NCBI RefSeq assembly: GCF_030531065.1
Contig: NZ_JAUNOQ010000010.1
Coordinates: 1-64,000 of the forward strand
Length of the DNA: 64,000 nt
Direction: 5' to 3'
From: Phascolarctobacterium sp.
GTDB taxonomy: Bacteria; Bacillota; Negativicutes; Acidaminococcales; Acidaminococcaceae
Shown here: in pieces, positions 1 to 64,000 of the stretch
How positions within the stretch are numbered: the stretch's first letter is position 1
How the letters are laid out: every line of letters begins with the position of its first letter
Translations under genes and position numbers: made by a program
The notes under the pieces: generated by a model
The model's input: the letters and a program-made list of their open reading frames with translations, nothing else
Told to the model about the DNA's origin: nothing
The model's database searches: none

Positions 1-4
1 TTAT

Positions 5-39
5 AAAAATAAGACCATGCGATGCATGGTCTTATTTTT
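5..39. terminator. Intrinsic terminator, bidirectional
   Basis: A 16-bp perfect inverted repeat (5-20 with 24-39, loop GAT) has an A-run at its 5' side and a T-run at its 3' side, so it can end transcripts in both directions. It probably closes a gene lying left of the window. Confidence 0.85.
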
Positions 40-111
40 ATATACGCAGACATCTACCGACAAGAGCGCGGGGCTGGCTGCCGATTCGCCACATTTGCAT
101 AAGTCTTTTTC

Positions 112-140
112 TTGCTTTCAAATTTTCTTTGTGATATAAT
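112..140 (+). promoter_or_regulatory. SigA-type promoter of the nhaC-family gene
   Basis: TTGCTT (112-117), a 17-nt spacer, then a consensus TATAAT (135-140). It lies about 40 nt upstream of the antiporter start. Confidence 0.8.
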
Positions 141-178
141 ATTACAGATTTTTTAGAAAATATGGAGTGATTTATTCA

Positions 179-1840
179 ATGCGCAAGACTAATTATACCT
201 TTTTGCTTGCCACGCTGGCTCTTTTAGCTGTATTAAGCTTTATTAGCTGGCAAGCGCCTGCGGTTGTCGATCCGAAAACCTATCAGCCGACCGTTTATTC
301 TACCATCGGCGCTTTGCTGCCGCCTGTTATTGCTATCGCTTTGGCTCTGATTACTAAAGAAGTATATTCTTCTTTATTCGTAGGCATTGCCATTGGCGCG
401 CTGCTATATGCCAACGGTAATTTAGAGCTGATGCTGAACACTATGCTCTTTAATGAGAACGGCGGTATGATTACCAAGCTGGCGGACAGTTGGAACGTGG
501 GCATTTTGGTATTTTTAGTCATTCTGGGTATTATGGTGGCTTTAATGAATAAAGTGGGCGGCTCTGCTGCCTTTGGCCAATGGGCGTCGCAGAATATTAA
601 GACTCGCGTAGGCGCACAGCTGGCGACTATCGCGTTAGGCGTGCTGATTTTTGTTGACGATTATTTTAACTGCTTGACCGTGGGCTCGGTAATGCGCCCC
701 GTGACCGACAGACATCAGGTGAGCCGCGCTAAGCTGGCCTATCTGATCGACGCTACCGCTGCGCCCGTGTGTATTATTGCGCCTGTATCCAGCTGGGCGG
801 CGGCAGTAACCTCTTCCGTGCCTAAGGGCTCGGATATCAACGGTTTCAGCATGTTCCTCAACACTATTCCCTATAATTTTTATGCGCTGACCACCTTGCT
901 GATGATGATTCTGCTGACCGTGATGAAATTTGATTTCGGCAGCATGAAGCTGCATGAGGATAACGCGCGTAAGGGCGATTTGTTTTCTACCGACGCTCGT
1001 CCCTATGGCGATGTTGATGAAAAAAGCGAGTCTTTGCCTAAAGGCTCTGTGATTGATTTAGTGTTGCCTGTGGCCGTATTGATTGCCTGCTGCATCGTGG
1101 GTATGGTTTATACGGGCGGCTTTTTCTCCGGCGAAAGCTTTGTAGACGCCTTTGCCAACGCTGACGCCTCCAAAGGTTTGGTCTTGGGCAGCATGGTAAC
1201 CTTTTTCTTCGTTTTCTGCTTCTATATGGTACGCGACGTGATGACCTTCAAGGATTTTACGGACTGCATTCCCATGGGCTTTAAGGCCATGGTGGCGCCG
1301 ATTATGATCTTGACTATGGCGTGGACATTATCCGGTATGACCGGCCTTTTAGGAGCAAAATATTATGTGCATGATTTGGTGGCCGGTTCTGCCGGACTGT
1401 TGAAAATGTTTTTACCGGCTATAATTTTTGTGGTAGCTATGTTCCTGGCCTTTTCTACCGGCACCAGCTGGGGCACCTTCGCTATTTTGATTCCCGTAGT
1501 CTGCAATGTTTTTGGCAGCGGTGATACTCACGAAATGCTGGTTATTTCTATTGCGGCCTGTCTTTCAGGCGCAGTTTGCGGCGACCATTGCTCGCCTATC
1601 AGCGATACGACGATTATGGCTTCGGCGGGCGCGCATTCGGATCACGTTAATCACGTATCTACTCAGCTGCCTTACGCTTTAACTGCGGCGTCCGTATCCG
1701 TAGTCGGCTATTTGATCGCAGGCGGCATCGCTTACTTCAGCGAAAGCTCCGCAGCTTTAATATCCTTACCAATAACATTGGGTCTGATGTTTGTTACGTT
1801 GCTGGGTTTGCGGACTTATGTCAATAAAGGTAAGGCGTAA
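179..1840 (+). CDS. NhaC-family Na+/H+ antiporter
   Basis: A 553-residue polytopic membrane protein of the NhaC (Na_H_antiporter) superfamily, expected to exchange cytoplasmic Na+ for protons, or an organic anion pair as in MleN-like members. About a dozen hydrophobic segments are visible, and the family signature GDHCSPISDTT lies near residue 460. ATG 179 is preferred over in-frame GTG 167 because GGAG at 164-167 sits 11 nt upstream. It has its own promoter and is followed by a terminator, so it is monocistronic. The substrate cannot be fixed from sequence. With the Mrp operon 1.3 kb away, Na+ handling seems a theme of this end of the window. Confidence 0.85.
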   Translation: MRKTNYTFLLATLALLAVLSFISWQAPAVVDPKTYQPTVYSTIGALLPPVIAIALALITKEVYSSLFVGIAIGALLYANGNLELMLNTMLFNENGGMITKLADSWNVGILVFLVILGIMVALMNKVGGSAAFGQWASQNIKTRVGAQLATIALGVLIFVDDYFNCLTVGSVMRPVTDRHQVSRAKLAYLIDATAAPVCIIAPVSSWAAAVTSSVPKGSDINGFSMFLNTIPYNFYALTTLLMMILLTVMKFDFGSMKLHEDNARKGDLFSTDARPYGDVDEKSESLPKGSVIDLVLPVAVLIACCIVGMVYTGGFFSGESFVDAFANADASKGLVLGSMVTFFFVFCFYMVRDVMTFKDFTDCIPMGFKAMVAPIMILTMAWTLSGMTGLLGAKYYVHDLVAGSAGLLKMFLPAIIFVVAMFLAFSTGTSWGTFAILIPVVCNVFGSGDTHEMLVISIAACLSGAVCGDHCSPISDTTIMASAGAHSDHVNHVSTQLPYALTAASVSVVGYLIAGGIAYFSESSAALISLPITLGLMFVTLLGLRTYVNKGKA

Positions 1841-1926
1841 GGGTGGAATCTTATATAAGATAGAGGAAGCAAAACACATAGGCAACTCATGTTATTTTGA
1901 GGGTTGCATAATTATATTCACAATAC

Positions 1927-1962
1927 GAACTGAGCTGCGTTTGTGCAGTTCAGTTCTTTTTT
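1927..1962 (+). terminator. Intrinsic terminator after the nhaC-family gene
   Basis: A 12-bp stem (1927-1938 with 1945-1956, one G-T pair) with a 6-nt loop is followed by six T. The 200-nt gap also holds the murI promoter and nothing else recognisable. Confidence 0.85.
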
Positions 1963-1982
1963 AGTGGTAGAGGCTTTTTTTG

Positions 1983-2011
1983 TTGGCTTGACCAGGCATA
2001 AGTGTTATAAT
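1983..2011 (+). promoter_or_regulatory. SigA-type promoter of murI
   Basis: TTGGCT (1983-1988), a 17-nt spacer and TATAAT (2006-2011). An AAAGGAGG ribosome site follows just before the start codon. Confidence 0.75.
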
Positions 2012-2039
2012 AAATATAGCTCAAAAGGAGGCTTTTTAA

Positions 2040-2846
2040 ATGGATATTCATGCACCTATAGGCGTGCTGGATTCAGGCGTGGGCGGCTTGTCCGTACTTA
2101 AATGCCTGCACCGGCTTTTGCCGCATGAGGATTTTATATATGTGGGCGATACTGCCCGCACCCCCTACGGTATACGCACAGAAAAAGAAATTCGCGGCTT
2201 TGTGGCCGAAATGATCGATTGGCTGGCAGCCCAAGGCGTCAAGCAGGTGGTTATCGCCTGCAATACGCTGACGATGCTGGGAGTCGACACTTTAAAGGGC
2301 GAGTATAAATTTTCAATCGTGGGTATGTCCAAGGGAGAAAAGTTGCTCTTGGAAGCCAGCAAAAAGAAAAAGATTGGCGTGCTGGCCACGCCCTTTACGA
2401 TTGGCACTGAAGCTCATAAAAAAGCAATTTTAGCTGTTGACAGTGAGGCGGAGGTTTACCCCATGCCCTGTCCTAAATTTGTACCGCTGATTGAAGGCGA
2501 GCAGTTTGATAGTCCGCAGCTGGCGGCGGCCATAGCCGAATACGCGGTTCCGTTGAAACAGGCCGGCGTCGACGCCGTGATTCTGTCCTGCACGCATTTC
2601 CCCTTTATTCAGGAGCAGATTGCCGCCGAATTTGGCCTTGGCGTTACGATTATTGATCCGGCAGAGGCAACTTCGCTTGAGGCTATCGCTTCTTTGCGCG
2701 AGCAGGGATTATTGCGCGGCGAGGGCGAAGGGCGCGTTGAAGTTTGCGCGACGGCGGATATCGAACGGGTGCGGCGCTTGACGCGCAGGATGCTGCCGGA
2801 AATAGATTGCGAGTTTAGGGAGATAAATTTGCGGCAGAAAAAATAA
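2040..2846 (+). CDS. murI: Glutamate racemase
   Basis: Converts L-glutamate to D-glutamate for peptidoglycan stem peptides in the cytoplasm. The 268-residue length is typical. The N-terminal DSGVGGLSV motif (residues 11-19) and the two catalytic cysteines, Cys74 in ACNT and Cys184 in CTHFP, are all present. ATG 2040 follows an AAAGGAGG site. The gene has its own promoter and no clear operon partner; the Mrp operon starts 270 nt later on the same strand. Confidence 0.95.
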   Translation: MDIHAPIGVLDSGVGGLSVLKCLHRLLPHEDFIYVGDTARTPYGIRTEKEIRGFVAEMIDWLAAQGVKQVVIACNTLTMLGVDTLKGEYKFSIVGMSKGEKLLLEASKKKKIGVLATPFTIGTEAHKKAILAVDSEAEVYPMPCPKFVPLIEGEQFDSPQLAAAIAEYAVPLKQAGVDAVILSCTHFPFIQEQIAAEFGLGVTIIDPAEATSLEAIASLREQGLLRGEGEGRVEVCATADIERVRRLTRRMLPEIDCEFREINLRQKK

Positions 2847-2931
2847 ATGCGATATTTTCTGCTTTGCGAGGTTTGACAGGCAGGATATTTTTCCTTTTTG
2901 TCAAATTTATACTGTATATAAAATTTGCATA

Positions 2932-3054
2932 AAGACTGTTCGGTAGTCTTATGAAATTTTAAGCTTAGGAGTTTTCTACAAAGTTGTAGGTTACGCTGTA
3001 CCGGCTTCGCCGCGCTGCGAAGCGGTACTTCTATTTTGTGCCGACGCCTGGCGG
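2932..3054 (+). other. Structured GC-rich leader of the Mrp operon
   Basis: The 260-nt gap before mnhE can fold into successive hairpins: AAGACT/AGTCTT (2932-2950), CTACA/TGTAG (2976-2989) and an 11-bp stem with one bulge (2999-3027). A GC-rich 15-mer (3040-3054) also recurs upstream of tamB. There is no terminal T-run. No confident SigA promoter was found: TTGACA at 2873 and TTGTCA at 2898 lack properly spaced -10 boxes. Whether this is a regulatory RNA is inference. Confidence 0.4.
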
Positions 3055-3112
3055 CGGCTTGGCGCGCGCGAGAGCTTTACTAAGCATAAAAATATAAAGA
3101 AAGGTGGTAGCT

Positions 3113-3688
3113 GTGGAAAAGCAGGGAGTATTGAACAACAATAATATTGCGGGTTCGCCTTTAATCCATAAGCTTTGCCTGGGAGTGGTGCTGTTTGGTT
3201 TTTGGATGGTGCTTTCCGGCAGAACTGAAACAAAATTTATCGTTTACGGTATTTTGACCGCCGTGGTGACTACCTGGCTTACTTATCCGCTTTTGTTGGT
3301 TCCCAACAAGGACGGCAGTAAAAGGTATTTTGTTTTTGGCGTTTCCCTTCCTAAATTTATTATGTACTTCTTTTGGCTGATGTGGCAGCTGGTGCTGGCG
3401 AATATTGACGTTTTGCTGGCTACGACCAGTCAGGAGCTGAACATCGACCCCAAGGTAGTGCGCTTCTACTTTAAGGTAGACAATCCCATGGCTTCTGTGG
3501 TTTTGGCAAATTCCATTACGCTGACGCCCGGCACGGTGACGATTAACGTTACCGACGACGGTTTGTACGAAATTCACGCGCTGACTGCGGGCGCGGCGGC
3601 AGGCGTACTGGACGGCTCTATGCAGCGTAAGGTTGCCGGGCTGTACGGAGAAAAATTTGATTTTGCGGTGGCAGAGAGCGAGGAATGA
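3113..3688 (+). CDS. mnhE: Mrp-type antiporter subunit E
   Basis: MnhE/MrpE family membrane subunit (191 residues), equivalent to MbhA of the Mbh/Mbs complexes. Hydrophobic helices fill the first 110 residues. The conserved C-terminal part, with NSITLTPGTVTINV near residue 130, is typical of the family. GTG 3113 is preferred over GTG 3104 because AAGGTGG (3101-3107) sits 5 nt upstream. It is the first gene of a tightly overlapping eleven-gene operon. MrpE is needed for full antiport activity and complex assembly in known systems. Confidence 0.88.
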   Translation: MEKQGVLNNNNIAGSPLIHKLCLGVVLFGFWMVLSGRTETKFIVYGILTAVVTTWLTYPLLLVPNKDGSKRYFVFGVSLPKFIMYFFWLMWQLVLANIDVLLATTSQELNIDPKVVRFYFKVDNPMASVVLANSITLTPGTVTINVTDDGLYEIHALTAGAAAGVLDGSMQRKVAGLYGEKFDFAVAESEE

Positions 3689-3954
3689 TTATGCAGGTTA
3701 TTTTCTTTATTTTAATGATTTCCATAATCTTTGTCATTGGCGCGATGCTGCAGCGCTTGTTTTACGGGCCTACTATTTATGACCGCATGAACGGCCTGGG
3801 CGTTATCGGCGCGGACACGATTTTGCTGTTGGTGCTGTTCGGTTATATCGACGGCCGCCCCGATATGTATGTGGATATCGCTATATCCTATGCATTCCTG
3901 GGCTTTATCGGCTCCGTGATCGTGGCAAAATATCTGGGAGGTAAAAATATATGA
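3685..3954 (+). CDS. mnhF: Mrp-type antiporter subunit F
   Basis: An 89-residue protein with three transmembrane helices, of the MnhF/MrpF family (MbhB equivalent). GPTIYDRMNGLGVIGADT after the first helix is the family's typical loop. It overlaps the end of mnhE by 4 nt, implying translational coupling. An alternative ATG lies two codons in (3691). Confidence 0.88.
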   Translation: MIMQVIFFILMISIIFVIGAMLQRLFYGPTIYDRMNGLGVIGADTILLLVLFGYIDGRPDMYVDIAISYAFLGFIGSVIVAKYLGGKNI

Positions 3955-4364
3955 TAGAAGCGTTCGGTTTTAATTCTCTCAGAGAGGTAATAGCAGCTTT
4001 ACTCATGCTATGCGGTTTAGTGTTTTTCATAGGCTCGGCCATTGGTATGCTGCGCCTGCCGGATTTTTATAGTAGAATCCACGCTTCCGGTAACAGCGAA
4101 ACTTTGGGCTGCGCGCTGTCCTTCATTGGTTTGATGATTTACGAGGGCGCGACGCTGACGACTGTTAAAATGGCTTTCGCTTTTTTGATCGTTTTTCTGG
4201 CTAATCCTATCGGCTCCCATATTCTGAGCAAGGCGGCTTATAAATCCGGACATCCTGTATGGACGCTGAAAAGTAAGGGCGCGAAAAAGCTGGTAGGCTT
4301 GGAAAAGCCAGGGCACAGCGCTGATGAACCGGTGGGTAATTTGAAAAAGAAGGAGGAAAAATAA
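3951..4364 (+). CDS. mnhG: Mrp-type antiporter subunit G
   Basis: A 137-residue MnhG/MrpG (MbhC) family subunit with three helices. The conserved GMLRLPDFYSRIHA segment follows helix 1, and GATLTTVKMAFAF leads into helix 3. The charged C-terminal tail of about 35 residues is cytoplasmic by prediction. It starts within an ATGA overlap with mnhF. Confidence 0.88.
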   Translation: MIEAFGFNSLREVIAALLMLCGLVFFIGSAIGMLRLPDFYSRIHASGNSETLGCALSFIGLMIYEGATLTTVKMAFAFLIVFLANPIGSHILSKAAYKSGHPVWTLKSKGAKKLVGLEKPGHSADEPVGNLKKKEEK

Positions 4365-4365
4365 A

Positions 4366-4608
4366 ATGCAGATTTACATTATTGAGGCAATTTTATTGAT
4401 CTTCCTGATTTTGATTACCTGCGCCGTTATCTTTTGCAAGGATATTTTAAGCGCGGCGATTATTTACAGCGGCTTCAGCTTCTGCGCCGTACTGCTGTAT
4501 TTGATGATGGGGTCGCCGGACGTAGCTTTTACGGAGGCTGTTATTGGCACGATTTCGACGATTTTCTTCGTCGCTTCATTGAAAAAAATTGACAGGTGGT
4601 GTAAATAA
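4366..4608 (+). CDS. MbhD-like subunit (DUF4040; MrpA C-terminal module)
   Basis: An 80-residue membrane protein matching the MbhD/DUF4040 module that is fused to the C-terminus of MrpA in classical seven-gene Mrp systems but is separate in Mbh/Mbs. The stretch GSPDVAFTEAVIG near residue 45 is the family's signature. It starts one nucleotide after mnhG ends. A standalone MbhD without a classical MrpA marks this operon as the Mbh-type arrangement. Confidence 0.82.
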   Translation: MQIYIIEAILLIFLILITCAVIFCKDILSAAIIYSGFSFCAVLLYLMMGSPDVAFTEAVIGTISTIFFVASLKKIDRWCK

Positions 4609-4934
4609 TGCGCGGTTTAGTAGCTGTAATTCTTGCCGTTATGACGGGTATGTTCTGCTCCGTTGTAACTTATCTGCCGGAAATTGGCGACGCCGATACT
4701 GCGCCTAACCAGCATGTTACTCCGACCTATATTTCCCGCAGTGCGGAGGATACGGGTTCGCCAAATATTGTTACCGGCGTCATCATCGATTACAGAGGCT
4801 TCGATACGATGTGGGAAACTTCGGTAATGTTTTTGGCCGGCCTGACGACGGTGCTGGTGCTGACCAGCAATCCTGTAGGCAGGCGTCCGGAAGAAGAGCC
4901 GGAAGACCCTGAGGAAGGAGAGGTTATCAAATGA
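4608..4934 (+). CDS. MbhE-like subunit (MrpA C-terminal / MnhB-like module)
   Basis: A 108-residue protein equivalent to MbhE, which forms the last helices of MrpA in classical systems. It has an N-terminal helix, a periplasmic loop, then NIVTGVIIDYRGFDTMWE, which is diagnostic of this module, and a second helix. The tail is acidic. It overlaps the upstream gene by one base and mnhB by four. Confidence 0.8.
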   Translation: MRGLVAVILAVMTGMFCSVVTYLPEIGDADTAPNQHVTPTYISRSAEDTGSPNIVTGVIIDYRGFDTMWETSVMFLAGLTTVLVLTSNPVGRRPEEEPEDPEEGEVIK

Positions 4935-5383
4935 AAGAACCGTTTGGCGGCCTCATCCTGAATGTGGCCTTTCGTATGCTGGTGCCCTTTACTATTGTCT
5001 ACGGCATTTACGTTTTATGCCTGGGCGAATTTTCTCCGGGCGGCGGCTTCCAGGCCGGCGCTTTGCTGGCGGTGGGCGTGCTGCTGTCCCGTTTGATTTT
5101 GGGTATGGACGCTGATTTTAATGTGCTGGGCAAAACTTCGGTTGTGCTGGCCGGCGTGGGCACGTTTTTATACGCCTTTACCGGTTGGCTGACGTTATTC
5201 GGCGGCGCGGATTTTTTCCTGAATTATGATTATATGCCGCTGCATTTGGAGCCGAAGCACGAAATGCATGCGATGGGCATTTTCCTTATTGAAATCGGCG
5301 TAGCGATTTGCGTTATGATGACGATTATCAACCTGCTGGATGCGATTGTGAAAAGGGGTGAAGATGATGGAAGTGTTAAATGA
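4931..5383 (+). CDS. mnhB: Mrp-type antiporter subunit B
   Basis: A 150-residue MnhB/MrpB (MbhF) family protein with four predicted helices and the family motif GEFSPGGGFQAGA around residue 35. It is translationally coupled at both ends: ATGA with the upstream gene, and mnhC starts inside its last codons. Confidence 0.9.
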   Translation: MKEPFGGLILNVAFRMLVPFTIVYGIYVLCLGEFSPGGGFQAGALLAVGVLLSRLILGMDADFNVLGKTSVVLAGVGTFLYAFTGWLTLFGGADFFLNYDYMPLHLEPKHEMHAMGIFLIEIGVAICVMMTIINLLDAIVKRGEDDGSVK

Positions 5384-5741
5384 ATTTTTAAAAACTAAAG
5401 GCATCTACTCCCTGGTCATGATTTTATTTTTCCTAGGCGTTTACGGCATGGTTCTGAGTAAGAATTATATGAAGAAGCTCATGGCGATGAACGTGATGCA
5501 GGTTGCCGTAATTTTCTTTTATCTATGCTTTGCACAGAAGGATGGGGCGATGATTCCTATTCAAAACGGCGTTACGACGGACCCTAATCTTTATATCAAC
5601 CCCCTGCCTCACGGCCTGATGCTGACGGCTATCGTCGTAAGTCTTGGTACTACGGGCGTAGCCATTGCGCTTTTGATGCGCATTAAGGAAATTTACGGCT
5701 CCGTAGAAGAGGTAGAGGTATTGAGGAGGGCCAGCAAATGA
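5364..5741 (+). CDS. mnhC: Mrp-type antiporter subunit C (NuoK-like)
   Basis: A NuoK/MrpC (MbhG) family subunit of about 125 residues with three helices. The MNVMQVAVIFFYLCFA segment corresponds to helix 2, and DPLPHGLMLTAIV-like residues (here NPLPHGLMLTAIV) precede helix 3, as in MnhC. The start is ATG 5364 or 5367 after AGGGGTG; GTG 5358 is less likely. It overlaps mnhB by 20 nt. Confidence 0.87.
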   Translation: MMEVLNEFLKTKGIYSLVMILFFLGVYGMVLSKNYMKKLMAMNVMQVAVIFFYLCFAQKDGAMIPIQNGVTTDPNLYINPLPHGLMLTAIVVSLGTTGVAIALLMRIKEIYGSVEEVEVLRRASK

Positions 5742-7231
5742 CGCAGCACGCTCCTGTTTTTATCGTACTTTTGCCTTTAACGGCTTCGCTTTTATGTATG
5801 CTGTTCAGCCGCATCAGCAAAAACCTGGGCTCCTGGATTGTGATGGCGTCCATCGTCGGCGCGTTTATCAGCTCGCTGACGGTGCTGCAGCAGGTGTTGT
5901 CCAGCGGTGGTCAGACGGTGCATTACTGGATGGGCGGCTGGGCTCCGCCTGTGGGCATTGAATTTGCCATGGACCCGCTGAACAGCGTGCTGGCCGTTTT
6001 GGTTACGGCTATTTCCATGCTGGTGGCGCTGTACAGCAAACCCTTTGTCAAGGATGAGGACTGGCTGCATGTCGGCGGCTACTACACCTTGTTTGGTTTG
6101 CTGACCGTCGGCCTGTGCGGCATGATTATTACGGGCGACGTTTTCAATCTGTATGTTTATTTGGAAATTATGTCCCTGTCGGGCTATGGGCTGATCGCTT
6201 TGGGCGGTAAAAAATCCATGCTGGCAGCCTTCCGTTATCTGCTTATCGGTACTATCGGCGCGTCCTTATACCTGTTGGGCGTAGGCTATTTGTACGCTTT
6301 GACCGGTACGCTGAATATGGCGGACCTGGCGGCACGGGTAGTGCCCCATATGAACTCGCCGCTGTTCGCTATTGCGGTGGCCTGCTTTATTATCGGCTTT
6401 GGCATTAAGATGGCGCTGTTCCCGCTGCACGGCTGGCAGCCGGACGCCTACACCTTCGCTCATCCCGGCGCTGCGGCCTTTATCGCGGGCTGCATGAGTA
6501 AGGCTCCGGCGTATGCCTTGATTCGCTTTATGTATTATATCTTCAAGGTTGATAACCCGGTGCTGCACAGCGCGCTGAACGTACTTGGCATTCTGGGCGT
6601 TGCCGGTATCCTGATCGGCTCCATCATGGCTATGGCGCAGTACGATTTCCGTCGTATGCTGGCCTACTCCAGCGTGGCGCAGATCGGCTATATTGCCATC
6701 GGCCTGGCTATGGGCAATCTGTACGGCTTTATTGGCGCGGTGCTGCATATTATTAACCATGCGTTGATGAAATGCAGCCTGTTCCTGGTTATCGGCGGTA
6801 TCGAATACCGCTTCGGCGAGGTTAATCTTTACCGTTTAGGCGGTATGAATAAAAAGATGACCATCAGTACCATTACGGTGACGCTGGCGGCCTTATCCAT
6901 GATCGGCCTGCCGCCCACCGCCGGTTTCTTCAGCAAATGGTATCTGATGCTGGGCGCTTATACTGGACAGCAATATTTTTACATTGCCGTGCTGGTAGTC
7001 AGCTCGCTGCTGAACGCCATTTACTTCTTCCGCATCATTGAGCAAATGTTTATCCAGCGCGAAGCGTCCCTGACCGAGGTGCATCCGCACCAAGGCAAAC
7101 TGGGGCTGCCTTTCGCGATGGCGCTGCCCATCTTTATCACCGGCATCGGCATTTTGGTGCTGGGCTTCTGCAGCGTGGACATTGTTACGGATATTATTAA
7201 AATAGGCTTGCCGGAGGTGTTTCTGAGATGA
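5738..7231 (+). CDS. mnhD: Mrp-type antiporter subunit D (proton-translocating)
   Basis: A 497-residue NuoL/M/N-type (Proton_antipo_M) subunit, equivalent to MrpD/MbhH, with about 14 helices. Key charged residues of these channels are present: the TM5 glutamate in YVYLEIMSLSGYG and the TM7 lysine in GFGIKMALFPLHGW, followed by a TM8 lysine in CMSKAPAYAL. It begins in an ATGA overlap with mnhC. It is the last gene shared in order with the Mbh/Mbs membrane module. Confidence 0.88.
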   Translation: MTQHAPVFIVLLPLTASLLCMLFSRISKNLGSWIVMASIVGAFISSLTVLQQVLSSGGQTVHYWMGGWAPPVGIEFAMDPLNSVLAVLVTAISMLVALYSKPFVKDEDWLHVGGYYTLFGLLTVGLCGMIITGDVFNLYVYLEIMSLSGYGLIALGGKKSMLAAFRYLLIGTIGASLYLLGVGYLYALTGTLNMADLAARVVPHMNSPLFAIAVACFIIGFGIKMALFPLHGWQPDAYTFAHPGAAAFIAGCMSKAPAYALIRFMYYIFKVDNPVLHSALNVLGILGVAGILIGSIMAMAQYDFRRMLAYSSVAQIGYIAIGLAMGNLYGFIGAVLHIINHALMKCSLFLVIGGIEYRFGEVNLYRLGGMNKKMTISTITVTLAALSMIGLPPTAGFFSKWYLMLGAYTGQQYFYIAVLVVSSLLNAIYFFRIIEQMFIQREASLTEVHPHQGKLGLPFAMALPIFITGIGILVLGFCSVDIVTDIIKIGLPEVFLR

Positions 7232-8733
7232 CGATTATAGATTGCAGACCATTTCTGGCAGTGGGCGTTTCCTTCATAGCCGCCGTGCTGATTGCTTTCA
7301 GCCGCCGTTGGCCTAACTTGCGCGAGGCCTGGAGCGTTATCGCTTCCGTGCTGAAATTCGGCATTATCCTTTCCATGCTGCCGGCAGTTTTGGACGGCAA
7401 CCAATATCAATGGACGCTGTGCCAGATTACCGACACTGTGGGGCTGACGCTGCGCACGGATCCGGCCGGTATGATTTTCGCCGTGCTGGCTTCCATGCTG
7501 TGGGTGCCCATGAACTTCTATTCCATCGGCTATATGCGTTGCAATAACGAAAGCGAGCAGACAGGTTACTTTGCGGCCTTCGCTATTTGCATGAGCGCAG
7601 TTATGGGCATTGCCATGGCCGAAAATTTGCTGACCTTCTTCATCTTTTACGAGCTGCTGACCTTGGCAAGCTATCCGTTGGTATTGCATAAGCGTAACCA
7701 GGAAGCCTTGATGGCCAGCCGCAAATATTTGATTTATACCTTGATTTCCGGTCAGCTGTTCCTGGCTGGCGTGATTGCCGTTTACTGCATCAGCGGTACG
7801 ATGGCGTTTACGCCGGGAGGCTTCCTGACTGCCGATATGGCTCCCAGATGGGTGCTGCAGGCTGTTTTTGTGCTGATGATTCTGGCCGGTTCCGTAAAGG
7901 CTGCCGTAATGCCGCTGCACGGCTGGCTGCCTGCGGCGATGATTGCGCCTACGCCCGTATCGGCGCTGCTGCACGCGGTAGCCGTTGTTAAAACCGGCGT
8001 TTTCGCCGTACTGCGCATCATCGGTTTCGTTTTTGGACCCAAGCTGCTGGCGGAAATCGGCGTGACCGACGTGCTGGCTTGGGCGGCGGCTATCAGTATT
8101 CTGGTATCCTCGCTCATTGCTCTGCGGCAGGATCACCTGAAGCGCCGCTTAGCTTTTTCCACCATCGGCCAGCTGTCCTACATCGTTTTAGGCGCGGCGC
8201 TGATTTCGCCTATCAGCATTAAGGGCGCGTACCTGCATTTGGTAGCGCACGCAGTGATGAAGATAACCCTCTTCATGTGCGCGGGTTTGATTATCGCCCG
8301 CACTCACCGCAACAATATCAGCGAGCTGTATGGCATCGGCAAAAAGCTGCCGGTGACTATGACCTGCTTTACCATCGCTTCGCTGGGCATTGCCGGCGTA
8401 CCGTTTTTGGTAGGCTTTATCAGTAAATGGAATTTGTGCCTGGGCGCTTTGCAGGCGGGCAAGCCGTTATACGTTTTACTGTGGGTTGCCAGCGGCTTAT
8501 TGGCGGCGGCGTATTTGATACCGGTTTCGCAGATGGCTTTCTTCCGTCAGGACCCGCAGGAAAAATTCCGCGAATACGGAGCAATCAGCTATTCCATGCT
8601 GATACCCATTTGTATTACGACGCTTATCGCCATCGTTTTAGGTATAGTGCCTAATATTTATCCGCACTTCTACAGGCTGACGGTAATGGTATCCAATACG
8701 GTTTGCGCAGGCTGGCATGGGGGGTGGCTGTAA
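7228..8733 (+). CDS. Second antiporter-like subunit (NuoL/M/N family)
   Basis: A 501-residue Proton_antipo_M protein resembling MnhD/HyfB subunits. The TM5 glutamate (FFIFYELLTLASYP) and TM7 lysine (AGSVKAAVMPLHGW) are conserved, so it can plausibly translocate protons. ATGA overlap with mnhD. It may take the place of the MrpA N-terminal antiporter half, which the operon otherwise lacks; that is inference from content. Confidence 0.82.
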   Translation: MTIIDCRPFLAVGVSFIAAVLIAFSRRWPNLREAWSVIASVLKFGIILSMLPAVLDGNQYQWTLCQITDTVGLTLRTDPAGMIFAVLASMLWVPMNFYSIGYMRCNNESEQTGYFAAFAICMSAVMGIAMAENLLTFFIFYELLTLASYPLVLHKRNQEALMASRKYLIYTLISGQLFLAGVIAVYCISGTMAFTPGGFLTADMAPRWVLQAVFVLMILAGSVKAAVMPLHGWLPAAMIAPTPVSALLHAVAVVKTGVFAVLRIIGFVFGPKLLAEIGVTDVLAWAAAISILVSSLIALRQDHLKRRLAFSTIGQLSYIVLGAALISPISIKGAYLHLVAHAVMKITLFMCAGLIIARTHRNNISELYGIGKKLPVTMTCFTIASLGIAGVPFLVGFISKWNLCLGALQAGKPLYVLLWVASGLLAAAYLIPVSQMAFFRQDPQEKFREYGAISYSMLIPICITTLIAIVLGIVPNIYPHFYRLTVMVSNTVCAGWHGGWL

Positions 8734-8981
8734 TGAATAAAAAATCAGTATACCTGCTTTGTCTGGCGGTGTTAATCGTTTCGGCCGTGGCCGAGCTGTG
8801 CGGCGTACATCTGCATGCGCCTGCCTGGTGGCCGCTGCCCTTTGGCTATAATATTTTCTTTGGATTTGCAGGCTGTTGGGTTTTGATAATCGTTGCCAAA
8901 TTGATTATGGCCCCGCTGCTTCAGCGCGACGAGGACTATTATAATGATGATTACGAAGGCAGAGGTGATGATGATGAATAA
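8733..8981 (+). CDS. Small two-helix membrane protein of the Mrp operon
   Basis: An 82-residue protein that I do not recognise. Two hydrophobic segments (about 5-22 and 38-60) are followed by a very acidic tail rich in Asp, Glu and Tyr that ends in DDDE. ATG 8733 overlaps the upstream stop codon (TAATG), and the next antiporter gene starts inside its last codons, so it is translated as part of the operon. It could be an accessory or assembly subunit. Confidence 0.75.
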   Translation: MNKKSVYLLCLAVLIVSAVAELCGVHLHAPAWWPLPFGYNIFFGFAGCWVLIIVAKLIMAPLLQRDEDYYNDDYEGRGDDDE

Positions 8982-10716
8982 TTTAATGCTTCATCCCGGT
9001 CTGATTTTGATGGTCGTCGGCGTTGTGGCTATGCTGGCGCCTAAATGCGTCCGTAAATTCGTGCTGGCGCTGGGCCCTTTGGCTGCTGTCGGCGCGGCGC
9101 TGCAGCTGGAATTAGGAACGGAGGTAGTCGTTCCCTTTGTCAATGATTTGCAGCTGCATTTGATGTACGTTGACAAATTAAGCTGGATATTTACCTTTAT
9201 CTTTTCCGTGCTGGCTTTGGTCAGCGGCATTTATGCGGCGCATAACGAAAACCGCATGGAGGCTTTGTGCTGCATGCTCTATGCCGGCGGCGCTATTTCC
9301 GTTACGCTGGCGAAGGACTGGCTGTCCTTCATTTTCTTCTGGGAATCTCTGGCAGTATCGTCCTTATTCCTGGTATGGTGCAATCCCAGCGCCGAATCCA
9401 GGCGGGCGGGCTTTCGCTATATGCTGGTGCATATGCTGGGCGGCGGCGTTTTGCTGGCGGGCATTTTCCTTACGGCATACACCAACGATTCTATTATGAT
9501 GGAAAGCCTGACGGGTAAGACCAATACTTTAGCGTATTGGTTCGTGTTGGTCGGCATGTTCGTCAACGTGGCTATGCCTCCGGTCAACGCCTGGCTGGTG
9601 GATGCTTACGCTAATTCCACTCTTACCGGCGGCGTTTTTATGAGCTGCCTGACGACTAAGGTTGCGGTTTACGCTTTAATCCGCGAATTTGCCGGAACCG
9701 AGCTGCTCATGTGGGGCGGCGTGCTGATGGCTCTGTACGGCGCCTGCTACGCGATTATGGAAAACGATATGCGCAGGCTGCTGGCTCACCACATTATTTC
9801 CCAGACCGGCTTTATGGTAGCCGGCGCGGGCATCGGCACGGGTATGGCGCTTAACGGCGCGACTGCCCACGCCTTCTGCGATATTCTGTTTAAATCCCTG
9901 CTCTTTATGTGCGCGGGCGCGGTTATTTATGCGACCGGAATTAAAGAAATCAATAAGCTGGGCGGTATGGCGAAAAAGCTGCCTTTGGTTTGCATCTGCT
10001 TCTTTTCCGCGGCCTTTTCCATCGCCGGTATTCCGCTGTTCAACGGCTTTATCAGTAAGGCCATTACCGTCAACGCCGCTTATGCGGCCGGTCATGGAGC
10101 GGTATATACGCTGCTGGAGCTGGCTGCCATCGGTACCTTTTTGTCCATCCCCTTGAAAATGGGTTACTTCATTTTCCTGCGCAAGGACGATAAGGGCGCG
10201 GAAATTAAAAAGCCGCTGCCGTTTAATATGAAGCTGGCTATGAGCATCAGCGCTTTTCTGTGCTTCCTCTACGGCGTTTATCCGGATTTGCTGTACCGTT
10301 ATCTGCCCTTTGAAATGGAGCCCTACCATCCCTTTGCGGCGGCGCATGTGCTGCAATATGTGCAGATGCTGGGTATGGCGCTGATACCCTTTATGATGTT
10401 CCTGCCGCGGATGGAGCCGCATACGGCTATCAGCCTGGATACGGATTGGTTCTACCGCAAGCCCTTCGCTTTCCTGGTTTTCAGAGTCAGCTCTTTGTTC
10501 TGCGCGCTGTGCGGCGCGTTGGGCGGAGCCTGGGGTGTGCTGTATGAAAAATTTATGGATTTGACGGCTAATCCGATGGAATTTTTGGACGCTAAGCCTT
10601 TCCGCAAGCGCAGCCATTATAATCCGGAAAATTACCGTACCTCCGTTGCCGATCCTATGATGATTACGCTGACGGTTTTAGTAAGCAGCATCGCTTACTT
10701 TATCGCTACCATGTGA
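8974..10716 (+). CDS. Third antiporter-like subunit with altered TM7
   Basis: A 580-residue NuoL/M/N-like protein, longer at the C-terminus than its two paralogues. The TM5 glutamate is kept (FIFFWESLAVSSLF). The TM7 position that holds lysine in the other two subunits is asparagine here (FVNVAMPPVNAW), and the following HGW is NAW. The TM8 lysine remains (LTTKVAVYAL). ATG 8974, 6 nt after AGAGGTG, is preferred over 8944. It is last in the operon, with a terminator 29 nt downstream. It may be a structural or redox-coupling subunit rather than a full proton channel. Confidence 0.78.
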   Translation: MNNLMLHPGLILMVVGVVAMLAPKCVRKFVLALGPLAAVGAALQLELGTEVVVPFVNDLQLHLMYVDKLSWIFTFIFSVLALVSGIYAAHNENRMEALCCMLYAGGAISVTLAKDWLSFIFFWESLAVSSLFLVWCNPSAESRRAGFRYMLVHMLGGGVLLAGIFLTAYTNDSIMMESLTGKTNTLAYWFVLVGMFVNVAMPPVNAWLVDAYANSTLTGGVFMSCLTTKVAVYALIREFAGTELLMWGGVLMALYGACYAIMENDMRRLLAHHIISQTGFMVAGAGIGTGMALNGATAHAFCDILFKSLLFMCAGAVIYATGIKEINKLGGMAKKLPLVCICFFSAAFSIAGIPLFNGFISKAITVNAAYAAGHGAVYTLLELAAIGTFLSIPLKMGYFIFLRKDDKGAEIKKPLPFNMKLAMSISAFLCFLYGVYPDLLYRYLPFEMEPYHPFAAAHVLQYVQMLGMALIPFMMFLPRMEPHTAISLDTDWFYRKPFAFLVFRVSSLFCALCGALGGAWGVLYEKFMDLTANPMEFLDAKPFRKRSHYNPENYRTSVADPMMITLTVLVSSIAYFIATM

Positions 10717-10744
10717 GCGGCAAGAAAAATTAAATTGTTTTGCG

Positions 10745-10774
10745 AGCGGGCGCTGCGGCGTCCGCTTAATTTTT
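10745..10774 (+). terminator. Intrinsic terminator of the Mrp operon
   Basis: A 9-bp GC-rich stem (10745-10753 with 10758-10766, one G-T pair) and TGCG loop are followed by TAATTTTT. The rest of the gap to 10971 shows no gene. Confidence 0.8.
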
Positions 10775-10971
10775 GCGAATATTTTCCCCTCGTGAAACGC
10801 GATAGGAAAATAATGTTCGTTTTAATTTCCGTTGTAAATTTGTCAGTAGTATTTCTTTCGCACAAAGACTTAGGTGAAGCCGAATGAATTTTATACTTTA
10901 GCTGAGGCCAGCGGCTGAGAGAAAATGGAATAGAAAATTTTCTATTATATTTATACGCATAAATTTATGTA

Positions 10972-11016
10972 AAAAAATAATCTCGTCTACATATTTCGTA
11001 GGCGAGATTATTTTTT
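10972..11016 (-). terminator. Intrinsic terminator overlapping the XRE gene end
   Basis: A 19-bp inverted repeat (10972-10990 with 10998-11016, one G-T pair) flanked by A and T runs. Its right arm contains the stop codon of the minus-strand regulator. Confidence 0.8.
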
Positions 11017-11376
11017 ATCGCGAATACCGAAAAGAGTTTCCACGGCTTTACGCCGTTCCGGACTCAATGTACGCAGCTTGTGAATGAGCTGCGTTTCCTT
11101 TTCTGTTAAGTGCAGTGTTGGGGAATCGATGAGTTTTTTGTGTAAAGCGCCGTTTTCGTCCGGCAGGCCAGTTAAAAAATCTTTAATTTCGATGCGGCAT
11201 ACTTCGGCTAAAGTATTGAGAGCAAATACGTCGGGCATGTTGCGGCCATGCTCCCAGCCGCTTAAACATTGCTTGGAAACTCCGATCTTATTTCCTAATT
11301 CCTCCAATGTAAGGCCAAGGCGCTGCCGTTCATAGCGAATACGAGTACCAATTATCATTTTGTCCAAGAAAATCAC
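11008..11376 (-). CDS. XRE-family transcriptional regulator
   Basis: A protein of up to 122 residues with an N-terminal Cro/C1-type helix-turn-helix (about residues 10-65; the LEELGNKIGVSKQCLSGWE segment covers the turn) and a short charged C-terminal region. The start is uncertain: GTG 11376, TTG 11367 and ATG 11358 all lack a strong ribosome site. It is divergent from the MBOAT gene, whose promoter contains a perfect palindrome, so control of that operon and of itself is likely but inferred. Confidence 0.85.
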   Translation of the reverse strand: MIFLDKMIIGTRIRYERQRLGLTLEELGNKIGVSKQCLSGWEHGRNMPDVFALNTLAEVCRIEIKDFLTGLPDENGALHKKLIDSPTLHLTEKETQLIHKLRTLSPERRKAVETLFGIRDKK

Positions 11377-11455
11377 CAGCTTTTAAAATACTGCTTACTG
11401 ACAGTATAAGCTAAAACCACATATGATAAAGCAGAAAATAAACGTATCAGATAAC

Positions 11456-11484
11456 TTGAAAGTATCTAAATTAGATAATATAAT
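11456..11484 (+). promoter_or_regulatory. SigA-type promoter of the MBOAT operon
   Basis: TTGAAA (11456-11461), a 17-nt spacer and TATAAT (11479-11484). The transcription start would fall about 45 nt before the GTG start of the MBOAT gene. Confidence 0.8.
11463..11477. promoter_or_regulatory. Putative XRE operator (15-bp palindrome)
   Basis: TATCTAA-A-TTAGATA is a perfect palindrome lying entirely inside the spacer of the MBOAT promoter. Related half-sites GTATCAGAT (from 11444) and GTATCTGAA flank it. A repressor bound here would block RNA polymerase. The adjacent divergent XRE gene is the obvious candidate, but the match is inferred. Confidence 0.6.
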
Positions 11485-11539
11485 TATTAGAGTATCTGAA
11501 ATGAATACTCAATGAGTGATGGGGAAAGGATGATAATTT

Positions 11540-13009
11540 GTGGTTTTTACGTCGCCGGTATTTTTATTTTTGTTTTTACCATTTGTTTTGGGAATGTATT
11601 TTTTGCTGCGTAAAGCTTATCGGAACGCTTTTTTATTTATCGTCAGCTCGATTTTTTATTTTTACGGCGAGCAAAAAATGCTGCTTTTAATGTACCTTGT
11701 TATTTTAGTAAATTATTCGACGGGTTTGGCCTTAGGAGAGCTGCAGCAATTACGAACAGCGAATAAACTAAGTGAAAGAAAAGGAAGATGCTGCCAAAGA
11801 ATTACAATAATAAGCTGTATAACGCTTTGCTTGGCGCTTTTGTGGTATTTTAAATACTGGAATTTTACGCTACTGATTTTTCAGAAGTTGGCGGACTCTT
11901 TAGGCTTTGCGTATCATATATCGCAGGTTGATAAAATAATTTTACCTCTGGGCATCAGCTTTTATACTTTCCATTGTCTGAGCTATTCGCTGGACGTTTA
12001 CATGAATAAAATGCCTGCGGAGAAAAGCTTACTGCGTTTCGCAACGTATGTGTTGATGTTTCCTCAGCTGGTGGCCGGACCCATTGTGAGATATGCTGAT
12101 ATTCAGCGTCAATTTATTGAGCGCAGTATTTCTGCGGTGGGCTTTGCCAACGGTTTGCGGCGGTTTTGTTTTGGTTTTGCCAAAAAGATTTTGCTCGCCA
12201 ATGTGGCGGCTAAAGCTGTGGATAAAATTTTCGCGTTGCCGTTGGAAAGTCTGGATTGGGCTACTGCTTGGGTTGGCGCAGTGTGCTATACGCTACAGAT
12301 TTATTTTGATTTCAGCGGCTATTCGGATATGGCCATCGGTTTGGCCGCGTTATTTGGCTTTCACTATAAAGAGAATTTTAATTATCCTTATATTTCCCGC
12401 TCGGTGGGAGAATTTTGGCGGCGCTGGCATATTTCTTTGTCAACCTGGCTGCGAGATTATGTGTATATCAATTTGGGCGGCAACAGAGTAAGCCCTTGGC
12501 GGTATAATGTGAATATTTTACTGGTCTTTCTGCTTTCCGGGCTTTGGCACGGCGCAAATTTTACTTTTGTGCTTTGGGGAATTTGGTACGGGGTATTCAT
12601 CATTCTGGAAAATTTATTTTTACGAAAATATTTCCAAAATAAAACTGGCTTGGCACATTTTTATACTCTGCTGGTCATCGTTTTCGGATGGGTGTTGTTC
12701 AGGGCGGACGGCGTCAGGTATGCGCTGCGCTATTGGGGCATAATGCTGAGCTTTGATTTGAGCGGCGTTGCGCAGGTTTTGGATTATCTGCAAAACGATA
12801 TTCTTTTGGCGATGGCTTTAGGCGCGCTGCTTTCCTATGATTGGCGCGGCGCTTATAAGCGTTTGGTTTTGCGTTTTGCCGCCGGTTCGCGGCAGAAATT
12901 TTTGCTGTGCAAGCTGCTTTCCTACGTCGCCGCTACAGGGTTATTTATTTTATCTTTAACCAGCGTTATGAGCAGTACTTATAATCCGTTTATATATTTT
13001 AGATTTTGA
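11540..13009 (+). CDS. MBOAT O-acyltransferase (AlgI/DltB-like)
   Basis: A 489-residue multi-helix membrane-bound O-acyltransferase of the AlgI branch, which moves acyl (usually acetyl) groups across the membrane onto extracytoplasmic glycans. The conserved FWRRWHISLSTWLRDYVY segment lies near residue 293, and the catalytic-histidine motif LSGLWHGANFTFVLWG near residue 333. GTG 11540 follows AAAGGA with 9-nt spacing. It is co-transcribed with the DHHW protein 12 nt downstream, the usual pairing for glycan acetylation. The acceptor polymer is unknown. Confidence 0.88.
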   Translation: MVFTSPVFLFLFLPFVLGMYFLLRKAYRNAFLFIVSSIFYFYGEQKMLLLMYLVILVNYSTGLALGELQQLRTANKLSERKGRCCQRITIISCITLCLALLWYFKYWNFTLLIFQKLADSLGFAYHISQVDKIILPLGISFYTFHCLSYSLDVYMNKMPAEKSLLRFATYVLMFPQLVAGPIVRYADIQRQFIERSISAVGFANGLRRFCFGFAKKILLANVAAKAVDKIFALPLESLDWATAWVGAVCYTLQIYFDFSGYSDMAIGLAALFGFHYKENFNYPYISRSVGEFWRRWHISLSTWLRDYVYINLGGNRVSPWRYNVNILLVFLLSGLWHGANFTFVLWGIWYGVFIILENLFLRKYFQNKTGLAHFYTLLVIVFGWVLFRADGVRYALRYWGIMLSFDLSGVAQVLDYLQNDILLAMALGALLSYDWRGAYKRLVLRFAAGSRQKFLLCKLLSYVAATGLFILSLTSVMSSTYNPFIYFRF

Positions 13010-13021
13010 GAGGCGTGCGGT

Positions 13022-14194
13022 ATGAAGACAAAGGGCATATTGATAAAAACTTTCATAGGCGTATTTATTTTAGGTTTGGTATTTCCGAATACGGGCTTGT
13101 TCCGGGAACGCGAAAACGCTCGCATTGTGGCGCGCGAAAATCGCAGGATAACGGCGTTCCCGAAAAATTCCTGGAGGGAGAAGAGCTTTTATAGTAATTT
13201 TGAAAAATGGTATCAAGACAGGCTGCGTTACCGCGACAAGGCAGTTAAGCGTTGGCGAACATTTAACGCACGGTTAGGCGTAATTTTATCGGATAAAATT
13301 TTTCGCGGTAAAAATCAGTGGCTGTTTAACAGGAACAACGTGGTGCAAGGCTTTGATTATAAGGAAGAAAAGGCAGTAGTGTTGCATAAATTGCAGGCTT
13401 ATTGCTCGGCTAATGGAGCGCGGTTTGCTTTTTTATTAGCGCCGCCTAAGGAAGCAATTTATGACGATTATTTTCCGCCTGCCGAGCGCAGAAAGTACCG
13501 CGATTACGATTATTGGGAAGCGCAGGTTAAGGAAAGCCTGCAGCGTCAGGGAGTACGTTATCTTTCTGTAACAGATACGTTTAAGGCGGCCAGGCGCAAC
13601 GACGGCGCGCCGTTGTATTTTCATGACGACCATCATTGGAGCTATTACGGCGCGGCTTTGGCCAGTAAATTGGTTCTGGAGGATTGGCAGGCTGCTTCGG
13701 AGGGAAATTGGTACTCCTGGATTGCTTTGGAGACGACGAAGCGGCATGTTTTTAAAGAGCGCAGCTATGCCAACGAATTGGGCTTTGGGCAAACTTATGA
13801 GACGGACGCGCCCTGGAGCGCACAGTTCACTGACGAAATTTATGCCGTCGACTGTAATAGCGGGAAGGAAAGCAAAATGAAAAAGATTGTTTCCAACGAT
13901 TATTTGTGGGGCAAGATTATGAACGGCGAGGGAATTATTAAAAATAAAACGCTGAAGAATAAAAAGACTATTTTAATTTTAGGCGACTCCTACAGCAGTT
14001 ATATGGCGCCTTATTTATCGCAATATGCCGATACCGTAGTCGCTACGCATTACAGCAGAGGCAAAAAGTTTGTAAATATGCCGGAGCTGCTGGCGAAGTA
14101 TCAACCGGATTACGTTTTACTGGAAATGCTGGGCAACAGCTTTTACCGCAGCAAGGAGGTTCAGCGCATTGGCAAAATAATTATTCCCGATTGA
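13022..14194 (+). CDS. DHHW/AlgJ-like SGNH protein, glycan O-acetylation partner
   Basis: A 390-residue protein with an N-terminal signal anchor (residues about 7-25) and an extracytoplasmic domain of the DHHW/AlgX-AlgJ type. FHDDHHWSYYGAALAS near residue 200 carries the family-naming motif. A C-terminal block with LILGDSYSSYM supplies the GDS-like nucleophile of SGNH enzymes. It follows the MBOAT gene by 12 nt. The likely job is to accept acetyl from the MBOAT protein and pass it to a surface polysaccharide. Confidence 0.82.
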   Translation: MKTKGILIKTFIGVFILGLVFPNTGLFRERENARIVARENRRITAFPKNSWREKSFYSNFEKWYQDRLRYRDKAVKRWRTFNARLGVILSDKIFRGKNQWLFNRNNVVQGFDYKEEKAVVLHKLQAYCSANGARFAFLLAPPKEAIYDDYFPPAERRKYRDYDYWEAQVKESLQRQGVRYLSVTDTFKAARRNDGAPLYFHDDHHWSYYGAALASKLVLEDWQAASEGNWYSWIALETTKRHVFKERSYANELGFGQTYETDAPWSAQFTDEIYAVDCNSGKESKMKKIVSNDYLWGKIMNGEGIIKNKTLKNKKTILILGDSYSSYMAPYLSQYADTVVATHYSRGKKFVNMPELLAKYQPDYVLLEMLGNSFYRSKEVQRIGKIIIPD

Positions 14195-14235
14195 AAAATG
14201 TAACACGGCTATGCAGATAATTTTCCTAAATAATG

Positions 14236-14264
14236 GTGTCAAGCAGCTTGATTTTTGTTATAAT
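14236..14264 (+). promoter_or_regulatory. Promoter of dapF (extended -10)
   Basis: GTGTCA (14236-14241), a 17-nt spacer and TATAAT (14259-14264) preceded by TG, giving an extended -10. A 13-bp palindrome, TCAAGC-A-GCTTGA (14239-14251), overlaps the -35 and spacer and could be an operator. Confidence 0.7.
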
Positions 14265-14293
14265 GTAGATGAGAAGACAAAGGAGGCTGGGCC

Positions 14294-15184
14294 ATGAAAA
14301 TAGAATTTACGAAAATGCACGGAGCCGGCAACGATTACGTTTATGTGGACTGTACTAAGCAAGAGCTGCCGCATCCGGAAATTATTTCTGAATACGTCAG
14401 TCACAGACGTTTCAGCATCGGCAGCGACGGCCTTATCTGCATCTGCAAATCCGACGTCGCCGATTTTAAAATGAGTATGTTCAATGCGGACCGTTCCGAG
14501 GGGAAGATGTGCGGCAACGGCATTCGCTGCGTAGCGAAATTTGTTTATGATAAAGGCTTGACGGATAAGAATCCGGTAACGATTGAAACGCTGTCCGGCA
14601 TAAAAACCATTGAGATGAAGATAGAGGAGGGAAAGGTTGTGTCAGCGAAGGTGGATATGGGTAAGCCTGTTTTTAAGGCTACGGAAATTCCCATGAATTG
14701 CGATCATTATATTTTTGTGGATCAGGGCTTGGTGCTGGACGCCAACCATGACGACGTGACTAAGGAAAAGGTTGTTTTCAACGGCACGGCTATTTCCATG
14801 GGCAATCCTCATTTCGTAACCTTTGTGGACGATGTAGACGCGCTTAATCTGGAAGAAATAGGGCCTTTGTTCGAGCATCATAAGCTGTTTCCCGAGGGCG
14901 TAAATACTGAATTTGTGCAGGTTATTGATAAAAATACCGTTAAGTTCCGCGTCTGGGAGCGGGGCAGCGGCGAAACCTGGGCCTGCGGCACGGGCGCCAG
15001 CGCTGTGGCCGTAGCCAGCATTATGCTGGGACGCGCCGGCAAAAAGGGCGAACCGTTGACGGTTATCGCTAAGGGCGGCACCTTGCAGGTTACGCACGCG
15101 CTGAACGACCATGTTTTTCTGGAGGGCGAGGCAGTGGAGGCTTTTACCGGTACGGTAGAAATTCCTGACGAGCTTGTTAAATAA
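14294..15184 (+). CDS. dapF: Diaminopimelate epimerase
   Basis: Converts LL- to meso-diaminopimelate for lysine and peptidoglycan synthesis. The protein has 296 residues with the two catalytic cysteines, Cys73 in CGNGIRC and Cys231 in WACGTGAS. ATG 14294 lies after AAAGGAGG. The downstream dapL makes its LL-DAP substrate, so the pair completes the aminotransferase variant of the DAP pathway. Confidence 0.95.
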   Translation: MKIEFTKMHGAGNDYVYVDCTKQELPHPEIISEYVSHRRFSIGSDGLICICKSDVADFKMSMFNADRSEGKMCGNGIRCVAKFVYDKGLTDKNPVTIETLSGIKTIEMKIEEGKVVSAKVDMGKPVFKATEIPMNCDHYIFVDQGLVLDANHDDVTKEKVVFNGTAISMGNPHFVTFVDDVDALNLEEIGPLFEHHKLFPEGVNTEFVQVIDKNTVKFRVWERGSGETWACGTGASAVAVASIMLGRAGKKGEPLTVIAKGGTLQVTHALNDHVFLEGEAVEAFTGTVEIPDELVK

Positions 15185-15195
15185 AGCGAAGGCTT

Positions 15196-15240
15196 CAAGC
15201 GCCTTCCGCCTGTGGGCGGCGGGCGCTTGCCATTCGTTTT
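15196..15240 (+). terminator. GC-rich hairpin between dapF and dapL
   Basis: Two stacked stems (CAAGCGCC/GGCGCTTG and CCGCC/GGCGG) lie at 15196-15229. A T-run follows only after 6 nt, so termination may be partial and allow read-through into dapL. Confidence 0.5.
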
Positions 15241-15281
15241 TATAATTTATATTTTATATTCAATGGGGGTTTATAAGTAAA

Positions 15282-16481
15282 ATGGCATTTGTTAATGAAA
15301 ATTACTGCAATCTGAAAGAGAGCTATCTGTTTGCCGATATTGCGCATAAGGTGAACGCTTATGCCGAGGCCCATCCTGACAAGAAAATTATTCGCCTGGG
15401 TATCGGCGATGTTACGCTGCCGCTAGCTCAGTGCGTAGTGGACGCTATGACCAAGGCCGTAGCGGAAATGGGCGTGCAGGCTACCTTCCGCGGCTACGGT
15501 CCGGAGCAGGGCTACGGCTTTCTGCATGAGGCGCTGGTGAAATATTACGCTTCCTTCGGCGTAAGCCTGGCCAGCGACGAAATTTTTATCAGCGACGGCG
15601 CTAAGAGCGATTGCGGCAATATTACCGATATTTTCAGCAATGCGAATACGATTCTGATTCCTGATCCGGTATATCCCGTTTATCTGGATACGAACGTAAT
15701 GTGCGGCCGCAAAATTATTTATATGGAAGGCAAGCCGGAAAACGATTTCCTGCCCATGCCGGACGATAGCGTGAAGGCCGACGTTATTTATCTGTGTTCG
15801 CCTAACAATCCTACCGGTGCGGCCTATACTAAGGAGCAGTTGGAAAAATGGGTGGCATACGCGCTGAAAAACGACGCCGTTATTTTGTACGACGCCGCTT
15901 ATGAAGCCTTTGTCAGCGACCCGGCTATTCCCCGCAGCATTTTTGTTATCGAGGATGCGAAGAAATGCGCTATCGAGCTGTGTTCCCTGTCCAAAACCGC
16001 AGGCTTTACCGGCACTCGCTGCGGCTATACCGTAGTGCCCCACGCTTTGGTACGCAAAACCAAAGACGGCAAGGATATGGAGCTGAACAAAATGTGGCTG
16101 CGCCGTCAGACCACTAAGTTCAACGGTGTGCCGTACATCATTCAGCGCGGCGCCGAGGCTGTGTTCAGCGACGAGGGCGTTAAGCAATGCCGCGAAAACA
16201 TCGCTTATTATCAGGAAAACGCGCGTATTATGATGGCCGGCTTCGATAAGGTGGGCATTAAATATTACGGCGGCGTACATTCTCCGTACATTTGGCTGCA
16301 ATGCCCCAACGGCATGAGCTCCTGGGAGTTCTTCGACTTTCTGCTGGAAAAGCTGCAGGTGGTGGGCACTCCGGGCGCAGGCTTTGGCCGCATGGGCGAG
16401 GGCTACTTCCGTTTGACCGCTTTCGGCAGCCGCGAAAATACCGTCGAGGCTATGGAGCGTATTGTCAACGGCCTGAAGTAA
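15282..16481 (+). CDS. dapL: LL-diaminopimelate aminotransferase
   Basis: A PLP-dependent class I/II aminotransferase of 399 residues that converts tetrahydrodipicolinate and glutamate directly to LL-DAP, bypassing the acylated DapD/C/E steps. The PLP lysine is Lys238 in SLSKTAGFTGTRCGY, and the YLCSPNNPTGAA motif is near residue 170. ATG 15282 follows a G-rich site. A weak promoter (TTGCCA at 15227, TATATT at 15248, 15-nt spacer) is possible. Otherwise it is read through from dapF. Confidence 0.93.
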   Translation: MAFVNENYCNLKESYLFADIAHKVNAYAEAHPDKKIIRLGIGDVTLPLAQCVVDAMTKAVAEMGVQATFRGYGPEQGYGFLHEALVKYYASFGVSLASDEIFISDGAKSDCGNITDIFSNANTILIPDPVYPVYLDTNVMCGRKIIYMEGKPENDFLPMPDDSVKADVIYLCSPNNPTGAAYTKEQLEKWVAYALKNDAVILYDAAYEAFVSDPAIPRSIFVIEDAKKCAIELCSLSKTAGFTGTRCGYTVVPHALVRKTKDGKDMELNKMWLRRQTTKFNGVPYIIQRGAEAVFSDEGVKQCRENIAYYQENARIMMAGFDKVGIKYYGGVHSPYIWLQCPNGMSSWEFFDFLLEKLQVVGTPGAGFGRMGEGYFRLTAFGSRENTVEAMERIVNGLK

Positions 16482-16535
16482 AGAAGTGCGTTTGGCAGTA
16501 TAGCAGTGTAATTGAAATAAACAGAAACCAAATAA

Positions 16536-16565
16536 GGCCGTACCCTCGCTTGGGGTACGGCCTTT
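16536..16565. terminator. Bidirectional terminator between dapL and cbiO
   Basis: A perfect 10-bp stem (16536-16545 with 16553-16562) sits between the convergent dapL and cbiO genes, with short T-runs on either strand. Confidence 0.75.
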
Positions 16566-16577
16566 GCGCGTCTGCTT

Positions 16578-17312
16578 TTATTTTTGCCGCTGCAGGGAGA
16601 GCGGAAGCTCCAGCCCGTAAGCCTGCAGCAGCTCCTGATTGGCGAGGATAGCGGCGGTTGGGCCGTCGTAAACTATTCGCCGCTGATGCAGCAGCACGGT
16701 GCGGGGACAGGTATCGAGAATGAGATCGAGATCGTGCGAAGCGATGATTTTAAGCTGGGGAAAGGAATTCAGCAAGCGAATTAAATTTTTCCTGTTGCGT
16801 GGGTCCAGCGCTATGGAGGGTTCGTCCATTAAAATAATTTCCGGGCGCATGGCGAGGACGGTGGCGATAGCGACCAGCTTTTTTTCGCCGCCGGACATTT
16901 TAAAAATCTGCTTGTCGCGCAGCTGCGGTATCCCTACCAGTTCGAGAGCCTGCGTTACCCTTTGCTCTACTTCTGTAGCAGGCAGGCCGTAATTGCGAGG
17001 CGCGAAGGCGATATCCTCAAAGACGGTGGACATGAATAACTGGCTGTCGGAATCCTGCAAGACATAACCGGCTTTGGCGCGGATATCGGGCAGGTTAGCG
17101 TCCGTAAGCGGCAGCCCGGCGACGGTGGCGCTGCCGCCGAACCCGCCGCGCAGGCCGACCAGTAAATTCAGCAGCGTGGACTTGCCCACGCCGTTAGCCC
17201 CTACGAGGCCGACGGCTTCGCCTTTATCTATCCGCAGGGAAATATTTTGCAGGATGGTATTATTGTCGTAGGCGAAGCTGACGTTTTTCAGCTCAATGCA
17301 GGTCTCGTTCAT
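16578..17312 (-). CDS. cbiO: ECF transporter ATPase for cobalt/nickel
   Basis: A 244-residue ABC ATPase of the energy-coupling factor type. Walker A GANGVGKSTLL lies near residue 40, the MSGGEKKLVAIA signature near residue 138 and Walker B ILMDEPSIALDP near residue 160. It ends the cbiM-cbiQ-cbiO operon on the minus strand and overlaps cbiQ by 4 nt. It powers import of the metal captured by CbiM. Confidence 0.9.
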   Translation of the reverse strand: MNETCIELKNVSFAYDNNTILQNISLRIDKGEAVGLVGANGVGKSTLLNLLVGLRGGFGGSATVAGLPLTDANLPDIRAKAGYVLQDSDSQLFMSTVFEDIAFAPRNYGLPATEVEQRVTQALELVGIPQLRDKQIFKMSGGEKKLVAIATVLAMRPEIILMDEPSIALDPRNRKNLIRLLNSFPQLKIIASHDLDLILDTCPRTVLLHQRRIVYDGPTAAILANQELLQAYGLELPLSLQRQK

Positions 17313-18121
17313 GGTAATCCTCCGGTTAAGCTTGCGCCGACAGCCTTGATGGCAGGTAAACAGCGCAAAATTAAAATCAACGCCGCCATAGCTACAAGAT
17401 AGGCAACTTCCCGCAGGCGCGGTTTAGCCGCGGACGCAGCATAATAATATTCGCCGCGAAAGCCACGCAGCAACATGCTGCCGTACAACGCGTCGGCACG
17501 GTCGAAGCTGCGCAATAGCAGCTGGCCGAGCAGCGAACCCCAGACTTTAAAGTGCAGCCCCTTTTGTCTGGGCGCGCGCAGGCTGTAAGCCTGGGAAATA
17601 TTATTAGCCTGCTTGAGCAGCAGGACGACGTAACGGTAGGTGAGCAGAATTTGGACGACTAAAATTTGCGGTACGCGCACTGCGCGCAGAGCGGCGCAGA
17701 TTTTGTCAATCGGCGTAGTAGCGATGAGCTGGTAGGAGGCGAGTACGGCGAAGACGCCCTTGCACGCCAGCGTCAGCAGGGACAGCCAGCCGGCGCTGAA
17801 CGAAAAAGCGCCGAGCATTATCCGATTGCCGTCTAAAAGCGGGTTGGCGAGGCCGAGGCAGCAAACCAGCGGCAAAACCAATCGCATACGGCGCAATGCT
17901 TTCGCCAAGGAAAGGTCGCTTAGCCCAAAAGCTATTGCGAGGTAAACGCCCATGACGAGAACGCCGCCCACATCGTATTTGGCGACGCCGGTTAAGGCGG
18001 CGATGTACGTTATGGTAACGATGAGCTTGGGCAGTGGATGCAGCTCGTTTATCCACAACTTGCGCCGCGCCAGATTTTCTAAAGCATAAATTTCGCTAAG
18101 GGAAACGGATAATTTATTCAT
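17309..18121 (-). CDS. cbiQ: ECF transporter transmembrane (T) component
   Basis: A 270-residue CbiQ-family protein with several helices and the T-component coupling region, ending in AYSLRAP (about residues 180-186), which contacts the ATPase. It overlaps cbiM by 8 nt and cbiO by 4 nt, which supports one transcription unit. Confidence 0.88.
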   Translation of the reverse strand: MNKLSVSLSEIYALENLARRKLWINELHPLPKLIVTITYIAALTGVAKYDVGGVLVMGVYLAIAFGLSDLSLAKALRRMRLVLPLVCCLGLANPLLDGNRIMLGAFSFSAGWLSLLTLACKGVFAVLASYQLIATTPIDKICAALRAVRVPQILVVQILLTYRYVVLLLKQANNISQAYSLRAPRQKGLHFKVWGSLLGQLLLRSFDRADALYGSMLLRGFRGEYYYAASAAKPRLREVAYLVAMAALILILRCLPAIKAVGASLTGGLP

Positions 18122-19103
18122 ATTTTTGATGGCGGAAGAATTTGCCGATAACGCAGGCTCCTACTCCTACCAAAATTACGACGGCGCTGCCGAACACGCC
18201 GGAAAAAACTGTGCCGTAAGCGGAATCCGAATCCTTAAAAGCATAATCGGGCAATAAAGCGATTGCTTCCTGAATAGCCGCCGCTTGCGCGTGCGCGGGG
18301 CTGTCGGCGTCAAGTTCTTCCGTACCGGCGACTTGACCCAGCGACCATTCCAGACCGTCTGGATTTTCGCTGGCGGCGAGGGAAAACGCGCCGCCGAATA
18401 AAAATGCCGCGGCAGCCAGGGCGGCCAAGGTTTTTTTGTAGGAAAAGCGCGCCGCCGCAGCGTTATTCTTATCGATAAGCTCAGGCCGGGCGTCGTAGAT
18501 AAAGAGCAGGACGCAGGCGATTATCATGCCTTCCACCGCGCCTATCGCGAGATGGATGGACTGCATGGTAACGGCAAAGACGCCGAAGGGCAGTTCCGTA
18601 ATGCCGGACAGCGTAGTTTCGACGGCTACGCTTAAAGAGCCGAGCTGCAGCGTGAGGACGGAGCCCAGAACGGAGGCGGCGATGATTTTCGCTTTGCTCG
18701 CGCCGCTGCGCAGTAACGGCTGCCAAACGCCGAAGTAACCGATAAAGCAACCGTAAAACGCCATATTCCAGATATTGCAGCCCAATGCCAGCAGGCCGCC
18801 GTCGGCGAAGAGCAGGCACTGGATTGTTAAAATAGCGATCATCGTCAAGAAGGCGGCGTAAGGGCCTAAGAGCGCGGCTAAAAGCAAGCCGCCGCAAAGA
18901 TGCCCGCTGCTGCCCGTGCCGGGGATAGTAAAATTGAGCATTTGCGCGGCGAAGACGAACGCGCCCATGATACCCATGAGCGGAATTTTACGCGCGTCGT
19001 TTTCCTGACGCACCTTTTTGATAGAATAAGCGGCAACTGCGGCGCTGGCGACATACATCGTGCCGGCTACTGCGGGATTTACTAAAGCGTCTGCCATATG
19101 CAT
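18114..19103 (-). CDS. cbiM: Cobalt/nickel ECF substrate-binding protein with fused PDGLE domain
   Basis: A 329-residue CbiM/NikM protein. The N-terminal MHMADALV places His2 in the metal-binding N-terminus used by this family. About seven helices follow. The C-terminal part (from about residue 235) contains PDGLEW and one further helix, matching the CbiN-like PDGLE domain that is a separate gene elsewhere. AAAGGAGG precedes the start. Cobalt and nickel cannot be told apart from sequence; cobalt would serve B12 synthesis. Confidence 0.87.
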   Translation of the reverse strand: MHMADALVNPAVAGTMYVASAAVAAYSIKKVRQENDARKIPLMGIMGAFVFAAQMLNFTIPGTGSSGHLCGGLLLAALLGPYAAFLTMIAILTIQCLLFADGGLLALGCNIWNMAFYGCFIGYFGVWQPLLRSGASKAKIIAASVLGSVLTLQLGSLSVAVETTLSGITELPFGVFAVTMQSIHLAIGAVEGMIIACVLLFIYDARPELIDKNNAAAARFSYKKTLAALAAAAFLFGGAFSLAASENPDGLEWSLGQVAGTEELDADSPAHAQAAAIQEAIALLPDYAFKDSDSAYGTVFSGVFGSAVVILVGVGACVIGKFFRHQKYE

Positions 19104-19160
19104 GATGAGTTTCCTCCTTTAATCAGGCGTTGGTTGAGCCAATCGCTTTTATTTGGGCTC

Positions 19161-19191
19161 ATTATAGCACCTTGAACGCGCTTTAAGTCAA
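19161..19191 (-). promoter_or_regulatory. Promoter of cbiMQO (extended -10)
   Basis: Minus strand: TTGACT (19191-19186), a 19-nt spacer and TATAAT (19166-19161) preceded by TGC, an extended -10. A GAGCC/GGCTC inverted repeat lies just downstream (19136-19160) and could bind a metal regulator. The leader is too short for a cobalamin riboswitch. Confidence 0.65.
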
Positions 19192-19237
19192 TAGGGGGGA
19201 TAAGACTGAAAAATATGTAAAGAATGAACGCTATTGC

Positions 19238-19266
19238 TTGCCTGCCGCCGCGTAAAAGATTATAAT
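19238..19266 (+). promoter_or_regulatory. SigA-type promoter of the 144-residue exported protein
   Basis: TTGCCT (19238-19243), a 17-nt spacer and TATAAT (19261-19266). Confidence 0.75.
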
Positions 19267-19281
19267 AAAAGCATAGTCGAT

Positions 19282-19304
19282 AGCCTGAGCGACAGGCTGT
19301 TTTT
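19282..19304 (+). terminator. Hairpin with T-run in the 5' leader (possible attenuator)
   Basis: AGCCTG/CAGGCT stem (19282-19287 with 19293-19298) followed by G and five T. It sits about 10 nt after the expected transcription start and upstream of the gene it leads, as an attenuator would. Confidence 0.45.
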
Positions 19305-19330
19305 CAAGAAGGCTTGAGGAGGAATATTCC

Positions 19331-19765
19331 ATGAAAAAAATATTTATGCTGGCTGTAACGGTTATGATGCTGGCAGTAAGCGCCGTTTGCAGCGCGGCAA
19401 ACGGCAAGGTTTTAGACGCGGAGGAGGCTATCGCCGAAAAATTTATCAGCGGCGGCGATTATAAAGCCGTAAGCTCGTTGATGAGCGCCGATATGCAGCA
19501 AAATTGGAACGAAACGGTCTACGCCAATATGCAGGAACAGATAGCCAAGACCTTTGGCAAGCTGACTACTAACCGCTTACGCATTATCCAAAAGCTGGAT
19601 GACGCGGATGTGTTAATTTATCAGGTAGTTTCGGAAAAGATCCCCACCGCCCGCTTCGTTTACGTTTTTGTTGTCAACGGCGAAAAACCGTTGCTGAAAG
19701 ATTTTACTCTTGGACTTCCGCAGCAGGAAGAACCCGCAGGACAACAGCAAGCGGGACAGCAGTAA
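19331..19765 (+). CDS. Exported protein of unknown function
   Basis: A 144-residue protein with a clear Sec signal peptide (cleavage near SAVCSAAN, residue 22) that I do not assign to a family. The mature part is a small alpha/beta domain, perhaps of the NTF2-like/DUF3887 shape, with a predicted helix around residues 28-45 and strands from residue 85. A Gln/Glu-rich tail (PQQEEPAGQQQAGQQ) ends it. The ribosome site is GAGGAGG. It has its own promoter and a downstream terminator, so it is separate from polA. Confidence 0.75.
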   Translation: MKKIFMLAVTVMMLAVSAVCSAANGKVLDAEEAIAEKFISGGDYKAVSSLMSADMQQNWNETVYANMQEQIAKTFGKLTTNRLRIIQKLDDADVLIYQVVSEKIPTARFVYVFVVNGEKPLLKDFTLGLPQQEEPAGQQQAGQQ

Positions 19766-19784
19766 GCCGATAATAGCAAAACGG

Positions 19785-19818
19785 TTGGCAGCGCTAAGCG
19801 GCGCTGCTAACTTTTTAT
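19785..19818 (+). terminator. Intrinsic terminator just before polA
   Basis: A 10-bp stem (19785-19794 with 19801-19810) followed by CTTTTTAT. It ends 13 nt before the polA start, so polA needs read-through or a promoter not seen here. Confidence 0.75.
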
Positions 19819-19830
19819 AGGAGAGAAGTT

Positions 19831-22428
19831 ATGGCAGATAAGTTTTTGATAATTGACGGCAGCAGCCTGATTCACAGGGCGTTTTTTGCGCTGCCGCCCT
19901 TGATGAACCGTCAGGGCGTACACACGGGCGCGGTTTACGGCCTGTGCAATATGCTGCTCAAGCTTATGGACGAGGTGCAGCCCCGCTATATGGCGGTAGC
20001 CTTCGATAAATCGCGCAAAACCTTCCGCACGGAAATGTACGCAGCTTATAAGGGGCAGCGCAAGCCTACGCCCAGCGAGCTGTCCGAACAGTTCCCTTTA
20101 GCTATGAGGGTTTTGGACAGTCTGGGCATTCACACACTGGAGCTGGATAATTACGAGGCTGACGATATTATCGGCACCTTTGCCGTGCATGCGCCCCAGG
20201 ACGTGGAGGTCATTATCGTTACCGGCGACCGGGACGAGCTGCAGCTGGTGGATAAGCGCACCAGGGTTTATTATACCAAGCGCGGCATCAGCGATATCCA
20301 GATATTTGACGAGGCGGAATTTGCCGCAGCTTACGAAGGCCTGGAGCCTAAGCAGCTCATCGAGCTGAAGGGCCTGATGGGCGATACGTCGGATAATATT
20401 CCCGGCGTGCCCGGCGTGGGGCCTAAGACGGCGCTGAAGCTGATTAAAGAATACGGCACGGTGGCTAACGTGCTGGCGAACACCGATAAAGTAACGGCCA
20501 AAGCGCTGAAGGCCAAGCTGGAAGCTAATAAGGAGTCGGCTCTGTTGTCCCAAAGGCTGGCGACCATCTGCACCGACGCGCCTGTGGACAGCAGCGTGGC
20601 TAATTATGAGCTGGGCCCCATCAAGGAGGAAGCCCGCACCCTTTTGCAGGATTTGGAATTCCGCAATATGTACGAGCGCTTTGCCGCCGTTTTGGGCGGC
20701 GAGCAGCATAGCTTCGATTTGTTCGGCGAAACGGTAGAGCAGGAATCTGCGCCAGTGGTCTTGGTTAAGACTGCGGAGCAGGCGGAAAATTTATTTGCCG
20801 CTTTGCGGCAGGCGAAAGCTGCGGCGCCAGTTGTAGCGCAGATAGCGGGTACTCTGCCGGAGCTGTATTTTACCAAAGCGGAAATACTTTTAGAGGATAC
20901 GGTGTATGTGCTGGACGCAGGCAGCGGCTGCTGGCCGCAGTTTGACCAGTGGCTGGCCGACGGCAGCTGCCGCAAACAGACTGTGGACAGCAAGGAGCTG
21001 TATAAATGCTGCCTGTGCCGCGGCGTGAAAGCGCAGGGCATTGCGGACGACGCGGCCTTAGCTGCCTATGTTGCCGACCCGGGCCACAGCTCCTACGCCT
21101 TGGCCGATTTGAGTAAGCGTTACTTAAATAATATTTTGTCCAACGACAGCGAAAATCTGGCGCAGCTTTTAGTGCCGCTACGGCAGGAGCTGGCGCAGCG
21201 GGAGCAGGTTAAGCTGTACGAGGAGCTGGAGCTGCCCCTGACGGCGGTGCTGGCGCAGATGGAATATTACGGTATTACGCCGGATATGGAGCTGCTGAGC
21301 CAGCTTAACGAGGATATGGGTTTCAGGATAAACCGCTTAGAGCGTCTGGCCGAGGAGCAGGCAGGCGAAAGCTTTAATTTGAAATCCACTAAGCAGCTGG
21401 GCGTGGTGCTGTTCGAGCACTTGCAGCTGCCGGTTGTCAAAAAGACGAAAACGGGCTATTCCACGGACGTCAAGGTACTGGAAGCCTTGGAGGGCAAGCA
21501 TCCCTTAATCGGCACCATTTTGGAATACCGCAAGCTTACGAAGCTGCAGTCGACCTACCTGGAAGGGCTAAAGCCTTTAGTGAATAATAAAACCGGACGT
21601 ATCCATACGCATTTTCAGCAGACGGTAACGGTGACGGGGCGTTTGTCCAGCACCGACCCCAATTTGCAGAATATACCTACGCGCACAGAGGAGGGTAAGC
21701 AGATTCGCCGTATTTTTGTGCCGGGGACAGGCTTTGACTGCCTGATGAGCTGCGATTATTCCCAGGTGGAGCTGCGGATTCTGGCCTGCATCGCTCAGGA
21801 CAGGCTGCTGCTGGAATCCTTCCGCCATGGGCAGGACGTTCATGCCCGCACGGCGGCAGAGGTTTTTGGCGTACCGCTGGAGCAAGTGACGAGCGAGATG
21901 CGCGGCCGCGCCAAGGCGGTTAATTTCGGAATTGTTTACGGTATCAGCGATTTTGGCCTGGCCAATCAGCTGCAGGTATCCCGCAAGGAGGCCGCAGGCT
22001 ATATTGAAAACTATTTTGCCCGCTATACAGGCGTTAAGCAATATATGGAAAGTATCGTAGCGAAGGCTAAGGAGCAGGGCTACGTCAGCACGCTCATGGG
22101 ACGCCGCCGCTATCTGCCGGATATTAACCACAGTAATTTCAACCTGCGCAGCTTTGCCGAGCGCACAGCCATCAACACGCCCATCCAGGGGACGGCGGCC
22201 GATATTATGAAGCGGGCGATGATTGCCGTAGCGCAGGCTTTGGCGCAGGCAGGCTGCCGCAGCCGTATTCTTTTGCAGGTACACGACGAGCTGGTGCTCG
22301 AAGTAGTCAACGACGAAAAGGAGCAGGTGGCAGAGCTGGTGCGCACTGCGATGGAGGGAGCCGCCTCCTTGGAGATACCCTTGCTGGCCGAGGTTAATTT
22401 CGGCGTCAACTGGGCTGAAACAAAATAA
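19831..22428 (+). CDS. polA: DNA polymerase I
   Basis: An 865-residue family A polymerase for Okazaki-fragment processing and repair. Residues 1-290 form the 5'-3' exonuclease (DNYEADDIIGTFA near 110; GDTSDNIPGVPG near 187). Residues 310-470 are a 3'-5' exonuclease-like fold without the expected DxE and other metal ligands: the aligned first motif reads VVAQIAG. The polymerase domain follows, with SCDYSQVELR, AVNFGIVYG and QVHDELVLE. Proofreading is therefore probably absent, as in Bacillus and Thermus enzymes. It starts the polA-mutM-coaE-transglycosylase cluster. Confidence 0.96.
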   Translation: MADKFLIIDGSSLIHRAFFALPPLMNRQGVHTGAVYGLCNMLLKLMDEVQPRYMAVAFDKSRKTFRTEMYAAYKGQRKPTPSELSEQFPLAMRVLDSLGIHTLELDNYEADDIIGTFAVHAPQDVEVIIVTGDRDELQLVDKRTRVYYTKRGISDIQIFDEAEFAAAYEGLEPKQLIELKGLMGDTSDNIPGVPGVGPKTALKLIKEYGTVANVLANTDKVTAKALKAKLEANKESALLSQRLATICTDAPVDSSVANYELGPIKEEARTLLQDLEFRNMYERFAAVLGGEQHSFDLFGETVEQESAPVVLVKTAEQAENLFAALRQAKAAAPVVAQIAGTLPELYFTKAEILLEDTVYVLDAGSGCWPQFDQWLADGSCRKQTVDSKELYKCCLCRGVKAQGIADDAALAAYVADPGHSSYALADLSKRYLNNILSNDSENLAQLLVPLRQELAQREQVKLYEELELPLTAVLAQMEYYGITPDMELLSQLNEDMGFRINRLERLAEEQAGESFNLKSTKQLGVVLFEHLQLPVVKKTKTGYSTDVKVLEALEGKHPLIGTILEYRKLTKLQSTYLEGLKPLVNNKTGRIHTHFQQTVTVTGRLSSTDPNLQNIPTRTEEGKQIRRIFVPGTGFDCLMSCDYSQVELRILACIAQDRLLLESFRHGQDVHARTAAEVFGVPLEQVTSEMRGRAKAVNFGIVYGISDFGLANQLQVSRKEAAGYIENYFARYTGVKQYMESIVAKAKEQGYVSTLMGRRRYLPDINHSNFNLRSFAERTAINTPIQGTAADIMKRAMIAVAQALAQAGCRSRILLQVHDELVLEVVNDEKEQVAELVRTAMEGAASLEIPLLAEVNFGVNWAETK

Positions 22429-22444
22429 GCAAAGGAGATGGATT

Positions 22445-23266
22445 ATGCCGGAAATGCCTGAAGTGGAGCAGGTCAGGAAAACGCTGGCTCCGCATATAGA
22501 AGGGAAAACCATTACCGCCGTTGAGGTGTATTTGGACAGATTGATTAAGTACCCCAGCCCGCAAAAATTTGTGGAAGGATTGTTGGGCAAAACCATCAGC
22601 CATGTGGGGCGTAAAGGTAAATATTTGGTGCTGACGACGGATAAGGAGCAGCGGCTCATCGTGCATCTGCGCATGACGGGAGCGCTGCTTGCTCAAAGCA
22701 GCGACGCGCCGGAGCCTGCTTATGCCAAAATAAAATTTATGCTGACGGATGGAGTAACTATGTGGTTCACGGATATTCGTACCTTCGGCACGCTGTATTT
22801 AGTCACTAACGGCGATACCTATATCGAAGGCTACGAAACGCTGGGTCCGGAGCCCTTGAGCGCAGGCTTTACGCCGGATTATCTGGCTCCCTTGGCGCAG
22901 AAGAGCCGCAAGGCCGTCAAAAGCTTTATTTTAGATCAGCGCATTATCGCGGGGCTGGGTAATATTTACGCCGACGAATGCCTGGCGTTGTCAGGCATTT
23001 TGCCCATGCGTGCGGCTAACACGCTGACGCGGCAGGAGATAGACGCTTTATGCGCGGCGGTTAATGCAGTTATCGCCCAAGGAATAAAAAATCGCGGCAC
23101 TACCTTCCGCGATTATAAGGACGGCGAAGGCAATAAGGGCGATAACCAAAATCATCTGCTGGTTTATGGGCGCGGCGGCAAGCCCTGTAAAAGCTGCGGT
23201 CAGGCGTTGAGCACAACTAAGGTGGGCGGACGAGGCACTGTGTATTGCGCCCAATGCCAAAAATAG
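22445..23266 (+). CDS. mutM: Formamidopyrimidine-DNA glycosylase
   Basis: A bifunctional glycosylase/AP lyase that removes 8-oxoguanine. The 273-residue protein begins MPEMPEVE, giving the catalytic Pro2 and Glu3. GRKGKYL near residue 58 supplies the phosphate-binding lysine. The C-terminal zinc finger has CKSCG and CAQC pairs. It lies 16 nt after polA and 9 nt before coaE, consistent with an operon. Confidence 0.95.
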   Translation: MPEMPEVEQVRKTLAPHIEGKTITAVEVYLDRLIKYPSPQKFVEGLLGKTISHVGRKGKYLVLTTDKEQRLIVHLRMTGALLAQSSDAPEPAYAKIKFMLTDGVTMWFTDIRTFGTLYLVTNGDTYIEGYETLGPEPLSAGFTPDYLAPLAQKSRKAVKSFILDQRIIAGLGNIYADECLALSGILPMRAANTLTRQEIDALCAAVNAVIAQGIKNRGTTFRDYKDGEGNKGDNQNHLLVYGRGGKPCKSCGQALSTTKVGGRGTVYCAQCQK

Positions 23267-23275
23267 GAGCATAAT

Positions 23276-23884
23276 ATGATTATTATCGGATTAACGGGAG
23301 GCATAGCCTCCGGAAAAAGTACGGTATCGGCAGAGCTGCGTAAAATGGACGTGCCGGTGTTCGACGCCGACGCGGAGGCGCGCAGCGCCGTAAATAAGGG
23401 CAGCGAAGGACTGGCATTGGTAGCGCAGGCCTTTGGCAGCGGCTATCTTACAGCTGCGGGCGAGCTGGACAGAGCTAAGGTGTCGGAGCTGGTTTTTCAC
23501 GATAAGCAGGCTTTAAAGACGCTGGAAAATATTATTCATAAAATAGTTTGGCAAAGAGCCGAAAGCTTTTTGCAGGACTGCCGCGACGCCAAGCGGCAGG
23601 CAGCGGTGCTGGACGTGCCGCTGCTTATCGAAACCGGCTGGCACAAGCAGGTGGACTGCGTGTGGCTGGTGGCCGTGAGCCGCCGCCAGCAGATAGAGCG
23701 GGCCATGCTGCGCAGCGGTATGACGGAAGAAGAAGTGACCGCCCGCATTGAAGCGCAGATGCCATTGGCTGAAAAGAAGCAATATGCCGACGTAGTGCTG
23801 GACAACAGCGGCAGTCTGGAGCAGACTATTGCCGCCGTACATAAAGAGCTGGCTAAGCTTTTAGGTGACGGCAGTGAGCGTTAG
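23276..23884 (+). CDS. coaE: Dephospho-CoA kinase
   Basis: The last step of CoA synthesis, an ATP-dependent 3'-phosphorylation of dephospho-CoA. The 202-residue protein has an N-terminal P-loop GLTGGIASGKST (residues 5-16) and the typical DVPLLIETGW segment near residue 115. It is coupled to mutM upstream and overlaps the transglycosylase gene by about 11 nt. Confidence 0.94.
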   Translation: MIIIGLTGGIASGKSTVSAELRKMDVPVFDADAEARSAVNKGSEGLALVAQAFGSGYLTAAGELDRAKVSELVFHDKQALKTLENIIHKIVWQRAESFLQDCRDAKRQAAVLDVPLLIETGWHKQVDCVWLVAVSRRQQIERAMLRSGMTEEEVTARIEAQMPLAEKKQYADVVLDNSGSLEQTIAAVHKELAKLLGDGSER

Positions 23885-24488
23885 ACGCAGAAGCAGACAC
23901 CGTCGCCGCAGGCTGGACTGGCGTCCCTGGCTGGCGCTGGGAGTAGCCGTGCTGGTAGTGCTTTGGAGCTGCTGGCGCGTGTGGAACAGCGACGCGGTAC
24001 AGATGCGTTTTGTCTACATGTGGGACTATCAGCAGGATATAGTGACCTACAGCCGCAAAAATAAGGTGGACCCCTTTCTGGTAGCGGCCATTATCAAAAA
24101 TGAAAGCAATTTTGAGCATAAGGCGGTTTCAGGCGTGGGGGCCGTAGGCTTGATGCAGATTATGCCGGAAACAGGACGCTGGATAGCCGAGCAGATGGGC
24201 TTGGATGAGTATAAGGACAGCGATTTGTACCAGACGAAAACGAATATCCGCATGGGCTGCTGGTATTTAGGCGAACTGGAGCATGAATTTAAGAACAATA
24301 TGACCCTAGTGATGATCGCCTATAACGCCGGACGCGGGCAGACCCACGAGTGGATGGAAAAGGCCGGCTGGGATTACGATTTTAATGATATTAAGGCTAT
24401 ACCCTTCCCCGATACGCGGGAATATGTAAGCCGGGTGCTGCAGGACAGGGATAAATATTATTTGCTGTATAAGGATAAAGTGCGCTAA
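23874..24488 (+). CDS. Membrane-anchored lytic transglycosylase (GH23/SLT)
   Basis: About 204 residues. A very basic N-terminus (a cluster of Arg) leads into one transmembrane helix (about 20-36), then a Slt70-type GH23 domain. The catalytic Glu is in KNESNFEHKAV (residue 77), followed by GAVGLMQIMPETG and AYNAGRG. It should cleave peptidoglycan glycan strands in the periplasm. GTG 23874, after TAGGTG, is favoured over GTG 23865. It overlaps coaE, so translation is coupled. Confidence 0.88.
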   Translation: MSVRRRSRHRRRRLDWRPWLALGVAVLVVLWSCWRVWNSDAVQMRFVYMWDYQQDIVTYSRKNKVDPFLVAAIIKNESNFEHKAVSGVGAVGLMQIMPETGRWIAEQMGLDEYKDSDLYQTKTNIRMGCWYLGELEHEFKNNMTLVMIAYNAGRGQTHEWMEKAGWDYDFNDIKAIPFPDTREYVSRVLQDRDKYYLLYKDKVR

Positions 24489-24495
24489 ATAGCTG

Positions 24496-24524
24496 TTGAC
24501 AAGCAGCATTCTTTGTGCTATTAT
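24496..24524 (+). promoter_or_regulatory. Promoter of the tRNA-Leu pair
   Basis: Consensus TTGACA (24496-24501), a 17-nt spacer and TATTAT (24519-24524), about 40 nt before the first tRNA. Confidence 0.85.
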
Positions 24525-24563
24525 ATCTATGTTGCTTATGACGGCAGCAAAAGAATAAAGAAT

Positions 24564-24649
24564 GCGGTAGTGGCGGAACGGCAGACGCGCTAGCCTCAGG
24601 AGCTAGTGGGGGCAACCCCGTGGAGGTTCAAATCCTCTCTACCGCACCA
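24564..24649 (+). tRNA. tRNA-Leu (anticodon CAG)
   Basis: An 86-nt class II tRNA with an encoded CCA end. The acceptor stem GCGGTAG/CTACCGC is perfect. The anticodon arm is CTAGC-CTCAGGA-GCTAG, giving anticodon CAG, which reads CUG. A long variable arm (GTGGGGGCAACCCCGT) and a GGTTCAAATCC T-loop are present. Confidence 0.95.
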
Positions 24650-24680
24650 TTTTTTTATTCGCAGGTTTTACTCCAAAGAC

Positions 24681-24766
24681 GCGGTCGTGGTGGAACGGCA
24701 GACACGCTACTTTGAGGGGGTAGTGAGGGAGACCTCGTATGGGTTCAAATCCCATCGACCGCACCA
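24681..24766 (+). tRNA. tRNA-Leu (anticodon GAG)
   Basis: A second 86-nt class II tRNA, 31 nt after the first, also with encoded CCA. Acceptor stem GCGGTCG/CGACCGC. The anticodon arm is CTACT-TTGAGGG-GGTAG, giving GAG, which reads CUC and CUU. A long variable arm is present. It shares the promoter and terminator with the first tRNA. Confidence 0.94.
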
Positions 24767-24792
24767 AAAATACCATAAGATAAGGCTTTGTA

Positions 24793-24825
24793 AGGCGTTG
24801 TGCATTATTGTACAGCGTCTTTTTT
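24793..24825 (+). terminator. Intrinsic terminator of the tRNA pair
   Basis: A 12-bp stem with three G-T pairs (24793-24804 with 24809-24820), TTAT loop and a six-T run. Confidence 0.85.
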
Positions 24826-24869
24826 GTATGCAGGTAGACGTTTTGGGAAAGCTGTCAACGATTTTTTTC

Positions 24870-24898
24870 TTGCATAAAGCTCGTGCTTATAGTATTCT
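24870..24898 (+). promoter_or_regulatory. Promoter of the 61-residue protein gene
   Basis: TTGCAT (24870-24875), a 17-nt spacer and TATTCT (24893-24898). Confidence 0.6.
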
Positions 24899-24923
24899 AT
24901 AAGTGTAAAAGGAGGGCTGTAGG

Positions 24924-25109
24924 ATGGCTGATATTGTAGAAAGTCTGGCAGGCAATAAAATGCTGCTGCTCAAGCAGGACATTGCGTTTTTGCGTCAGCG
25001 TCTGGCCGAATGTGCAGACGAAACGGCGAGGCAGGCAATTCGCCGCGAGCTGATGGAAAAAGAAACTTATTATAATATCCTTGCAGACCGCCAGCGGATC
25101 AATTTCTAA
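24924..25109 (+). CDS. Small coiled-coil protein of unknown function
   Basis: A 61-residue soluble protein that I do not recognise. It is almost entirely helical by composition (heptad-like Leu/Ile between residues 14 and 50, many Glu and Arg), with no signal peptide or helix long enough to span a membrane. GGAGGG precedes the ATG. Its own promoter and a terminator directly at its stop codon frame it as a real single gene between the tRNAs and murA. Confidence 0.7.
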   Translation: MADIVESLAGNKMLLLKQDIAFLRQRLAECADETARQAIRRELMEKETYYNILADRQRINF

Positions 25110-25133
25110 GCCGGAAGCAACTGCCGGCTTTTT
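25108..25133 (+). terminator. Intrinsic terminator before murA
   Basis: AAGCCGG (25108-25114) pairs with CCGGCTT (25124-25130), followed by a T-run. The left arm begins in the stop codon of the small gene. Confidence 0.75.
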
Positions 25134-25147
25134 CTTTGCCGCTGGTA

Positions 25148-25177
25148 TTGAAATATTACCTGCGGCAATGATAGAAT
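25148..25177 (+). promoter_or_regulatory. Promoter of murA
   Basis: TTGAAA (25148-25153), an 18-nt spacer and TAGAAT (25172-25177), about 45 nt before the TTG start. It is the first promoter of the envelope locus. Confidence 0.6.
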
Positions 25178-25225
25178 GTTGCTTACAAGAAATTATTGTA
25201 GCTTCGCACATACAGGAGGATTATT

Positions 25226-26488
25226 TTGGAAAAGTTAATTGTGAAGGGCGGTACTCGTCTTGTTGGTACGGTCAAGACCAGTGGTGCGAAAAACGCTGTG
25301 CTTCCCATTATTGCGGCCTCTATTTTAGGTACGACGCCCAGTCATTTGGACGAGGTGCCTATGCTGGAGGATGTGCATACGATCAGCGAGGTTTTGAGGT
25401 GCCTGGGCTTATCCGTTGCCTGCAACCAGCCCAACTCCCTTGATATAGACAGCAGAACGATTACGGCTTACGAGGCTCCCTATGAGCTGGTGCGCACTAT
25501 GCGCGCCTCCTTTTTGGTAATGGGTTCCTTGCTGGCGCGTATCGGCAAGGCGCGGATTTCCATGCCCGGCGGCTGCGCTATCGGCGCGCGTCCTATCGAT
25601 ATTCATTTGAAGGGCTTCGAAGCTTTGGGCGTGAAGATCGAGCAGGGGCATGGCTATATTGAAGCCAGCGCTCCCAATGGCCTGAAGGGAACGAGCATTT
25701 ATTTCGATTTCCCCAGCGTGGGCGCTACGGAAAATATCTTGATGGCGGCGTCCCTGGCCGAAGGCACCACTATTTTGGAAAATGCGGCGGAGGAGCCGGA
25801 AATTGTGGCTTTGGCTAACTATCTGAATAAGATGGGCGCTAAAATACGCGGCGCGGGTACCGATACTATTCGTATCGAGGGCGTTAAGGAGCTTCACGGC
25901 ACGGATTATACGATTATTCCCGACCGCATTGAAGCGGGGACCTATATGATTGCCGCAGCTATGACCGGCGGCGACGTAGTGGTGGAGAATGTGCTGCCGG
26001 AGCACCAGAAGCCGCTGATTGCCAAGCTGCGCGAGGCAGGCGCATTGGTGGAAGAGGATATCGATAAGGTGCGCGTAGTGGGCAGGCTGCCATTGAAGGC
26101 CGTGTCCGTTAAAACGCTGCCCTATCCTGGCTTCCCCACGGATATGCAGGCGCAGATGATGGCCATGATGGTTATTGCCGAGGGCCGCAGCAAGGTGACG
26201 GAAACAGTTTTTGAGAATCGCTTTATGCATGTGGTGGAGTTGAACCGCATGGGCGCTAATATTTCTACCGAAGGCCGCAGCGCCGTTATCGAGGGACCCC
26301 GCCAGCTGACGGGCTGCGATGTGCGCGCTACCGATCTGCGCGCCGGAGCGGCGATGATTTTGGCAGGTCTGGTGGCCGAGGGAGTTACCCGTATCGGCGA
26401 CCTGCACCATATCGACCGCGGTTATGAGAACATTGTAGAAAAGCTGACAAATCTGGGCGCCGAAATTGAGCGCGTTAATGTGGATTAA
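25226..26488 (+). CDS. murA: UDP-GlcNAc 1-carboxyvinyltransferase
   Basis: The first committed step of peptidoglycan synthesis, transferring enolpyruvate from PEP to UDP-GlcNAc. The 420-residue protein has Lys22-Asn23 in SGAKNAVLP and the fosfomycin-target Cys116 in [11 protein letters not shown]. The start is TTG 25226 after CAGGAGGA, and no ATG fits. It heads the envelope locus, 38 nt before mreB. Confidence 0.95.
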
Positions 26489-26526
26489 GCTCTGACCGGA
26501 GAGCGGAAAAGGACAGGAGAAAGAAA

Positions 26527-27552
26527 ATGTTTAAAAGTATGGATATAGGCATTGACCTTGGCACGGCTAATATCCTTGTGTTTGTGAAGGGTAAGGGCGT
26601 AGTTTTGAAGGAGCCCAGCGTAGTGGCTATCGATAAGGTGCGCAATAAGGTGCTGGCCGTGGGCGAAGACGCCCGTGAAATGCTGGGACGCGCGCCCGGC
26701 AGCATCGAGGCCATTCGCCCGTTGAAGGAAGGCGTTATCGCCAATTATACTGTGACCCAGAAATTATTAACCTACGTTATCGAAAAGGTGGCGGGAAAAA
26801 GCCTTTTCTTTAAGCCCCGCGTTATGACCTGCGTGCCCATCGGCATTACTTCCGTAGAGAAGCGCGCCGTAATGGAGGCGACTTCCAATGGCGGCGCGGC
26901 TAAAACCTATTTGATCGAAGAGCCTTTGGCCGCCGCTTTAGGCGCAGGCATCGATATTTCCGTGCCGCGCGGCAATATGGTTGTGGATATCGGCGGCGGG
27001 ACTACGGACATAGCCGTTTTGAGCCTGGGCGGTATTGTGGTGGATTCTTCCATCCGCATCGGCGGCGACCATTTTGACGACGCTATCGTGCGCTATGTAA
27101 AAAAGGTGCATAATGTGTCTATCGGCGAGCGTACTGCCGAAGAAATTAAAATGAAGGTGGCTACCGTATCGCCCCATGGGCGCAGCGAGTCCATTACCGT
27201 GCGCGGGCGCGACCTTGTGACCGGCCTGCCTACGACCTTCAGCGTGACCAGCGAGGATTGCCGCCTGGCTTTGGAGGATTCTATCGCTTCCTTAATCGCT
27301 ACGGTGCGCAGCGTATTGGAAAAATGCCCGCCGGAGCTGGCCTCCGATATTGTGGACAACGGTATTTATCTGACCGGCGGCGGCGCGCTGCTGGACGGTC
27401 TGGCAGAGGTGCTGCAGAAGGAAACCGGTATCACCACTCATATTGCCGACGACCCATTGGAGTGCGTAGCCTTAGGTACGGGCAAGGCTTTGGAAAATTT
27501 GGATAAGCTGCACCCCGGTACTGTTTATACCGTTTCTAATCTGGATATTTAA
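26527..27552 (+). CDS. mreB: Rod-shape determining actin homologue
   Basis: A 341-residue MreB/Mbl-type actin-like ATPase that forms membrane-associated filaments guiding wall synthesis. IGIDLGTANILVFVKGKG (phosphate 1) lies near residue 7, VVDIGGGTTDIAVLSLGG (phosphate 2) near residue 157, and YLTGGGALLDGL near residue 277. No mreC/mreD follows, so this copy is of the type placed next to murA in Negativicutes. AGGAGAAAG precedes the ATG. Confidence 0.93.
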   Translation: MFKSMDIGIDLGTANILVFVKGKGVVLKEPSVVAIDKVRNKVLAVGEDAREMLGRAPGSIEAIRPLKEGVIANYTVTQKLLTYVIEKVAGKSLFFKPRVMTCVPIGITSVEKRAVMEATSNGGAAKTYLIEEPLAAALGAGIDISVPRGNMVVDIGGGTTDIAVLSLGGIVVDSSIRIGGDHFDDAIVRYVKKVHNVSIGERTAEEIKMKVATVSPHGRSESITVRGRDLVTGLPTTFSVTSEDCRLALEDSIASLIATVRSVLEKCPPELASDIVDNGIYLTGGGALLDGLAEVLQKETGITTHIADDPLECVALGTGKALENLDKLHPGTVYTVSNLDI

Positions 27553-27590
27553 AGGAAGCTGTCGGCGCCGCAGGGCGCTGTGCGGAAAAA

Positions 27591-27618
27591 GCTCCCCGTA
27601 TTGGGGAGCCTTTCTTTT
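27591..27618 (+). terminator. Intrinsic terminator after mreB
   Basis: GCTCCCC/GGGGAGC stem (27591-27597 with 27603-27609) followed by CTTTCTTTT. Confidence 0.7.
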
Positions 27619-27659
27619 ATTTTTGCGCAGGGCAGCTTTAACAGAGCAGGGAGGCTTAT

Positions 27660-29048
27660 ATGCAAGTGAGAAAGTTTTTCAGCAGCGCTTTGGCCTGCGT
27701 TTTATTAGGATTGGCGTCCCTGGCTTACGCCGCGCCTGTCAATAATTTGCGCACCAGCGTCAGTCCGGCGCGTGTGCGTATTGTACTGGACAGTAAGGAG
27801 CCCATCGCTTATAAGGCGGATAAAAATAATTTACGGCTGGCAATAGAGCTGCCGCAGAGTACGGCGAAGAAGCAACAGCCGAAGCTTAACGACGGCTCTA
27901 TCAAGAGCGTGCGTCTGGAGCCTGCTGGCAAGAGCTCCGCCAGACTGCTTATCGATTTGAAAAAGGACTGCCAATATAAGATTTACCAACTGCAGGATTC
28001 TCACCGTCTGGTGGTGGATATTTTTCGCATCAATATAGTGAAGCAAAGCAAAAAGCTGGCCGAGGGCGTGACCTACAGCTATTTGCAGGACGAGATGAAC
28101 GGACGGCAGATTCAGGCTTATGCGGTAGAGGTAGCGCCGAAGGCTAAATACAGACTGTTGCCCTTTTCGGCGGCAGGAACCTATAACGGACGGGGCTTGG
28201 TTTCGCGACAGGCTGCGAACCAAAAAATGCTGGCGGCTATTAACGCGTCTTATTTTGACAGCGACGGCTGGGTAATCGGTACGATTAAAAATCAGGGCTT
28301 GATGATGGCCATGGACGAGCAGCCCCGCAGCGGCATTATCGTAACGAACGGCGCGACCGACGTGCTGGCCGATATCGGCTATACCGGCAGCCTGCGCCTG
28401 CCCAACGGCAGCGTGCTGCATATTAAGGGCATGAACCGGGCGCATATTGCCGACGATTTAGTGCTGTACAACAGCTATTACGCGCCCACAACTAAAACTA
28501 ACGGCTTTGGCCGCGAGGTGAAGCTGACTGATAATCGCGTCACAGCCGTATCCACTGCGGGCAATATGCCGATTACGCCAGGCAGCGTGATTGTTTCCGG
28601 TCATGGCGTTAATGCTGCGGCTTTGGCTTCCCTGCGCGTAGGCGATAGGGTGGAACTGACGGAAGGCCTTGGCAGCGCCGCCGCCGACGCAGCAGCCACC
28701 GTGGTCAGCGGCGGTCCGCTTTTAGTGGAGCGCGGGCGCGTGAAGGTGCGGGTGCAGGAGGAAAACATTGCCCCCGATATTGCCAAGGGCAAGGCGCCGC
28801 GTACCGCAGTGGGCGTGAAGAAGGACGGCACGCTGCTTTTGGTGGTAGTGGACGGGCGCAATAATAATTCTGCCGGGCTGACGCTGGCGGAGCTTGCCAC
28901 CTATATGCTGCGCCTGGGCGCGCGGGACGCCGTGAATTTTGACGGCGGCGGCAGCAGCGTCATGGCTATTAACGGGCAGGTGGTTAATAAGCCGTCCGAC
29001 GGCAAGGAACGCAGCGTCAGCATTGGCTTGGGATTGTTTACAAAATAG
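27660..29048 (+). CDS. AMIN-like plus phosphodiester glycosidase domain protein
   Basis: A 462-residue exported protein with a signal peptide to about residue 24 (SLAYAAP). Residues 26-125 resemble an AMIN domain, a beta-sandwich that binds peptidoglycan or envelope components (pattern VRIVLDS ... HRLVVDIFRI). Residues about 150-460 form a NAGPA-type phosphodiester glycosidase domain: AINASYFD near 195, APRTAVGVKKDG near 380 and NFDGGGSSVMAING near 425. The natural substrate in bacteria is not settled; a wall-linked phosphodiester sugar is a guess. It sits between mreB and the S55 gene. Confidence 0.82.
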   Translation: MQVRKFFSSALACVLLGLASLAYAAPVNNLRTSVSPARVRIVLDSKEPIAYKADKNNLRLAIELPQSTAKKQQPKLNDGSIKSVRLEPAGKSSARLLIDLKKDCQYKIYQLQDSHRLVVDIFRINIVKQSKKLAEGVTYSYLQDEMNGRQIQAYAVEVAPKAKYRLLPFSAAGTYNGRGLVSRQAANQKMLAAINASYFDSDGWVIGTIKNQGLMMAMDEQPRSGIIVTNGATDVLADIGYTGSLRLPNGSVLHIKGMNRAHIADDLVLYNSYYAPTTKTNGFGREVKLTDNRVTAVSTAGNMPITPGSVIVSGHGVNAAALASLRVGDRVELTEGLGSAAADAAATVVSGGPLLVERGRVKVRVQEENIAPDIAKGKAPRTAVGVKKDGTLLLVVVDGRNNNSAGLTLAELATYMLRLGARDAVNFDGGGSSVMAINGQVVNKPSDGKERSVSIGLGLFTK

Positions 29049-29056
29049 TGAAATGC

Positions 29057-29085
29057 TTGTCAAAAACTGCGGATGGCTGTATAAT
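29057..29085 (+). promoter_or_regulatory. SigA-type promoter of the S55 gene
   Basis: TTGTCA (29057-29062), a 17-nt spacer and TATAAT (29080-29085), giving a leader of about 120 nt. Confidence 0.8.
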
Positions 29086-29127
29086 TAAAGCAGATTATCA
29101 AAGCGTAGCTAATCACTACAGAAGGCA

Positions 29128-29198
29128 AGCGTTGCGGCGCTTAACGCTGGGACGCGTATCAAATACCGGCGAGGTGCATCCCGCCGGTTTTGCGGTAT
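29128..29198 (+). other. Structured 5' leader of the S55 gene
   Basis: The leader folds into AGCGTT/AACGCT (29128-29148) and a 7-bp GC-rich stem ACCGGCG/CGCCGGT (29165-29188) followed by TTTTGC. ATACCG (29163-29168) could instead pair with CGGTAT (29193-29198) just before the ribosome site. This looks like attenuation or translation control, but no known riboswitch fits. Confidence 0.4.
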
Positions 29199-29210
29199 AT
29201 AGGAGTTTAT

Positions 29211-30872
29211 ATGAAGATTTTTGTGATAGCCTTACTGCTGTGCTGCCAGATGCTGGCGGCAGCGGCTGCCAATGTTCCCCTGATGCCCGTGCGCGATTTG
29301 CGGCCGGGAATGCAGGGCGTGGGCAAAACCGTTATCAGCGGCGATACTATTGAAGATTTTAACGTGGAAATTTTGGGCGTCAGCGGCAGCGAAGCCGCAG
29401 GCTACAGTATTTTTGCGCGCCTTTATGGCGACTTAATTGAAAAGACCGGCGGCGTAGCTCAGGGGATGAGCGGCAGCCCCGTGTATGTTGACGGGCGTTT
29501 AGTAGGCGCGGTGGCTTTTGGCCGCACCTTTAACGACCCTCATTATTGTTTTTTGACGCCTATCGGCAGTATGCTGCCTTTGCTGGATAAGCCGCGTCCG
29601 CTGCCTGCGAGCTGGCTGCCTGCGGGTACGTCGCTTTTAGCGGGCGGCTTTACGGATTACGGTCTGGCATATTTGCAGGAAAAGCTTAAACCCTTGGGGA
29701 TGGACGCTGTTGGCAGCGGCGGTACGAGTGCCGTTGCTTCGGGAGCTTTGCAGCCGGGCAGCGCGGTGGGGGCTTCGCTTATGCAGGGCGATTTGACCCT
29801 TGGCGCTATGGGAACCGTTACCTGGACGGACGACTCCGGACGGGTGCTGGCTTTCGGGCATCCCTTTATGCAGCGGGGCGACAGCAATTTCTTTATGAAC
29901 AAGGTTTGGGTGCTGGGCGTAGTGCCTAATATGCAGAGCAGCTATAAGGTGGGTAATATGGGCGAGGCTGTGGGCAGCTTTACCCAGGACCGCGCCAGCG
30001 GTATTGGCGGTAAGCAGGGAGCGCAGCCCAAAACGATACCCTTATTCGTTACGGTCAACGACAGCAGCCGCGGCCAGGGGACCAGCGTTCGCGTGCGGCT
30101 GGTGGAGGATGAAATGCTGGTGCCCACCATTGTGGACGCCGCCGTTATCAATACGCTGAGCAAGGCTGTGGACCGCAACGGCGGCGGTACGGCTAAGCTG
30201 CATTTCAGCATTACAGGCGTGGACAGTAAGAAGCAGATGTTGCGCATCGACAGGGAAAACATGTTTTATTCTAGCGATTCGCTGCTAAAAAATGTGAATG
30301 TGGAGCTGACGGAAGCGGTCACTATTTTAATGCAGAATAAATTTGAGCCGGTAAATATTTACGGCATTACCGTGGAAGCCGAGGTCAGCGACCAGGTGCA
30401 GGTGGCCGAAATCCAGAGCGTGAGGGCTGCCAATAAAAACGTAAAGCCCGGCGATAAAGCTGCTGTTGAGGTGGTAATGAAGCCTTACCGCGGCGCAGAA
30501 TTTACCAAAACGGTATATTTTAAGGTGCCCAAGGATCATCCGGGCGGCCGTTTAGCGCTGAATGTGCGCGGCGGCAGCAGCATGGCCTGGGTTATGAACC
30601 TTCTGCGCAAACAGCAGGAGGAGGGCGTGCCCGCGGCGCAGCAGAAGAAGGAAAAGCGCCGTACCTTAGGCGATTTTGTCAAGAGCGTCAATAACGCCGA
30701 TAAAAATAACGAGCTGATTATCGACGTCGCCACCGGCCAGATGAACCCCGAAATGATGCAGAACGACGCGGGGCTGGCCGGGCTGTTGCAGGGATCGCCC
30801 TTTAAGCAGAAATATCCCTTTGATTTTATCATTGACGGCGAAGAGGAGATTGTTTTAGAGGTAAGTAAATAA
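29211..30872 (+). CDS. SpoIVB-like S55 peptidase-domain protein
   Basis: A 553-residue exported protein with a signal peptide to about residue 20 (MLAAAAA). Residues 25-125 contain GVAQGMSGSPVYVDGRLVGA, the serine motif of S55 (SpoIVB) peptidases, with Ser87 as likely nucleophile. RVLAFGHPFMQRGD with His217 follows later, the reverse of the sporulation SpoIVB order. The C-terminal half is a long beta-rich region plus a charged helical segment. ATG 29211 follows TAGGAG and gives a clean signal peptide; in-frame 29190 does not. No sporulation gene is nearby, so an envelope role is more likely. Confidence 0.75.
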   Translation: MKIFVIALLLCCQMLAAAAANVPLMPVRDLRPGMQGVGKTVISGDTIEDFNVEILGVSGSEAAGYSIFARLYGDLIEKTGGVAQGMSGSPVYVDGRLVGAVAFGRTFNDPHYCFLTPIGSMLPLLDKPRPLPASWLPAGTSLLAGGFTDYGLAYLQEKLKPLGMDAVGSGGTSAVASGALQPGSAVGASLMQGDLTLGAMGTVTWTDDSGRVLAFGHPFMQRGDSNFFMNKVWVLGVVPNMQSSYKVGNMGEAVGSFTQDRASGIGGKQGAQPKTIPLFVTVNDSSRGQGTSVRVRLVEDEMLVPTIVDAAVINTLSKAVDRNGGGTAKLHFSITGVDSKKQMLRIDRENMFYSSDSLLKNVNVELTEAVTILMQNKFEPVNIYGITVEAEVSDQVQVAEIQSVRAANKNVKPGDKAAVEVVMKPYRGAEFTKTVYFKVPKDHPGGRLALNVRGGSSMAWVMNLLRKQQEEGVPAAQQKKEKRRTLGDFVKSVNNADKNNELIIDVATGQMNPEMMQNDAGLAGLLQGSPFKQKYPFDFIIDGEEEIVLEVSK

Positions 30873-30951
30873 AATTTTCTCTGTGCCATATAAATGTCAT
30901 ATTTTTTTAGTATAATTAGTATAACAAAAGCGGAAGTAGAAGGTTACGCAT

Positions 30952-31722
30952 ATGCTGCAAGCAATTTGTAGAGCTCTGGGTAAACGAATATTGGATTTTT
31001 GCGCTGCCAGCGGCAGGCTGACGCTGCTTTTTATAGCGACCCTGCGCCGGTTAAAGGACGCGGATATGAAAGAGGTAGTGAGGCAGATGGCTCTTTTGGG
31101 AGCCGATTCCCTGCCCATTGTGCTGATGACCATTATGTGTACGGGCATGGTGTTTTCCGTGCAGACGGCTAAAGAGTTTGTGCGCTTAGGCGCCGCTTCC
31201 ACCGTAGGCGGCATCGTTGCCATCGCTATGGCCCGCGAGCTGGTGCCAGTTTTAGTTGGCGTCGTCGTGGCGGGGCGCATTGGCGCAGCCATTGCGGCGG
31301 AGCTGGGCACAATGAAGGTTACGGAGCAGATAGACGCTTTGCGCGTTATGGCGGCTAATCCTATAAGCTTTTTGGTGGTGCCGCGCTTTTTGGCCGTGGT
31401 GCTGATGATGCCGGTATTGGTTATCTTCGCCAATTTTATCGGCAATATCGGCGGCTGGATTGTGGCTCACTATTATGCGGGCATCGGTACCTTTACTTAT
31501 GAAAACTCTATCAGGACGCTGGCGGAATTTTACGACGTGTTCGGCGGCATGGTTAAAAGCTGCTTCTTCGGCGCGATTATCGCCATCGTGGGCTGTTACA
31601 AAGGGCTCAACGCGCCCAACGGCGCGGAGGGCGTAGGCCTGGCGACCACGGCGTCCGTAGTGCTTTCCATCATTTTGATTTTTATTTTCAATTATTTCTT
31701 ATCCATCGTGATTTATGTATAA
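30952..31722 (+). CDS. mlaE: Mla phospholipid transport permease
   Basis: A 256-residue MlaE/YrbE-family inner-membrane permease with about six hydrophobic segments. The conserved loop AGRIGAAIAAELGTMKVTEQ lies near residue 105. Partnered with MlaF and MlaD, it moves phospholipids between inner and outer membrane. A TATAAT at 30911 lies upstream, but no good -35 box was found. It is 12 nt before mlaF. Confidence 0.93.
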   Translation: MLQAICRALGKRILDFCAASGRLTLLFIATLRRLKDADMKEVVRQMALLGADSLPIVLMTIMCTGMVFSVQTAKEFVRLGAASTVGGIVAIAMARELVPVLVGVVVAGRIGAAIAAELGTMKVTEQIDALRVMAANPISFLVVPRFLAVVLMMPVLVIFANFIGNIGGWIVAHYYAGIGTFTYENSIRTLAEFYDVFGGMVKSCFFGAIIAIVGCYKGLNAPNGAEGVGLATTASVVLSIILIFIFNYFLSIVIYV

Positions 31723-31734
31723 GGAGTTGGCGCT

Positions 31735-32508
31735 GTGCAGAATGAAGAACCGATGATTAAAATTCGCCAACTGAAAATTGCTTTTGGGGACAAGGTCGTC
31801 CTCGATAATATGGATTTGGACGTTTATGCCGGAGAAACGCTGGCCATCATAGGCCCCTCCGGTACCGGTAAAAGCACGGTTATCAAGGTGCTGACGGGGC
31901 TGCTGTCTCCTAATAGCGGCAGCGTAGTTATCGACGGGCAGGAAACCAGCGGTTTTGACGAGGAGCAATGGGACGCGCTGCGCAAGCGTATGGGCGTTGT
32001 CTTTCAATATTCCGCGCTGTTCGATTTTCTTAATGTAGGCGATAATGTGGCGTTCGGGCTGCGGCGGCAGCTGCGCCTGCCGGAAGAAGAAATAGCTAAG
32101 CGGGTGAGCGAGCTTTTGCAGATGGTGGGCATGCCGGATACGCAAAGGCTGCTGCCGTCGGAATTATCCGGCGGTATGAAAAAGCGCGTGGGCCTGGCGC
32201 GGGCGCTGGCGGTGGAGCCGCAGATAGTTCTTTACGACGAGCCCACGTCGGGACTGGACCCGGTAATGACCATGACCATCAGCAGGCTGATACGCAAGAC
32301 GCAGCGGCAGCTGGGGGTGACGTCGGTTTTAGTGACGCACGATATGGCTTCGGCTTATTCGGCGGCCGACCGCATAGCTATGCTTTACAAGGGCAGGATA
32401 GTGCAGCTTGGCACAGTGGATGAGATTAAAAACAGCAGTAATCCGGTTGTGCATGCCTTTATTAATGGACTGGAACGGAAAGAGGAGGATATAGATGGGC
32501 AGCAGTGA
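31735..32508 (+). CDS. mlaF: Mla phospholipid transport ATPase
   Basis: A 257-residue ABC ATPase with Walker A GPSGTGKSTVIK near residue 42, signature LSGGMKKRVGLARAL near 143 and Walker B VLYDEPTSGLDP near 165. GTG 31735 after AAGGAG is taken; ATG 31753 is possible. It overlaps mlaD by 14 nt. The EFD order is that of Mla systems without mlaB/mlaC. Confidence 0.92.
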   Translation: MQNEEPMIKIRQLKIAFGDKVVLDNMDLDVYAGETLAIIGPSGTGKSTVIKVLTGLLSPNSGSVVIDGQETSGFDEEQWDALRKRMGVVFQYSALFDFLNVGDNVAFGLRRQLRLPEEEIAKRVSELLQMVGMPDTQRLLPSELSGGMKKRVGLARALAVEPQIVLYDEPTSGLDPVMTMTISRLIRKTQRQLGVTSVLVTHDMASAYSAADRIAMLYKGRIVQLGTVDEIKNSSNPVVHAFINGLERKEEDIDGQQ

Positions 32509-33763
32509 GGTTAAAGTAGGCGCATTCGCCTTAGGCGGCGCAGTGGTGCTGGCAGGCATCATTACCTTTATGGGAGCGTTTTCCTTCGGCAAAAAGGGCT
32601 ATGAGCTGCGCATCGATTATCCGCAGGTCAGCGGCCTGATGCCCGGCCATGTAGTGCGTTATGCCGGCGTACAGGTGGGCACGGTAAAGGAACTGAAGGT
32701 AGCGCCCGATAAGGTTGAGGTTATTGCTGAAATAGACGATAATATTAAAATTCCCCAAGGCTCCGTATTCAGCATCGCTGCGGACGGCATCATGGGCGAA
32801 AAATACGTGAACGTAGCGCCGCCGCTCAAAATGGGGCAGGGCTTTATTACCGAAGGCAGTACGATTAAGGGCGTACCCGGCGGCGGTATGGACGAGTTCT
32901 TCGCTAATTCCGGCGATTTGGTTACTCGTTTGGAAAATATCGCCGGCGCGTTTGAAAACATCTTCGGCGACAAGGAAGTACAGGAGTCCATGAAGGACGG
33001 CTTTAAAAATATGCGTGATATCAGCGAGAATATGAATACCTTTACTAAGGTAATGGCCGACGTCGCTGTGGCCAACCAGCAGGATATCAGCCGCATGATA
33101 CAGCAGATGAGCGAGTTGAGCCAGCATATGAACGGCACGGTATCGCATATTGAAAGTATTATGGACGGCGTGGATAATAACGGGCAGACCGGGCGTAACA
33201 TCGCTGCGATTGTCGCTAATATAGAGCAGACCAGCGAACGCATGGAAAACATTGTGCAGATGCTGGAATCAGTTGCGCAGGATCCGGTGACGCAGCAGTC
33301 CTTAAAAGATACGTTGGTTAATGTTAAGGAAACCAGCGCTAAAGCCAATAAAATTTTAGGCACGCTGACGGAAGCCAAGATTTCGGCGGATGCCGGTTAT
33401 GCCGCCAAGGGCGGCGACTGGCGCGGCAATTTGGGCGTAACGCTGCGGCCCGGCAACGAAGCCTTCGTTTATATGGGCGGTTACGATATCGGCGAAGCCA
33501 ATAAGTTCGACTTTATCGTCGGGCGGCAGCTGGGCAACGCTGGCGTCAGCATGGGAGCTATGCAGGGCGAGTTCGGCGTGGGCTTGAGCTACGACGTGGG
33601 CCGCGATTTTAAGCTGTATTCCCAGCTCTATGATTTTGACGACGCTAAGGTGCGCGTGGGCGGCGAGCTGCGCCTGACCGACAGCTTTTCCCTGTACGGC
33701 GAGACCATGGATGTGCGCGGCAGCAAGCGCGATACCTATATGGGCGTAAGAACTTATTTTTAA
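32495..33763 (+). CDS. mlaD: MlaD with C-terminal barrel-like domain
   Basis: A 422-residue protein, more than twice the length of E. coli MlaD. An N-terminal helix anchors it (residues 8-30). An MCE domain follows (about 35-115, YPQVSGLMPGHVVRYAGVQVG), then a long helical region (about 130-295). From about 305 to the end come alternating beta-strand repeats typical of an outer-membrane barrel, closing with a terminal Phe. A MlaD-barrel fusion forming a transenvelope bridge is known from the Negativicute Veillonella parvula; this is probably the same arrangement. MlaC and MlaA would then be unnecessary. Confidence 0.88.
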   Translation: MGSSEVKVGAFALGGAVVLAGIITFMGAFSFGKKGYELRIDYPQVSGLMPGHVVRYAGVQVGTVKELKVAPDKVEVIAEIDDNIKIPQGSVFSIAADGIMGEKYVNVAPPLKMGQGFITEGSTIKGVPGGGMDEFFANSGDLVTRLENIAGAFENIFGDKEVQESMKDGFKNMRDISENMNTFTKVMADVAVANQQDISRMIQQMSELSQHMNGTVSHIESIMDGVDNNGQTGRNIAAIVANIEQTSERMENIVQMLESVAQDPVTQQSLKDTLVNVKETSAKANKILGTLTEAKISADAGYAAKGGDWRGNLGVTLRPGNEAFVYMGGYDIGEANKFDFIVGRQLGNAGVSMGAMQGEFGVGLSYDVGRDFKLYSQLYDFDDAKVRVGGELRLTDSFSLYGETMDVRGSKRDTYMGVRTYF

Positions 33764-33811
33764 GCTTGCAGCGGTAGAGGCGCATACTGTGGAGGTTTAC
33801 AGAAATTTCAT

Positions 33812-33840
33812 TTGACATTTTAAAAGAAAAAAAATATAAT
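33812..33840 (+). promoter_or_regulatory. SigA-type promoter of tolC
   Basis: Consensus TTGACA (33812-33817), a 17-nt spacer and consensus TATAAT (33835-33840), the strongest promoter match in the window. Confidence 0.9.
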
Positions 33841-33849
33841 TTCTTTATA

Positions 33850-33865
33850 CTGACTGATTAGTCAG
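33850..33865. promoter_or_regulatory. Putative operator at the tolC transcription start
   Basis: CTGACT-GATT-AGTCAG, a perfect 6-bp inverted repeat, begins 10 nt after the -10 box and spans the expected start site. Its shape resembles TetR/AcrR-type efflux operators. No such regulator gene is in the window. Confidence 0.55.
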
Positions 33866-33885
33866 AATGAAATGGAGGTTTATCG

Positions 33886-35343
33886 ATGAGTAGACATAAA
33901 TTAAGTAAACGATTGCTGACTTTGTCGGCTGCCGTATCTTTGCTGCTGTGCCAATCCGCTTTTGCCGGTGAAACCGTGGAGCTGAACTTGCAGGACGCTA
34001 TGGAGCGAGCCTTCAATACCAACCCCGCGATTACTATCGCCGGGTATGAACGCGACAGTGCGCGCGCTAATTACAACGCCGCCCGCCAAAGCCGCGGTAT
34101 TACCATTACGGCTAACCACAGCACGCAGCGCGGCGGTTATGACGATAACCAATATTCTCAAGGTGGATGGGTTGCTGTAGATAAAAACGCTAATACCTAT
34201 ATTCCTCGACAAAATTTGGGTAAAAGGATTGGTAATACGCATTCTAATACGCTTACGGCTACGCTGCCTATTTACACCGGCGGTAGGCTGAGCGGTACGA
34301 TTAAACAGGCCAAGGCCAACTACCTGTATACGGTAGAAGGCGTGCAAAAGGCGTACAACGATATGCGCTCCACCGTAACCAACGGTTATTTCGATATGCT
34401 GCAGGCCGGCAATATGCAAGATTTGGGACGCGAATCCGTGGAGCAGCTGGCCGACCATCTGAAAAACGTCGAAGCGCAATACGATGTCGGCGTTGTCGCC
34501 AAGGTCGACGTGCTGCGCAGCCAGGTGGAATTGGCTAACGCCAAGCAGACCCTGATTCAGTACGAAAACAATTATCAAATCGCCGAAGCCAACTTGAATA
34601 AAATCGTGGGTCTGCCCATGGATACGCAGCTCAAGCTGGATAATATTTTAGTTTATACTCCTTATGACAAAGATTTGGCTTATTGCTTGGATTATGCTTC
34701 TACGCACCGCCCGGATATCGAGCAGGCCAAGCAGAATGTAGAAGCCGCCAAGGGCGCGCTGCGCGTGGCTATCGCCGGGCATATGCCGCAGGTAACGGCC
34801 AGCGCCAGCCAAAACTGGAACAACACTAACTGGCCCGGCGACGAGAACGGCAACTGGGCTGTGGGCGTAACCGTCAATTTGAATGTGTTCGATACCGGCG
34901 TAACCAATTCGCAGATTCACGGCGCGGAAGCCGATTTGGCGAAAGCGCATGAAACGTATCGCAACACTGTGGATTCGGTAAATCTGGACGTGCGTACTAA
35001 TTATTTGAGCCTGCGCGAGGCTGAAAAGCGTATTGACGCTACGCATCTGGCTGTGGACCAGGCGGACGAGGATTACCGTATCGCCCAGCTGCGCTACATG
35101 AACGGCGTTGGCACCAATACCGACGTGCTGGACGCGCAGGTGGCTTTGACCACGGCTAAGACTAACTATCTGAAGGCTTTGTACGATTACAATACCTCCA
35201 AGACCGATTTGGAAACTTCTATCGGCGTGCCCATGGCGTTCCCGACGAAGGTGACGGTAGAAGCGCCCAAGGCGAAGGTTGCCGTTGACGCTAAGGCTGC
35301 GGACCAACCGGCGGACGCTGAAGCCGATAAGGAAGCAAAATAA
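33886..35343 (+). CDS. tolC: TolC-family outer-membrane efflux protein
   Basis: A 485-residue protein with a signal peptide (cleavage near SAFAGE, residue 28) and two repeated OEP domains (about 35-230 and 250-455) that alternate long coiled helices with two-strand beta inserts, as in TolC. The Ala/Lys/Asp-rich C-terminal tail is typical of periplasmic ends. It forms the outer-membrane duct of tripartite exporters; no partner pump is in the window. It has a strong promoter with an operator-like palindrome and its own terminator, so it is a monocistronic, probably regulated unit. Confidence 0.9.
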   Translation: MSRHKLSKRLLTLSAAVSLLLCQSAFAGETVELNLQDAMERAFNTNPAITIAGYERDSARANYNAARQSRGITITANHSTQRGGYDDNQYSQGGWVAVDKNANTYIPRQNLGKRIGNTHSNTLTATLPIYTGGRLSGTIKQAKANYLYTVEGVQKAYNDMRSTVTNGYFDMLQAGNMQDLGRESVEQLADHLKNVEAQYDVGVVAKVDVLRSQVELANAKQTLIQYENNYQIAEANLNKIVGLPMDTQLKLDNILVYTPYDKDLAYCLDYASTHRPDIEQAKQNVEAAKGALRVAIAGHMPQVTASASQNWNNTNWPGDENGNWAVGVTVNLNVFDTGVTNSQIHGAEADLAKAHETYRNTVDSVNLDVRTNYLSLREAEKRIDATHLAVDQADEDYRIAQLRYMNGVGTNTDVLDAQVALTTAKTNYLKALYDYNTSKTDLETSIGVPMAFPTKVTVEAPKAKVAVDAKAADQPADAEADKEAK

Positions 35344-35369
35344 AAACGCGCTGAATGAGATAAGCTTAT

Positions 35370-35405
35370 AACTGGCAAGACACTGGTTTTGCCAGTTAAT
35401 TTTTT
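35370..35405 (+). terminator. Intrinsic terminator after tolC
   Basis: AACTGGCAA/TTGCCAGTT stem (35370-35378 with 35389-35397) followed by AATTTTTT. Confidence 0.85.
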
Positions 35406-35448
35406 GCCCTGTTTAGTAGTATTTGTGAAATAATTGGAAAGAAAGAGG

Positions 35449-35546
35449 AAGACGCGCTTGCGTGTCGAACTAATATAAGTCTAGCTATAAGCTTACATGA
35501 ACTTTCCGCCGACGTCTGGCGGAGCGCGCCGCGTGGTTACGGCGCG
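35449..35546 (+). other. Structured GC-rich leader of tamB
   Basis: Three hairpins can form before tamB: GACGCGC/GCGTGTC (35449-35465), CCGCC/GGCGG (35506-35522) and CGCGCCG/CGGCGCG (35525-35546). The 15-mer at 35508-35522 matches 14 of 15 bases with one upstream of the Mrp operon. No confident SigA promoter was found in this gap. Confidence 0.4.
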
Positions 35547-35578
35547 AAAGATTTTGATAATAACGGCTGGTGGGGCAG

Positions 35579-38500
35579 ATGAAAAAGTATTTTAGATTCA
35601 TAGGTTTTTTAATAGTGCTGCTCAGCGCAGGTTATATTTTTCTGGTGCATACGGTGATGCCCTCCTATTTGCGGCAGCTGGTGCCGCAGGCCGAGACTAT
35701 GGCCGACGATTATATCAACGGCAGCGTATCCATCGGCGAGCTGACATGGAACGGCGGCTTGAGCGCAGAGATTGATAATGTGGTGATAAGGGACGCTAAC
35801 GGCGGCACGGTAGCCGAGCTGCCGCGCACTATCGTGCATGTGCGTCCGTGGCTGGCGCTGGATAAGGGAGCGCGGGCCGTCAGCAAAATAGAGCTGATGC
35901 GGCCGAAGGCTTATCTGGTGATGAATGATAGCGAGCAATGGAATATGCAGCACTTGCTCAAGCCTTCTGATTCGGAGGAAACGCCTTTCTATGGCTTATT
36001 GGAAATTACCGACGGCAGCCTGCAGGTGGCGACGCCTGAGGGGCAATGGGATTTTGGCGTGGACGGCACGCTGAACGGCGGCGCTAATCCTAAATTTGGC
36101 GTGGATATGCAGCTGACCAGCGGTGCGGACAGGTTGGCTGTCAGCGGTTTGATGACTGCCAAGGGCGAAGGCCGTTTGCAAGTGAAGGGCGATAAGCTGG
36201 CGTTGGCGGCTTATGGCGCTTTGGCGAAACGCTACGCCGGTTTGGACAATTTGCAGGGCGGGCTGGGCAAGTTAGCCGTTTTGTACGTCAACGAAAACGG
36301 CGGGCAGAGATTTTCCGGCGAGGTCGCTTTAGCTGGCCTGCAGGCCGAAGTATCGGCGGCGAACGAAAAACATAAGGTAGCGCTGAACGGTTTGCTGCGC
36401 GCCAGCGATAATGTGGTGTCGGTCAATGGCCTTGACGTGGGCGTGGACGGACAGCAGCTGCTCCTGGAGGGCGAGGCTGACCTGAGCGATATCGAAGCGC
36501 CTCAGGGCGAGGGCGTAGTGAGGGCTGAAAAATTGGCCTATGGCGGCTATACCGTGGCTAAGCTGCGTCTGCCCTTCCGCGCCGATAAAGAGAATATTAT
36601 TTTAGACGGCTTCCAGACGGAATATGGCGGCGGCAGCATAAAGGCTAACGGCGCCTACAGCATTAAGGAGCAGGCGCTGACAGCCGACGTTCAGCTGCAA
36701 AATATTACTCATCAAATACCTGACAGGCCTGCGGACGACGTTCACGTTAACGCTAAACTAGCGGTGCTGGCGAAAAATTTGCAGGATAAAGTGCAGTTGC
36801 ATGCGGCGGCGGATACGCTGGATTTGCGCTGGCGCAGTCTGGCAATCAATAAAATGGCGCTGGACGGCGCGCTGAACGAAGCAGGGCTGACAATAGACCA
36901 TTTCAGCGCTTTTGCCGGCAATAACGGTAGTCTGGCGGTCAGCGGCAGCGTAGCTAAGGATGGCACGCTGGAGCTAAAAGGGCGTATGGCGGACTTCCCT
37001 GTAAATCCCTTGCTGGATATCGCGGCGGGGCAGGAGGCCAGCGGCTTGTGCTCCACGGGCTTTGCCATCGGCGGCAAGCTGACGGCTCCGGAATTTTCCG
37101 GCATGGTGCAGCTGACGCAGGCCGAATTTTTGAAGCAGAAGATTGACGAGGCTCACGGCTTTATCAGCTTGAAGGATAATGTGCTGACGATTAAAAATCT
37201 GGTAGCCAATATGGAGCAGGGCAAGCATTTGCTGGACGGCAGCATAGATTTGCGAGGCGAGGAGCCTGCCTTCGAGCTGTCCCTGGAAACCCAGGGCGTG
37301 CGTATCGAACCCATTATGCAGCTTTTGGCTCCTGACGCTTCGGTAACGGGCAATTTGGATAATATTATGCAGCTCAGCGGCACGGTCAGCCATCCGTCGG
37401 TGTACGGCGAGGTACACGCTACGGACGGCAGCGCGGCCAGTCAGCTGTTTAACAGCGTATCGGGGCGCTATATTTATGAGAACGGCAGGCTGGAGTTGCA
37501 CAATTTCCTCGTTCAAGCCTTCCTGGCCAGCATTAAGCTGGACGGTGTAATGACGGCGGATCAGCGTCTGGATTTCAATATGGACGCCAAGAATGTGGAT
37601 TTGGCGCATCTGCCCATTAAAGACGAAACTGTGGATTTAGACGGTTTGCTGGACGCCAAAGGGCATTTGGGCGGCATGCTGAGCAGTCCTACGTTTGAGG
37701 GCGATATCGCCAGCGAAAAAATTTATATTAACGGCGAGGCGCTGTCCGAGCTTCAGGGTACGCTGGACAGCAACGCTAAAGAAAAAAATCTTTTTCAGGT
37801 ATCGTTTAAGCAGCCGTATAAGGACGACCCGCTTAACTATGGCATTTACAGCGCCGATATCAATATCGATACCGTGCAGCGCTTTGTACAGGGCAAGGTG
37901 CTGATGGCTTGGGGCGATATTGGCGGTTTGCTGCGTATGGCGCGGCAGGATTACGATATTAACGGGCAAATGCAGGGCGAGCTGAGCTTTAATCCGCAGG
38001 GCAAGGGCAGCGGCACCAGCATCGCCGTTAATGCTGACGACGTTAAAATTCACGAGCTGAATTATGCCCATATGAACTTTAACGGGCATTTGCAAAATGG
38101 TATCGTAACCTTTGATAATGTTAAGCTGCAGGAGCAGCAGAATGTGACCGACCGCGGGGTGATTGTAGCCGACGGACGCATAGACTTGCGCAGGAAAGGC
38201 ATGGATATGTCGTTGTCCTCAGTTAAGGCTAACCCGGCGATTGTGACGGCGGTCATGAAAGATCCGCCGGAAATTAAGGGCGAAATGGATATGACGGTAA
38301 AGCTGGGCGGCACGATCGACGAGCCTCAGGGAACAGGCTCTCTGGAAATAGTCAACGGCTCGATAGCCGGAGTAAGTATAGACCGTTTGACGGCCATGCT
38401 GTCGCTGAAGGATGATAATATCAATTTACAGCAATTTTCCGCCGTCAAGGATGTCTACGGCGTTAAGGCCGAGGGCGATATTCCGTTGGATTTGTTCCGC

Positions 38501-39868
38501 TCGCGGGATCAGCGCCGCAATCCGCATGCGCAGATGAATATTATTGCGGATTTAAACGAGGCGCGTATGGGAATTTTGCCGGCCATGACCCAAATGGTGG
38601 AATGGGGCGTGGGCGATACCCAGGGACAGGTGCGGTTGGCCGGTACTCTGGAGGAGCCCTTGCTCTTTGGCTCTTTGAAAATTACCGAAGGCGCGATGAA
38701 GCTGAAATATATAGATACGGTGCTGGAAAATATCAATCTGGATGTAGATTTTAACGGCAATACGGTGCTGCTGCGCGACCTTTCCACTAAATTGGGTAAG
38801 GGTACGCTGTCTGCCGAGGGCAGCTACGCGCTGAATACGTCCATAGATACCGGCTATAGCCTGCATATTATGGCTAAGGATGCGGAAATTGCCTCCCAGA
38901 TATTTACCGGGCGCATTAACAGCGACGTGACTATCGAGCCGCAAAAATACCGCGACTTTAGTAAGCCGCGCAGCAATAACGCGCCGCCCCCATTGGCTTA
39001 TCGTCCTTTGGTTAAGGGCAGCGTGCGTTTGGACGACGTGCTGGTAAATATGCCGACTATTCCGGAGCTGGGCGAAGGAGAAAGCAATATCGGCCTTGAT
39101 ATGCGCGTGGATTTAGGACGTAAAATTCATTTGTATAATAGCTATTTATACGATATCTGGCTGGGCGGCGGCATTCATATTAAAGGCAGCAGCAACTATC
39201 CGCGTATCGACGGAACGATTCAGGCTGATAAGGGAAGCGTTACTTACCTGCGAACCGACTTTAAGCTGAATAAGGCAAGCCTGAACTGGATTGAGCCGGG
39301 AAGCTTCCTGCCTAACGTCAATTTGGAAAGCACGGCGCGGTTCAGCCGTTATAATATCTTTATGAAGATTAACGGACCCGTGGAAAATATGGATTTGCAG
39401 CTGCAGAGCGACCCGCCCATGGAGCGAAATACCATTATCAGAATGCTGACGCTGCAGCGCGATACGGCGGGCAGTAACGAGGTTACCTCCGAGGATATGA
39501 ATAACCTGATGACCGTGGGCCTGCAAATGACGGTGCTGGGCGACGTGGAAACATTGGTTAAGCAGACTCTGGGATTGGACCAGTTCCGCATTTATACGGG
39601 CAAGGTACGTTCCGGTATCGGCTTTGAAAGCTCTAAAGACCGCAATCAGGAGCTTACGCCGGACGAGCGCAACCAGTACAACGTGTTGGTAAGTAAATAT
39701 TTGAACGATAAATTGATGATAGGCTACACAACCAGCTTTGACGCTCTTGACAGAAGCGTTTTCGGGCAGTACGATATTAGCAGGCATTTCAATATCACGT
39801 ATTCCCGCAGCTACGATATGTCGGATACGGAAGACTGGTATGGCCTGGAATATAAAATCAGCTTTTAA
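35579..39868 (+). CDS. tamB: TamB/YtfN-family translocation and lipid-transfer protein
   Basis: A 1429-residue protein with one N-terminal membrane anchor (about residues 5-22), then a very long beta-rich repeat region of the AsmA/TamB type and a C-terminal TamB (DUF490) domain covering roughly the last 350 residues. It ends in a Phe after KIS. TamB-like proteins span the periplasm as hydrophobic grooves and carry phospholipids, helping OMP assembly with a BamA-family partner; here bamA lies 1.3 kb downstream and no tamA is seen. ATG 35579 is chosen over GTG 35570. Confidence 0.9.
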   Translation: MKKYFRFIGFLIVLLSAGYIFLVHTVMPSYLRQLVPQAETMADDYINGSVSIGELTWNGGLSAEIDNVVIRDANGGTVAELPRTIVHVRPWLALDKGARAVSKIELMRPKAYLVMNDSEQWNMQHLLKPSDSEETPFYGLLEITDGSLQVATPEGQWDFGVDGTLNGGANPKFGVDMQLTSGADRLAVSGLMTAKGEGRLQVKGDKLALAAYGALAKRYAGLDNLQGGLGKLAVLYVNENGGQRFSGEVALAGLQAEVSAANEKHKVALNGLLRASDNVVSVNGLDVGVDGQQLLLEGEADLSDIEAPQGEGVVRAEKLAYGGYTVAKLRLPFRADKENIILDGFQTEYGGGSIKANGAYSIKEQALTADVQLQNITHQIPDRPADDVHVNAKLAVLAKNLQDKVQLHAAADTLDLRWRSLAINKMALDGALNEAGLTIDHFSAFAGNNGSLAVSGSVAKDGTLELKGRMADFPVNPLLDIAAGQEASGLCSTGFAIGGKLTAPEFSGMVQLTQAEFLKQKIDEAHGFISLKDNVLTIKNLVANMEQGKHLLDGSIDLRGEEPAFELSLETQGVRIEPIMQLLAPDASVTGNLDNIMQLSGTVSHPSVYGEVHATDGSAASQLFNSVSGRYIYENGRLELHNFLVQAFLASIKLDGVMTADQRLDFNMDAKNVDLAHLPIKDETVDLDGLLDAKGHLGGMLSSPTFEGDIASEKIYINGEALSELQGTLDSNAKEKNLFQVSFKQPYKDDPLNYGIYSADINIDTVQRFVQGKVLMAWGDIGGLLRMARQDYDINGQMQGELSFNPQGKGSGTSIAVNADDVKIHELNYAHMNFNGHLQNGIVTFDNVKLQEQQNVTDRGVIVADGRIDLRRKGMDMSLSSVKANPAIVTAVMKDPPEIKGEMDMTVKLGGTIDEPQGTGSLEIVNGSIAGVSIDRLTAMLSLKDDNINLQQFSAVKDVYGVKAEGDIPLDLFRSRDQRRNPHAQMNIIADLNEARMGILPAMTQMVEWGVGDTQGQVRLAGTLEEPLLFGSLKITEGAMKLKYIDTVLENINLDVDFNGNTVLLRDLSTKLGKGTLSAEGSYALNTSIDTGYSLHIMAKDAEIASQIFTGRINSDVTIEPQKYRDFSKPRSNNAPPPLAYRPLVKGSVRLDDVLVNMPTIPELGEGESNIGLDMRVDLGRKIHLYNSYLYDIWLGGGIHIKGSSNYPRIDGTIQADKGSVTYLRTDFKLNKASLNWIEPGSFLPNVNLESTARFSRYNIFMKINGPVENMDLQLQSDPPMERNTIIRMLTLQRDTAGSNEVTSEDMNNLMTVGLQMTVLGDVETLVKQTLGLDQFRIYTGKVRSGIGFESSKDRNQELTPDERNQYNVLVSKYLNDKLMIGYTTSFDALDRSVFGQYDISRHFNITYSRSYDMSDTEDWYGLEYKISF

Positions 39869-39904
39869 TTATGTCAGATAACGAGTAAGAGGGGAGGTGG
39901 AAGC

Positions 39905-40540
39905 ATGCTGCAAAGCTATTTGGAGGAGCTGCGTAAAACGCCGCTGCTGGAGCCGCAGGAGGAACGCGCTTTGTGGGAGCGTTCAGCGGCGGGCGATTTT
40001 GCGGCGCACCAGCGTTTGATGACGGCTTATCAGCCGTTGGTCTTTAAGCTGGCCGTCGGCTTTAAGCTGCCGGAGGCAGAAACGCTGGAGCTTATTCAGG
40101 AAGGTATGGTCGGGCTGCTGGAGGCGGCGGAAAATTACGATTATAAGCGCCAGGTAGCCTTCAGCCTGTTTGCTACCTACCGCATTAAAGGCAGCATGGT
40201 GGATTATCTGCGCCGCAGCTCGGATAAGGGGCTTCTGTATCTGGACAGCGATATTGGTCAGGGCTTTACTTTAAGCGACGCGCTGCCGTCTGCGCTGGCT
40301 TCGCCTACGGAGCTGGCCGAGCGCAAGCTGCTGCAGGAAAAAGTGGCTCAGGCTATGGACCGCCTGCCTGCCAAGGAGCAGCAGGTGCTGCAGGGCATGT
40401 ATCTGGAGGACAGGCCCGCGCAGGCTGTGGCCGAGGCTATCGACGTCAGCCTGGGGCATGTGTACCGTCTGCAGAAGCAGGGGGTGCGCCGTATCCGCGG
40501 TATGCTGTCGCGCTTTATGCACGATTTTAATAAGGAATAA
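39905..40540 (+). CDS. Sigma-70 family sigma factor in the OM locus
   Basis: A 211-residue sigma factor without region 1.1. A short 1.2-like N-terminus (MLQSYLEELRKTPLLEPQEE) is followed by region 2 (about 35-105; ELIQEGMVGLLEAAENYD and FSLFATYRIKGSMVDYLRR) and region 4 (about 150-200, with helix-turn-helix DVSLGHVYRLQKQ). No full region 3 is obvious. It is closest in layout to group 3 factors of the FliA/SigB/WhiG kind. It is 36 nt after tamB and 160 nt before a bitopic membrane protein gene. A role in envelope gene control is suggested by position only. Confidence 0.82.
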   Translation: MLQSYLEELRKTPLLEPQEERALWERSAAGDFAAHQRLMTAYQPLVFKLAVGFKLPEAETLELIQEGMVGLLEAAENYDYKRQVAFSLFATYRIKGSMVDYLRRSSDKGLLYLDSDIGQGFTLSDALPSALASPTELAERKLLQEKVAQAMDRLPAKEQQVLQGMYLEDRPAQAVAEAIDVSLGHVYRLQKQGVRRIRGMLSRFMHDFNKE

Positions 40541-40701
40541 AGCGACATTAGTATGTTTATTGCGTAAATAGAAGCATTTCAGCGAAAATTAACTCAAAGC
40601 TGGTAAAATCTGCTTAAACGGTCTGTTAAAATTCCTGATAATTATCGACTGTTATAAGCATAATCGTTTATTTTTCGATTCCGGCAGAAAGGGGTTTTAG
40701 C

Positions 40702-41187
40702 ATGGAGCGGTCGGGCCGTTCGCTTTTTCGGCGTATCCGCAGCGTAAGAAGCAGTTTGGATAACGCGGAGCAAAGCTTTTTAGACAATAAGGATATTCGC
40801 GGCGAGCTTGACCTGATGCTGGCGGAAGCAGAGCTAAAAAACCTGCGCCGGAAAAAGGACGTTCCCTGGAGCTGGAACCGCCACCTTTTGGCGGCCTGCG
40901 CCGCCGGGCTTTTGGTTCTGGCTGGCTTCGGCGGTTGGTATTGCGCCAAGGACCATTATTTGCAGAGGCGGGCGGCCGCCGCTCCGGCAGGAGCGCACGT
41001 GTCGACGCCGGTAACTGCGCCTGTGCGGCAGGCCGTTCCCGTTAAAACAGCGGTCGCGAAGCAAACTGTTCAGCAGGATATCACCGCTGCCGGCGAAGAA
41101 CCGGAAAAGCAACAGGTTACTATATCTAAAGCCGATATGCGCAAGCTTGTGCAGTCGGCGCGAGTGGAGTTAAGCAACTCTAAATGA
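40702..41187 (+). CDS. Bitopic membrane protein of unknown function
   Basis: A 161-residue protein that I do not recognise. A basic cytoplasmic N-terminus (about 1-55, helical, LDNAEQSFLDNKDIRGEL) leads to one transmembrane helix (about 58-77) and a Pro/Ala/Thr-rich periplasmic part of about 80 residues. This single-pass topology is that of anti-sigma factors, but no zinc-binding or RsgI/RseA motif is visible. It lies between the sigma gene and bamA, 23 nt before the bamA start, so a Bam accessory function is equally possible. AAAGGGG precedes ATG 40702. Confidence 0.7.
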   Translation: MERSGRSLFRRIRSVRSSLDNAEQSFLDNKDIRGELDLMLAEAELKNLRRKKDVPWSWNRHLLAACAAGLLVLAGFGGWYCAKDHYLQRRAAAAPAGAHVSTPVTAPVRQAVPVKTAVAKQTVQQDITAAGEEPEKQQVTISKADMRKLVQSARVELSNSK

Positions 41188-41210
41188 AGCGCAAGGAGGA
41201 TAATCCATTG

Positions 41211-43319
41211 ATGAAAAGAACCCTACGGCAGCCTTTGAGGGTGGGCTTGGCAGCAATGCTGCTGGGCTTGCCGGTTTATGCTGATGATATACAAATCGCG
41301 GAGGCTGCGACTCCGCCAGCAGTCTTGGAGTCTGCAGCAGAAACAGACTCCGTGGAGGCGGCATATACGGCGGCTCGTGAGAACGCCGCCCAGACTGCCG
41401 CTGCAGCCGACGCTCAGAATAGTGCAGCGCCGTCCGACGCCGCTGCGGCAGCTCCCGCAGACGAGCCTGAAACTGTCGCCGTGCCAACGGAACCTGGCGT
41501 ACAAAAGGCACAGGAGCCTGAGAAGCAAGCAGAGCCTGCAGCCGAAGCTGTGCAGGAGCCTGCGGCAGAAGCAGCTGCCGTTCAGGAGCAGAAGCAAGAA
41601 GAAAACCGCTTGGAGCCGTATTTGGGTAAAACCATTACCAAGCAAATAATCGAAGGCAACGCTACCGTTCCCGCAGAGGACGTTTTAGCTGCGTTAAAGA
41701 CTAAGCCCGGCATGGAATTTACGGAAGCCGGACTGACGGAGGACTTGAGCGCCATTTACGATATGGGCTGGTTCTATGATTTGCATCCCGAATTTAAGGC
41801 TGTGCCGGAGGGCGTGCAGGTTATTTACCATGTGCTGGAAAATCCCGTGTATAAGTCCGTCAAGGTGCAGGGCAATACGGTTATCGACAGCAAAAGGGTG
41901 GACGCCTGCTTTGATTTGGAGCAGGGCAAGGTCGCCAATTTGAAGCAAATCAATAAAAGCGTGCAGAAGCTGGAGGAGGAATACCGTTCCAACGGCTATA
42001 TTCTGGCGCGCGTAACGGACGTGCATATGGAGCAGGATGGCACGCTGAACGTGACCGTCAACGAGGGCATCGTCGAGGACTTCAAGGTAAAGGGTAATGT
42101 AAAGTGTAAGGATTACGTTATTACCCGTGAGATGAAGCTGAAAAAAGGCAAGCCCTTTAACGCCAAGGACGCTCGCCGCAGTATGCAGCGCGTGTACAAC
42201 CTGGGCTATTTTGAAGATGTAAATATCAAGCTGAATCCCGGCCGCGAGCCTAATTCCGTCGAGGTAGAAATTTCCGTAGTGGAAATGAACACCGGTACTT
42301 TCGGTATCGGCGCGGGCTACAGTAACGCCGACGGCTTTGTCGGCATGGTTTCCATCGGCGATAAGAATTTCCGCGGCACTGGCGACAGGGTCAATATCCG
42401 TTGGGAATTTGGCGGCGAGGATAACAAGAACTATGATTTCAGCTATACCCGTCCTTGGATTGACGATAAGGAAACCAGCGCGACGCTGAATTTGTACGAT
42501 ATCACTAACGAATACGCCGACTATAATATCGACGGCGACGAAATCGCGCGTTACGATAAAAAGCGCCGCGGCCAGGAGCTGACCTTCAGCCGCAAGACGG
42601 ATAATGAATTCATAAGCAATTATATTACCTTGAAGAACCGTGAGGATATCTACAAGGGCGAAGCCGACGGCTATGAAGGCGATACCGACCAATATTATGA
42701 AAAGCAGTTTACCAACAGCGGCAAGTATGAAAGCTGGATGCCCAGCACACCGGAAGAACGCCGTAAGGAAAACTTCGGTACGACGCGCAGTATTACGCTG
42801 GGGCGCGTCTTCGATTCCCGCGATAATATTTACGATCCCCACGAGGGCAAGCGCATCGGCTACAGCTTAGAGTGGGCCGGCGGCCTGGGCGGCGATTTTG
42901 ACTTTACTAAATTTACCGCCGATTACCGTTATTACTATCGTGCGGGCGGCGAAAGCGTTTGGGCTCTGAACTTGGGCGCAGGCTATGCCGACGGCGATAT
43001 GCCGCTGAGCCAGCGCTTCTCCATGGGCGGCAGCGATACCCTGCGCGGCTACGAGGACGACCAGTTCCGCGGCAACAGCATGGTTAAGGCTACGCTGGAG
43101 TACCGCTTCCCCATTGTTAAGAAGGTACAGGGCGTACTCTTTACCGATAACGGTTACGCTTGGGATAAACGCCACGAGGATGAATTTGATTTCGGTCTGA
43201 TTAAGAACAGCTACGGCGTGGGCCTGCGCATCAATTCTCCTTTGGGCCCCGTTAAACTGGATTATGGCTACGGTGAGGACGGCGGCAAGTTCCACTTTAG
43301 CTTTGGCGGGCAGTTCTAA
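41211..43319 (+). CDS. bamA: Outer-membrane protein assembly factor BamA
   Basis: The central Omp85 insertase (702 residues). A signal peptide ends near residue 23 (LPVYADD). An unusual Ala/Glu/Pro/Gln-rich linker of about 110 residues follows, then three POTRA domains (about 140-360) and a 16-strand barrel ending FSFGGQF. The SMGGSDTLRGYEDDQFRG motif (VRGF-like, loop 6) is near residue 605. ATG 41211 is chosen because AAGGAGG sits 11 nt upstream; an in-frame ATG 41184 would mask the signal peptide. Three POTRAs rather than five is usual in this class. Confidence 0.93.
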   Translation: MKRTLRQPLRVGLAAMLLGLPVYADDIQIAEAATPPAVLESAAETDSVEAAYTAARENAAQTAAAADAQNSAAPSDAAAAAPADEPETVAVPTEPGVQKAQEPEKQAEPAAEAVQEPAAEAAAVQEQKQEENRLEPYLGKTITKQIIEGNATVPAEDVLAALKTKPGMEFTEAGLTEDLSAIYDMGWFYDLHPEFKAVPEGVQVIYHVLENPVYKSVKVQGNTVIDSKRVDACFDLEQGKVANLKQINKSVQKLEEEYRSNGYILARVTDVHMEQDGTLNVTVNEGIVEDFKVKGNVKCKDYVITREMKLKKGKPFNAKDARRSMQRVYNLGYFEDVNIKLNPGREPNSVEVEISVVEMNTGTFGIGAGYSNADGFVGMVSIGDKNFRGTGDRVNIRWEFGGEDNKNYDFSYTRPWIDDKETSATLNLYDITNEYADYNIDGDEIARYDKKRRGQELTFSRKTDNEFISNYITLKNREDIYKGEADGYEGDTDQYYEKQFTNSGKYESWMPSTPEERRKENFGTTRSITLGRVFDSRDNIYDPHEGKRIGYSLEWAGGLGGDFDFTKFTADYRYYYRAGGESVWALNLGAGYADGDMPLSQRFSMGGSDTLRGYEDDQFRGNSMVKATLEYRFPIVKKVQGVLFTDNGYAWDKRHEDEFDFGLIKNSYGVGLRINSPLGPVKLDYGYGEDGGKFHFSFGGQF

Positions 43320-43330
43320 GCTGTGGGGCG

Positions 43331-44608
43331 ATGGCTGTAATGAAGCTGAATAAAATTTTAATCCTTGCTGCAATGACATGCTTGCCATTGCAGCAAGCTT
43401 TTTCTGCGCAAATTGAAAATGTCAGCGTGCAGGTGGTGGACGTCAACGGCGGCACCAGCCAGATTTTGCTGGATAAAATGAGCGGCAGTATGCAGGTAGT
43501 CGCCGATCAGCTTTTTTTGGATAAGGACGCCGATAAGGTGGCCGCCGCCGGCGAGGATTATAAACGCCTGCTGACGGAAATAGGCGACCGCGTTTTTACA
43601 GGCTACGAGCTGAGTGGGGTGCGGCTGCAGCCTGGCGCGCAAACTGATATTGTGCTTTATGCCAGACCGTGGAACAGGATTATCAGCCAGCCGCTGGTGG
43701 ATTTGCAGTTTTCCGGCGTAGAGCCGCAGACGGCGGAGCTGCTGCAGCAGCGGATACCGTCGCTCAAGCGGGAGCTGGAGCAGGCCATCAGCGGCGCGTC
43801 CGAGGACGCCGGGGATTGGGCCGGCGGCGTGCTGCGTAAAATGGCGCGGCAGCAGGTGGAAGAACGGCTGCCGGAATTTAAGGCGGCTGTGGACGTGGTG
43901 CAGGATAAGCAAAGCACCGTAGTGCAGGTGGTCATTTATCCCGTAGGGCAGCTGGTGAGCAATATTAAATACGAGCTGCGTAGCGAAGCCATTCCCAATA
44001 TTCTGCTTATGGAGCTGAAGTATAAGTACTTAGCCGAATGCGATAAGCTGCGCGGCTTGCCGGTGGCTTATGTGCAGGCGCATAAGGAGGAGCTGGAGCA
44101 AATACTGATGGATAAACTGCTGGCGGAGCAGGCTGTGCAGAATTTTCGTTTACAGCCGTCTGTGCGTTTGACGCCGGGCGCTAATCTGGGCGTCAATATT
44201 ATGATCAATTCGGACGATTATAAGCTTTGGTTCGAGGGCTACGGCGATGTCGGCCGCGATAAGGATAACCTTTCCGGCAAAGCGCATATAGGTAAGTTTA
44301 TTTCGCCGCAGGACGAGGCTTTCGGCGAAGCGGAGGTTATTCTGGATGACGTGCAGTGGCGCTTCGGCGCAGGCTATGCCCGTTATTGGGGCAAAAGCGT
44401 GTGGAGCTATATGCGGCGAATGCCCGTAGGCGATAACGATTACCGGCTGGAATATAATTTAAGTCCCAAATGGCGCTTGCGGGCCGAGCATTTTTCAGGC
44501 GACGACCGCAATGAATTCGGCGTGCGGTACCGCATTCACGAATTTTTGAGCGCCGAGTACGTCTATGGCGGCGATGAATTTTATTTACGAATTATAGGAA
44601 ATCTGTAG
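43331..44608 (+). CDS. Predicted outer-membrane protein of unknown family
   Basis: A 425-residue exported protein (signal peptide to about residue 24, QQAFSAQ) that I do not recognise. Residues 25-290 alternate strands and helices in a way that could be two or more POTRA-like repeats. The last 130 residues look like amphipathic beta strands (LWFEGYGDVGRD, WRFGAGYARYWG, YRLEYNLSPKWRL) ending in IIGNL, as in a small barrel. It starts 11 nt after bamA and is surely in the same operon. A Bam-associated role is the natural hypothesis. The start could be ATG 43340. Confidence 0.7.
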   Translation: MAVMKLNKILILAAMTCLPLQQAFSAQIENVSVQVVDVNGGTSQILLDKMSGSMQVVADQLFLDKDADKVAAAGEDYKRLLTEIGDRVFTGYELSGVRLQPGAQTDIVLYARPWNRIISQPLVDLQFSGVEPQTAELLQQRIPSLKRELEQAISGASEDAGDWAGGVLRKMARQQVEERLPEFKAAVDVVQDKQSTVVQVVIYPVGQLVSNIKYELRSEAIPNILLMELKYKYLAECDKLRGLPVAYVQAHKEELEQILMDKLLAEQAVQNFRLQPSVRLTPGANLGVNIMINSDDYKLWFEGYGDVGRDKDNLSGKAHIGKFISPQDEAFGEAEVILDDVQWRFGAGYARYWGKSVWSYMRRMPVGDNDYRLEYNLSPKWRLRAEHFSGDDRNEFGVRYRIHEFLSAEYVYGGDEFYLRIIGNL

Positions 44609-44614
44609 CAATTC

Positions 44615-44643
44615 TTGAAAGAATGCTTGCAGACTGCTATAAT
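44615..44643 (+). promoter_or_regulatory. SigA-type promoter of the first ompH
   Basis: TTGAAA (44615-44620), a 17-nt spacer and TATAAT (44638-44643). Confidence 0.75.
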
Positions 44644-44699
44644 AAATTATATATGTGTATCTATCTAAATTTTTAGTAAAGAAAGTAGGGATTCTGATT

Positions 44700-45185
44700 A
44701 TGATGCAGCAATTGCGTAATCCTAAAAATGTAAAACTGGTGTCTCTCTTTGTTGCGGCCATCTTTGTTTTAGGCTGCTTCGCTTTGTCCTTGACGCAAAG
44801 CGGCTTTGGCAAAACGGCTTCCGCAGCGTCCAGCGAATCGGCTATCGGCGTAGTAAATTATCAGATGCTGATTTCGCAAAGCCCCGACCTGAAGGGCGTG
44901 GACGACGCTATGAAAACGGAAATCGAGAATGCTCAAAAGGATTTTGACGAAAAAAGCAAGGAAATGAACGAGGCCGAAAAGAGACGCTACTATACCCAGA
45001 TTCAGGAGCGTTTGCAAAATAAGCAGAAGGAGCTCATGGACCCGGTGATTAAGAGCATTGAAGCTACGATTAAAAAAGTAGCCGATAAGAAGGGCTTGTC
45101 CGTTGTCGTAGAAAAGAGTACTGTGGTTTACGGCGGCGTGGATATTACGGACGAGGTAGCCAAGGCTTTGCAGTCCGGTAAATAA
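44700..45185 (+). CDS. OmpH/Skp-like periplasmic chaperone, first copy
   Basis: A 161-residue OmpH/Skp family protein that shields unfolded OMPs on their way to BamA. An N-terminal hydrophobic anchor or signal (about 10-30), the strand IGVVNYQMLIS, a charged coiled-coil hairpin (about 55-115), and closing strands with VYGGVDITDEVAKAL match the family pattern. ATG 44700 lies 9 nt after AAGTAGGG; upstream in-frame codons lack a ribosome site. It has its own promoter and heads three OmpH-type genes. Confidence 0.85.
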   Translation: MMQQLRNPKNVKLVSLFVAAIFVLGCFALSLTQSGFGKTASAASSESAIGVVNYQMLISQSPDLKGVDDAMKTEIENAQKDFDEKSKEMNEAEKRRYYTQIQERLQNKQKELMDPVIKSIEATIKKVADKKGLSVVVEKSTVVYGGVDITDEVAKALQSGK

Positions 45186-45228
45186 GGCTTTCGCTAAATT
45201 ATTGTGTTGTCGTTAGGAGGAGGTTGGC

Positions 45229-46149
45229 ATGGTTGGGAAAACGCTGGGGAAGATAGCAGTCGCCGCGGCAGTAGCCATGCTGATTTCAGCTTGCGGCGCC
45301 AGCCGTTTGGGACCGCAGGATAAAATCGCCGTGGTTAATTGGGAAAAAGCCGTCGGCGGGCATCCGCAATACGGCAAGCTCAAGCAGGGCGAGGGCGTGC
45401 TCAAGGATTTGCTGGGAAAACGGCAGGGACAGGAAAAGCTGGCGCAGGCGCAGCTGGGAAGTCTGAATAAGCTGCGCAATTTACGGCAGCTCAGCGAGCA
45501 AAGCTATTTGACGGCGGACTTTAATACCAGAATGGTGGAGCAGCGGGAAATAGAAAATAAAAAGCTGCAAAGCTTTATCGCCGCAGCCGAGAAGGAAGCG
45601 GCAGAGCAGCTGGCTCCGCGTAAAAAGGAAATCGAGGACAGCTATCAGCTGAAAATTTTTAACCTGCGCGCGCTTTTAGAATCCATCAGGCTGAAGCCGG
45701 ACGAGCGCAAAGCCTTGCAGCAGGAGCTGGAGCAGGCTCAGCATGAGCGCGGCAGTCGCGTGATGGAGCTGGAGCTGGAAAAACAGGCCTTGGTCGACGC
45801 CAAGGTTAAGCCTTATGCGGCGCAAATGCAAGCGCGTATGGCTGAAGCGGCGGCCGCTTATCGCAGTAAAATGCAGGCGCAGCTGTCGGATAAGGACGAT
45901 CGGGACAAGGAGCTGATGAGCGCCGCACCCAAGGCGTTGCAGAACGCATTGGCGATTATGGACCGCGAGATTGCCAAGCAGCAGGATAAGAACGACCGGC
46001 TCAAGCAGCAGATTAATAAGGATATTGAAAGCCAGGCCGTGCGTTTGGCGCACGAACGCGGCTACACCATCGTATTTAATCAATATAAGGTTAATCTCAA
46101 GGCCGAAGATATAACGGACCTTGTGATAAGCAATTTGAATAAACAATAA
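45229..46149 (+). CDS. OmpH-like lipoprotein with long coiled coil, second copy
   Basis: A 306-residue predicted lipoprotein (lipobox ISAC, Cys22). It begins like OmpH (KIAVVNWEKAV) and ends like it (IVFNQYKVNLKAEDITDLV), but the coiled coil between (about 60-260) is far longer than in Skp. This suggests a duplicated or extended tentacle. The lipid anchor could hold the chaperone at a membrane. AGGAGG precedes ATG 45229. It lies 43 nt after the first copy. Confidence 0.78.
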   Translation: MVGKTLGKIAVAAAVAMLISACGASRLGPQDKIAVVNWEKAVGGHPQYGKLKQGEGVLKDLLGKRQGQEKLAQAQLGSLNKLRNLRQLSEQSYLTADFNTRMVEQREIENKKLQSFIAAAEKEAAEQLAPRKKEIEDSYQLKIFNLRALLESIRLKPDERKALQQELEQAQHERGSRVMELELEKQALVDAKVKPYAAQMQARMAEAAAAYRSKMQAQLSDKDDRDKELMSAAPKALQNALAIMDREIAKQQDKNDRLKQQINKDIESQAVRLAHERGYTIVFNQYKVNLKAEDITDLVISNLNKQ

Positions 46150-46180
46150 AGCAAAGAATATGATAAGCGAGGTTTTGAAC

Positions 46181-46588
46181 ATGAAAAAAATAATTGCAGG
46201 CTTGCTGGTTGCAGCTTCTATGCTGACCTTTGGCTGCAGCGGCCGCAACGCAGAATTTGGCGTGGTCGATATGAAGCAGGTGGAAACGGAAGCTCCCGTA
46301 GTGAAAAACACTAAGGAGGACGTAACCAAGCAGATGAGCGATTTAAAGGCGCAAATGGATAAGGATATGGAAGGCAAAAATGGCGAAGAAGCCGCTAAGA
46401 TTGCCGAGGATTACGGCGCTAAGGCCAAGCTGATTCAAAGCGAGGCGCAGAATAAGCTGAAGGCCAGCCTGGATACCGCTCTTAATCAGGTAGCCAAGGA
46501 AAAAAATTTAGGCGCTATTATGATTAAAGAGGCCGTTCCTCAAGGCGGTACCGACGTTACTAAAGAGGTTATTGCCAAAATGCAATAA
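46181..46588 (+). CDS. OmpH-like lipoprotein, third copy
   Basis: A 135-residue predicted lipoprotein (lipobox LTFGC, Cys19) with the OmpH pattern: opening strand FGVVDMKQVE, charged coiled coil (about 45-105) and closing segment GTDVTKEVIAKM. It is shorter than Skp. ATG 46181 after GAGG fits the signal peptide; in-frame 46160 does not. The terminator after it ends the bamA-ompH block. Confidence 0.78.
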   Translation: MKKIIAGLLVAASMLTFGCSGRNAEFGVVDMKQVETEAPVVKNTKEDVTKQMSDLKAQMDKDMEGKNGEEAAKIAEDYGAKAKLIQSEAQNKLKASLDTALNQVAKEKNLGAIMIKEAVPQGGTDVTKEVIAKMQ

Positions 46589-46599
46589 AACGCACCCTG

Positions 46600-46626
46600 A
46601 GCGGGCGGGTTGGCCCGTCCGCTTTT
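46600..46626 (+). terminator. Intrinsic terminator after the third ompH
   Basis: A 10-bp GC-rich stem (46600-46609 with 46614-46623, one G-T pair), TTGG loop and TTTT. Confidence 0.8.
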
Positions 46627-46676
46627 CGTGTTCAGTAAATATTTTGCTGGCGCGGTGTATTTGATGGAGGTTTGAA

Positions 46677-47699
46677 ATGGAGAAGAGTGTACAAGAATTA
46701 GCAAAATTTTTACATGGCACAGTGGAGCATGATAATCCGGAGCTGAAGATTACCGGCGTAAACGGTCTGGTAGAAGCTGGTCCGCAGGATATATCCTTTG
46801 CCGTACCGCCCCATGTGGAGCATTGCCATTTAAGCAAGGCCGGCGTTATGGTGCTCAGTCCTGCTGACCCGGAGCTGGACGGGCGACCGGTTATTCGCGT
46901 GGAAAATCCCCGCGCCGCTTTTGCCGCCCTGCTGGAGCTGTTCCGCCCGCAGGAGGATGTGGAGCGCGTAATCAGTCCTTTAGCCTATGTTTCTCCGGAG
47001 GCTAAGCTCGGCAGCAACGTGGCTGTGCAGCCCTTTGCCGTCGTAGAGGACGGAGCGGAGATTGGCGACGGCTGCGTGCTTTATCCTCACGCTTATGTGG
47101 GCAAGCGCGTAAAAATGGGCAAGGATTGTACGCTTTATCCTAATACTACCGTGCGCGAGGACTGTGTGCTGGGCGACCGCGTAATTTTGCAGTCCGGCGC
47201 CGTTATCGGCGGCGACGGCTTTGGCTATATTACCCAGAACGGCAAGCACAGCAAGGTACTGCAGACCGGTAACGTAATTTTGCAGGACGATGTGGAAATC
47301 GGCAGCAATACTTGTATTGACCGGGCTACGGTGGACAGCACTATCGTGGGCAAGGGGACTAAAATCGATAATCTGGTACACCTGGGCCATAACGATATTC
47401 TGGGCGAGAATTGCCTGGTAGTGGCGCATGTAGGTATTTCCGGCAGCGTAACCGTGGGCAATAACGTAACCTTCGCCGGACAGGTTGGTACTGTGGGACA
47501 TATTACCATCGGCAATAATTGCGTCTTTGGCGGCAGAACCGGCATTACCAACGATGTGCCCGATAATTCCGTGATGGGCGGCTTCCCTGCTATGCCCATG
47601 AAGGAATGGCTGCGCCAAGAGGCTAACGTGCGCAAGGTGGGCGATATGTTCAAGCGCATTAAAGCCTTGGAAAAGGAATTGGCGCAATTGAAAAAATAA
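46677..47699 (+). CDS. lpxD: UDP-3-O-acylglucosamine N-acyltransferase
   Basis: The third step of lipid A synthesis, N-acylating the LpxC product with an acyl-ACP. The 340-residue protein has an N-terminal uridine-binding domain (about 1-100), then a left-handed beta helix of hexapeptide repeats (about 105-315). The catalytic His is in NLVHLGHND, and a C-terminal helix follows. TGGAGG precedes the ATG. It opens the lipid A gene set. Confidence 0.94.
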   Translation: MEKSVQELAKFLHGTVEHDNPELKITGVNGLVEAGPQDISFAVPPHVEHCHLSKAGVMVLSPADPELDGRPVIRVENPRAAFAALLELFRPQEDVERVISPLAYVSPEAKLGSNVAVQPFAVVEDGAEIGDGCVLYPHAYVGKRVKMGKDCTLYPNTTVREDCVLGDRVILQSGAVIGGDGFGYITQNGKHSKVLQTGNVILQDDVEIGSNTCIDRATVDSTIVGKGTKIDNLVHLGHNDILGENCLVVAHVGISGSVTVGNNVTFAGQVGTVGHITIGNNCVFGGRTGITNDVPDNSVMGGFPAMPMKEWLRQEANVRKVGDMFKRIKALEKELAQLKK

Positions 47700-47708
47700 A
47701 CGATGGCC

Positions 47709-47750
47709 GGCGCGCAAGCAAGTGCCTGAGGCATAGCAGCAGTGCGCGCC
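47709..47750 (+). repeat. GC-rich hairpin between lpxD and lpxL
   Basis: GGCGCGCA (47709-47716) pairs with TGCGCGCC (47743-47750), and an inner TGCCT/GGCA stem can stack on it. There is no T-run, so it is more likely an mRNA stability or processing element than a terminator. Confidence 0.5.
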
Positions 47751-47764
47751 GAGCGTGAGGTAAA

Positions 47765-48655
47765 GTGTTTGGTTATTATACTGTAAAATTTTTTAGCAAA
47801 TTGATGTGTATTCTGCCGGTATGCCTGCGAAATTTGTTCGCCGCCTTTTTGGGCAGAGTGGCCGTTTTGGTGGTGCCTGCATGGCGTTTGCAGATGGCGG
47901 CCGCCAACGTACAGGAATGTTTGGGCGTGGACGCCAAAAGAGCCCGGCAGATAGCCGAGGACAGCCTGCATCGTTTTGGACGTATGGTGGTCGAGGTACT
48001 GCGTTTTCCTTTGCTCAATAAGGACAATATTCATGAGCTGGTGCAGGTTGAAGGGCTGGAATATCTGGAGCAGGCCTACGCCGAGGATAAGGGCGTCATT
48101 ATGTGTACGGGACATTACGGCAACTGGGAGCTCTTGGGCGCTACGGTGGCGCTGCACGGCTATCCCATGCTGTCCATTACCCGTAAGCAGAACAACAGCT
48201 ATATGGATAAGGCCATCAACGAATTCCGTCAGATGGTGGGGCAGAAGGTAACGTACAACCGCGGCAAGCACGGCTTGCTGGCTATCAGCAGAATGCTCAG
48301 GGAAAAGCATCTTTTGGGCGTGCTGTACGATCAGGATACCAACGACGACGGCGTGGAAATTGAGCTGTTTGGCAAGCGATCCATTATACCCTTGGGCGCG
48401 GCCGCCTTATCGCGCATTTACGGCTCGCCAATCCTGCCTATTTTTTTACATAATAACGACGACGGCACCTGTACGGCAAAAATCTATCCGCCGCTGTACA
48501 CGCAGCATACTAAGGATAAACAGCAGGATTTTTACGATGTTACTAAAAAGCTGGTGGACGTTTTGGAACAGGAGATCACAGCCCATCCGGAAATGTGGTT
48601 TTGGGTGCATGATCGCTGGAAGGACGGCAAGCAGCGATTTGGCAGGAAAAAATAA
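47765..48655 (+). CDS. Lipid A late acyltransferase, first copy (LpxL/HtrB family)
   Basis: A 296-residue inner-membrane lysophospholipid acyltransferase-like enzyme that adds a secondary acyl chain to Kdo-lipid A. The N-terminal hydrophobic segment is about residues 5-35. The catalytic HX4E box is HYGNWE near residue 118, and DQDTNDDG is near 185. GTG 47765 follows GAGG. A second member lies at 60461-61363, so two secondary acylations are possible; which position each uses is unknown. Confidence 0.87.
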   Translation: MFGYYTVKFFSKLMCILPVCLRNLFAAFLGRVAVLVVPAWRLQMAAANVQECLGVDAKRARQIAEDSLHRFGRMVVEVLRFPLLNKDNIHELVQVEGLEYLEQAYAEDKGVIMCTGHYGNWELLGATVALHGYPMLSITRKQNNSYMDKAINEFRQMVGQKVTYNRGKHGLLAISRMLREKHLLGVLYDQDTNDDGVEIELFGKRSIIPLGAAALSRIYGSPILPIFLHNNDDGTCTAKIYPPLYTQHTKDKQQDFYDVTKKLVDVLEQEITAHPEMWFWVHDRWKDGKQRFGRKK

Positions 48656-48685
48656 ATTATAAAAATTATACTAAGGAGGATGAAG

Positions 48686-49534
48686 ATGTCCGAGCAAAAT
48701 AAAGCAAGGCAGCATACCATCGCCAAAGAGGTTTCCTATTCGGGAATAGGCCTTCACTCCGGCAAGGATGTGCTGATGACCTTTAAGCCGGCTGCCGCCG
48801 GGGCAGGCATTATTTTTGTGCGTACCGACCTGCCGGGCAGACCGGAAATTAAGGCGCTTGCAGAAAATGTCAGCTCTACGGTGAAGGCTACAACCTTGAG
48901 CGCCAACGGCGCCGAGGTTTTTACGGTCGAGCATTTGATGAGCGCTTTAGCCATGATGGCTATCGATAATATTTATATTGAAATGTCTTCCCCTGAGCCG
49001 CCGGTAACGGACGGCAGCGCCAAGGTTTTCTGCGAGCTGCTGGAGAAGGCCGGCCTGCAGGAGCAGGAGGCTGAGCGCAGGGTTTATGCCGTGGACAAAG
49101 CGTTTACGGTATATGACGGCGACCGTTACATCGCCGTGCTGCCCTATGACGGCTACAGAATTTCCTTTACCTCTATTAACAAGCATCCCATGCTGGGCAC
49201 CCAGTATTTTGATATTCTTTTGGATAAGGAAAGCTATCAAAAGGAGATTATGCCTGCCCGCACAGTGGCCTTTACCCATGAGCTGGAAATGCTGCGTAAA
49301 ATGGGCCTGGGACTGGGCGGTTCCTTGGAAAACGTGGTTGTTTTCGACGAGGATAAGATTCTTTCCGTGCCGCGTTTTGAGGACGAGCTTATCCGTCATA
49401 AAATACTTGATGTGATTGGCGACCTGTATCTTTTAGGTCCTATTAAGGCGCATGTTATCGCCGTAAAAACCGGCCACGCATTTAATTCGCAAATCGCTAA
49501 GCAGATTCAGGCTTATAGAACAAAGGAGGAGTAA
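48686..49534 (+). CDS. lpxC: UDP-3-O-acyl-GlcNAc deacetylase
   Basis: The zinc-dependent committed step of lipid A synthesis (282 residues). Zinc ligands and catalytic residues are visible: VEHLMSALA near residue 75, IRHKILDVIGDLYLLG near 229, and KTGHAFN near 258. ATG 48686 is preferred to 48680 because the AAGGAGGA site ends at 48680. It is followed after 3 nt by fabZ as a separate gene; in some bacteria the two are fused. Confidence 0.95.
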   Translation: MSEQNKARQHTIAKEVSYSGIGLHSGKDVLMTFKPAAAGAGIIFVRTDLPGRPEIKALAENVSSTVKATTLSANGAEVFTVEHLMSALAMMAIDNIYIEMSSPEPPVTDGSAKVFCELLEKAGLQEQEAERRVYAVDKAFTVYDGDRYIAVLPYDGYRISFTSINKHPMLGTQYFDILLDKESYQKEIMPARTVAFTHELEMLRKMGLGLGGSLENVVVFDEDKILSVPRFEDELIRHKILDVIGDLYLLGPIKAHVIAVKTGHAFNSQIAKQIQAYRTKEE

Positions 49535-49537
49535 ATC

Positions 49538-49981
49538 ATGACCGTTCTGGATATTAACGAAATAAAGAAGATTCTACCCCATCGTTATCCCATGCTGCTG
49601 GTAGACCGTATTCTGGAAATTGAACCGATGAAGCGCGCTGTAGGCATCAAAAATATTACGGCTAACGAAATGCAGTTTTTAGGTCATTTTCCCAATGAGC
49701 CCATTATGCCCGGCGTGCTGCTGATTGAAGCTATGGCGCAGGTCGGCGGCGTAGCTATGCTGTATCCCGAAGAAAACCGCGGCAAAATCGCCGTTTTTGC
49801 TAAAATCGACAACGTGCGCTTCCGCAAGCAGGTAGTGCCGGGGGATCAGGTGGTAACGACTGCCGAAGTAACGAAAATTATGCGCGGCAATATGGGCATT
49901 ATCCATTGCGAGGGCAAGGTGGACGGCAAGGTAGCCTGCGAATGCGACTGCACCTTTGCCATTATGGACCCGAAAAATTAA
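49538..49981 (+). CDS. fabZ: 3-hydroxyacyl-ACP dehydratase
   Basis: A 147-residue hot-dog-fold dehydratase. Catalytic His in [12 protein letters not shown] and Glu in [12 protein letters not shown]. It competes with LpxA/LpxD for 3-hydroxyacyl-ACP, which explains its usual place in lpx clusters. It starts 3 nt after lpxC. Confidence 0.95.
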
Positions 49982-50019
49982 AACGCGAGAAAATTATCAA
50001 ACAAGCAGAAATAAGTAGT

Positions 50020-50044
50020 ATAAGCGAGCTAGACGGCTTATTTT
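50020..50044 (+). terminator. Weak terminator-like hairpin after fabZ
   Basis: ATAAGC/GCTTAT stem (50020-50025 with 50036-50041) followed by TTT. The stem is short and AT-rich. The rest of this 170-nt gap holds only the lpxA promoter. Confidence 0.35.
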
Positions 50045-50089
50045 GGATTAAATAAAGAATAAATACCTTTTTCGGCCTGTAAAAAAAGC

Positions 50090-50117
50090 TTGCTGGCTGT
50101 GATTATAGTATTATATT
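50090..50117 (+). promoter_or_regulatory. Promoter of lpxA
   Basis: TTGCTG (50090-50095), a 16-nt spacer and TATATT (50112-50117). Confidence 0.55.
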
Positions 50118-50158
50118 TGAATTTAATTGTTTGATTAATTTTCTGGGGAGTGAAGATA

Positions 50159-50965
50159 ATGAGTTCGATAATAATGCCTGAGAGCGGAATCCATGAAACG
50201 GCAATTATTCATCCAGACGCAGTTATTGGGAAGGACGTAAAGGTAGGGCCTTATGCTGTTATAGATGAGGACACCGTTATTGGCGACGGTTGTGTGATTG
50301 GCGCTCATGTTACGATTCATAAATATACTACCGTGGGTAAAAACAATCGGTTTTTCCCCGGCTGCTCGATTGGCGCCGTACCGCAGGATTTAAAATTTGT
50401 CGGCGAACAGACGCGGACGATTATTGGCGACGGCGGTACCTTTCGTGAATGCTGCACCGTCAACAGAGCCTGCGGCGAAGGTAATGAAACGCGCATCGGT
50501 AACAATATTCTGATGATGGCCTATACCCATGTGGCCCATAACTGTATCGTGGGCAATAACGTAATCATGTCCAACGTAGCTACGCTGGCAGGTCACGTTA
50601 TTGTGGAGGACCGTGCCGTTATCGGCGGTCTGGCTGCTGTGCACCAGTTCTGCAAGATCGGCCGCAACGCTATGGTAGGCGGCATGGCCCGCGCCTCCCA
50701 GGATATTCCGCCCTTTATGATTGTAGCCGGCGACCCGGCCTTCGTATCCGGCTTGAACAGCGTGGGCCTGGCACGCGCAGGTATGCCGCAGGAGGAACGC
50801 AGCGAGCTGAAAAAGGCTTTCCGTATTCTGTACCGCAGCGGTTTGCCCCTGCAGGAGGCTATTGCTACCATGGAAGCGGAGCTTAACAGCTGCGAGCCGG
50901 TAGAGCATTTGATGCGCTTCCTGCGCACTGTAGAGCGCGGCATTATCCGCACTCGCAAGGGCTGA
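50159..50965 (+). CDS. lpxA: UDP-GlcNAc O-acyltransferase
   Basis: The first lipid A step, O-acylating UDP-GlcNAc. The 268-residue protein has a left-handed beta helix from hexapeptide repeats (about 10-185), catalytic His in YTHVAHN near residue 122, and a helical C-terminal domain. ATG 50159, 8 nt after GGGGAG, is preferred to in-frame GTG 50150. Its stop overlaps the lpxI start (TGATG). Confidence 0.94.
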   Translation: MSSIIMPESGIHETAIIHPDAVIGKDVKVGPYAVIDEDTVIGDGCVIGAHVTIHKYTTVGKNNRFFPGCSIGAVPQDLKFVGEQTRTIIGDGGTFRECCTVNRACGEGNETRIGNNILMMAYTHVAHNCIVGNNVIMSNVATLAGHVIVEDRAVIGGLAAVHQFCKIGRNAMVGGMARASQDIPPFMIVAGDPAFVSGLNSVGLARAGMPQEERSELKKAFRILYRSGLPLQEAIATMEAELNSCEPVEHLMRFLRTVERGIIRTRKG

Positions 50966-51777
50966 TGGCTATGGAGGTTTTAGGCGTACTTTCCGGCGTC
51001 GGTCATCTGCCGGTGGAGGTGGCGCGGTCGGCCAAGAGCCTGGGCTACGAGGTTGTAGCCGTAGGCGTGGTTCCCGGTATCGACGAGGAGCTGGCGGACA
51101 GCGTTGATTTTTATTACGATATCAATATCGGCAAAATAGGTAAAATTATTTCTACGCTGAAAAAGCATAGAGTGACCCGCGTGACTATGATAGGTAAGGT
51201 AACGAAAGAGGTTCTGTACAAGGCAGGCGCTATCGTTCCCGACCTGCGGGCGATTAAAATTTTAGCCAGCGTGCCCGACCGCAAGGACGATACTATTATG
51301 AACGCTATCGTTAAGGAGCTGGAGGGCGAGGGCATCGAGGTTATGGACCAGACTGTGCTGATCAAGCCGCTGCTGCCGCAGCCCGGCGTGCTGACCAAGC
51401 GCAAGCCTACGGAGGCAGAGCTGGCCGATATGGAATTCGGCTTTGAAATGGCGAAGGCCATCGGCGGGCTGGATATTGGGCAGACTGTGGTGGTGAAAAA
51501 CCGTGCGGTGATGGCGGTGGAGGCTATCGAAGGCACGGACGCCTGCATTTTGCGCGGCGGTTATTTAGGCAAGGGCGGCGTTATTGTGGCCAAGGCTGCC
51601 AAGCCGTCACAGGATCAGCGCTTCGATATTCCCGGCTTCGGCACTAAGACCATGGAATCAATGATTTACGCGGGAGCTACCGGCATTGTCATTGAAGCTG
51701 GCAATACCTTGCTTGTAGAGCGGGAAAAAGTAATTTCTTTGGCTGATAAGCACAATATTACTATTCTGGTTAAATAA
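50965..51777 (+). CDS. lpxI: UDP-2,3-diacylglucosamine diphosphatase, LpxI type
   Basis: A 270-residue LpxI (DUF1009) protein that hydrolyses UDP-2,3-diacylglucosamine to lipid X, replacing the unrelated LpxH/LpxG. Recognised by LGVLSGVGHLPVEVARSAK at the N-terminus and GTDACILRGGYLGKGGVIV near residue 190. Its position between lpxA and lpxB agrees with the pathway. ATG 50971 is an alternative start. Confidence 0.9.
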   Translation: MAMEVLGVLSGVGHLPVEVARSAKSLGYEVVAVGVVPGIDEELADSVDFYYDINIGKIGKIISTLKKHRVTRVTMIGKVTKEVLYKAGAIVPDLRAIKILASVPDRKDDTIMNAIVKELEGEGIEVMDQTVLIKPLLPQPGVLTKRKPTEAELADMEFGFEMAKAIGGLDIGQTVVVKNRAVMAVEAIEGTDACILRGGYLGKGGVIVAKAAKPSQDQRFDIPGFGTKTMESMIYAGATGIVIEAGNTLLVEREKVISLADKHNITILVK

Positions 51778-51802
51778 ATATCGTAAAAATTTCGCATTTC
51801 TT

Positions 51803-51834
51803 AGCGGTTGACAGCTTATGTCAGCCGCTTTTTG
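51803..51834 (+). terminator. Intrinsic terminator after lpxI
   Basis: An 11-bp stem (51803-51813 with 51819-51829, one G-T pair) with a 5-nt loop and a run of six T. Confidence 0.85.
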
Positions 51835-51843
51835 TGTTATAAT
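51835..51843 (+). promoter_or_regulatory. Extended -10 promoter of lpxB
   Basis: TG-T-TATAAT (51835-51843) immediately follows the lpxI terminator. No -35 box lies at 16-18 nt, so the extended -10 would carry recognition. Confidence 0.6.
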
Positions 51844-51881
51844 ATATACTGAATATGTGTAGGTTGTAACGAGGAGTTATT

Positions 51882-53018
51882 ATGGTGAAAATTCTCATAT
51901 CAGCCGGTGAAGCCTCCGGCGATATTCATGCGGCGGCAATTACTGCTGCCATAAAAAGTATGGACAGCGAGGCGCAGGTCTTTGGCATGGGCGGGGACGC
52001 TTTGCGCGCGGCCGGCGGCGAGGTGCTGTTCGATATCAAAGACCACGGCGTTATGGGCTTTGTGGAGGTTATCCGCAAGCTGCCGGATTTGTTCAGGCTG
52101 CGCAGCAATTTTGCTAGGGTTATGGACGAGCGCAAGCCCGATTGCCTGGTGATAGTCGATTACCCTGGCTTTAATATGAAGCTGGCGAAGCTGGCCCATG
52201 ATAAGGGCATACCGGTAGTATCTTATATCGCTCCCTCGGCCTGGGCCTGGAATAAGGGCCGGGCTAAGAGCGTAGCTAAGCTTGTGGATAAGGTGGCCTG
52301 TATTTTTCCCTTTGAATACGACGTATATAAAGAAGCTGGCGCACCCGTGGAATTCGTGGGGCATCCGCTGCTGGATATAGTGAAGCCTGCTATGACGCGG
52401 GAGGAGGCGGCGGCCTGGGCCGGTAAGGAACCGGGAAAAAAGCTGGTGCTGATTATGCCGGGCAGCAGGCTGATGGAAATAGAAAAAATGCTGCCCACGC
52501 TGCTGGCAGGCGCCAGGCTTTTGCAGAAGCAAATGCCGGAGGTGCAATTTGCTATGCCGCGGGCCGGAACCATTCCTTTGGAACTGCTGCAGAGCAAGAT
52601 TAAGGAGTCCGGCTTAGAGGTTAAAATAACGGAAGGGCATAATTACGATTTATTCAGCGTTGCCGATTTGGCGCTGGCCACTAGCGGCACCGTTACCTTG
52701 GAGGCGGCTTTGTGCGGCCTGCCCAGCGTTATCGTCTACCGTACTTCGGCGCTGAACGCTTTTATCGCCCGTTTGGTCATCAACATACCCAATATCGGCT
52801 TGCCCAATATTGTAGCAGGCAGGCAGATTTTGCCGGAGCTGCTGCAGGAGGACTTTACTCCCGTTAAATTGGCCGGCACAGCCGCAGAGCTGTTGAACCC
52901 TGAACGCCGCCCGCAGTTGGACGCAGATTTAGCGTATATGAAGCGGCGCTTAGGCGAGCCAGGCGCGGTGGAGCGAGTAGCTCAACTAATTTTAAGAATA
53001 GCTGAGGAGAAGAAATGA
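51882..53018 (+). CDS. lpxB: Lipid A disaccharide synthase
   Basis: A GT19 glycosyltransferase that joins lipid X and UDP-diacylglucosamine. The 378-residue length is typical. ISAGEASGDIHAAA is at the N-terminus, IAPSAWAWNKGRAK near residue 115, and LATSGTVTLEAALCGLP near 265. GAGGAG precedes the start. ATGA overlap with msbA. Confidence 0.94.
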   Translation: MVKILISAGEASGDIHAAAITAAIKSMDSEAQVFGMGGDALRAAGGEVLFDIKDHGVMGFVEVIRKLPDLFRLRSNFARVMDERKPDCLVIVDYPGFNMKLAKLAHDKGIPVVSYIAPSAWAWNKGRAKSVAKLVDKVACIFPFEYDVYKEAGAPVEFVGHPLLDIVKPAMTREEAAAWAGKEPGKKLVLIMPGSRLMEIEKMLPTLLAGARLLQKQMPEVQFAMPRAGTIPLELLQSKIKESGLEVKITEGHNYDLFSVADLALATSGTVTLEAALCGLPSVIVYRTSALNAFIARLVINIPNIGLPNIVAGRQILPELLQEDFTPVKLAGTAAELLNPERRPQLDADLAYMKRRLGEPGAVERVAQLILRIAEEKK

Positions 53019-54748
53019 ATTTATATTTTCGCGCATTGCAATATATACGCCCCTATATATTCCGCGGCTTGTGCGCCGCTATTTGCACTGCTATCGCGGC
53101 GGGCGGCACGGCCTATCTGCCATGGATCATTAAAGATATGGTCGACCAGGTGCTGAAGGAAAAAAATACCGATATGCTTAACTATATCGTCGCCAGCATT
53201 ATCGTGGTTTTTATTATCCGCGGCTTCGCTTATTACGGGCAAAGCTATTTAATGAATTATGTTGGTCAGCGCGTAATTATCGATATCCGCAAAGCGGTTT
53301 TTGAAAAATTACAGCGTTTGAGTTTGAGCTTTTACGATAAAAATAAAACCGGTACCATTATGAGTTATGTAACTAACGACGTTAACGCCCTACAGTCCGC
53401 TATGGTAGAAAACGTGGTGGAAATGGTAACGGAAAGCGTTATTTTGATCGCTTCTATTGTGATGATGGTTTATCTGGACTGGCGCTTGTTTTTAGTTACC
53501 TTTAGTACCTTCCCTGTCGTGCTGCTGTTTATCGACTGGTTTGGCAAGCGTATCCGCAAATCGGGCAGCCGTATCCAGGAGGTAACGGCCGATATTACTT
53601 CCGTTTTGCAGGAAACGGTTTCTTCAGCGAGGGTGATAAAGTCGTTTGTTCGCGAAAATTATGAAATAGGCCGCTTCGAACGCGAAAACCTCAATAACTT
53701 CCGCGCGAATATGAAATATGCGCAGCTGTCGGCAACGTTGACGCCGACCATCGAGTTTGTGGCGGCTGTCGGCGTAACCATTATTTTGTGGTACGGCGGC
53801 AACAGCGTTATTGACGGCAAGATTACGGCAGGCAGCCTGGTTGCCTTTTTGACTTACGCCGTCAATATTTCCAATCCAATTAAGCGCCTGAGCCGCGTTA
53901 TCGGCAATATCCAAAAAGCGCTGGCCGCAGCACAGCGCGTTTTCGACGTGCTGGATTTACCGGAAACCATTAAAAATGCGCCGGACGCTAAGGCACTGCC
54001 CATGGTAAAGGGCAATGTGAGCTTTAACGACGTTACCTTCGCTTATAATCCCGGCGAGGTTGTATTGAACCATGTCAGCTTTGACGTCAAGCCGGGTGAA
54101 ATGATAGCTTTTGTCGGGCCTTCGGGCGCAGGCAAATCTACCGTCGCCAGCCTGCTGCCGCGCTTTTACGATGTAACGGAAGGTAGTATTACTATCGACG
54201 GGTACGATATCCGCGGCGTGACGCTCAATTCCCTGCGTGAGCAGGTGGGCATTGTGCCGCAGGAAACGGTGCTGTTCAACGGCAGCGTGTACGATAATAT
54301 TTTGTACGGACGCTTAGACGCTACCAAGGAAGAGATTGAGGCTGCGGCCAAGGCGGCTAACGCTCATAATTTTATTATGGAGCTGCCCGACGGGTACGAA
54401 ACTATGCTTGGCGATCGCGGCGTTAATATTTCCGGCGGGCAGCGTCAGCGTATTTCCATCGCGAGGGCTATTTTGAAAAACCCGCAAATCCTTATTTTGG
54501 ACGAAGCGACCTCCGCCTTGGATACGGAAAGCGAGCGCGTAGTGCAGGAAGCATTGGATAGGCTGATGATTGGCAGAACCTCCTTTGTTATCGCTCACCG
54601 TTTGTCGACAATTAAGAACGCCGATAAAATTATGGTTTTGGAAAAAGGCTGCCTGGCGGAAGTGGGTACACACGACGAGCTGATGGCCAAGGACGGCTTG
54701 TACGCTCATTTATATAAAATTCAGTATCGCAGCAAAGAAGCCGATTAA
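53015..54748 (+). CDS. msbA: Lipid A flippase (ABC transporter)
   Basis: A 577-residue half-size ABC exporter that flips core-lipid A across the inner membrane. Six helices occupy residues 10-320. The nucleotide-binding domain has GPSGAGKSTVAS near residue 369, NISGGQRQRISIARAI near 471 and DEATSALDTESE near 498. It is assigned to lipid A because it sits between lpxB and waaA-lpxK; the sequence alone would only say MsbA/multidrug family. Confidence 0.88.
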   Translation: MNLYFRALQYIRPYIFRGLCAAICTAIAAGGTAYLPWIIKDMVDQVLKEKNTDMLNYIVASIIVVFIIRGFAYYGQSYLMNYVGQRVIIDIRKAVFEKLQRLSLSFYDKNKTGTIMSYVTNDVNALQSAMVENVVEMVTESVILIASIVMMVYLDWRLFLVTFSTFPVVLLFIDWFGKRIRKSGSRIQEVTADITSVLQETVSSARVIKSFVRENYEIGRFERENLNNFRANMKYAQLSATLTPTIEFVAAVGVTIILWYGGNSVIDGKITAGSLVAFLTYAVNISNPIKRLSRVIGNIQKALAAAQRVFDVLDLPETIKNAPDAKALPMVKGNVSFNDVTFAYNPGEVVLNHVSFDVKPGEMIAFVGPSGAGKSTVASLLPRFYDVTEGSITIDGYDIRGVTLNSLREQVGIVPQETVLFNGSVYDNILYGRLDATKEEIEAAAKAANAHNFIMELPDGYETMLGDRGVNISGGQRQRISIARAILKNPQILILDEATSALDTESERVVQEALDRLMIGRTSFVIAHRLSTIKNADKIMVLEKGCLAEVGTHDELMAKDGLYAHLYKIQYRSKEAD

Positions 54749-54767
54749 GGCGAAAAGAGGTCAGTAA

Positions 54768-57299
54768 ATGTATTTTCTGTATAATATTCTCATTTTAATA
54801 GTGCTGGTAGTTTTTGTAATACCTTACTACACCTATCGCCTGTTTACGGAAAAAGGTTTTGCGCTGCGGTTTAAGCAGCAGGTCTTTGGGCGTATTAAGC
54901 GCGAAGAGATAGCTAAGGTTATGCGCAAGGACTGCGTATGGATTCACGGCGCGTCCGTAGGCGAAATCGTTGCTACCAGCCCGCTGGTCAAGCAAATCCG
55001 TAAGGAAATGCCCGACCGTCCGGTTTTGGTATCCGCCTTTACCGTAGGCGGTTACAATATGGCGAAGCAAATCATTCCCGAAGCGGACGCTATTATTTAC
55101 TTCCCGCTGGATTTGCCCTTCGTGGCCGAATCCTTGGTCAAGCTTGTACATCCCGGCGTTTTTATGCCGGTAGAAACGGAGCTGTGGCCTAATTTTCTGC
55201 GGGCTATCCGCGAACGGCATATCCCCGTAATGATGGTCAACGGGCGTATCTCGGAAAAATCGGTGAAAAATTATAAGTACCTTTACGGTATCTGGGACGA
55301 TATGTTGAATACCGTAACGCGCTTTTGCATGCAGTCCAGCATCGACGCCGATTATATTGCGCATTTGGGCGCCGAACGCAAGAAGATTTTTGTTACCGGC
55401 AATACTAAATTCGACCAGACGTATGCTGAAGTAACGCCTGCGGATTTGGAAAAATACCGTTTGGAATTAGGATTAAGGAACGATTACCCGATTATCGTCG
55501 CCGGGTCCACGCATCCCGGTGAAGAAAAGATTTTGCTGGAATCCTTTAAGGCGGTGCGGGAAACTTATCCTCATGCCCGTTTGGTAATCGCTCCGCGTAA
55601 AACGGCTCGTGCCGACGAGATTGCCAAGCTGGCGGCGCATTACGGTTATGAAACAGGTTATCGTTCTAAAATGCTGGAGCAACAGGGGGAGCGGGCGGAA
55701 TATCCGCTGCTGCTTATCGATACTATCGGCGAGTTGGGACGCATTTACGCCGTAGGCGACGTAGTTTTTGTCGGCGGGTCTTTCAGTAATACCGGCGGGC
55801 ATAACGTGCTGGAACCAGCGGCGCATGCCAAGCCGATTTTAGTTGGCCCCAGTATGCAGAATTTTAAAGATTCCTATGCCCTGTTAAGCAAGGTGAAGGC
55901 TTGCAAAATGGTGCATAGCAAGGATGAACTGACCAGCGAAATATTGGATATTCTGCAGAACGGCGAACGCCGGGCGCAGATGGGCGCGGCTTCTTTGCAG
56001 GTTATTAAGGAAAACCGCGGGGCTGACGTGCGCAGCATCCGCTATTTAAAGGAATTGCTGGAGCTGACTGCAGTGCCTGCGCGCGAATACTCCGTTTACC
56101 CGGTTAATACGCGCAACCTTACGGACGAGGGCGGCGCGCGTCTGCGCCACGGCGATGCTGTGATTCAATATATTTATCGAATCGCTTACGGGCCGGAAAC
56201 GCCGTTTATGGGCTGGCTGCTGCTGTCCCTGCTGCGGGGGATGTCCTATTTGTATGAATTCGGCGTCTGCTGTAAGCTGAGCCTGTATGAATCCGGCATT
56301 TTAAAAGGTGAAAAGCTGAACTGCTGCGTTATTTCCATCGGTAATATTACTGTCGGCGGCACAGGCAAAACGCCCACGGCGCAAAAGGTAGCGGCCATTA
56401 TCAAAGCCATGGGCTACCGCGTGGTTATCCTCAACCGCGGTTACCGTTCCCATTGGGGTAAGGAGCTGGGCGTAGTGTCCGACGGGCAGAAAATTTTTAT
56501 GACGGCCTACGAGGCGGGCGACGAAGCTTACCTGATGGCTAAAACATTGCCCGGCATACCAGTTATTATCGGTAAGAACCGCGCCGTTACCGGCCGCTAT
56601 GCTGTTGATAAAATGAAAGCGGAGGTCATCATCATGGACGACGGCTACCAGCATTGGCAGCTGGAGCGCGATTTGGATATGGTGCTGGTGGATACGCTGA
56701 ATATGTTTGGCAACGGTTGCGTGCTGCCGCGCGGCACCTTGCGCGAGCCTTTGCAGAATCTGGCGCGCGGCGATTTGTTCCTGCTGACCAAGACGGATCA
56801 GAGCAGTAAGCTGAACCGGCTGCAGCTGCGCAATATTATCGCTAAATACAACGCTAAAGCCCCTGTGGTGGAAAGCGTGCATCATCCTAAAAATTTTGTG
56901 GAAATTGCCGATTGGTATAAAGGCATTTCCGAAAACTTTAAAGAGCTGGACGAGCTGCGCGGCAAGGACGTTATGGTCTTTTCCGCTATCGGCAATCCGT
57001 CCTCCTTTGAACAGACGCTGTCCAGTATCGGCCTGAATATTTTGGAGTCGGTGCGTTACCCCGACCACCACGATTACGGCATGCTGGAAATGCAGTACAT
57101 TAACGAACGCGCCAGCAGCTTAAAGGCTGTGGCCATGATCGCTACGGCGAAGGACGCCGTTAAAATTCCTACCGAATTTATTTATTCAACCCGCGAAATA
57201 CCGTTGTATATCCTGAATATGGATATCTGCATTACCGAGGGAATGGATAAGTTCAAAGAATATATTAATAATGCCATTAAAAAGGAGCTTGATAAATAA
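54768..57299 (+). CDS. waaA-lpxK: Fused Kdo transferase and lipid A 4'-kinase
   Basis: An 843-residue two-enzyme fusion. Residues 1-430 are WaaA/KdtA (GT30): an N-terminal membrane anchor, catalytic Glu66 in HGASVGE, and FVGGSFSNTGGHNVLEPA near residue 335. Residues about 475-843 are LpxK: a membrane-associated helix, P-loop GGTGKTP near 530 and MDDGYQHWQLERDLD near 623. The reading frame is open across the junction, so this is not a sequencing artefact. LpxK acts before WaaA, so the fusion places successive enzymes on one chain at the inner membrane. Confidence 0.92.
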   Translation: MYFLYNILILIVLVVFVIPYYTYRLFTEKGFALRFKQQVFGRIKREEIAKVMRKDCVWIHGASVGEIVATSPLVKQIRKEMPDRPVLVSAFTVGGYNMAKQIIPEADAIIYFPLDLPFVAESLVKLVHPGVFMPVETELWPNFLRAIRERHIPVMMVNGRISEKSVKNYKYLYGIWDDMLNTVTRFCMQSSIDADYIAHLGAERKKIFVTGNTKFDQTYAEVTPADLEKYRLELGLRNDYPIIVAGSTHPGEEKILLESFKAVRETYPHARLVIAPRKTARADEIAKLAAHYGYETGYRSKMLEQQGERAEYPLLLIDTIGELGRIYAVGDVVFVGGSFSNTGGHNVLEPAAHAKPILVGPSMQNFKDSYALLSKVKACKMVHSKDELTSEILDILQNGERRAQMGAASLQVIKENRGADVRSIRYLKELLELTAVPAREYSVYPVNTRNLTDEGGARLRHGDAVIQYIYRIAYGPETPFMGWLLLSLLRGMSYLYEFGVCCKLSLYESGILKGEKLNCCVISIGNITVGGTGKTPTAQKVAAIIKAMGYRVVILNRGYRSHWGKELGVVSDGQKIFMTAYEAGDEAYLMAKTLPGIPVIIGKNRAVTGRYAVDKMKAEVIIMDDGYQHWQLERDLDMVLVDTLNMFGNGCVLPRGTLREPLQNLARGDLFLLTKTDQSSKLNRLQLRNIIAKYNAKAPVVESVHHPKNFVEIADWYKGISENFKELDELRGKDVMVFSAIGNPSSFEQTLSSIGLNILESVRYPDHHDYGMLEMQYINERASSLKAVAMIATAKDAVKIPTEFIYSTREIPLYILNMDICITEGMDKFKEYINNAIKKELDK

Positions 57300-58030
57300 T
57301 GAAGGTGTTATGTGTCATTCCTGCCCGTTACGCTTCGACCCGACTTCCGGGCAAGCCCTTGTCTTTGATTGCAGGTAAGCCGATGATTCAGCGCGTTTAT
57401 GAGCGTGCCTGCCAGGCCAAGCTGCCGGATGAGGTAGTGGTGGCTACGGATAACGAGCTGGTGCAAAAGGCTGTGGAAAGTTTCGGCGGCAAGGTTATGA
57501 TGACCTCGCCCGACCATCCCAGCGGTACCGACCGTTTGGCCGAGGTGGTGCTGAGCTATCCTGACGCCGACGTTATCGTTAATGTACAGGGCGACGAGCC
57601 CATGCTGCCGCCGGAGGTTATCGACCGCTTGGCAGAAGCTTTTGCGGATGAGAATTTGCAGATGGCAACCTTAAAAACCGCTATGCGGGAAGAGGAATAC
57701 GATAATCCGGCCGCCGTTAAGGTTGTAACTGACTTGAACGGCTATGCGCTGTATTTTTCCCGCAGCCTGCTGCCCTATCCCCGCAAAAAGCCGGAGAATT
57801 TCAAGGTATTTAAGCATGTGGGCGTTTACGCTTACCGCCGTGGATTTTTGCTGAAATACGCCGCTTTGGCGCCGACGCCGCTGGAAAGAGCGGAAAGTCT
57901 GGAGCAGCTGCGCGCGTTGGAAAACGGCTATAAAATTAAGGTGTTGGAAAGCGATTTTCAAGGCATCGGCGTAGATACGCCAGAGGATTTGGCGGCAGTC
58001 AACGAGCTGTTTGCTAAAATGAATAAATAA
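57299..58030 (+). CDS. kdsB: CMP-Kdo synthetase
   Basis: A 243-residue cytidylyltransferase that activates Kdo with CTP for WaaA. The N-terminal IPARYASTRLPGKPL motif and NVQGDEPMLPPEVI near residue 98 are diagnostic. It starts one base inside the waaA-lpxK stop codon (TAATG). Confidence 0.95.
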   Translation: MKVLCVIPARYASTRLPGKPLSLIAGKPMIQRVYERACQAKLPDEVVVATDNELVQKAVESFGGKVMMTSPDHPSGTDRLAEVVLSYPDADVIVNVQGDEPMLPPEVIDRLAEAFADENLQMATLKTAMREEEYDNPAAVKVVTDLNGYALYFSRSLLPYPRKKPENFKVFKHVGVYAYRRGFLLKYAALAPTPLERAESLEQLRALENGYKIKVLESDFQGIGVDTPEDLAAVNELFAKMNK

Positions 58031-58042
58031 AGGAGGCTGACC

Positions 58043-58861
58043 ATGCAGATAGTTAAAGTTGGAAATTATGAGGTAGGACAGGGTCATCCTCTGATGCTGA
58101 TGGCAGGCCCCTGCGTCTTGGAGGGCTATGAGCGCAGCCTGATGATCGGCCAGCGCACGAAGGCTATTTGTGAAAAGCTTGGCATCCCCTATGTGTTCAA
58201 GGCTTCCTTTGACAAAGCCAACCGTTCTTCCTATGCCTCCTTCCGCGGTCCCGGCATTGACGAGGGCTTGAAAATTTTAGCTCAGATTAAAGCGGATCTG
58301 GGAGTGTCGGTGGTAACGGATATTCACGAGCCCTGGCAGGCAGAAAAGGCCGCCGAGGTAGTAGATATTCTGCAAATTCCGGCTTTCCTGTGCCGTCAGA
58401 CCGATCTGGTATGGGCCGCGGCGAAAACAGGCAAAACCGTGAACGTAAAAAAAGGTCAGTTCCTTGCACCCTGGGATATGAAGAATGTCGTAAAAAAGGT
58501 GGAGGAAGCAGGCAACCGTAACCTGCTTTTGACGGAACGCGGCGCCAGCTTCGGCTATAATACGCTGGTGACGGATATGCGCGGTCTGGCGATTATGCGC
58601 GAGCTGGGCTACCCCGTAGTGATGGACGCTACTCACAGCGTACAGATTCCCGGCGGGCAGGGCACTTCCAGCGGCGGCCAGAGCCAGTATGTGCCCCATA
58701 TGGCGCGGGCAGCTGCGGCTGTGGGCATTGACGCCCTGTTCTTAGAGGTACACGATAATCCGGCAGAGGCTTTGTCCGACGGACCCAATATGGTGCGTTT
58801 GGACGCTTTGGAGAAGCTGCTGGCCGACGTTTTAGCTATTGATAAAATTGTGCGCGGTTAA
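58043..58861 (+). CDS. kdsA: Kdo-8-phosphate synthase
   Basis: A 272-residue aldolase-type enzyme that condenses PEP with arabinose 5-phosphate. [15 protein letters not shown] near residue 19, [12 protein letters not shown] near 52 and [12 protein letters not shown] near 194 mark the family. AGGAGG precedes the ATG. It follows kdsB by 12 nt. Confidence 0.95.
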
Positions 58862-58884
58862 GCTGTGGAAAGGTGGCGGCAGAT

Positions 58885-59859
58885 ATGGAAGCAATGCTGG
58901 AGCATGCGCGGGAGGTCTTGCGTATGGAAGCGGAGGCGGTGTTAGAGCTTGTTCCCCGCATAGATGAAAACTTTGCAGCGGCAGTAAGCATGATTTTGGA
59001 GTGCCAGGGCCGCACGGTAATTACCGGTATGGGCAAAAGCGGCTTGATTGGCCGCAAGATGGCGGCTACGCTGGCCAGCACCGGCACGCCGTCCTTTTAC
59101 CTGCATCCGGCCGAAGGCATTCACGGCGATTTGGGCATGGTGACCTGCCATGATGTGGTCATTGCCCTGTCCAACAGCGGCGAGACGGGCGAGGTGCTCA
59201 ATATTCTGCCGTCCCTGCGCCGTATTGGCGCGAAAATCATCGCTATGGTGGGCAACGCCAATTCCACTTTGGGACGCAATGCGGACGTTATTCTGAACGT
59301 GGGCGTTACTAAGGAGGCTTGCCCTTTAGGGCTGGCACCTACCAGCAGTACTACGGCGGCGCTGGCCTACGGCGATGCTTTAGCCTTGGCGCTGCTCAAA
59401 AAGCATAATTTTACGGCCAGCCAGTTCGCTATTTTCCATCCGGGCGGCAGCCTGGGGCGCAAGCTGCTTTTGACTGTGGGCAATATTATGCATAAGGGCG
59501 ATGAGAATCCGACGGTTTTGTCGGATACGAAGGTGCAGGACGCGCTTTTTGTTATTACGGACAAGGGCTTGGGCGCTGTGTCCGTGGTGGACGAGAACGG
59601 TATTATGCAGGGCGTGCTGACGGACGGAGATATCCGCCGCGGCTTGAGCAAGGGCGTGGGCTTTTTGCAGCGCCCGGTTAAGGAGCTGATGACGGCTAAT
59701 CCCAAAACCATTACGCAGGATAAGCTGGCGGCGCAGGCTTTGCATTTAATGGAAAGCAACCGGCCTAAACCGATTACGGTGCTGCCTGTCATCGATGAGC
59801 AGCGCAAGGTTATCGGCCTGCTGCATATGACCGACTTGGTAAGGCAGGGAGTGGTATAA
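58885..59859 (+). CDS. kdsD: Arabinose-5-phosphate isomerase
   Basis: Makes arabinose 5-phosphate from ribulose 5-phosphate for KdsA. The protein has 324 residues: an N-terminal SIS domain (about 30-170; TGMGKSGLIGRKMAATLAS and LHPAEGIHGDLG) and two CBS domains (about 200-320). ATG 58885, 8 nt after AAGGTGG, is preferred to GTG 58873. Glycine codons are mostly GGC, as in the rest of the locus. It overlaps kdsC by one base. Confidence 0.93.
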   Translation: MEAMLEHAREVLRMEAEAVLELVPRIDENFAAAVSMILECQGRTVITGMGKSGLIGRKMAATLASTGTPSFYLHPAEGIHGDLGMVTCHDVVIALSNSGETGEVLNILPSLRRIGAKIIAMVGNANSTLGRNADVILNVGVTKEACPLGLAPTSSTTAALAYGDALALALLKKHNFTASQFAIFHPGGSLGRKLLLTVGNIMHKGDENPTVLSDTKVQDALFVITDKGLGAVSVVDENGIMQGVLTDGDIRRGLSKGVGFLQRPVKELMTANPKTITQDKLAAQALHLMESNRPKPITVLPVIDEQRKVIGLLHMTDLVRQGVV

Positions 59860-60461
59860 TGGCTAAAAATAAAAAGACGCAGGAGGAGTTGGAAACTCTT
59901 GAGTATATACGTCATGTAAAGGACTTATTTCCTCGTTTGGAAAGAATACGTTTGTTAGCTTTGGATGTTGATGGAGTTCTGACTGACGGGACTATTAACA
60001 TTGGAGATGATGGCGAGGCGTTTAAAAGTTTTAACGCCAAGGACGGCTTGGGGATTAGTTGCGCGTTGCGCAGCGGTTTGCAGATAGCTCTTATTACTGG
60101 GCGTAAAAGTCCTATTGTACACCGTCGTGCAGAAGAGTTAGGGATTACATTGATGTGCGAAGGAGTAAGGGATAAGTATACGGCGCTGACCATGCTATAT
60201 AGGTCTTTAGGTCTTCAGCAGGAGGAGGTCGCTTATATGGGCGACGATCTTAATGATTTACCTGCTTTTAAGGCGGCGGGATTAGCATTTGCTCCTGACG
60301 ACGGGGTGGGCGAGGTTTGTGGCGCTGCAGATCATATTACTTTCTATCCTGGAGGAAAGGGTGCAGTACGCGAGATTATTGAGCTAATTTTGCGGGCTCA
60401 AGGAAAATGGAATTCTTTGGTAGATTCCTATCGCCAGGACGGACAAGGAGATCAACAATAA
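59859..60461 (+). CDS. kdsC: Kdo-8-phosphate phosphatase
   Basis: A 200-residue HAD phosphatase releasing Kdo from Kdo-8-phosphate. The motif LLALDVDGVLTDG near residue 32 supplies the nucleophilic and acid/base aspartates, and YMGDDLNDLPAF near 125 is motif III. Codon use differs from the neighbours: of 22 glycine codons, 14 are GGA or GGG and only 5 are GGC, with more TTA and AGG codons. This suggests replacement by transferred DNA. It is joined to kdsD and the next gene by one-base overlaps. Confidence 0.93.
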   Translation: MAKNKKTQEELETLEYIRHVKDLFPRLERIRLLALDVDGVLTDGTINIGDDGEAFKSFNAKDGLGISCALRSGLQIALITGRKSPIVHRRAEELGITLMCEGVRDKYTALTMLYRSLGLQQEEVAYMGDDLNDLPAFKAAGLAFAPDDGVGEVCGAADHITFYPGGKGAVREIIELILRAQGKWNSLVDSYRQDGQGDQQ

Positions 60462-61363
60462 TGTGGCTGTATTATCTTTTAAAAGCTATTAGCACGGTGG
60501 TTTCTTGGCTGCCATATAAAGCGGTGGTGGTAATCGGCAAGGGTATGGGCCGTTTGTACCATAAGATTGCGAAGAAGCAGCGGCTGCGTGCGGAAGCAAC
60601 TATCCGCGAGCGTTTGGAATATAATGAAGAACAGGCGCGAGCTACGATTAAGTCGCTGTTTATCAATCTGGGTATTACCTTTATGGAAATTTTATACATG
60701 CCGGCTTTGAACCGCGATAATATCCGCGGCCTAGTGACCTTTGACCGGCCTGAGGTTTTATGGGACGCAGTGAGGGAAGGTCACGGCGTCGTCATGCTGG
60801 CCTGCCATATGGATAACTGGGAATGGCTGGGCGCCGGTCTGGCGCTGAACGGCTTTCCGCTGAGCGCAGTGGAAAAGCCCCAGCCCAACAGAGTGTACAG
60901 CGATTTTATGAACGAGCTGCGCACAGGCGTGGGTCAGGAAATTTTTTCACGCGGGACCAGCGAAATACTGGGTTGCGCGCGCGCTATGAAAAAGGGACGC
61001 ATGCTGGGGCTGATTGCCGACCAGGACGGCGGCTACGACGGAATTTTCGTACCCTTTTTGGGCAAGATGGCTTCTACGCCTACGGGTCCCGCTTATTTTG
61101 CCCGTAAGTTCAAAGCGCCGATTATTCCTATCTTCATTATCCGCAAGCCGGACGGCTATGGGCATCAGGCCATCGTTCGCGACCCGATTCGCTATGAATT
61201 TACCGGCGACCAAAAGGCCGACGATTATAACGTAACCTTGAAGATGACCCGGGAGGTCGAAAAAATCATTAAGGAATACCCAGATAACTGGATTTGGTTC
61301 CAGCACCGCTGGAATACGCCATATACGCCGCCGGAGGAGGAAAAAGGAGCAGATGAAAAATAA
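60461..61363 (+). CDS. Lipid A late acyltransferase, second copy (LpxL/LpxM family)
   Basis: A 300-residue acyltransferase of the LpxL/LpxM family with an N-terminal membrane helix and the HX4E box HMDNWEW near residue 115. IADQDGGYDGIFVPF is near 186. ATG 60461 overlaps the kdsC stop (TAATG) and follows AAGGAG; an in-frame upstream ATG 60407 would lie within kdsC and lacks a site. It is diverged from the copy at 47765, which suggests a different acyl position. Confidence 0.87.
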   Translation: MWLYYLLKAISTVVSWLPYKAVVVIGKGMGRLYHKIAKKQRLRAEATIRERLEYNEEQARATIKSLFINLGITFMEILYMPALNRDNIRGLVTFDRPEVLWDAVREGHGVVMLACHMDNWEWLGAGLALNGFPLSAVEKPQPNRVYSDFMNELRTGVGQEIFSRGTSEILGCARAMKKGRMLGLIADQDGGYDGIFVPFLGKMASTPTGPAYFARKFKAPIIPIFIIRKPDGYGHQAIVRDPIRYEFTGDQKADDYNVTLKMTREVEKIIKEYPDNWIWFQHRWNTPYTPPEEEKGADEK

Positions 61364-61907
61364 AAAGATAGTCCTGTCCATTGCGGCAGGCATCCTCATT
61401 GCCTGCGCTGTAATTGCCTGGCTTATGCTGGGCGGCGAAAAGCCTGTGACCGTTAAGGTGGGCGACGGCGTCAGCGCGCAAATAAATTCTTCCTTGAAAA
61501 ACAGCATATTAAATCGCGAAAAGGATGGGAAGAAGCTGTGGGAATTTACAGTTGAGGAAGTAGTCAACGACAGACAAAAGAACGTAGCTTATCTAAAGGG
61601 CATTAAGGGGAAGGTTTACCGCAATGATGGCAGCTATTTGGATATCACAGCGGAAAAGGGCTATGCCGAAATTAATAAAAATGATTTTTCTTTGGAGGGC
61701 AGCGTTAAAGCCGTACTGAACACGGGCGGCGAGCTTTATGCGGATAAAGTAACCTGGAACCAGAATAAGGAGCTTATCACTGGCGAAGGGCATGTAAAAA
61801 TGCTGAAGGATGCGTGGACTGCTACTGCAGATAAGGCGATAACTACCAGTGCGTTTAAAAGTGTAAAGCTTAAAGGAAATGCTAAAGTTGTGAAAGGCGG
61901 CGAATAA
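61353..61907 (+). CDS. lptC: LPS export protein LptC
   Basis: A 184-residue bitopic protein with an N-terminal helix (about 5-25) and a periplasmic beta-jellyroll of the LptC (DUF1239) family. It accepts LPS from LptBFG and passes it to LptA. It overlaps the acyltransferase by 11 nt and lies one base before lptA. Identification relies on weak conservation plus strong synteny. Confidence 0.85.
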   Translation: MKNKKIVLSIAAGILIACAVIAWLMLGGEKPVTVKVGDGVSAQINSSLKNSILNREKDGKKLWEFTVEEVVNDRQKNVAYLKGIKGKVYRNDGSYLDITAEKGYAEINKNDFSLEGSVKAVLNTGGELYADKVTWNQNKELITGEGHVKMLKDAWTATADKAITTSAFKSVKLKGNAKVVKGGE

Positions 61908-61908
61908 A

Positions 61909-62745
61909 ATGAATTATACAAAGAAAATTTTACTGACGGCTGCTGCCGCGATTTTGACGCTGGGACTGAGCGCTACTTGCTTAGCTGCTGCAGATAATTT
62001 CAGCGTGCAGGCCGACGAGATGGAATATAATCTGCAAACAGGCGAAGGAGAGGCTAAGGGGCATGTGGTTTTGTTGCAAAACGGCGGCAAGGCTACGGCT
62101 GATTATGCTAAGTTCAACAGTAAAAGCAAAAGCGGCACGCTGATAGGCAATGTCATTGCCGATCGTGAGGATGCGCATATTGTCTGCAATGAATTTATTG
62201 CTCATAATGAAAATGATCTTTCCGCTGTCGGTGATGCCGTAATTACTAAGGAGGGCAAAAGCCTTAGCGCCGATAGAGTGGATTATTATAAGGAGCGTCA
62301 GTTTGCGGAAACTATTGGCAGCTGGGCGCGCTTGACCGATGTTGACGGCAGCGTAATGAACGCGGCTAAAATAGATTACGATATGGCGCAGGGGGTAGCC
62401 AACGCTTATGGCGGCGTTGACATTGACAGTCCGGCTCGTGACCTGAAGGCTTCTGCCGATAGTGCTATTTACAAAACTGATAACAGCGGTTATGTGGAGC
62501 TTATTGGCAACGCCAAGGCTACGCAGAACGGTAATTCTGTAGCCGGGGATAAGCTGCGTTTGACCAATACCAATGTAGCCGTTGCCGACGGCAATGTAAA
62601 AATTCATTACATTCCGGAAACACAGCCTGCTGTTACCGGCAAGGAACAAGACGCTGAACAGTCCGCAGCAACAGGCACGGAGCAGCAAAGCGAACAACAG
62701 GTTGTTCCTGGCATAACGCAACAGGATGAGCTGGCTGCGGCTTAA
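61909..62745 (+). CDS. lptA: LPS transport periplasmic protein LptA (OstA domain)
   Basis: A 278-residue exported protein with a signal peptide (LSATCLAAAD, cleavage near residue 27). An OstA/LptA beta-jellyroll follows (VQADEMEYNLQTGEGEAKGHV near 35), and the fold is longer than E. coli LptA, with a second strand set to about residue 230. The last 45 residues are a Gln/Glu/Thr-rich tail. It bridges LPS across the periplasm. Confidence 0.88.
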   Translation: MNYTKKILLTAAAAILTLGLSATCLAAADNFSVQADEMEYNLQTGEGEAKGHVVLLQNGGKATADYAKFNSKSKSGTLIGNVIADREDAHIVCNEFIAHNENDLSAVGDAVITKEGKSLSADRVDYYKERQFAETIGSWARLTDVDGSVMNAAKIDYDMAQGVANAYGGVDIDSPARDLKASADSAIYKTDNSGYVELIGNAKATQNGNSVAGDKLRLTNTNVAVADGNVKIHYIPETQPAVTGKEQDAEQSAATGTEQQSEQQVVPGITQQDELAAA

Positions 62746-62763
62746 TTAACGGAGGGCACGAGC

Positions 62764-63483
62764 TTGGTTATTAGAACAGATAAATTGGTTAAAATTTATT
62801 CGGGGCGGCATGTGGTGGACGGCGTCAGTATCAGCGTGGAGCAGGGCAGCGTAGTGGGGCTTTTAGGTCCTAATGGCGCAGGCAAGACAACGACCTTCTA
62901 CATGATTGTCGGTATAGAAAAGCCTGATTCCGGTACCGTTACTTTGGACGGCAAGGATATTTCCGGTATGCCCATGTATGAGCGGGCTCGCAATGGTATT
63001 GGCTATTTGCCGCAGGAAGCGTCTATTTTCAGCAAAATGACGGTGGAAGACAATATTATGGCGATTTTAGAAACTACATCTTTGTCTGCGGCCGAGCGGG
63101 AGGAAAAGATGAACGCTTTGCTGGATGAATTTCGCTTAAACCATGTGCGTAAAAGCGAGGGCAAGGCTTTGTCCGGCGGCGAGCGCCGCCGCGTGGAAAT
63201 TGCCCGCGCTTTGGCCACCGACCCGGCCTTTATTTTGCTGGACGAGCCTTTCGCCGGTATCGACCCCATCGCGGTTGCCGATATTCAGGGCATGATCGCT
63301 CATTTAGCCCAGCGCGGCATTGGCGTACTCATTACGGACCATAATGTGCGCGAAACGCTGAGCATTGTCAATAAGGCGTATATTTTGGCAGAAGGCAAGA
63401 TTTTGCTGCATGGCGACAGCAAGACCATCGCTAACGACCCTGTGGCCAGGAAGTATTATCTTGGCGATCACTTTAGTATGTAG
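62764..63483 (+). CDS. lptB: LPS export ATPase LptB
   Basis: A 239-residue ABC ATPase driving LPS extraction with LptF/G. Walker [17 protein letters not shown] near residue 37, signature [15 protein letters not shown] near 138, Walker [14 protein letters not shown] near 158. TTG 62764 is used, 6 nt after GGAGGG; no ATG fits. It lies 18 nt after lptA and 11 nt before the permease gene. Confidence 0.95.
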
Positions 63484-63494
63484 GAGGAAGAAAA

Positions 63495-64000
63495 GTGGGT
63501 TTACGTTTATTAGACCGTTATGTTTTAAGGGAACTGCTGTATCCCTTTATCTTCGGAATTGCCGCTTTCTCCAGCATTTTTATCGCCAGTACGATGCTGT
63601 TTAAGATTACCCAGTACATGACTCGTTACGGCGCTTCTCTGGAAACCGTAGGGCGTTTATTCATGTATAATTTGCCGGAGATCATCAACTATACCTTTCC
63701 CATGTCGATGCTGCTGGCTGCTTTGATGGCCTTTGGCAAGCTGTCGGGCAGCAGTGAGATTGTGGCTATGAAGGCTGGTGGCGTCAGCTATTACCGTATT
63801 GTGGCGCCGGTGCTGGTGGTTGGCTTTATCGTCAGTATGTTTTCCATGGTGTGGGCAGAGAAGGTAGTGCCTGCCTCCAAGGCGGAAGCTTCGAGAATAC
63901 TTAATGAAGAAATAAGGCATAACAGCAGGCCTTCTACCCAAAGCCATATCGTCATCAAAACTATCAGCGGAGATACGCAGCGCGTTACCTACGCTAATAA
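63495..64000 (+). CDS. LptF/LptG family LPS export permease, partial
   Basis: The reading frame opens at GTG 63495 after AGGAGGAAG and runs off the window, giving 168 codons. The translation starts VGLRLLDRYVLRELLYP, the typical N-terminus of LptF/LptG permeases, followed by helix 1, YTFPMSMLLAALMAFGKLS (helix 2), EIVAMKAGGVSYYRI (coupling helix) and helix 3 leading into the periplasmic domain. Whether it is LptF or LptG needs the missing part. Confidence 0.88.
   Translation, partial: MGLRLLDRYVLRELLYPFIFGIAAFSSIFIASTMLFKITQYMTRYGASLETVGRLFMYNLPEIINYTFPMSMLLAALMAFGKLSGSSEIVAMKAGGVSYYRIVAPVLVVGFIVSMFSMVWAEKVVPASKAEASRILNEEIRHNSRPSTQSHIVIKTISGDTQRVTYAN

Follow-up and report, generated by a model that had tools for sequence, protein, structure and literature searches.

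The window, that is, the whole stretch of 64,000 nt that was analysed, carries on its plus strand an outer-membrane cluster in the order S55 peptidase, mlaE, mlaF, mlaD, tolC-like gene, tamB, sigma, mem and bamA. These are followed on the same strand by a gene for a 425-aa protein, three skp-like genes, lpxD, a lipid A acyltransferase gene, lpxC, fabZ (49538-49981, named from its sequence), lpxA and lpxI. The sigma gene (39905-40540) encodes a sigma-70-family factor of 211 aa and follows the end of tamB (35570-39868; PF04357, 2.5e-33) after a gap of only 36 nt, for which reason both genes are probably co-transcribed. A second gap of 161 nt (40541-40701), bearing a conserved promoter-like element, leads to mem (40702-41187), which encodes a bitopic membrane protein of 161 aa defined here by a structure model and a class-wide profile. 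Both sigma and mem are intact in the window. The bamA ORF (41184-43319; Omp85 and POTRA domains by Pfam) overlaps the mem stop codon, with its likely start at 41211 or 41214, downstream of an AAGGAGG ribosome-binding site. Over 131 loci, the median distance from mem to the next start is 22 nt, and mem and bamA probably share one transcript. The coordinates and the Pfam assignments of both neighbours confirm the placement of sigma between tamB and bamA by the initial annotation. The host genome (2.37 Mb) displays only three matches to sigma-70 region 2 in a genome scan, and the nearest named relatives in the mem search belong to Phascolarctobacterium.

The 425-aa protein encoded between bamA and skp (43331-44608) shows a weak match to the TamB C-terminus and a barrel-like C-terminal end, and proteins of similar size also come after bamA in several loci outside the Negativicutes; it is possibly a further assembly factor.

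Domain composition of the sigma factor and of mem

Membership of the sigma-70 family is supported by PF04542 (53.9 bits) and PF04545 (41.2 bits), both over their curated cut-offs, and by TIGR02937 (92.3 bits, cut-off 42.9). Pfam matches to Sigma70_r2 (1.6e-14), r4 (1.2e-10) and r1.2 (2.4e-5) were all above cut-off, and no match to region 3 was obtained in the same scan. Consistent with this, the AlphaFold model (pLDDT 85.5) comprises two helical parts, 2-107 and 134-210, joined by a linker modelled at low confidence (about 108-133). The sigma-70 identity of the "group 3-like" factor first described at this position therefore holds by its regions 2 and 4, but the group 3 assignment does not in the absence of region 3. 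FliA/WhiG-type TIGR02479 is indeed the best-scoring specific subfamily, and solved FliA structures are among the best matches of the sequence search; its score of 86.9 bits, however, does not reach the curated cut-off (189.6), and group 3 (FliA, WhiG, SigB) was rejected on both grounds. The fold search with the model returned general sigma factors only. An ECF (group 4) identity was also rejected, since region 3 is missing as required for that group, yet region 1.2 is present (PF00140, 24.7 bits, cut-off 22). SigH (Spo0H)-type sigmas of Bacillota likewise lack region 3 and join regions 2 and 4 by a short linker, and the factor gives a weak match to PRK08295 (49 bits), but the family cut-off, 212, is far higher, and the presence of region 1.2 and another gene neighbourhood set it apart. 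Within the genus, dN of sigma is about 0.09 for a dS of 1.5-2.0; given this low ratio and the conservation of the locus across the class and beyond, the sigma/mem arrangement is more than a chance observation.

In the model of mem, helices 3-28 and 33-51 precede a membrane helix (56-92), a disordered linker rich in Ala, Pro and Gln and a last helix at 143-159. The segment of about residues 3-51 is predicted to form a cytoplasmic helical hairpin, and this cytoplasmic portion is the best conserved of the protein; the invariant residues are A22, E35, L36, L38, L40, A41, A43 and L157. The single membrane pass and helical cytoplasmic tail originally proposed for mem are thus supported, whereas the proposed periplasmic domain is replaced by a disordered linker and one conserved C-terminal helix. 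Neither Pfam nor NCBIfam gave a family above cut-off and the solved-structure search found no significant match, in agreement with the earlier statement that mem has no recognised anti-sigma motif. Two specific candidates were considered and rejected. A zinc-binding anti-sigma factor (ZAS/ASD, HxxxCxxC) is matched in neither Pfam nor NCBIfam, and residues 1-51 of the window protein contain no His or Cys; for a FecR-type regulator, the FecR Pfam match is absent and the neighbour is an Omp85 protein and not a TonB-dependent partner.

Joint presence and joint loss of sigma and mem

The distribution of both genes was determined in 380 Negativicutes genomes, with mem counted at E < 1e-10 and nine additional weak mem matches set aside as chance. 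Sigma orthologues are present in 271 genomes and mem in 274: both genes occur in 270 genomes and neither in 105, sigma alone being found in one and mem alone in four (Fisher p 7e-88, kinship ignored). Most of these five single-gene genomes look cut or broken. Among the four with mem only, sigma is cut at a contig end in two and its ORF is shortened in one; G183, with mem but no sigma, is represented by a short contig. In G122, sigma is kept and bamA has been relocated. The pair is thus co-conserved across the class, and the independent phyletic distribution that the initial annotation had set against a sigma/anti-sigma switch is not observed, the two genes behaving as one unit. Split or shortened sigma ORFs next to an intact mem were noted in L049 (G032) and L304 (G151), reflecting either real decay or assembly error.

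Within the relatives set, loci that carry sigma and extend far enough show the order tamB-sigma-mem-bamA, mem of L076 being recovered as an ORF. In the pair-less genomes, tamB mostly adjoins bamA directly with neither gene in between, bamA having moved in two of them. This co-excision leaving tamB against bamA was seen in a first set of genomes lacking the pair and in 14 more, including the Veillonella-like g101. The BamA tree requires 8 changes of pair state, at least 7 of which are forced by the starred branches. Sigma and mem therefore form a real unit that has been lost jointly and in place in several lineages.

These losses bear on what mem may be. As a structural BAM/TAM accessory, it would be an inner-membrane tether reaching BamA, and sigma would only express mem-bamA with no signalling between the two; its adjacency to bamA in nearly all loci and, in the model, a tether with a conserved C-terminal helix suited to a contact spanning the periplasm are in line with such a role. 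On the other hand, loss of sigma is accompanied by loss of mem but not of BamA and TamB, a pattern more easily reconciled with a sigma regulator than with a BAM component, and the most conserved portion of mem is in the cytoplasm, where BamA is not. The accessory role is consequently considered quite unlikely.

The pair is also found outside the class. In a phylum sample of 299 genomes, of which 76 have Omp85 and 223 do not, mem is present in 19 of the former and in none of the latter. Outside Negativicutes, the mem profile matches 11 genomes of the phylum, each with the gene order tamB-sigma-mem-bamA. The description "particular to diderm Firmicutes" is thus valid, within this sample, in the sense of Omp85-bearing Bacillota only, but not in the sense of Negativicutes only. 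The association is patchy: 55 of the 66 Omp85-positive genomes outside the class are without the pair, which is therefore not essential to outer-membrane assembly, and no sigma orthologue was found in the 55 Omp85-positive genomes without mem. A single branch supported at 99% divides the sigma sequences of the class from those outside it, as vertical descent predicts. In one locus (L400, G526), sigma and mem are both kept although an insertion of about 3 kb, with an HD-domain-like gene and hairpin-like repeats, separates them.

A promoter-like element ahead of mem-bamA

A two-box motif, nnAaAAt-N15-GAYTATATA (AAAAT-N15-GAYTATATA), was found in the sigma-mem gaps, and unseeded starts recovered the same motif. 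In 60 relatedness-reduced gaps, its log-likelihood ratio is 221 compared to 42-57 in 12 shuffled sets, and in 53 of 77 loci no other site on either strand scores better. When the fixed model was applied to 58 further gaps, some of them near-copies of training loci, the motif was the best of the region in 49; as a portion of this class had supplied the training loci, this represents consistency and not proof of use. The median score is 10.2 in gaps with the pair and 2.5 in 14 gaps of genomes that lost it (p 3e-7), the latter often being shorter, which lowers the maximum score. The window copy (40626-40655) is weak, with a score of 4.7 and rank 9 in its own 12.6-kb locus, behind eight better matches. 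It consists of a putative -35 box TTAAAAT (40626-40632; consensus nnAaAAt) and a putative -10 box GACTGTTAT (40647-40655; consensus GAYTATATA), 55 nt ahead of the mem start. The -10 box is degenerate in the genus of the window and near-perfect in many other lineages, and in some lineages the gap is too short for a promoter. In L036, L034, L078 and other Sporomusaceae-like gaps, the spacer between the boxes is conserved as CTGGCCTCTTCCCA, beyond what a promoter needs, and is possibly an operator.

The position of this conserved element directly before mem-bamA makes envelope assembly the predicted target and sustains the envelope link suggested at first. Alternatively, sigma and mem could be unrelated passengers of a conserved outer-membrane cluster, with an ordinary housekeeping promoter in the gap. 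The entire cluster is indeed conserved in Negativicutes (PMC5007114, PMC10665443), but the pair has been lost jointly and repeatedly with the remaining cluster kept, is complete in the 11 distant genomes, neither gene turning up without the other, and is accompanied by an element that misfits the sigma-A consensus TTGACA/TATAAT and is mostly gone where the pair is lost. Such a passenger status is therefore highly improbable.

No wider regulon emerged from the genome scans, which were restricted to strict patterns. With two mismatches allowed, 20 genomes yielded overall no excess over the reversed-pattern control, and an exact search with the strict pattern returned 23 matches in 380 genomes, 12 of them being the mem gap; one strict match (G045:2279045) is flanked by small ORFs only. 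The gap promoter is not taken to drive the whole skp-lpx cluster, since a sigma-70-type promoter-like site with 11/12 matches and a TG lies at 44615-44643, directly before the first skp-like gene, and a terminator-like hairpin is found at 46599-46624, ahead of lpxD.

Proposed feedback on outer-membrane assembly

The reading favoured here, with some confidence, is that a private sigma factor and a membrane-bound regulator placed before bamA form a homeostat for the assembly of outer-membrane proteins, tuning mem-bamA by feedback. Sigma would be produced from the upstream tamB transcript and, with RNA polymerase, would recognise AAAAT-N15-GAYTATATA in the sigma-mem gap and transcribe mem and bamA, possibly together with the gene that follows. 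The cytoplasmic hairpin of mem would bind sigma and hold it back at the inner membrane, while the conserved helix at the end of the long flexible periplasmic tether would sense how assembly at the outer membrane is proceeding, through BamA, TamB or unfolded substrate. Once the restraint is released, with or without proteolysis, mem and bamA would rise together, which would make the response self-limiting.

By analogy with the usual arrangement beside a sigma factor, mem is probably an anti-sigma factor. Covariation between sigma and mem (169 pairs, effective 94) gives a top-25 mean of 0.626 compared to 0.43-0.50 for clade shuffles, although shuffling also breaks relatedness and the top pair is within the shuffled range. 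Co-loss, a shared locus and a conserved cytoplasmic hairpin would equally fit mem as a positive partner, either co-activator or membrane anchor, needed for sigma activity. From general knowledge, however, bitopic proteins encoded next to a sigma gene are usually anti-sigma factors, and a positive loop without a brake on an outer-membrane assembly gene would be unusual; a positive role is thus regarded as unlikely.

In its logic, the sigma-mem system is nearest to FecI-FecR-FecA of Escherichia coli and in its target to RpoE-RseA, being a member of neither family. By general knowledge and PMC9249621, the Fec system likewise has a locally acting sigma whose targets appear to be very few, among them the gene of an outer-membrane protein encoded in the same cluster, and, in FecR, a bitopic inner-membrane regulator with an N-terminal cytoplasmic domain. 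In contrast, FecI is an ECF factor without the region 1.2 present here, FecR has known domains and mem none that were found, and FecA is a TonB-dependent receptor where BamA is an Omp85 assembly factor. The targets of E. coli RpoE include bam, skp and lpx genes (PMC4651636), and E. coli rseP lies directly upstream of bamA-skp-lpxD-fabZ-lpxA-lpxB, the slot occupied here by the sigma-mem pair. The RpoE regulon, however, is large and its gene elsewhere, rseP encodes a protease and not a sigma, and mem has no RseA match. More tentatively, the pair may be an ancestral outer-membrane homeostat of diderm Bacillota predating the split of Negativicutes from the other classes, in which a tether that spans the periplasm and bears the C-terminal helix would sample BamA or TamB directly and the private sigma would feed back on bamA, independently of the RpoE/RseA of Proteobacteria.

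Control of outer-membrane building in diderm Bacillota appears undescribed. An open-literature search found no published sigma factor in this tamB-bamA cluster, and the two papers dealing with the cluster, of 2016 (PMC5007114) and 2023 (PMC10665443), mention none in their text. In Veillonella parvula, the usual model, tamB and bamA carry consecutive gene numbers (PMC5491611), in keeping with a loss of the pair, and this may be why the pair has escaped notice. If the proposed homeostat is real, a single promoter would make control of outer-membrane assembly directly testable, and the pair would be a second case of sigma-based control, located just where E. coli has rseP, ahead of bamA-skp-lpx.

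The SpoIVB-type S55 peptidase heading the outer-membrane cluster (29190-30872; PF05580, 2.3e-13) is a candidate site-1-like protease, and RseP is encoded in the host genome; a role of either in the sigma-mem system is no more than conceivable. A SpoIVB-domain protein, Vpar_0521, is also present in V. parvula, even though tamB and bamA adjoin there (PMC5491611).
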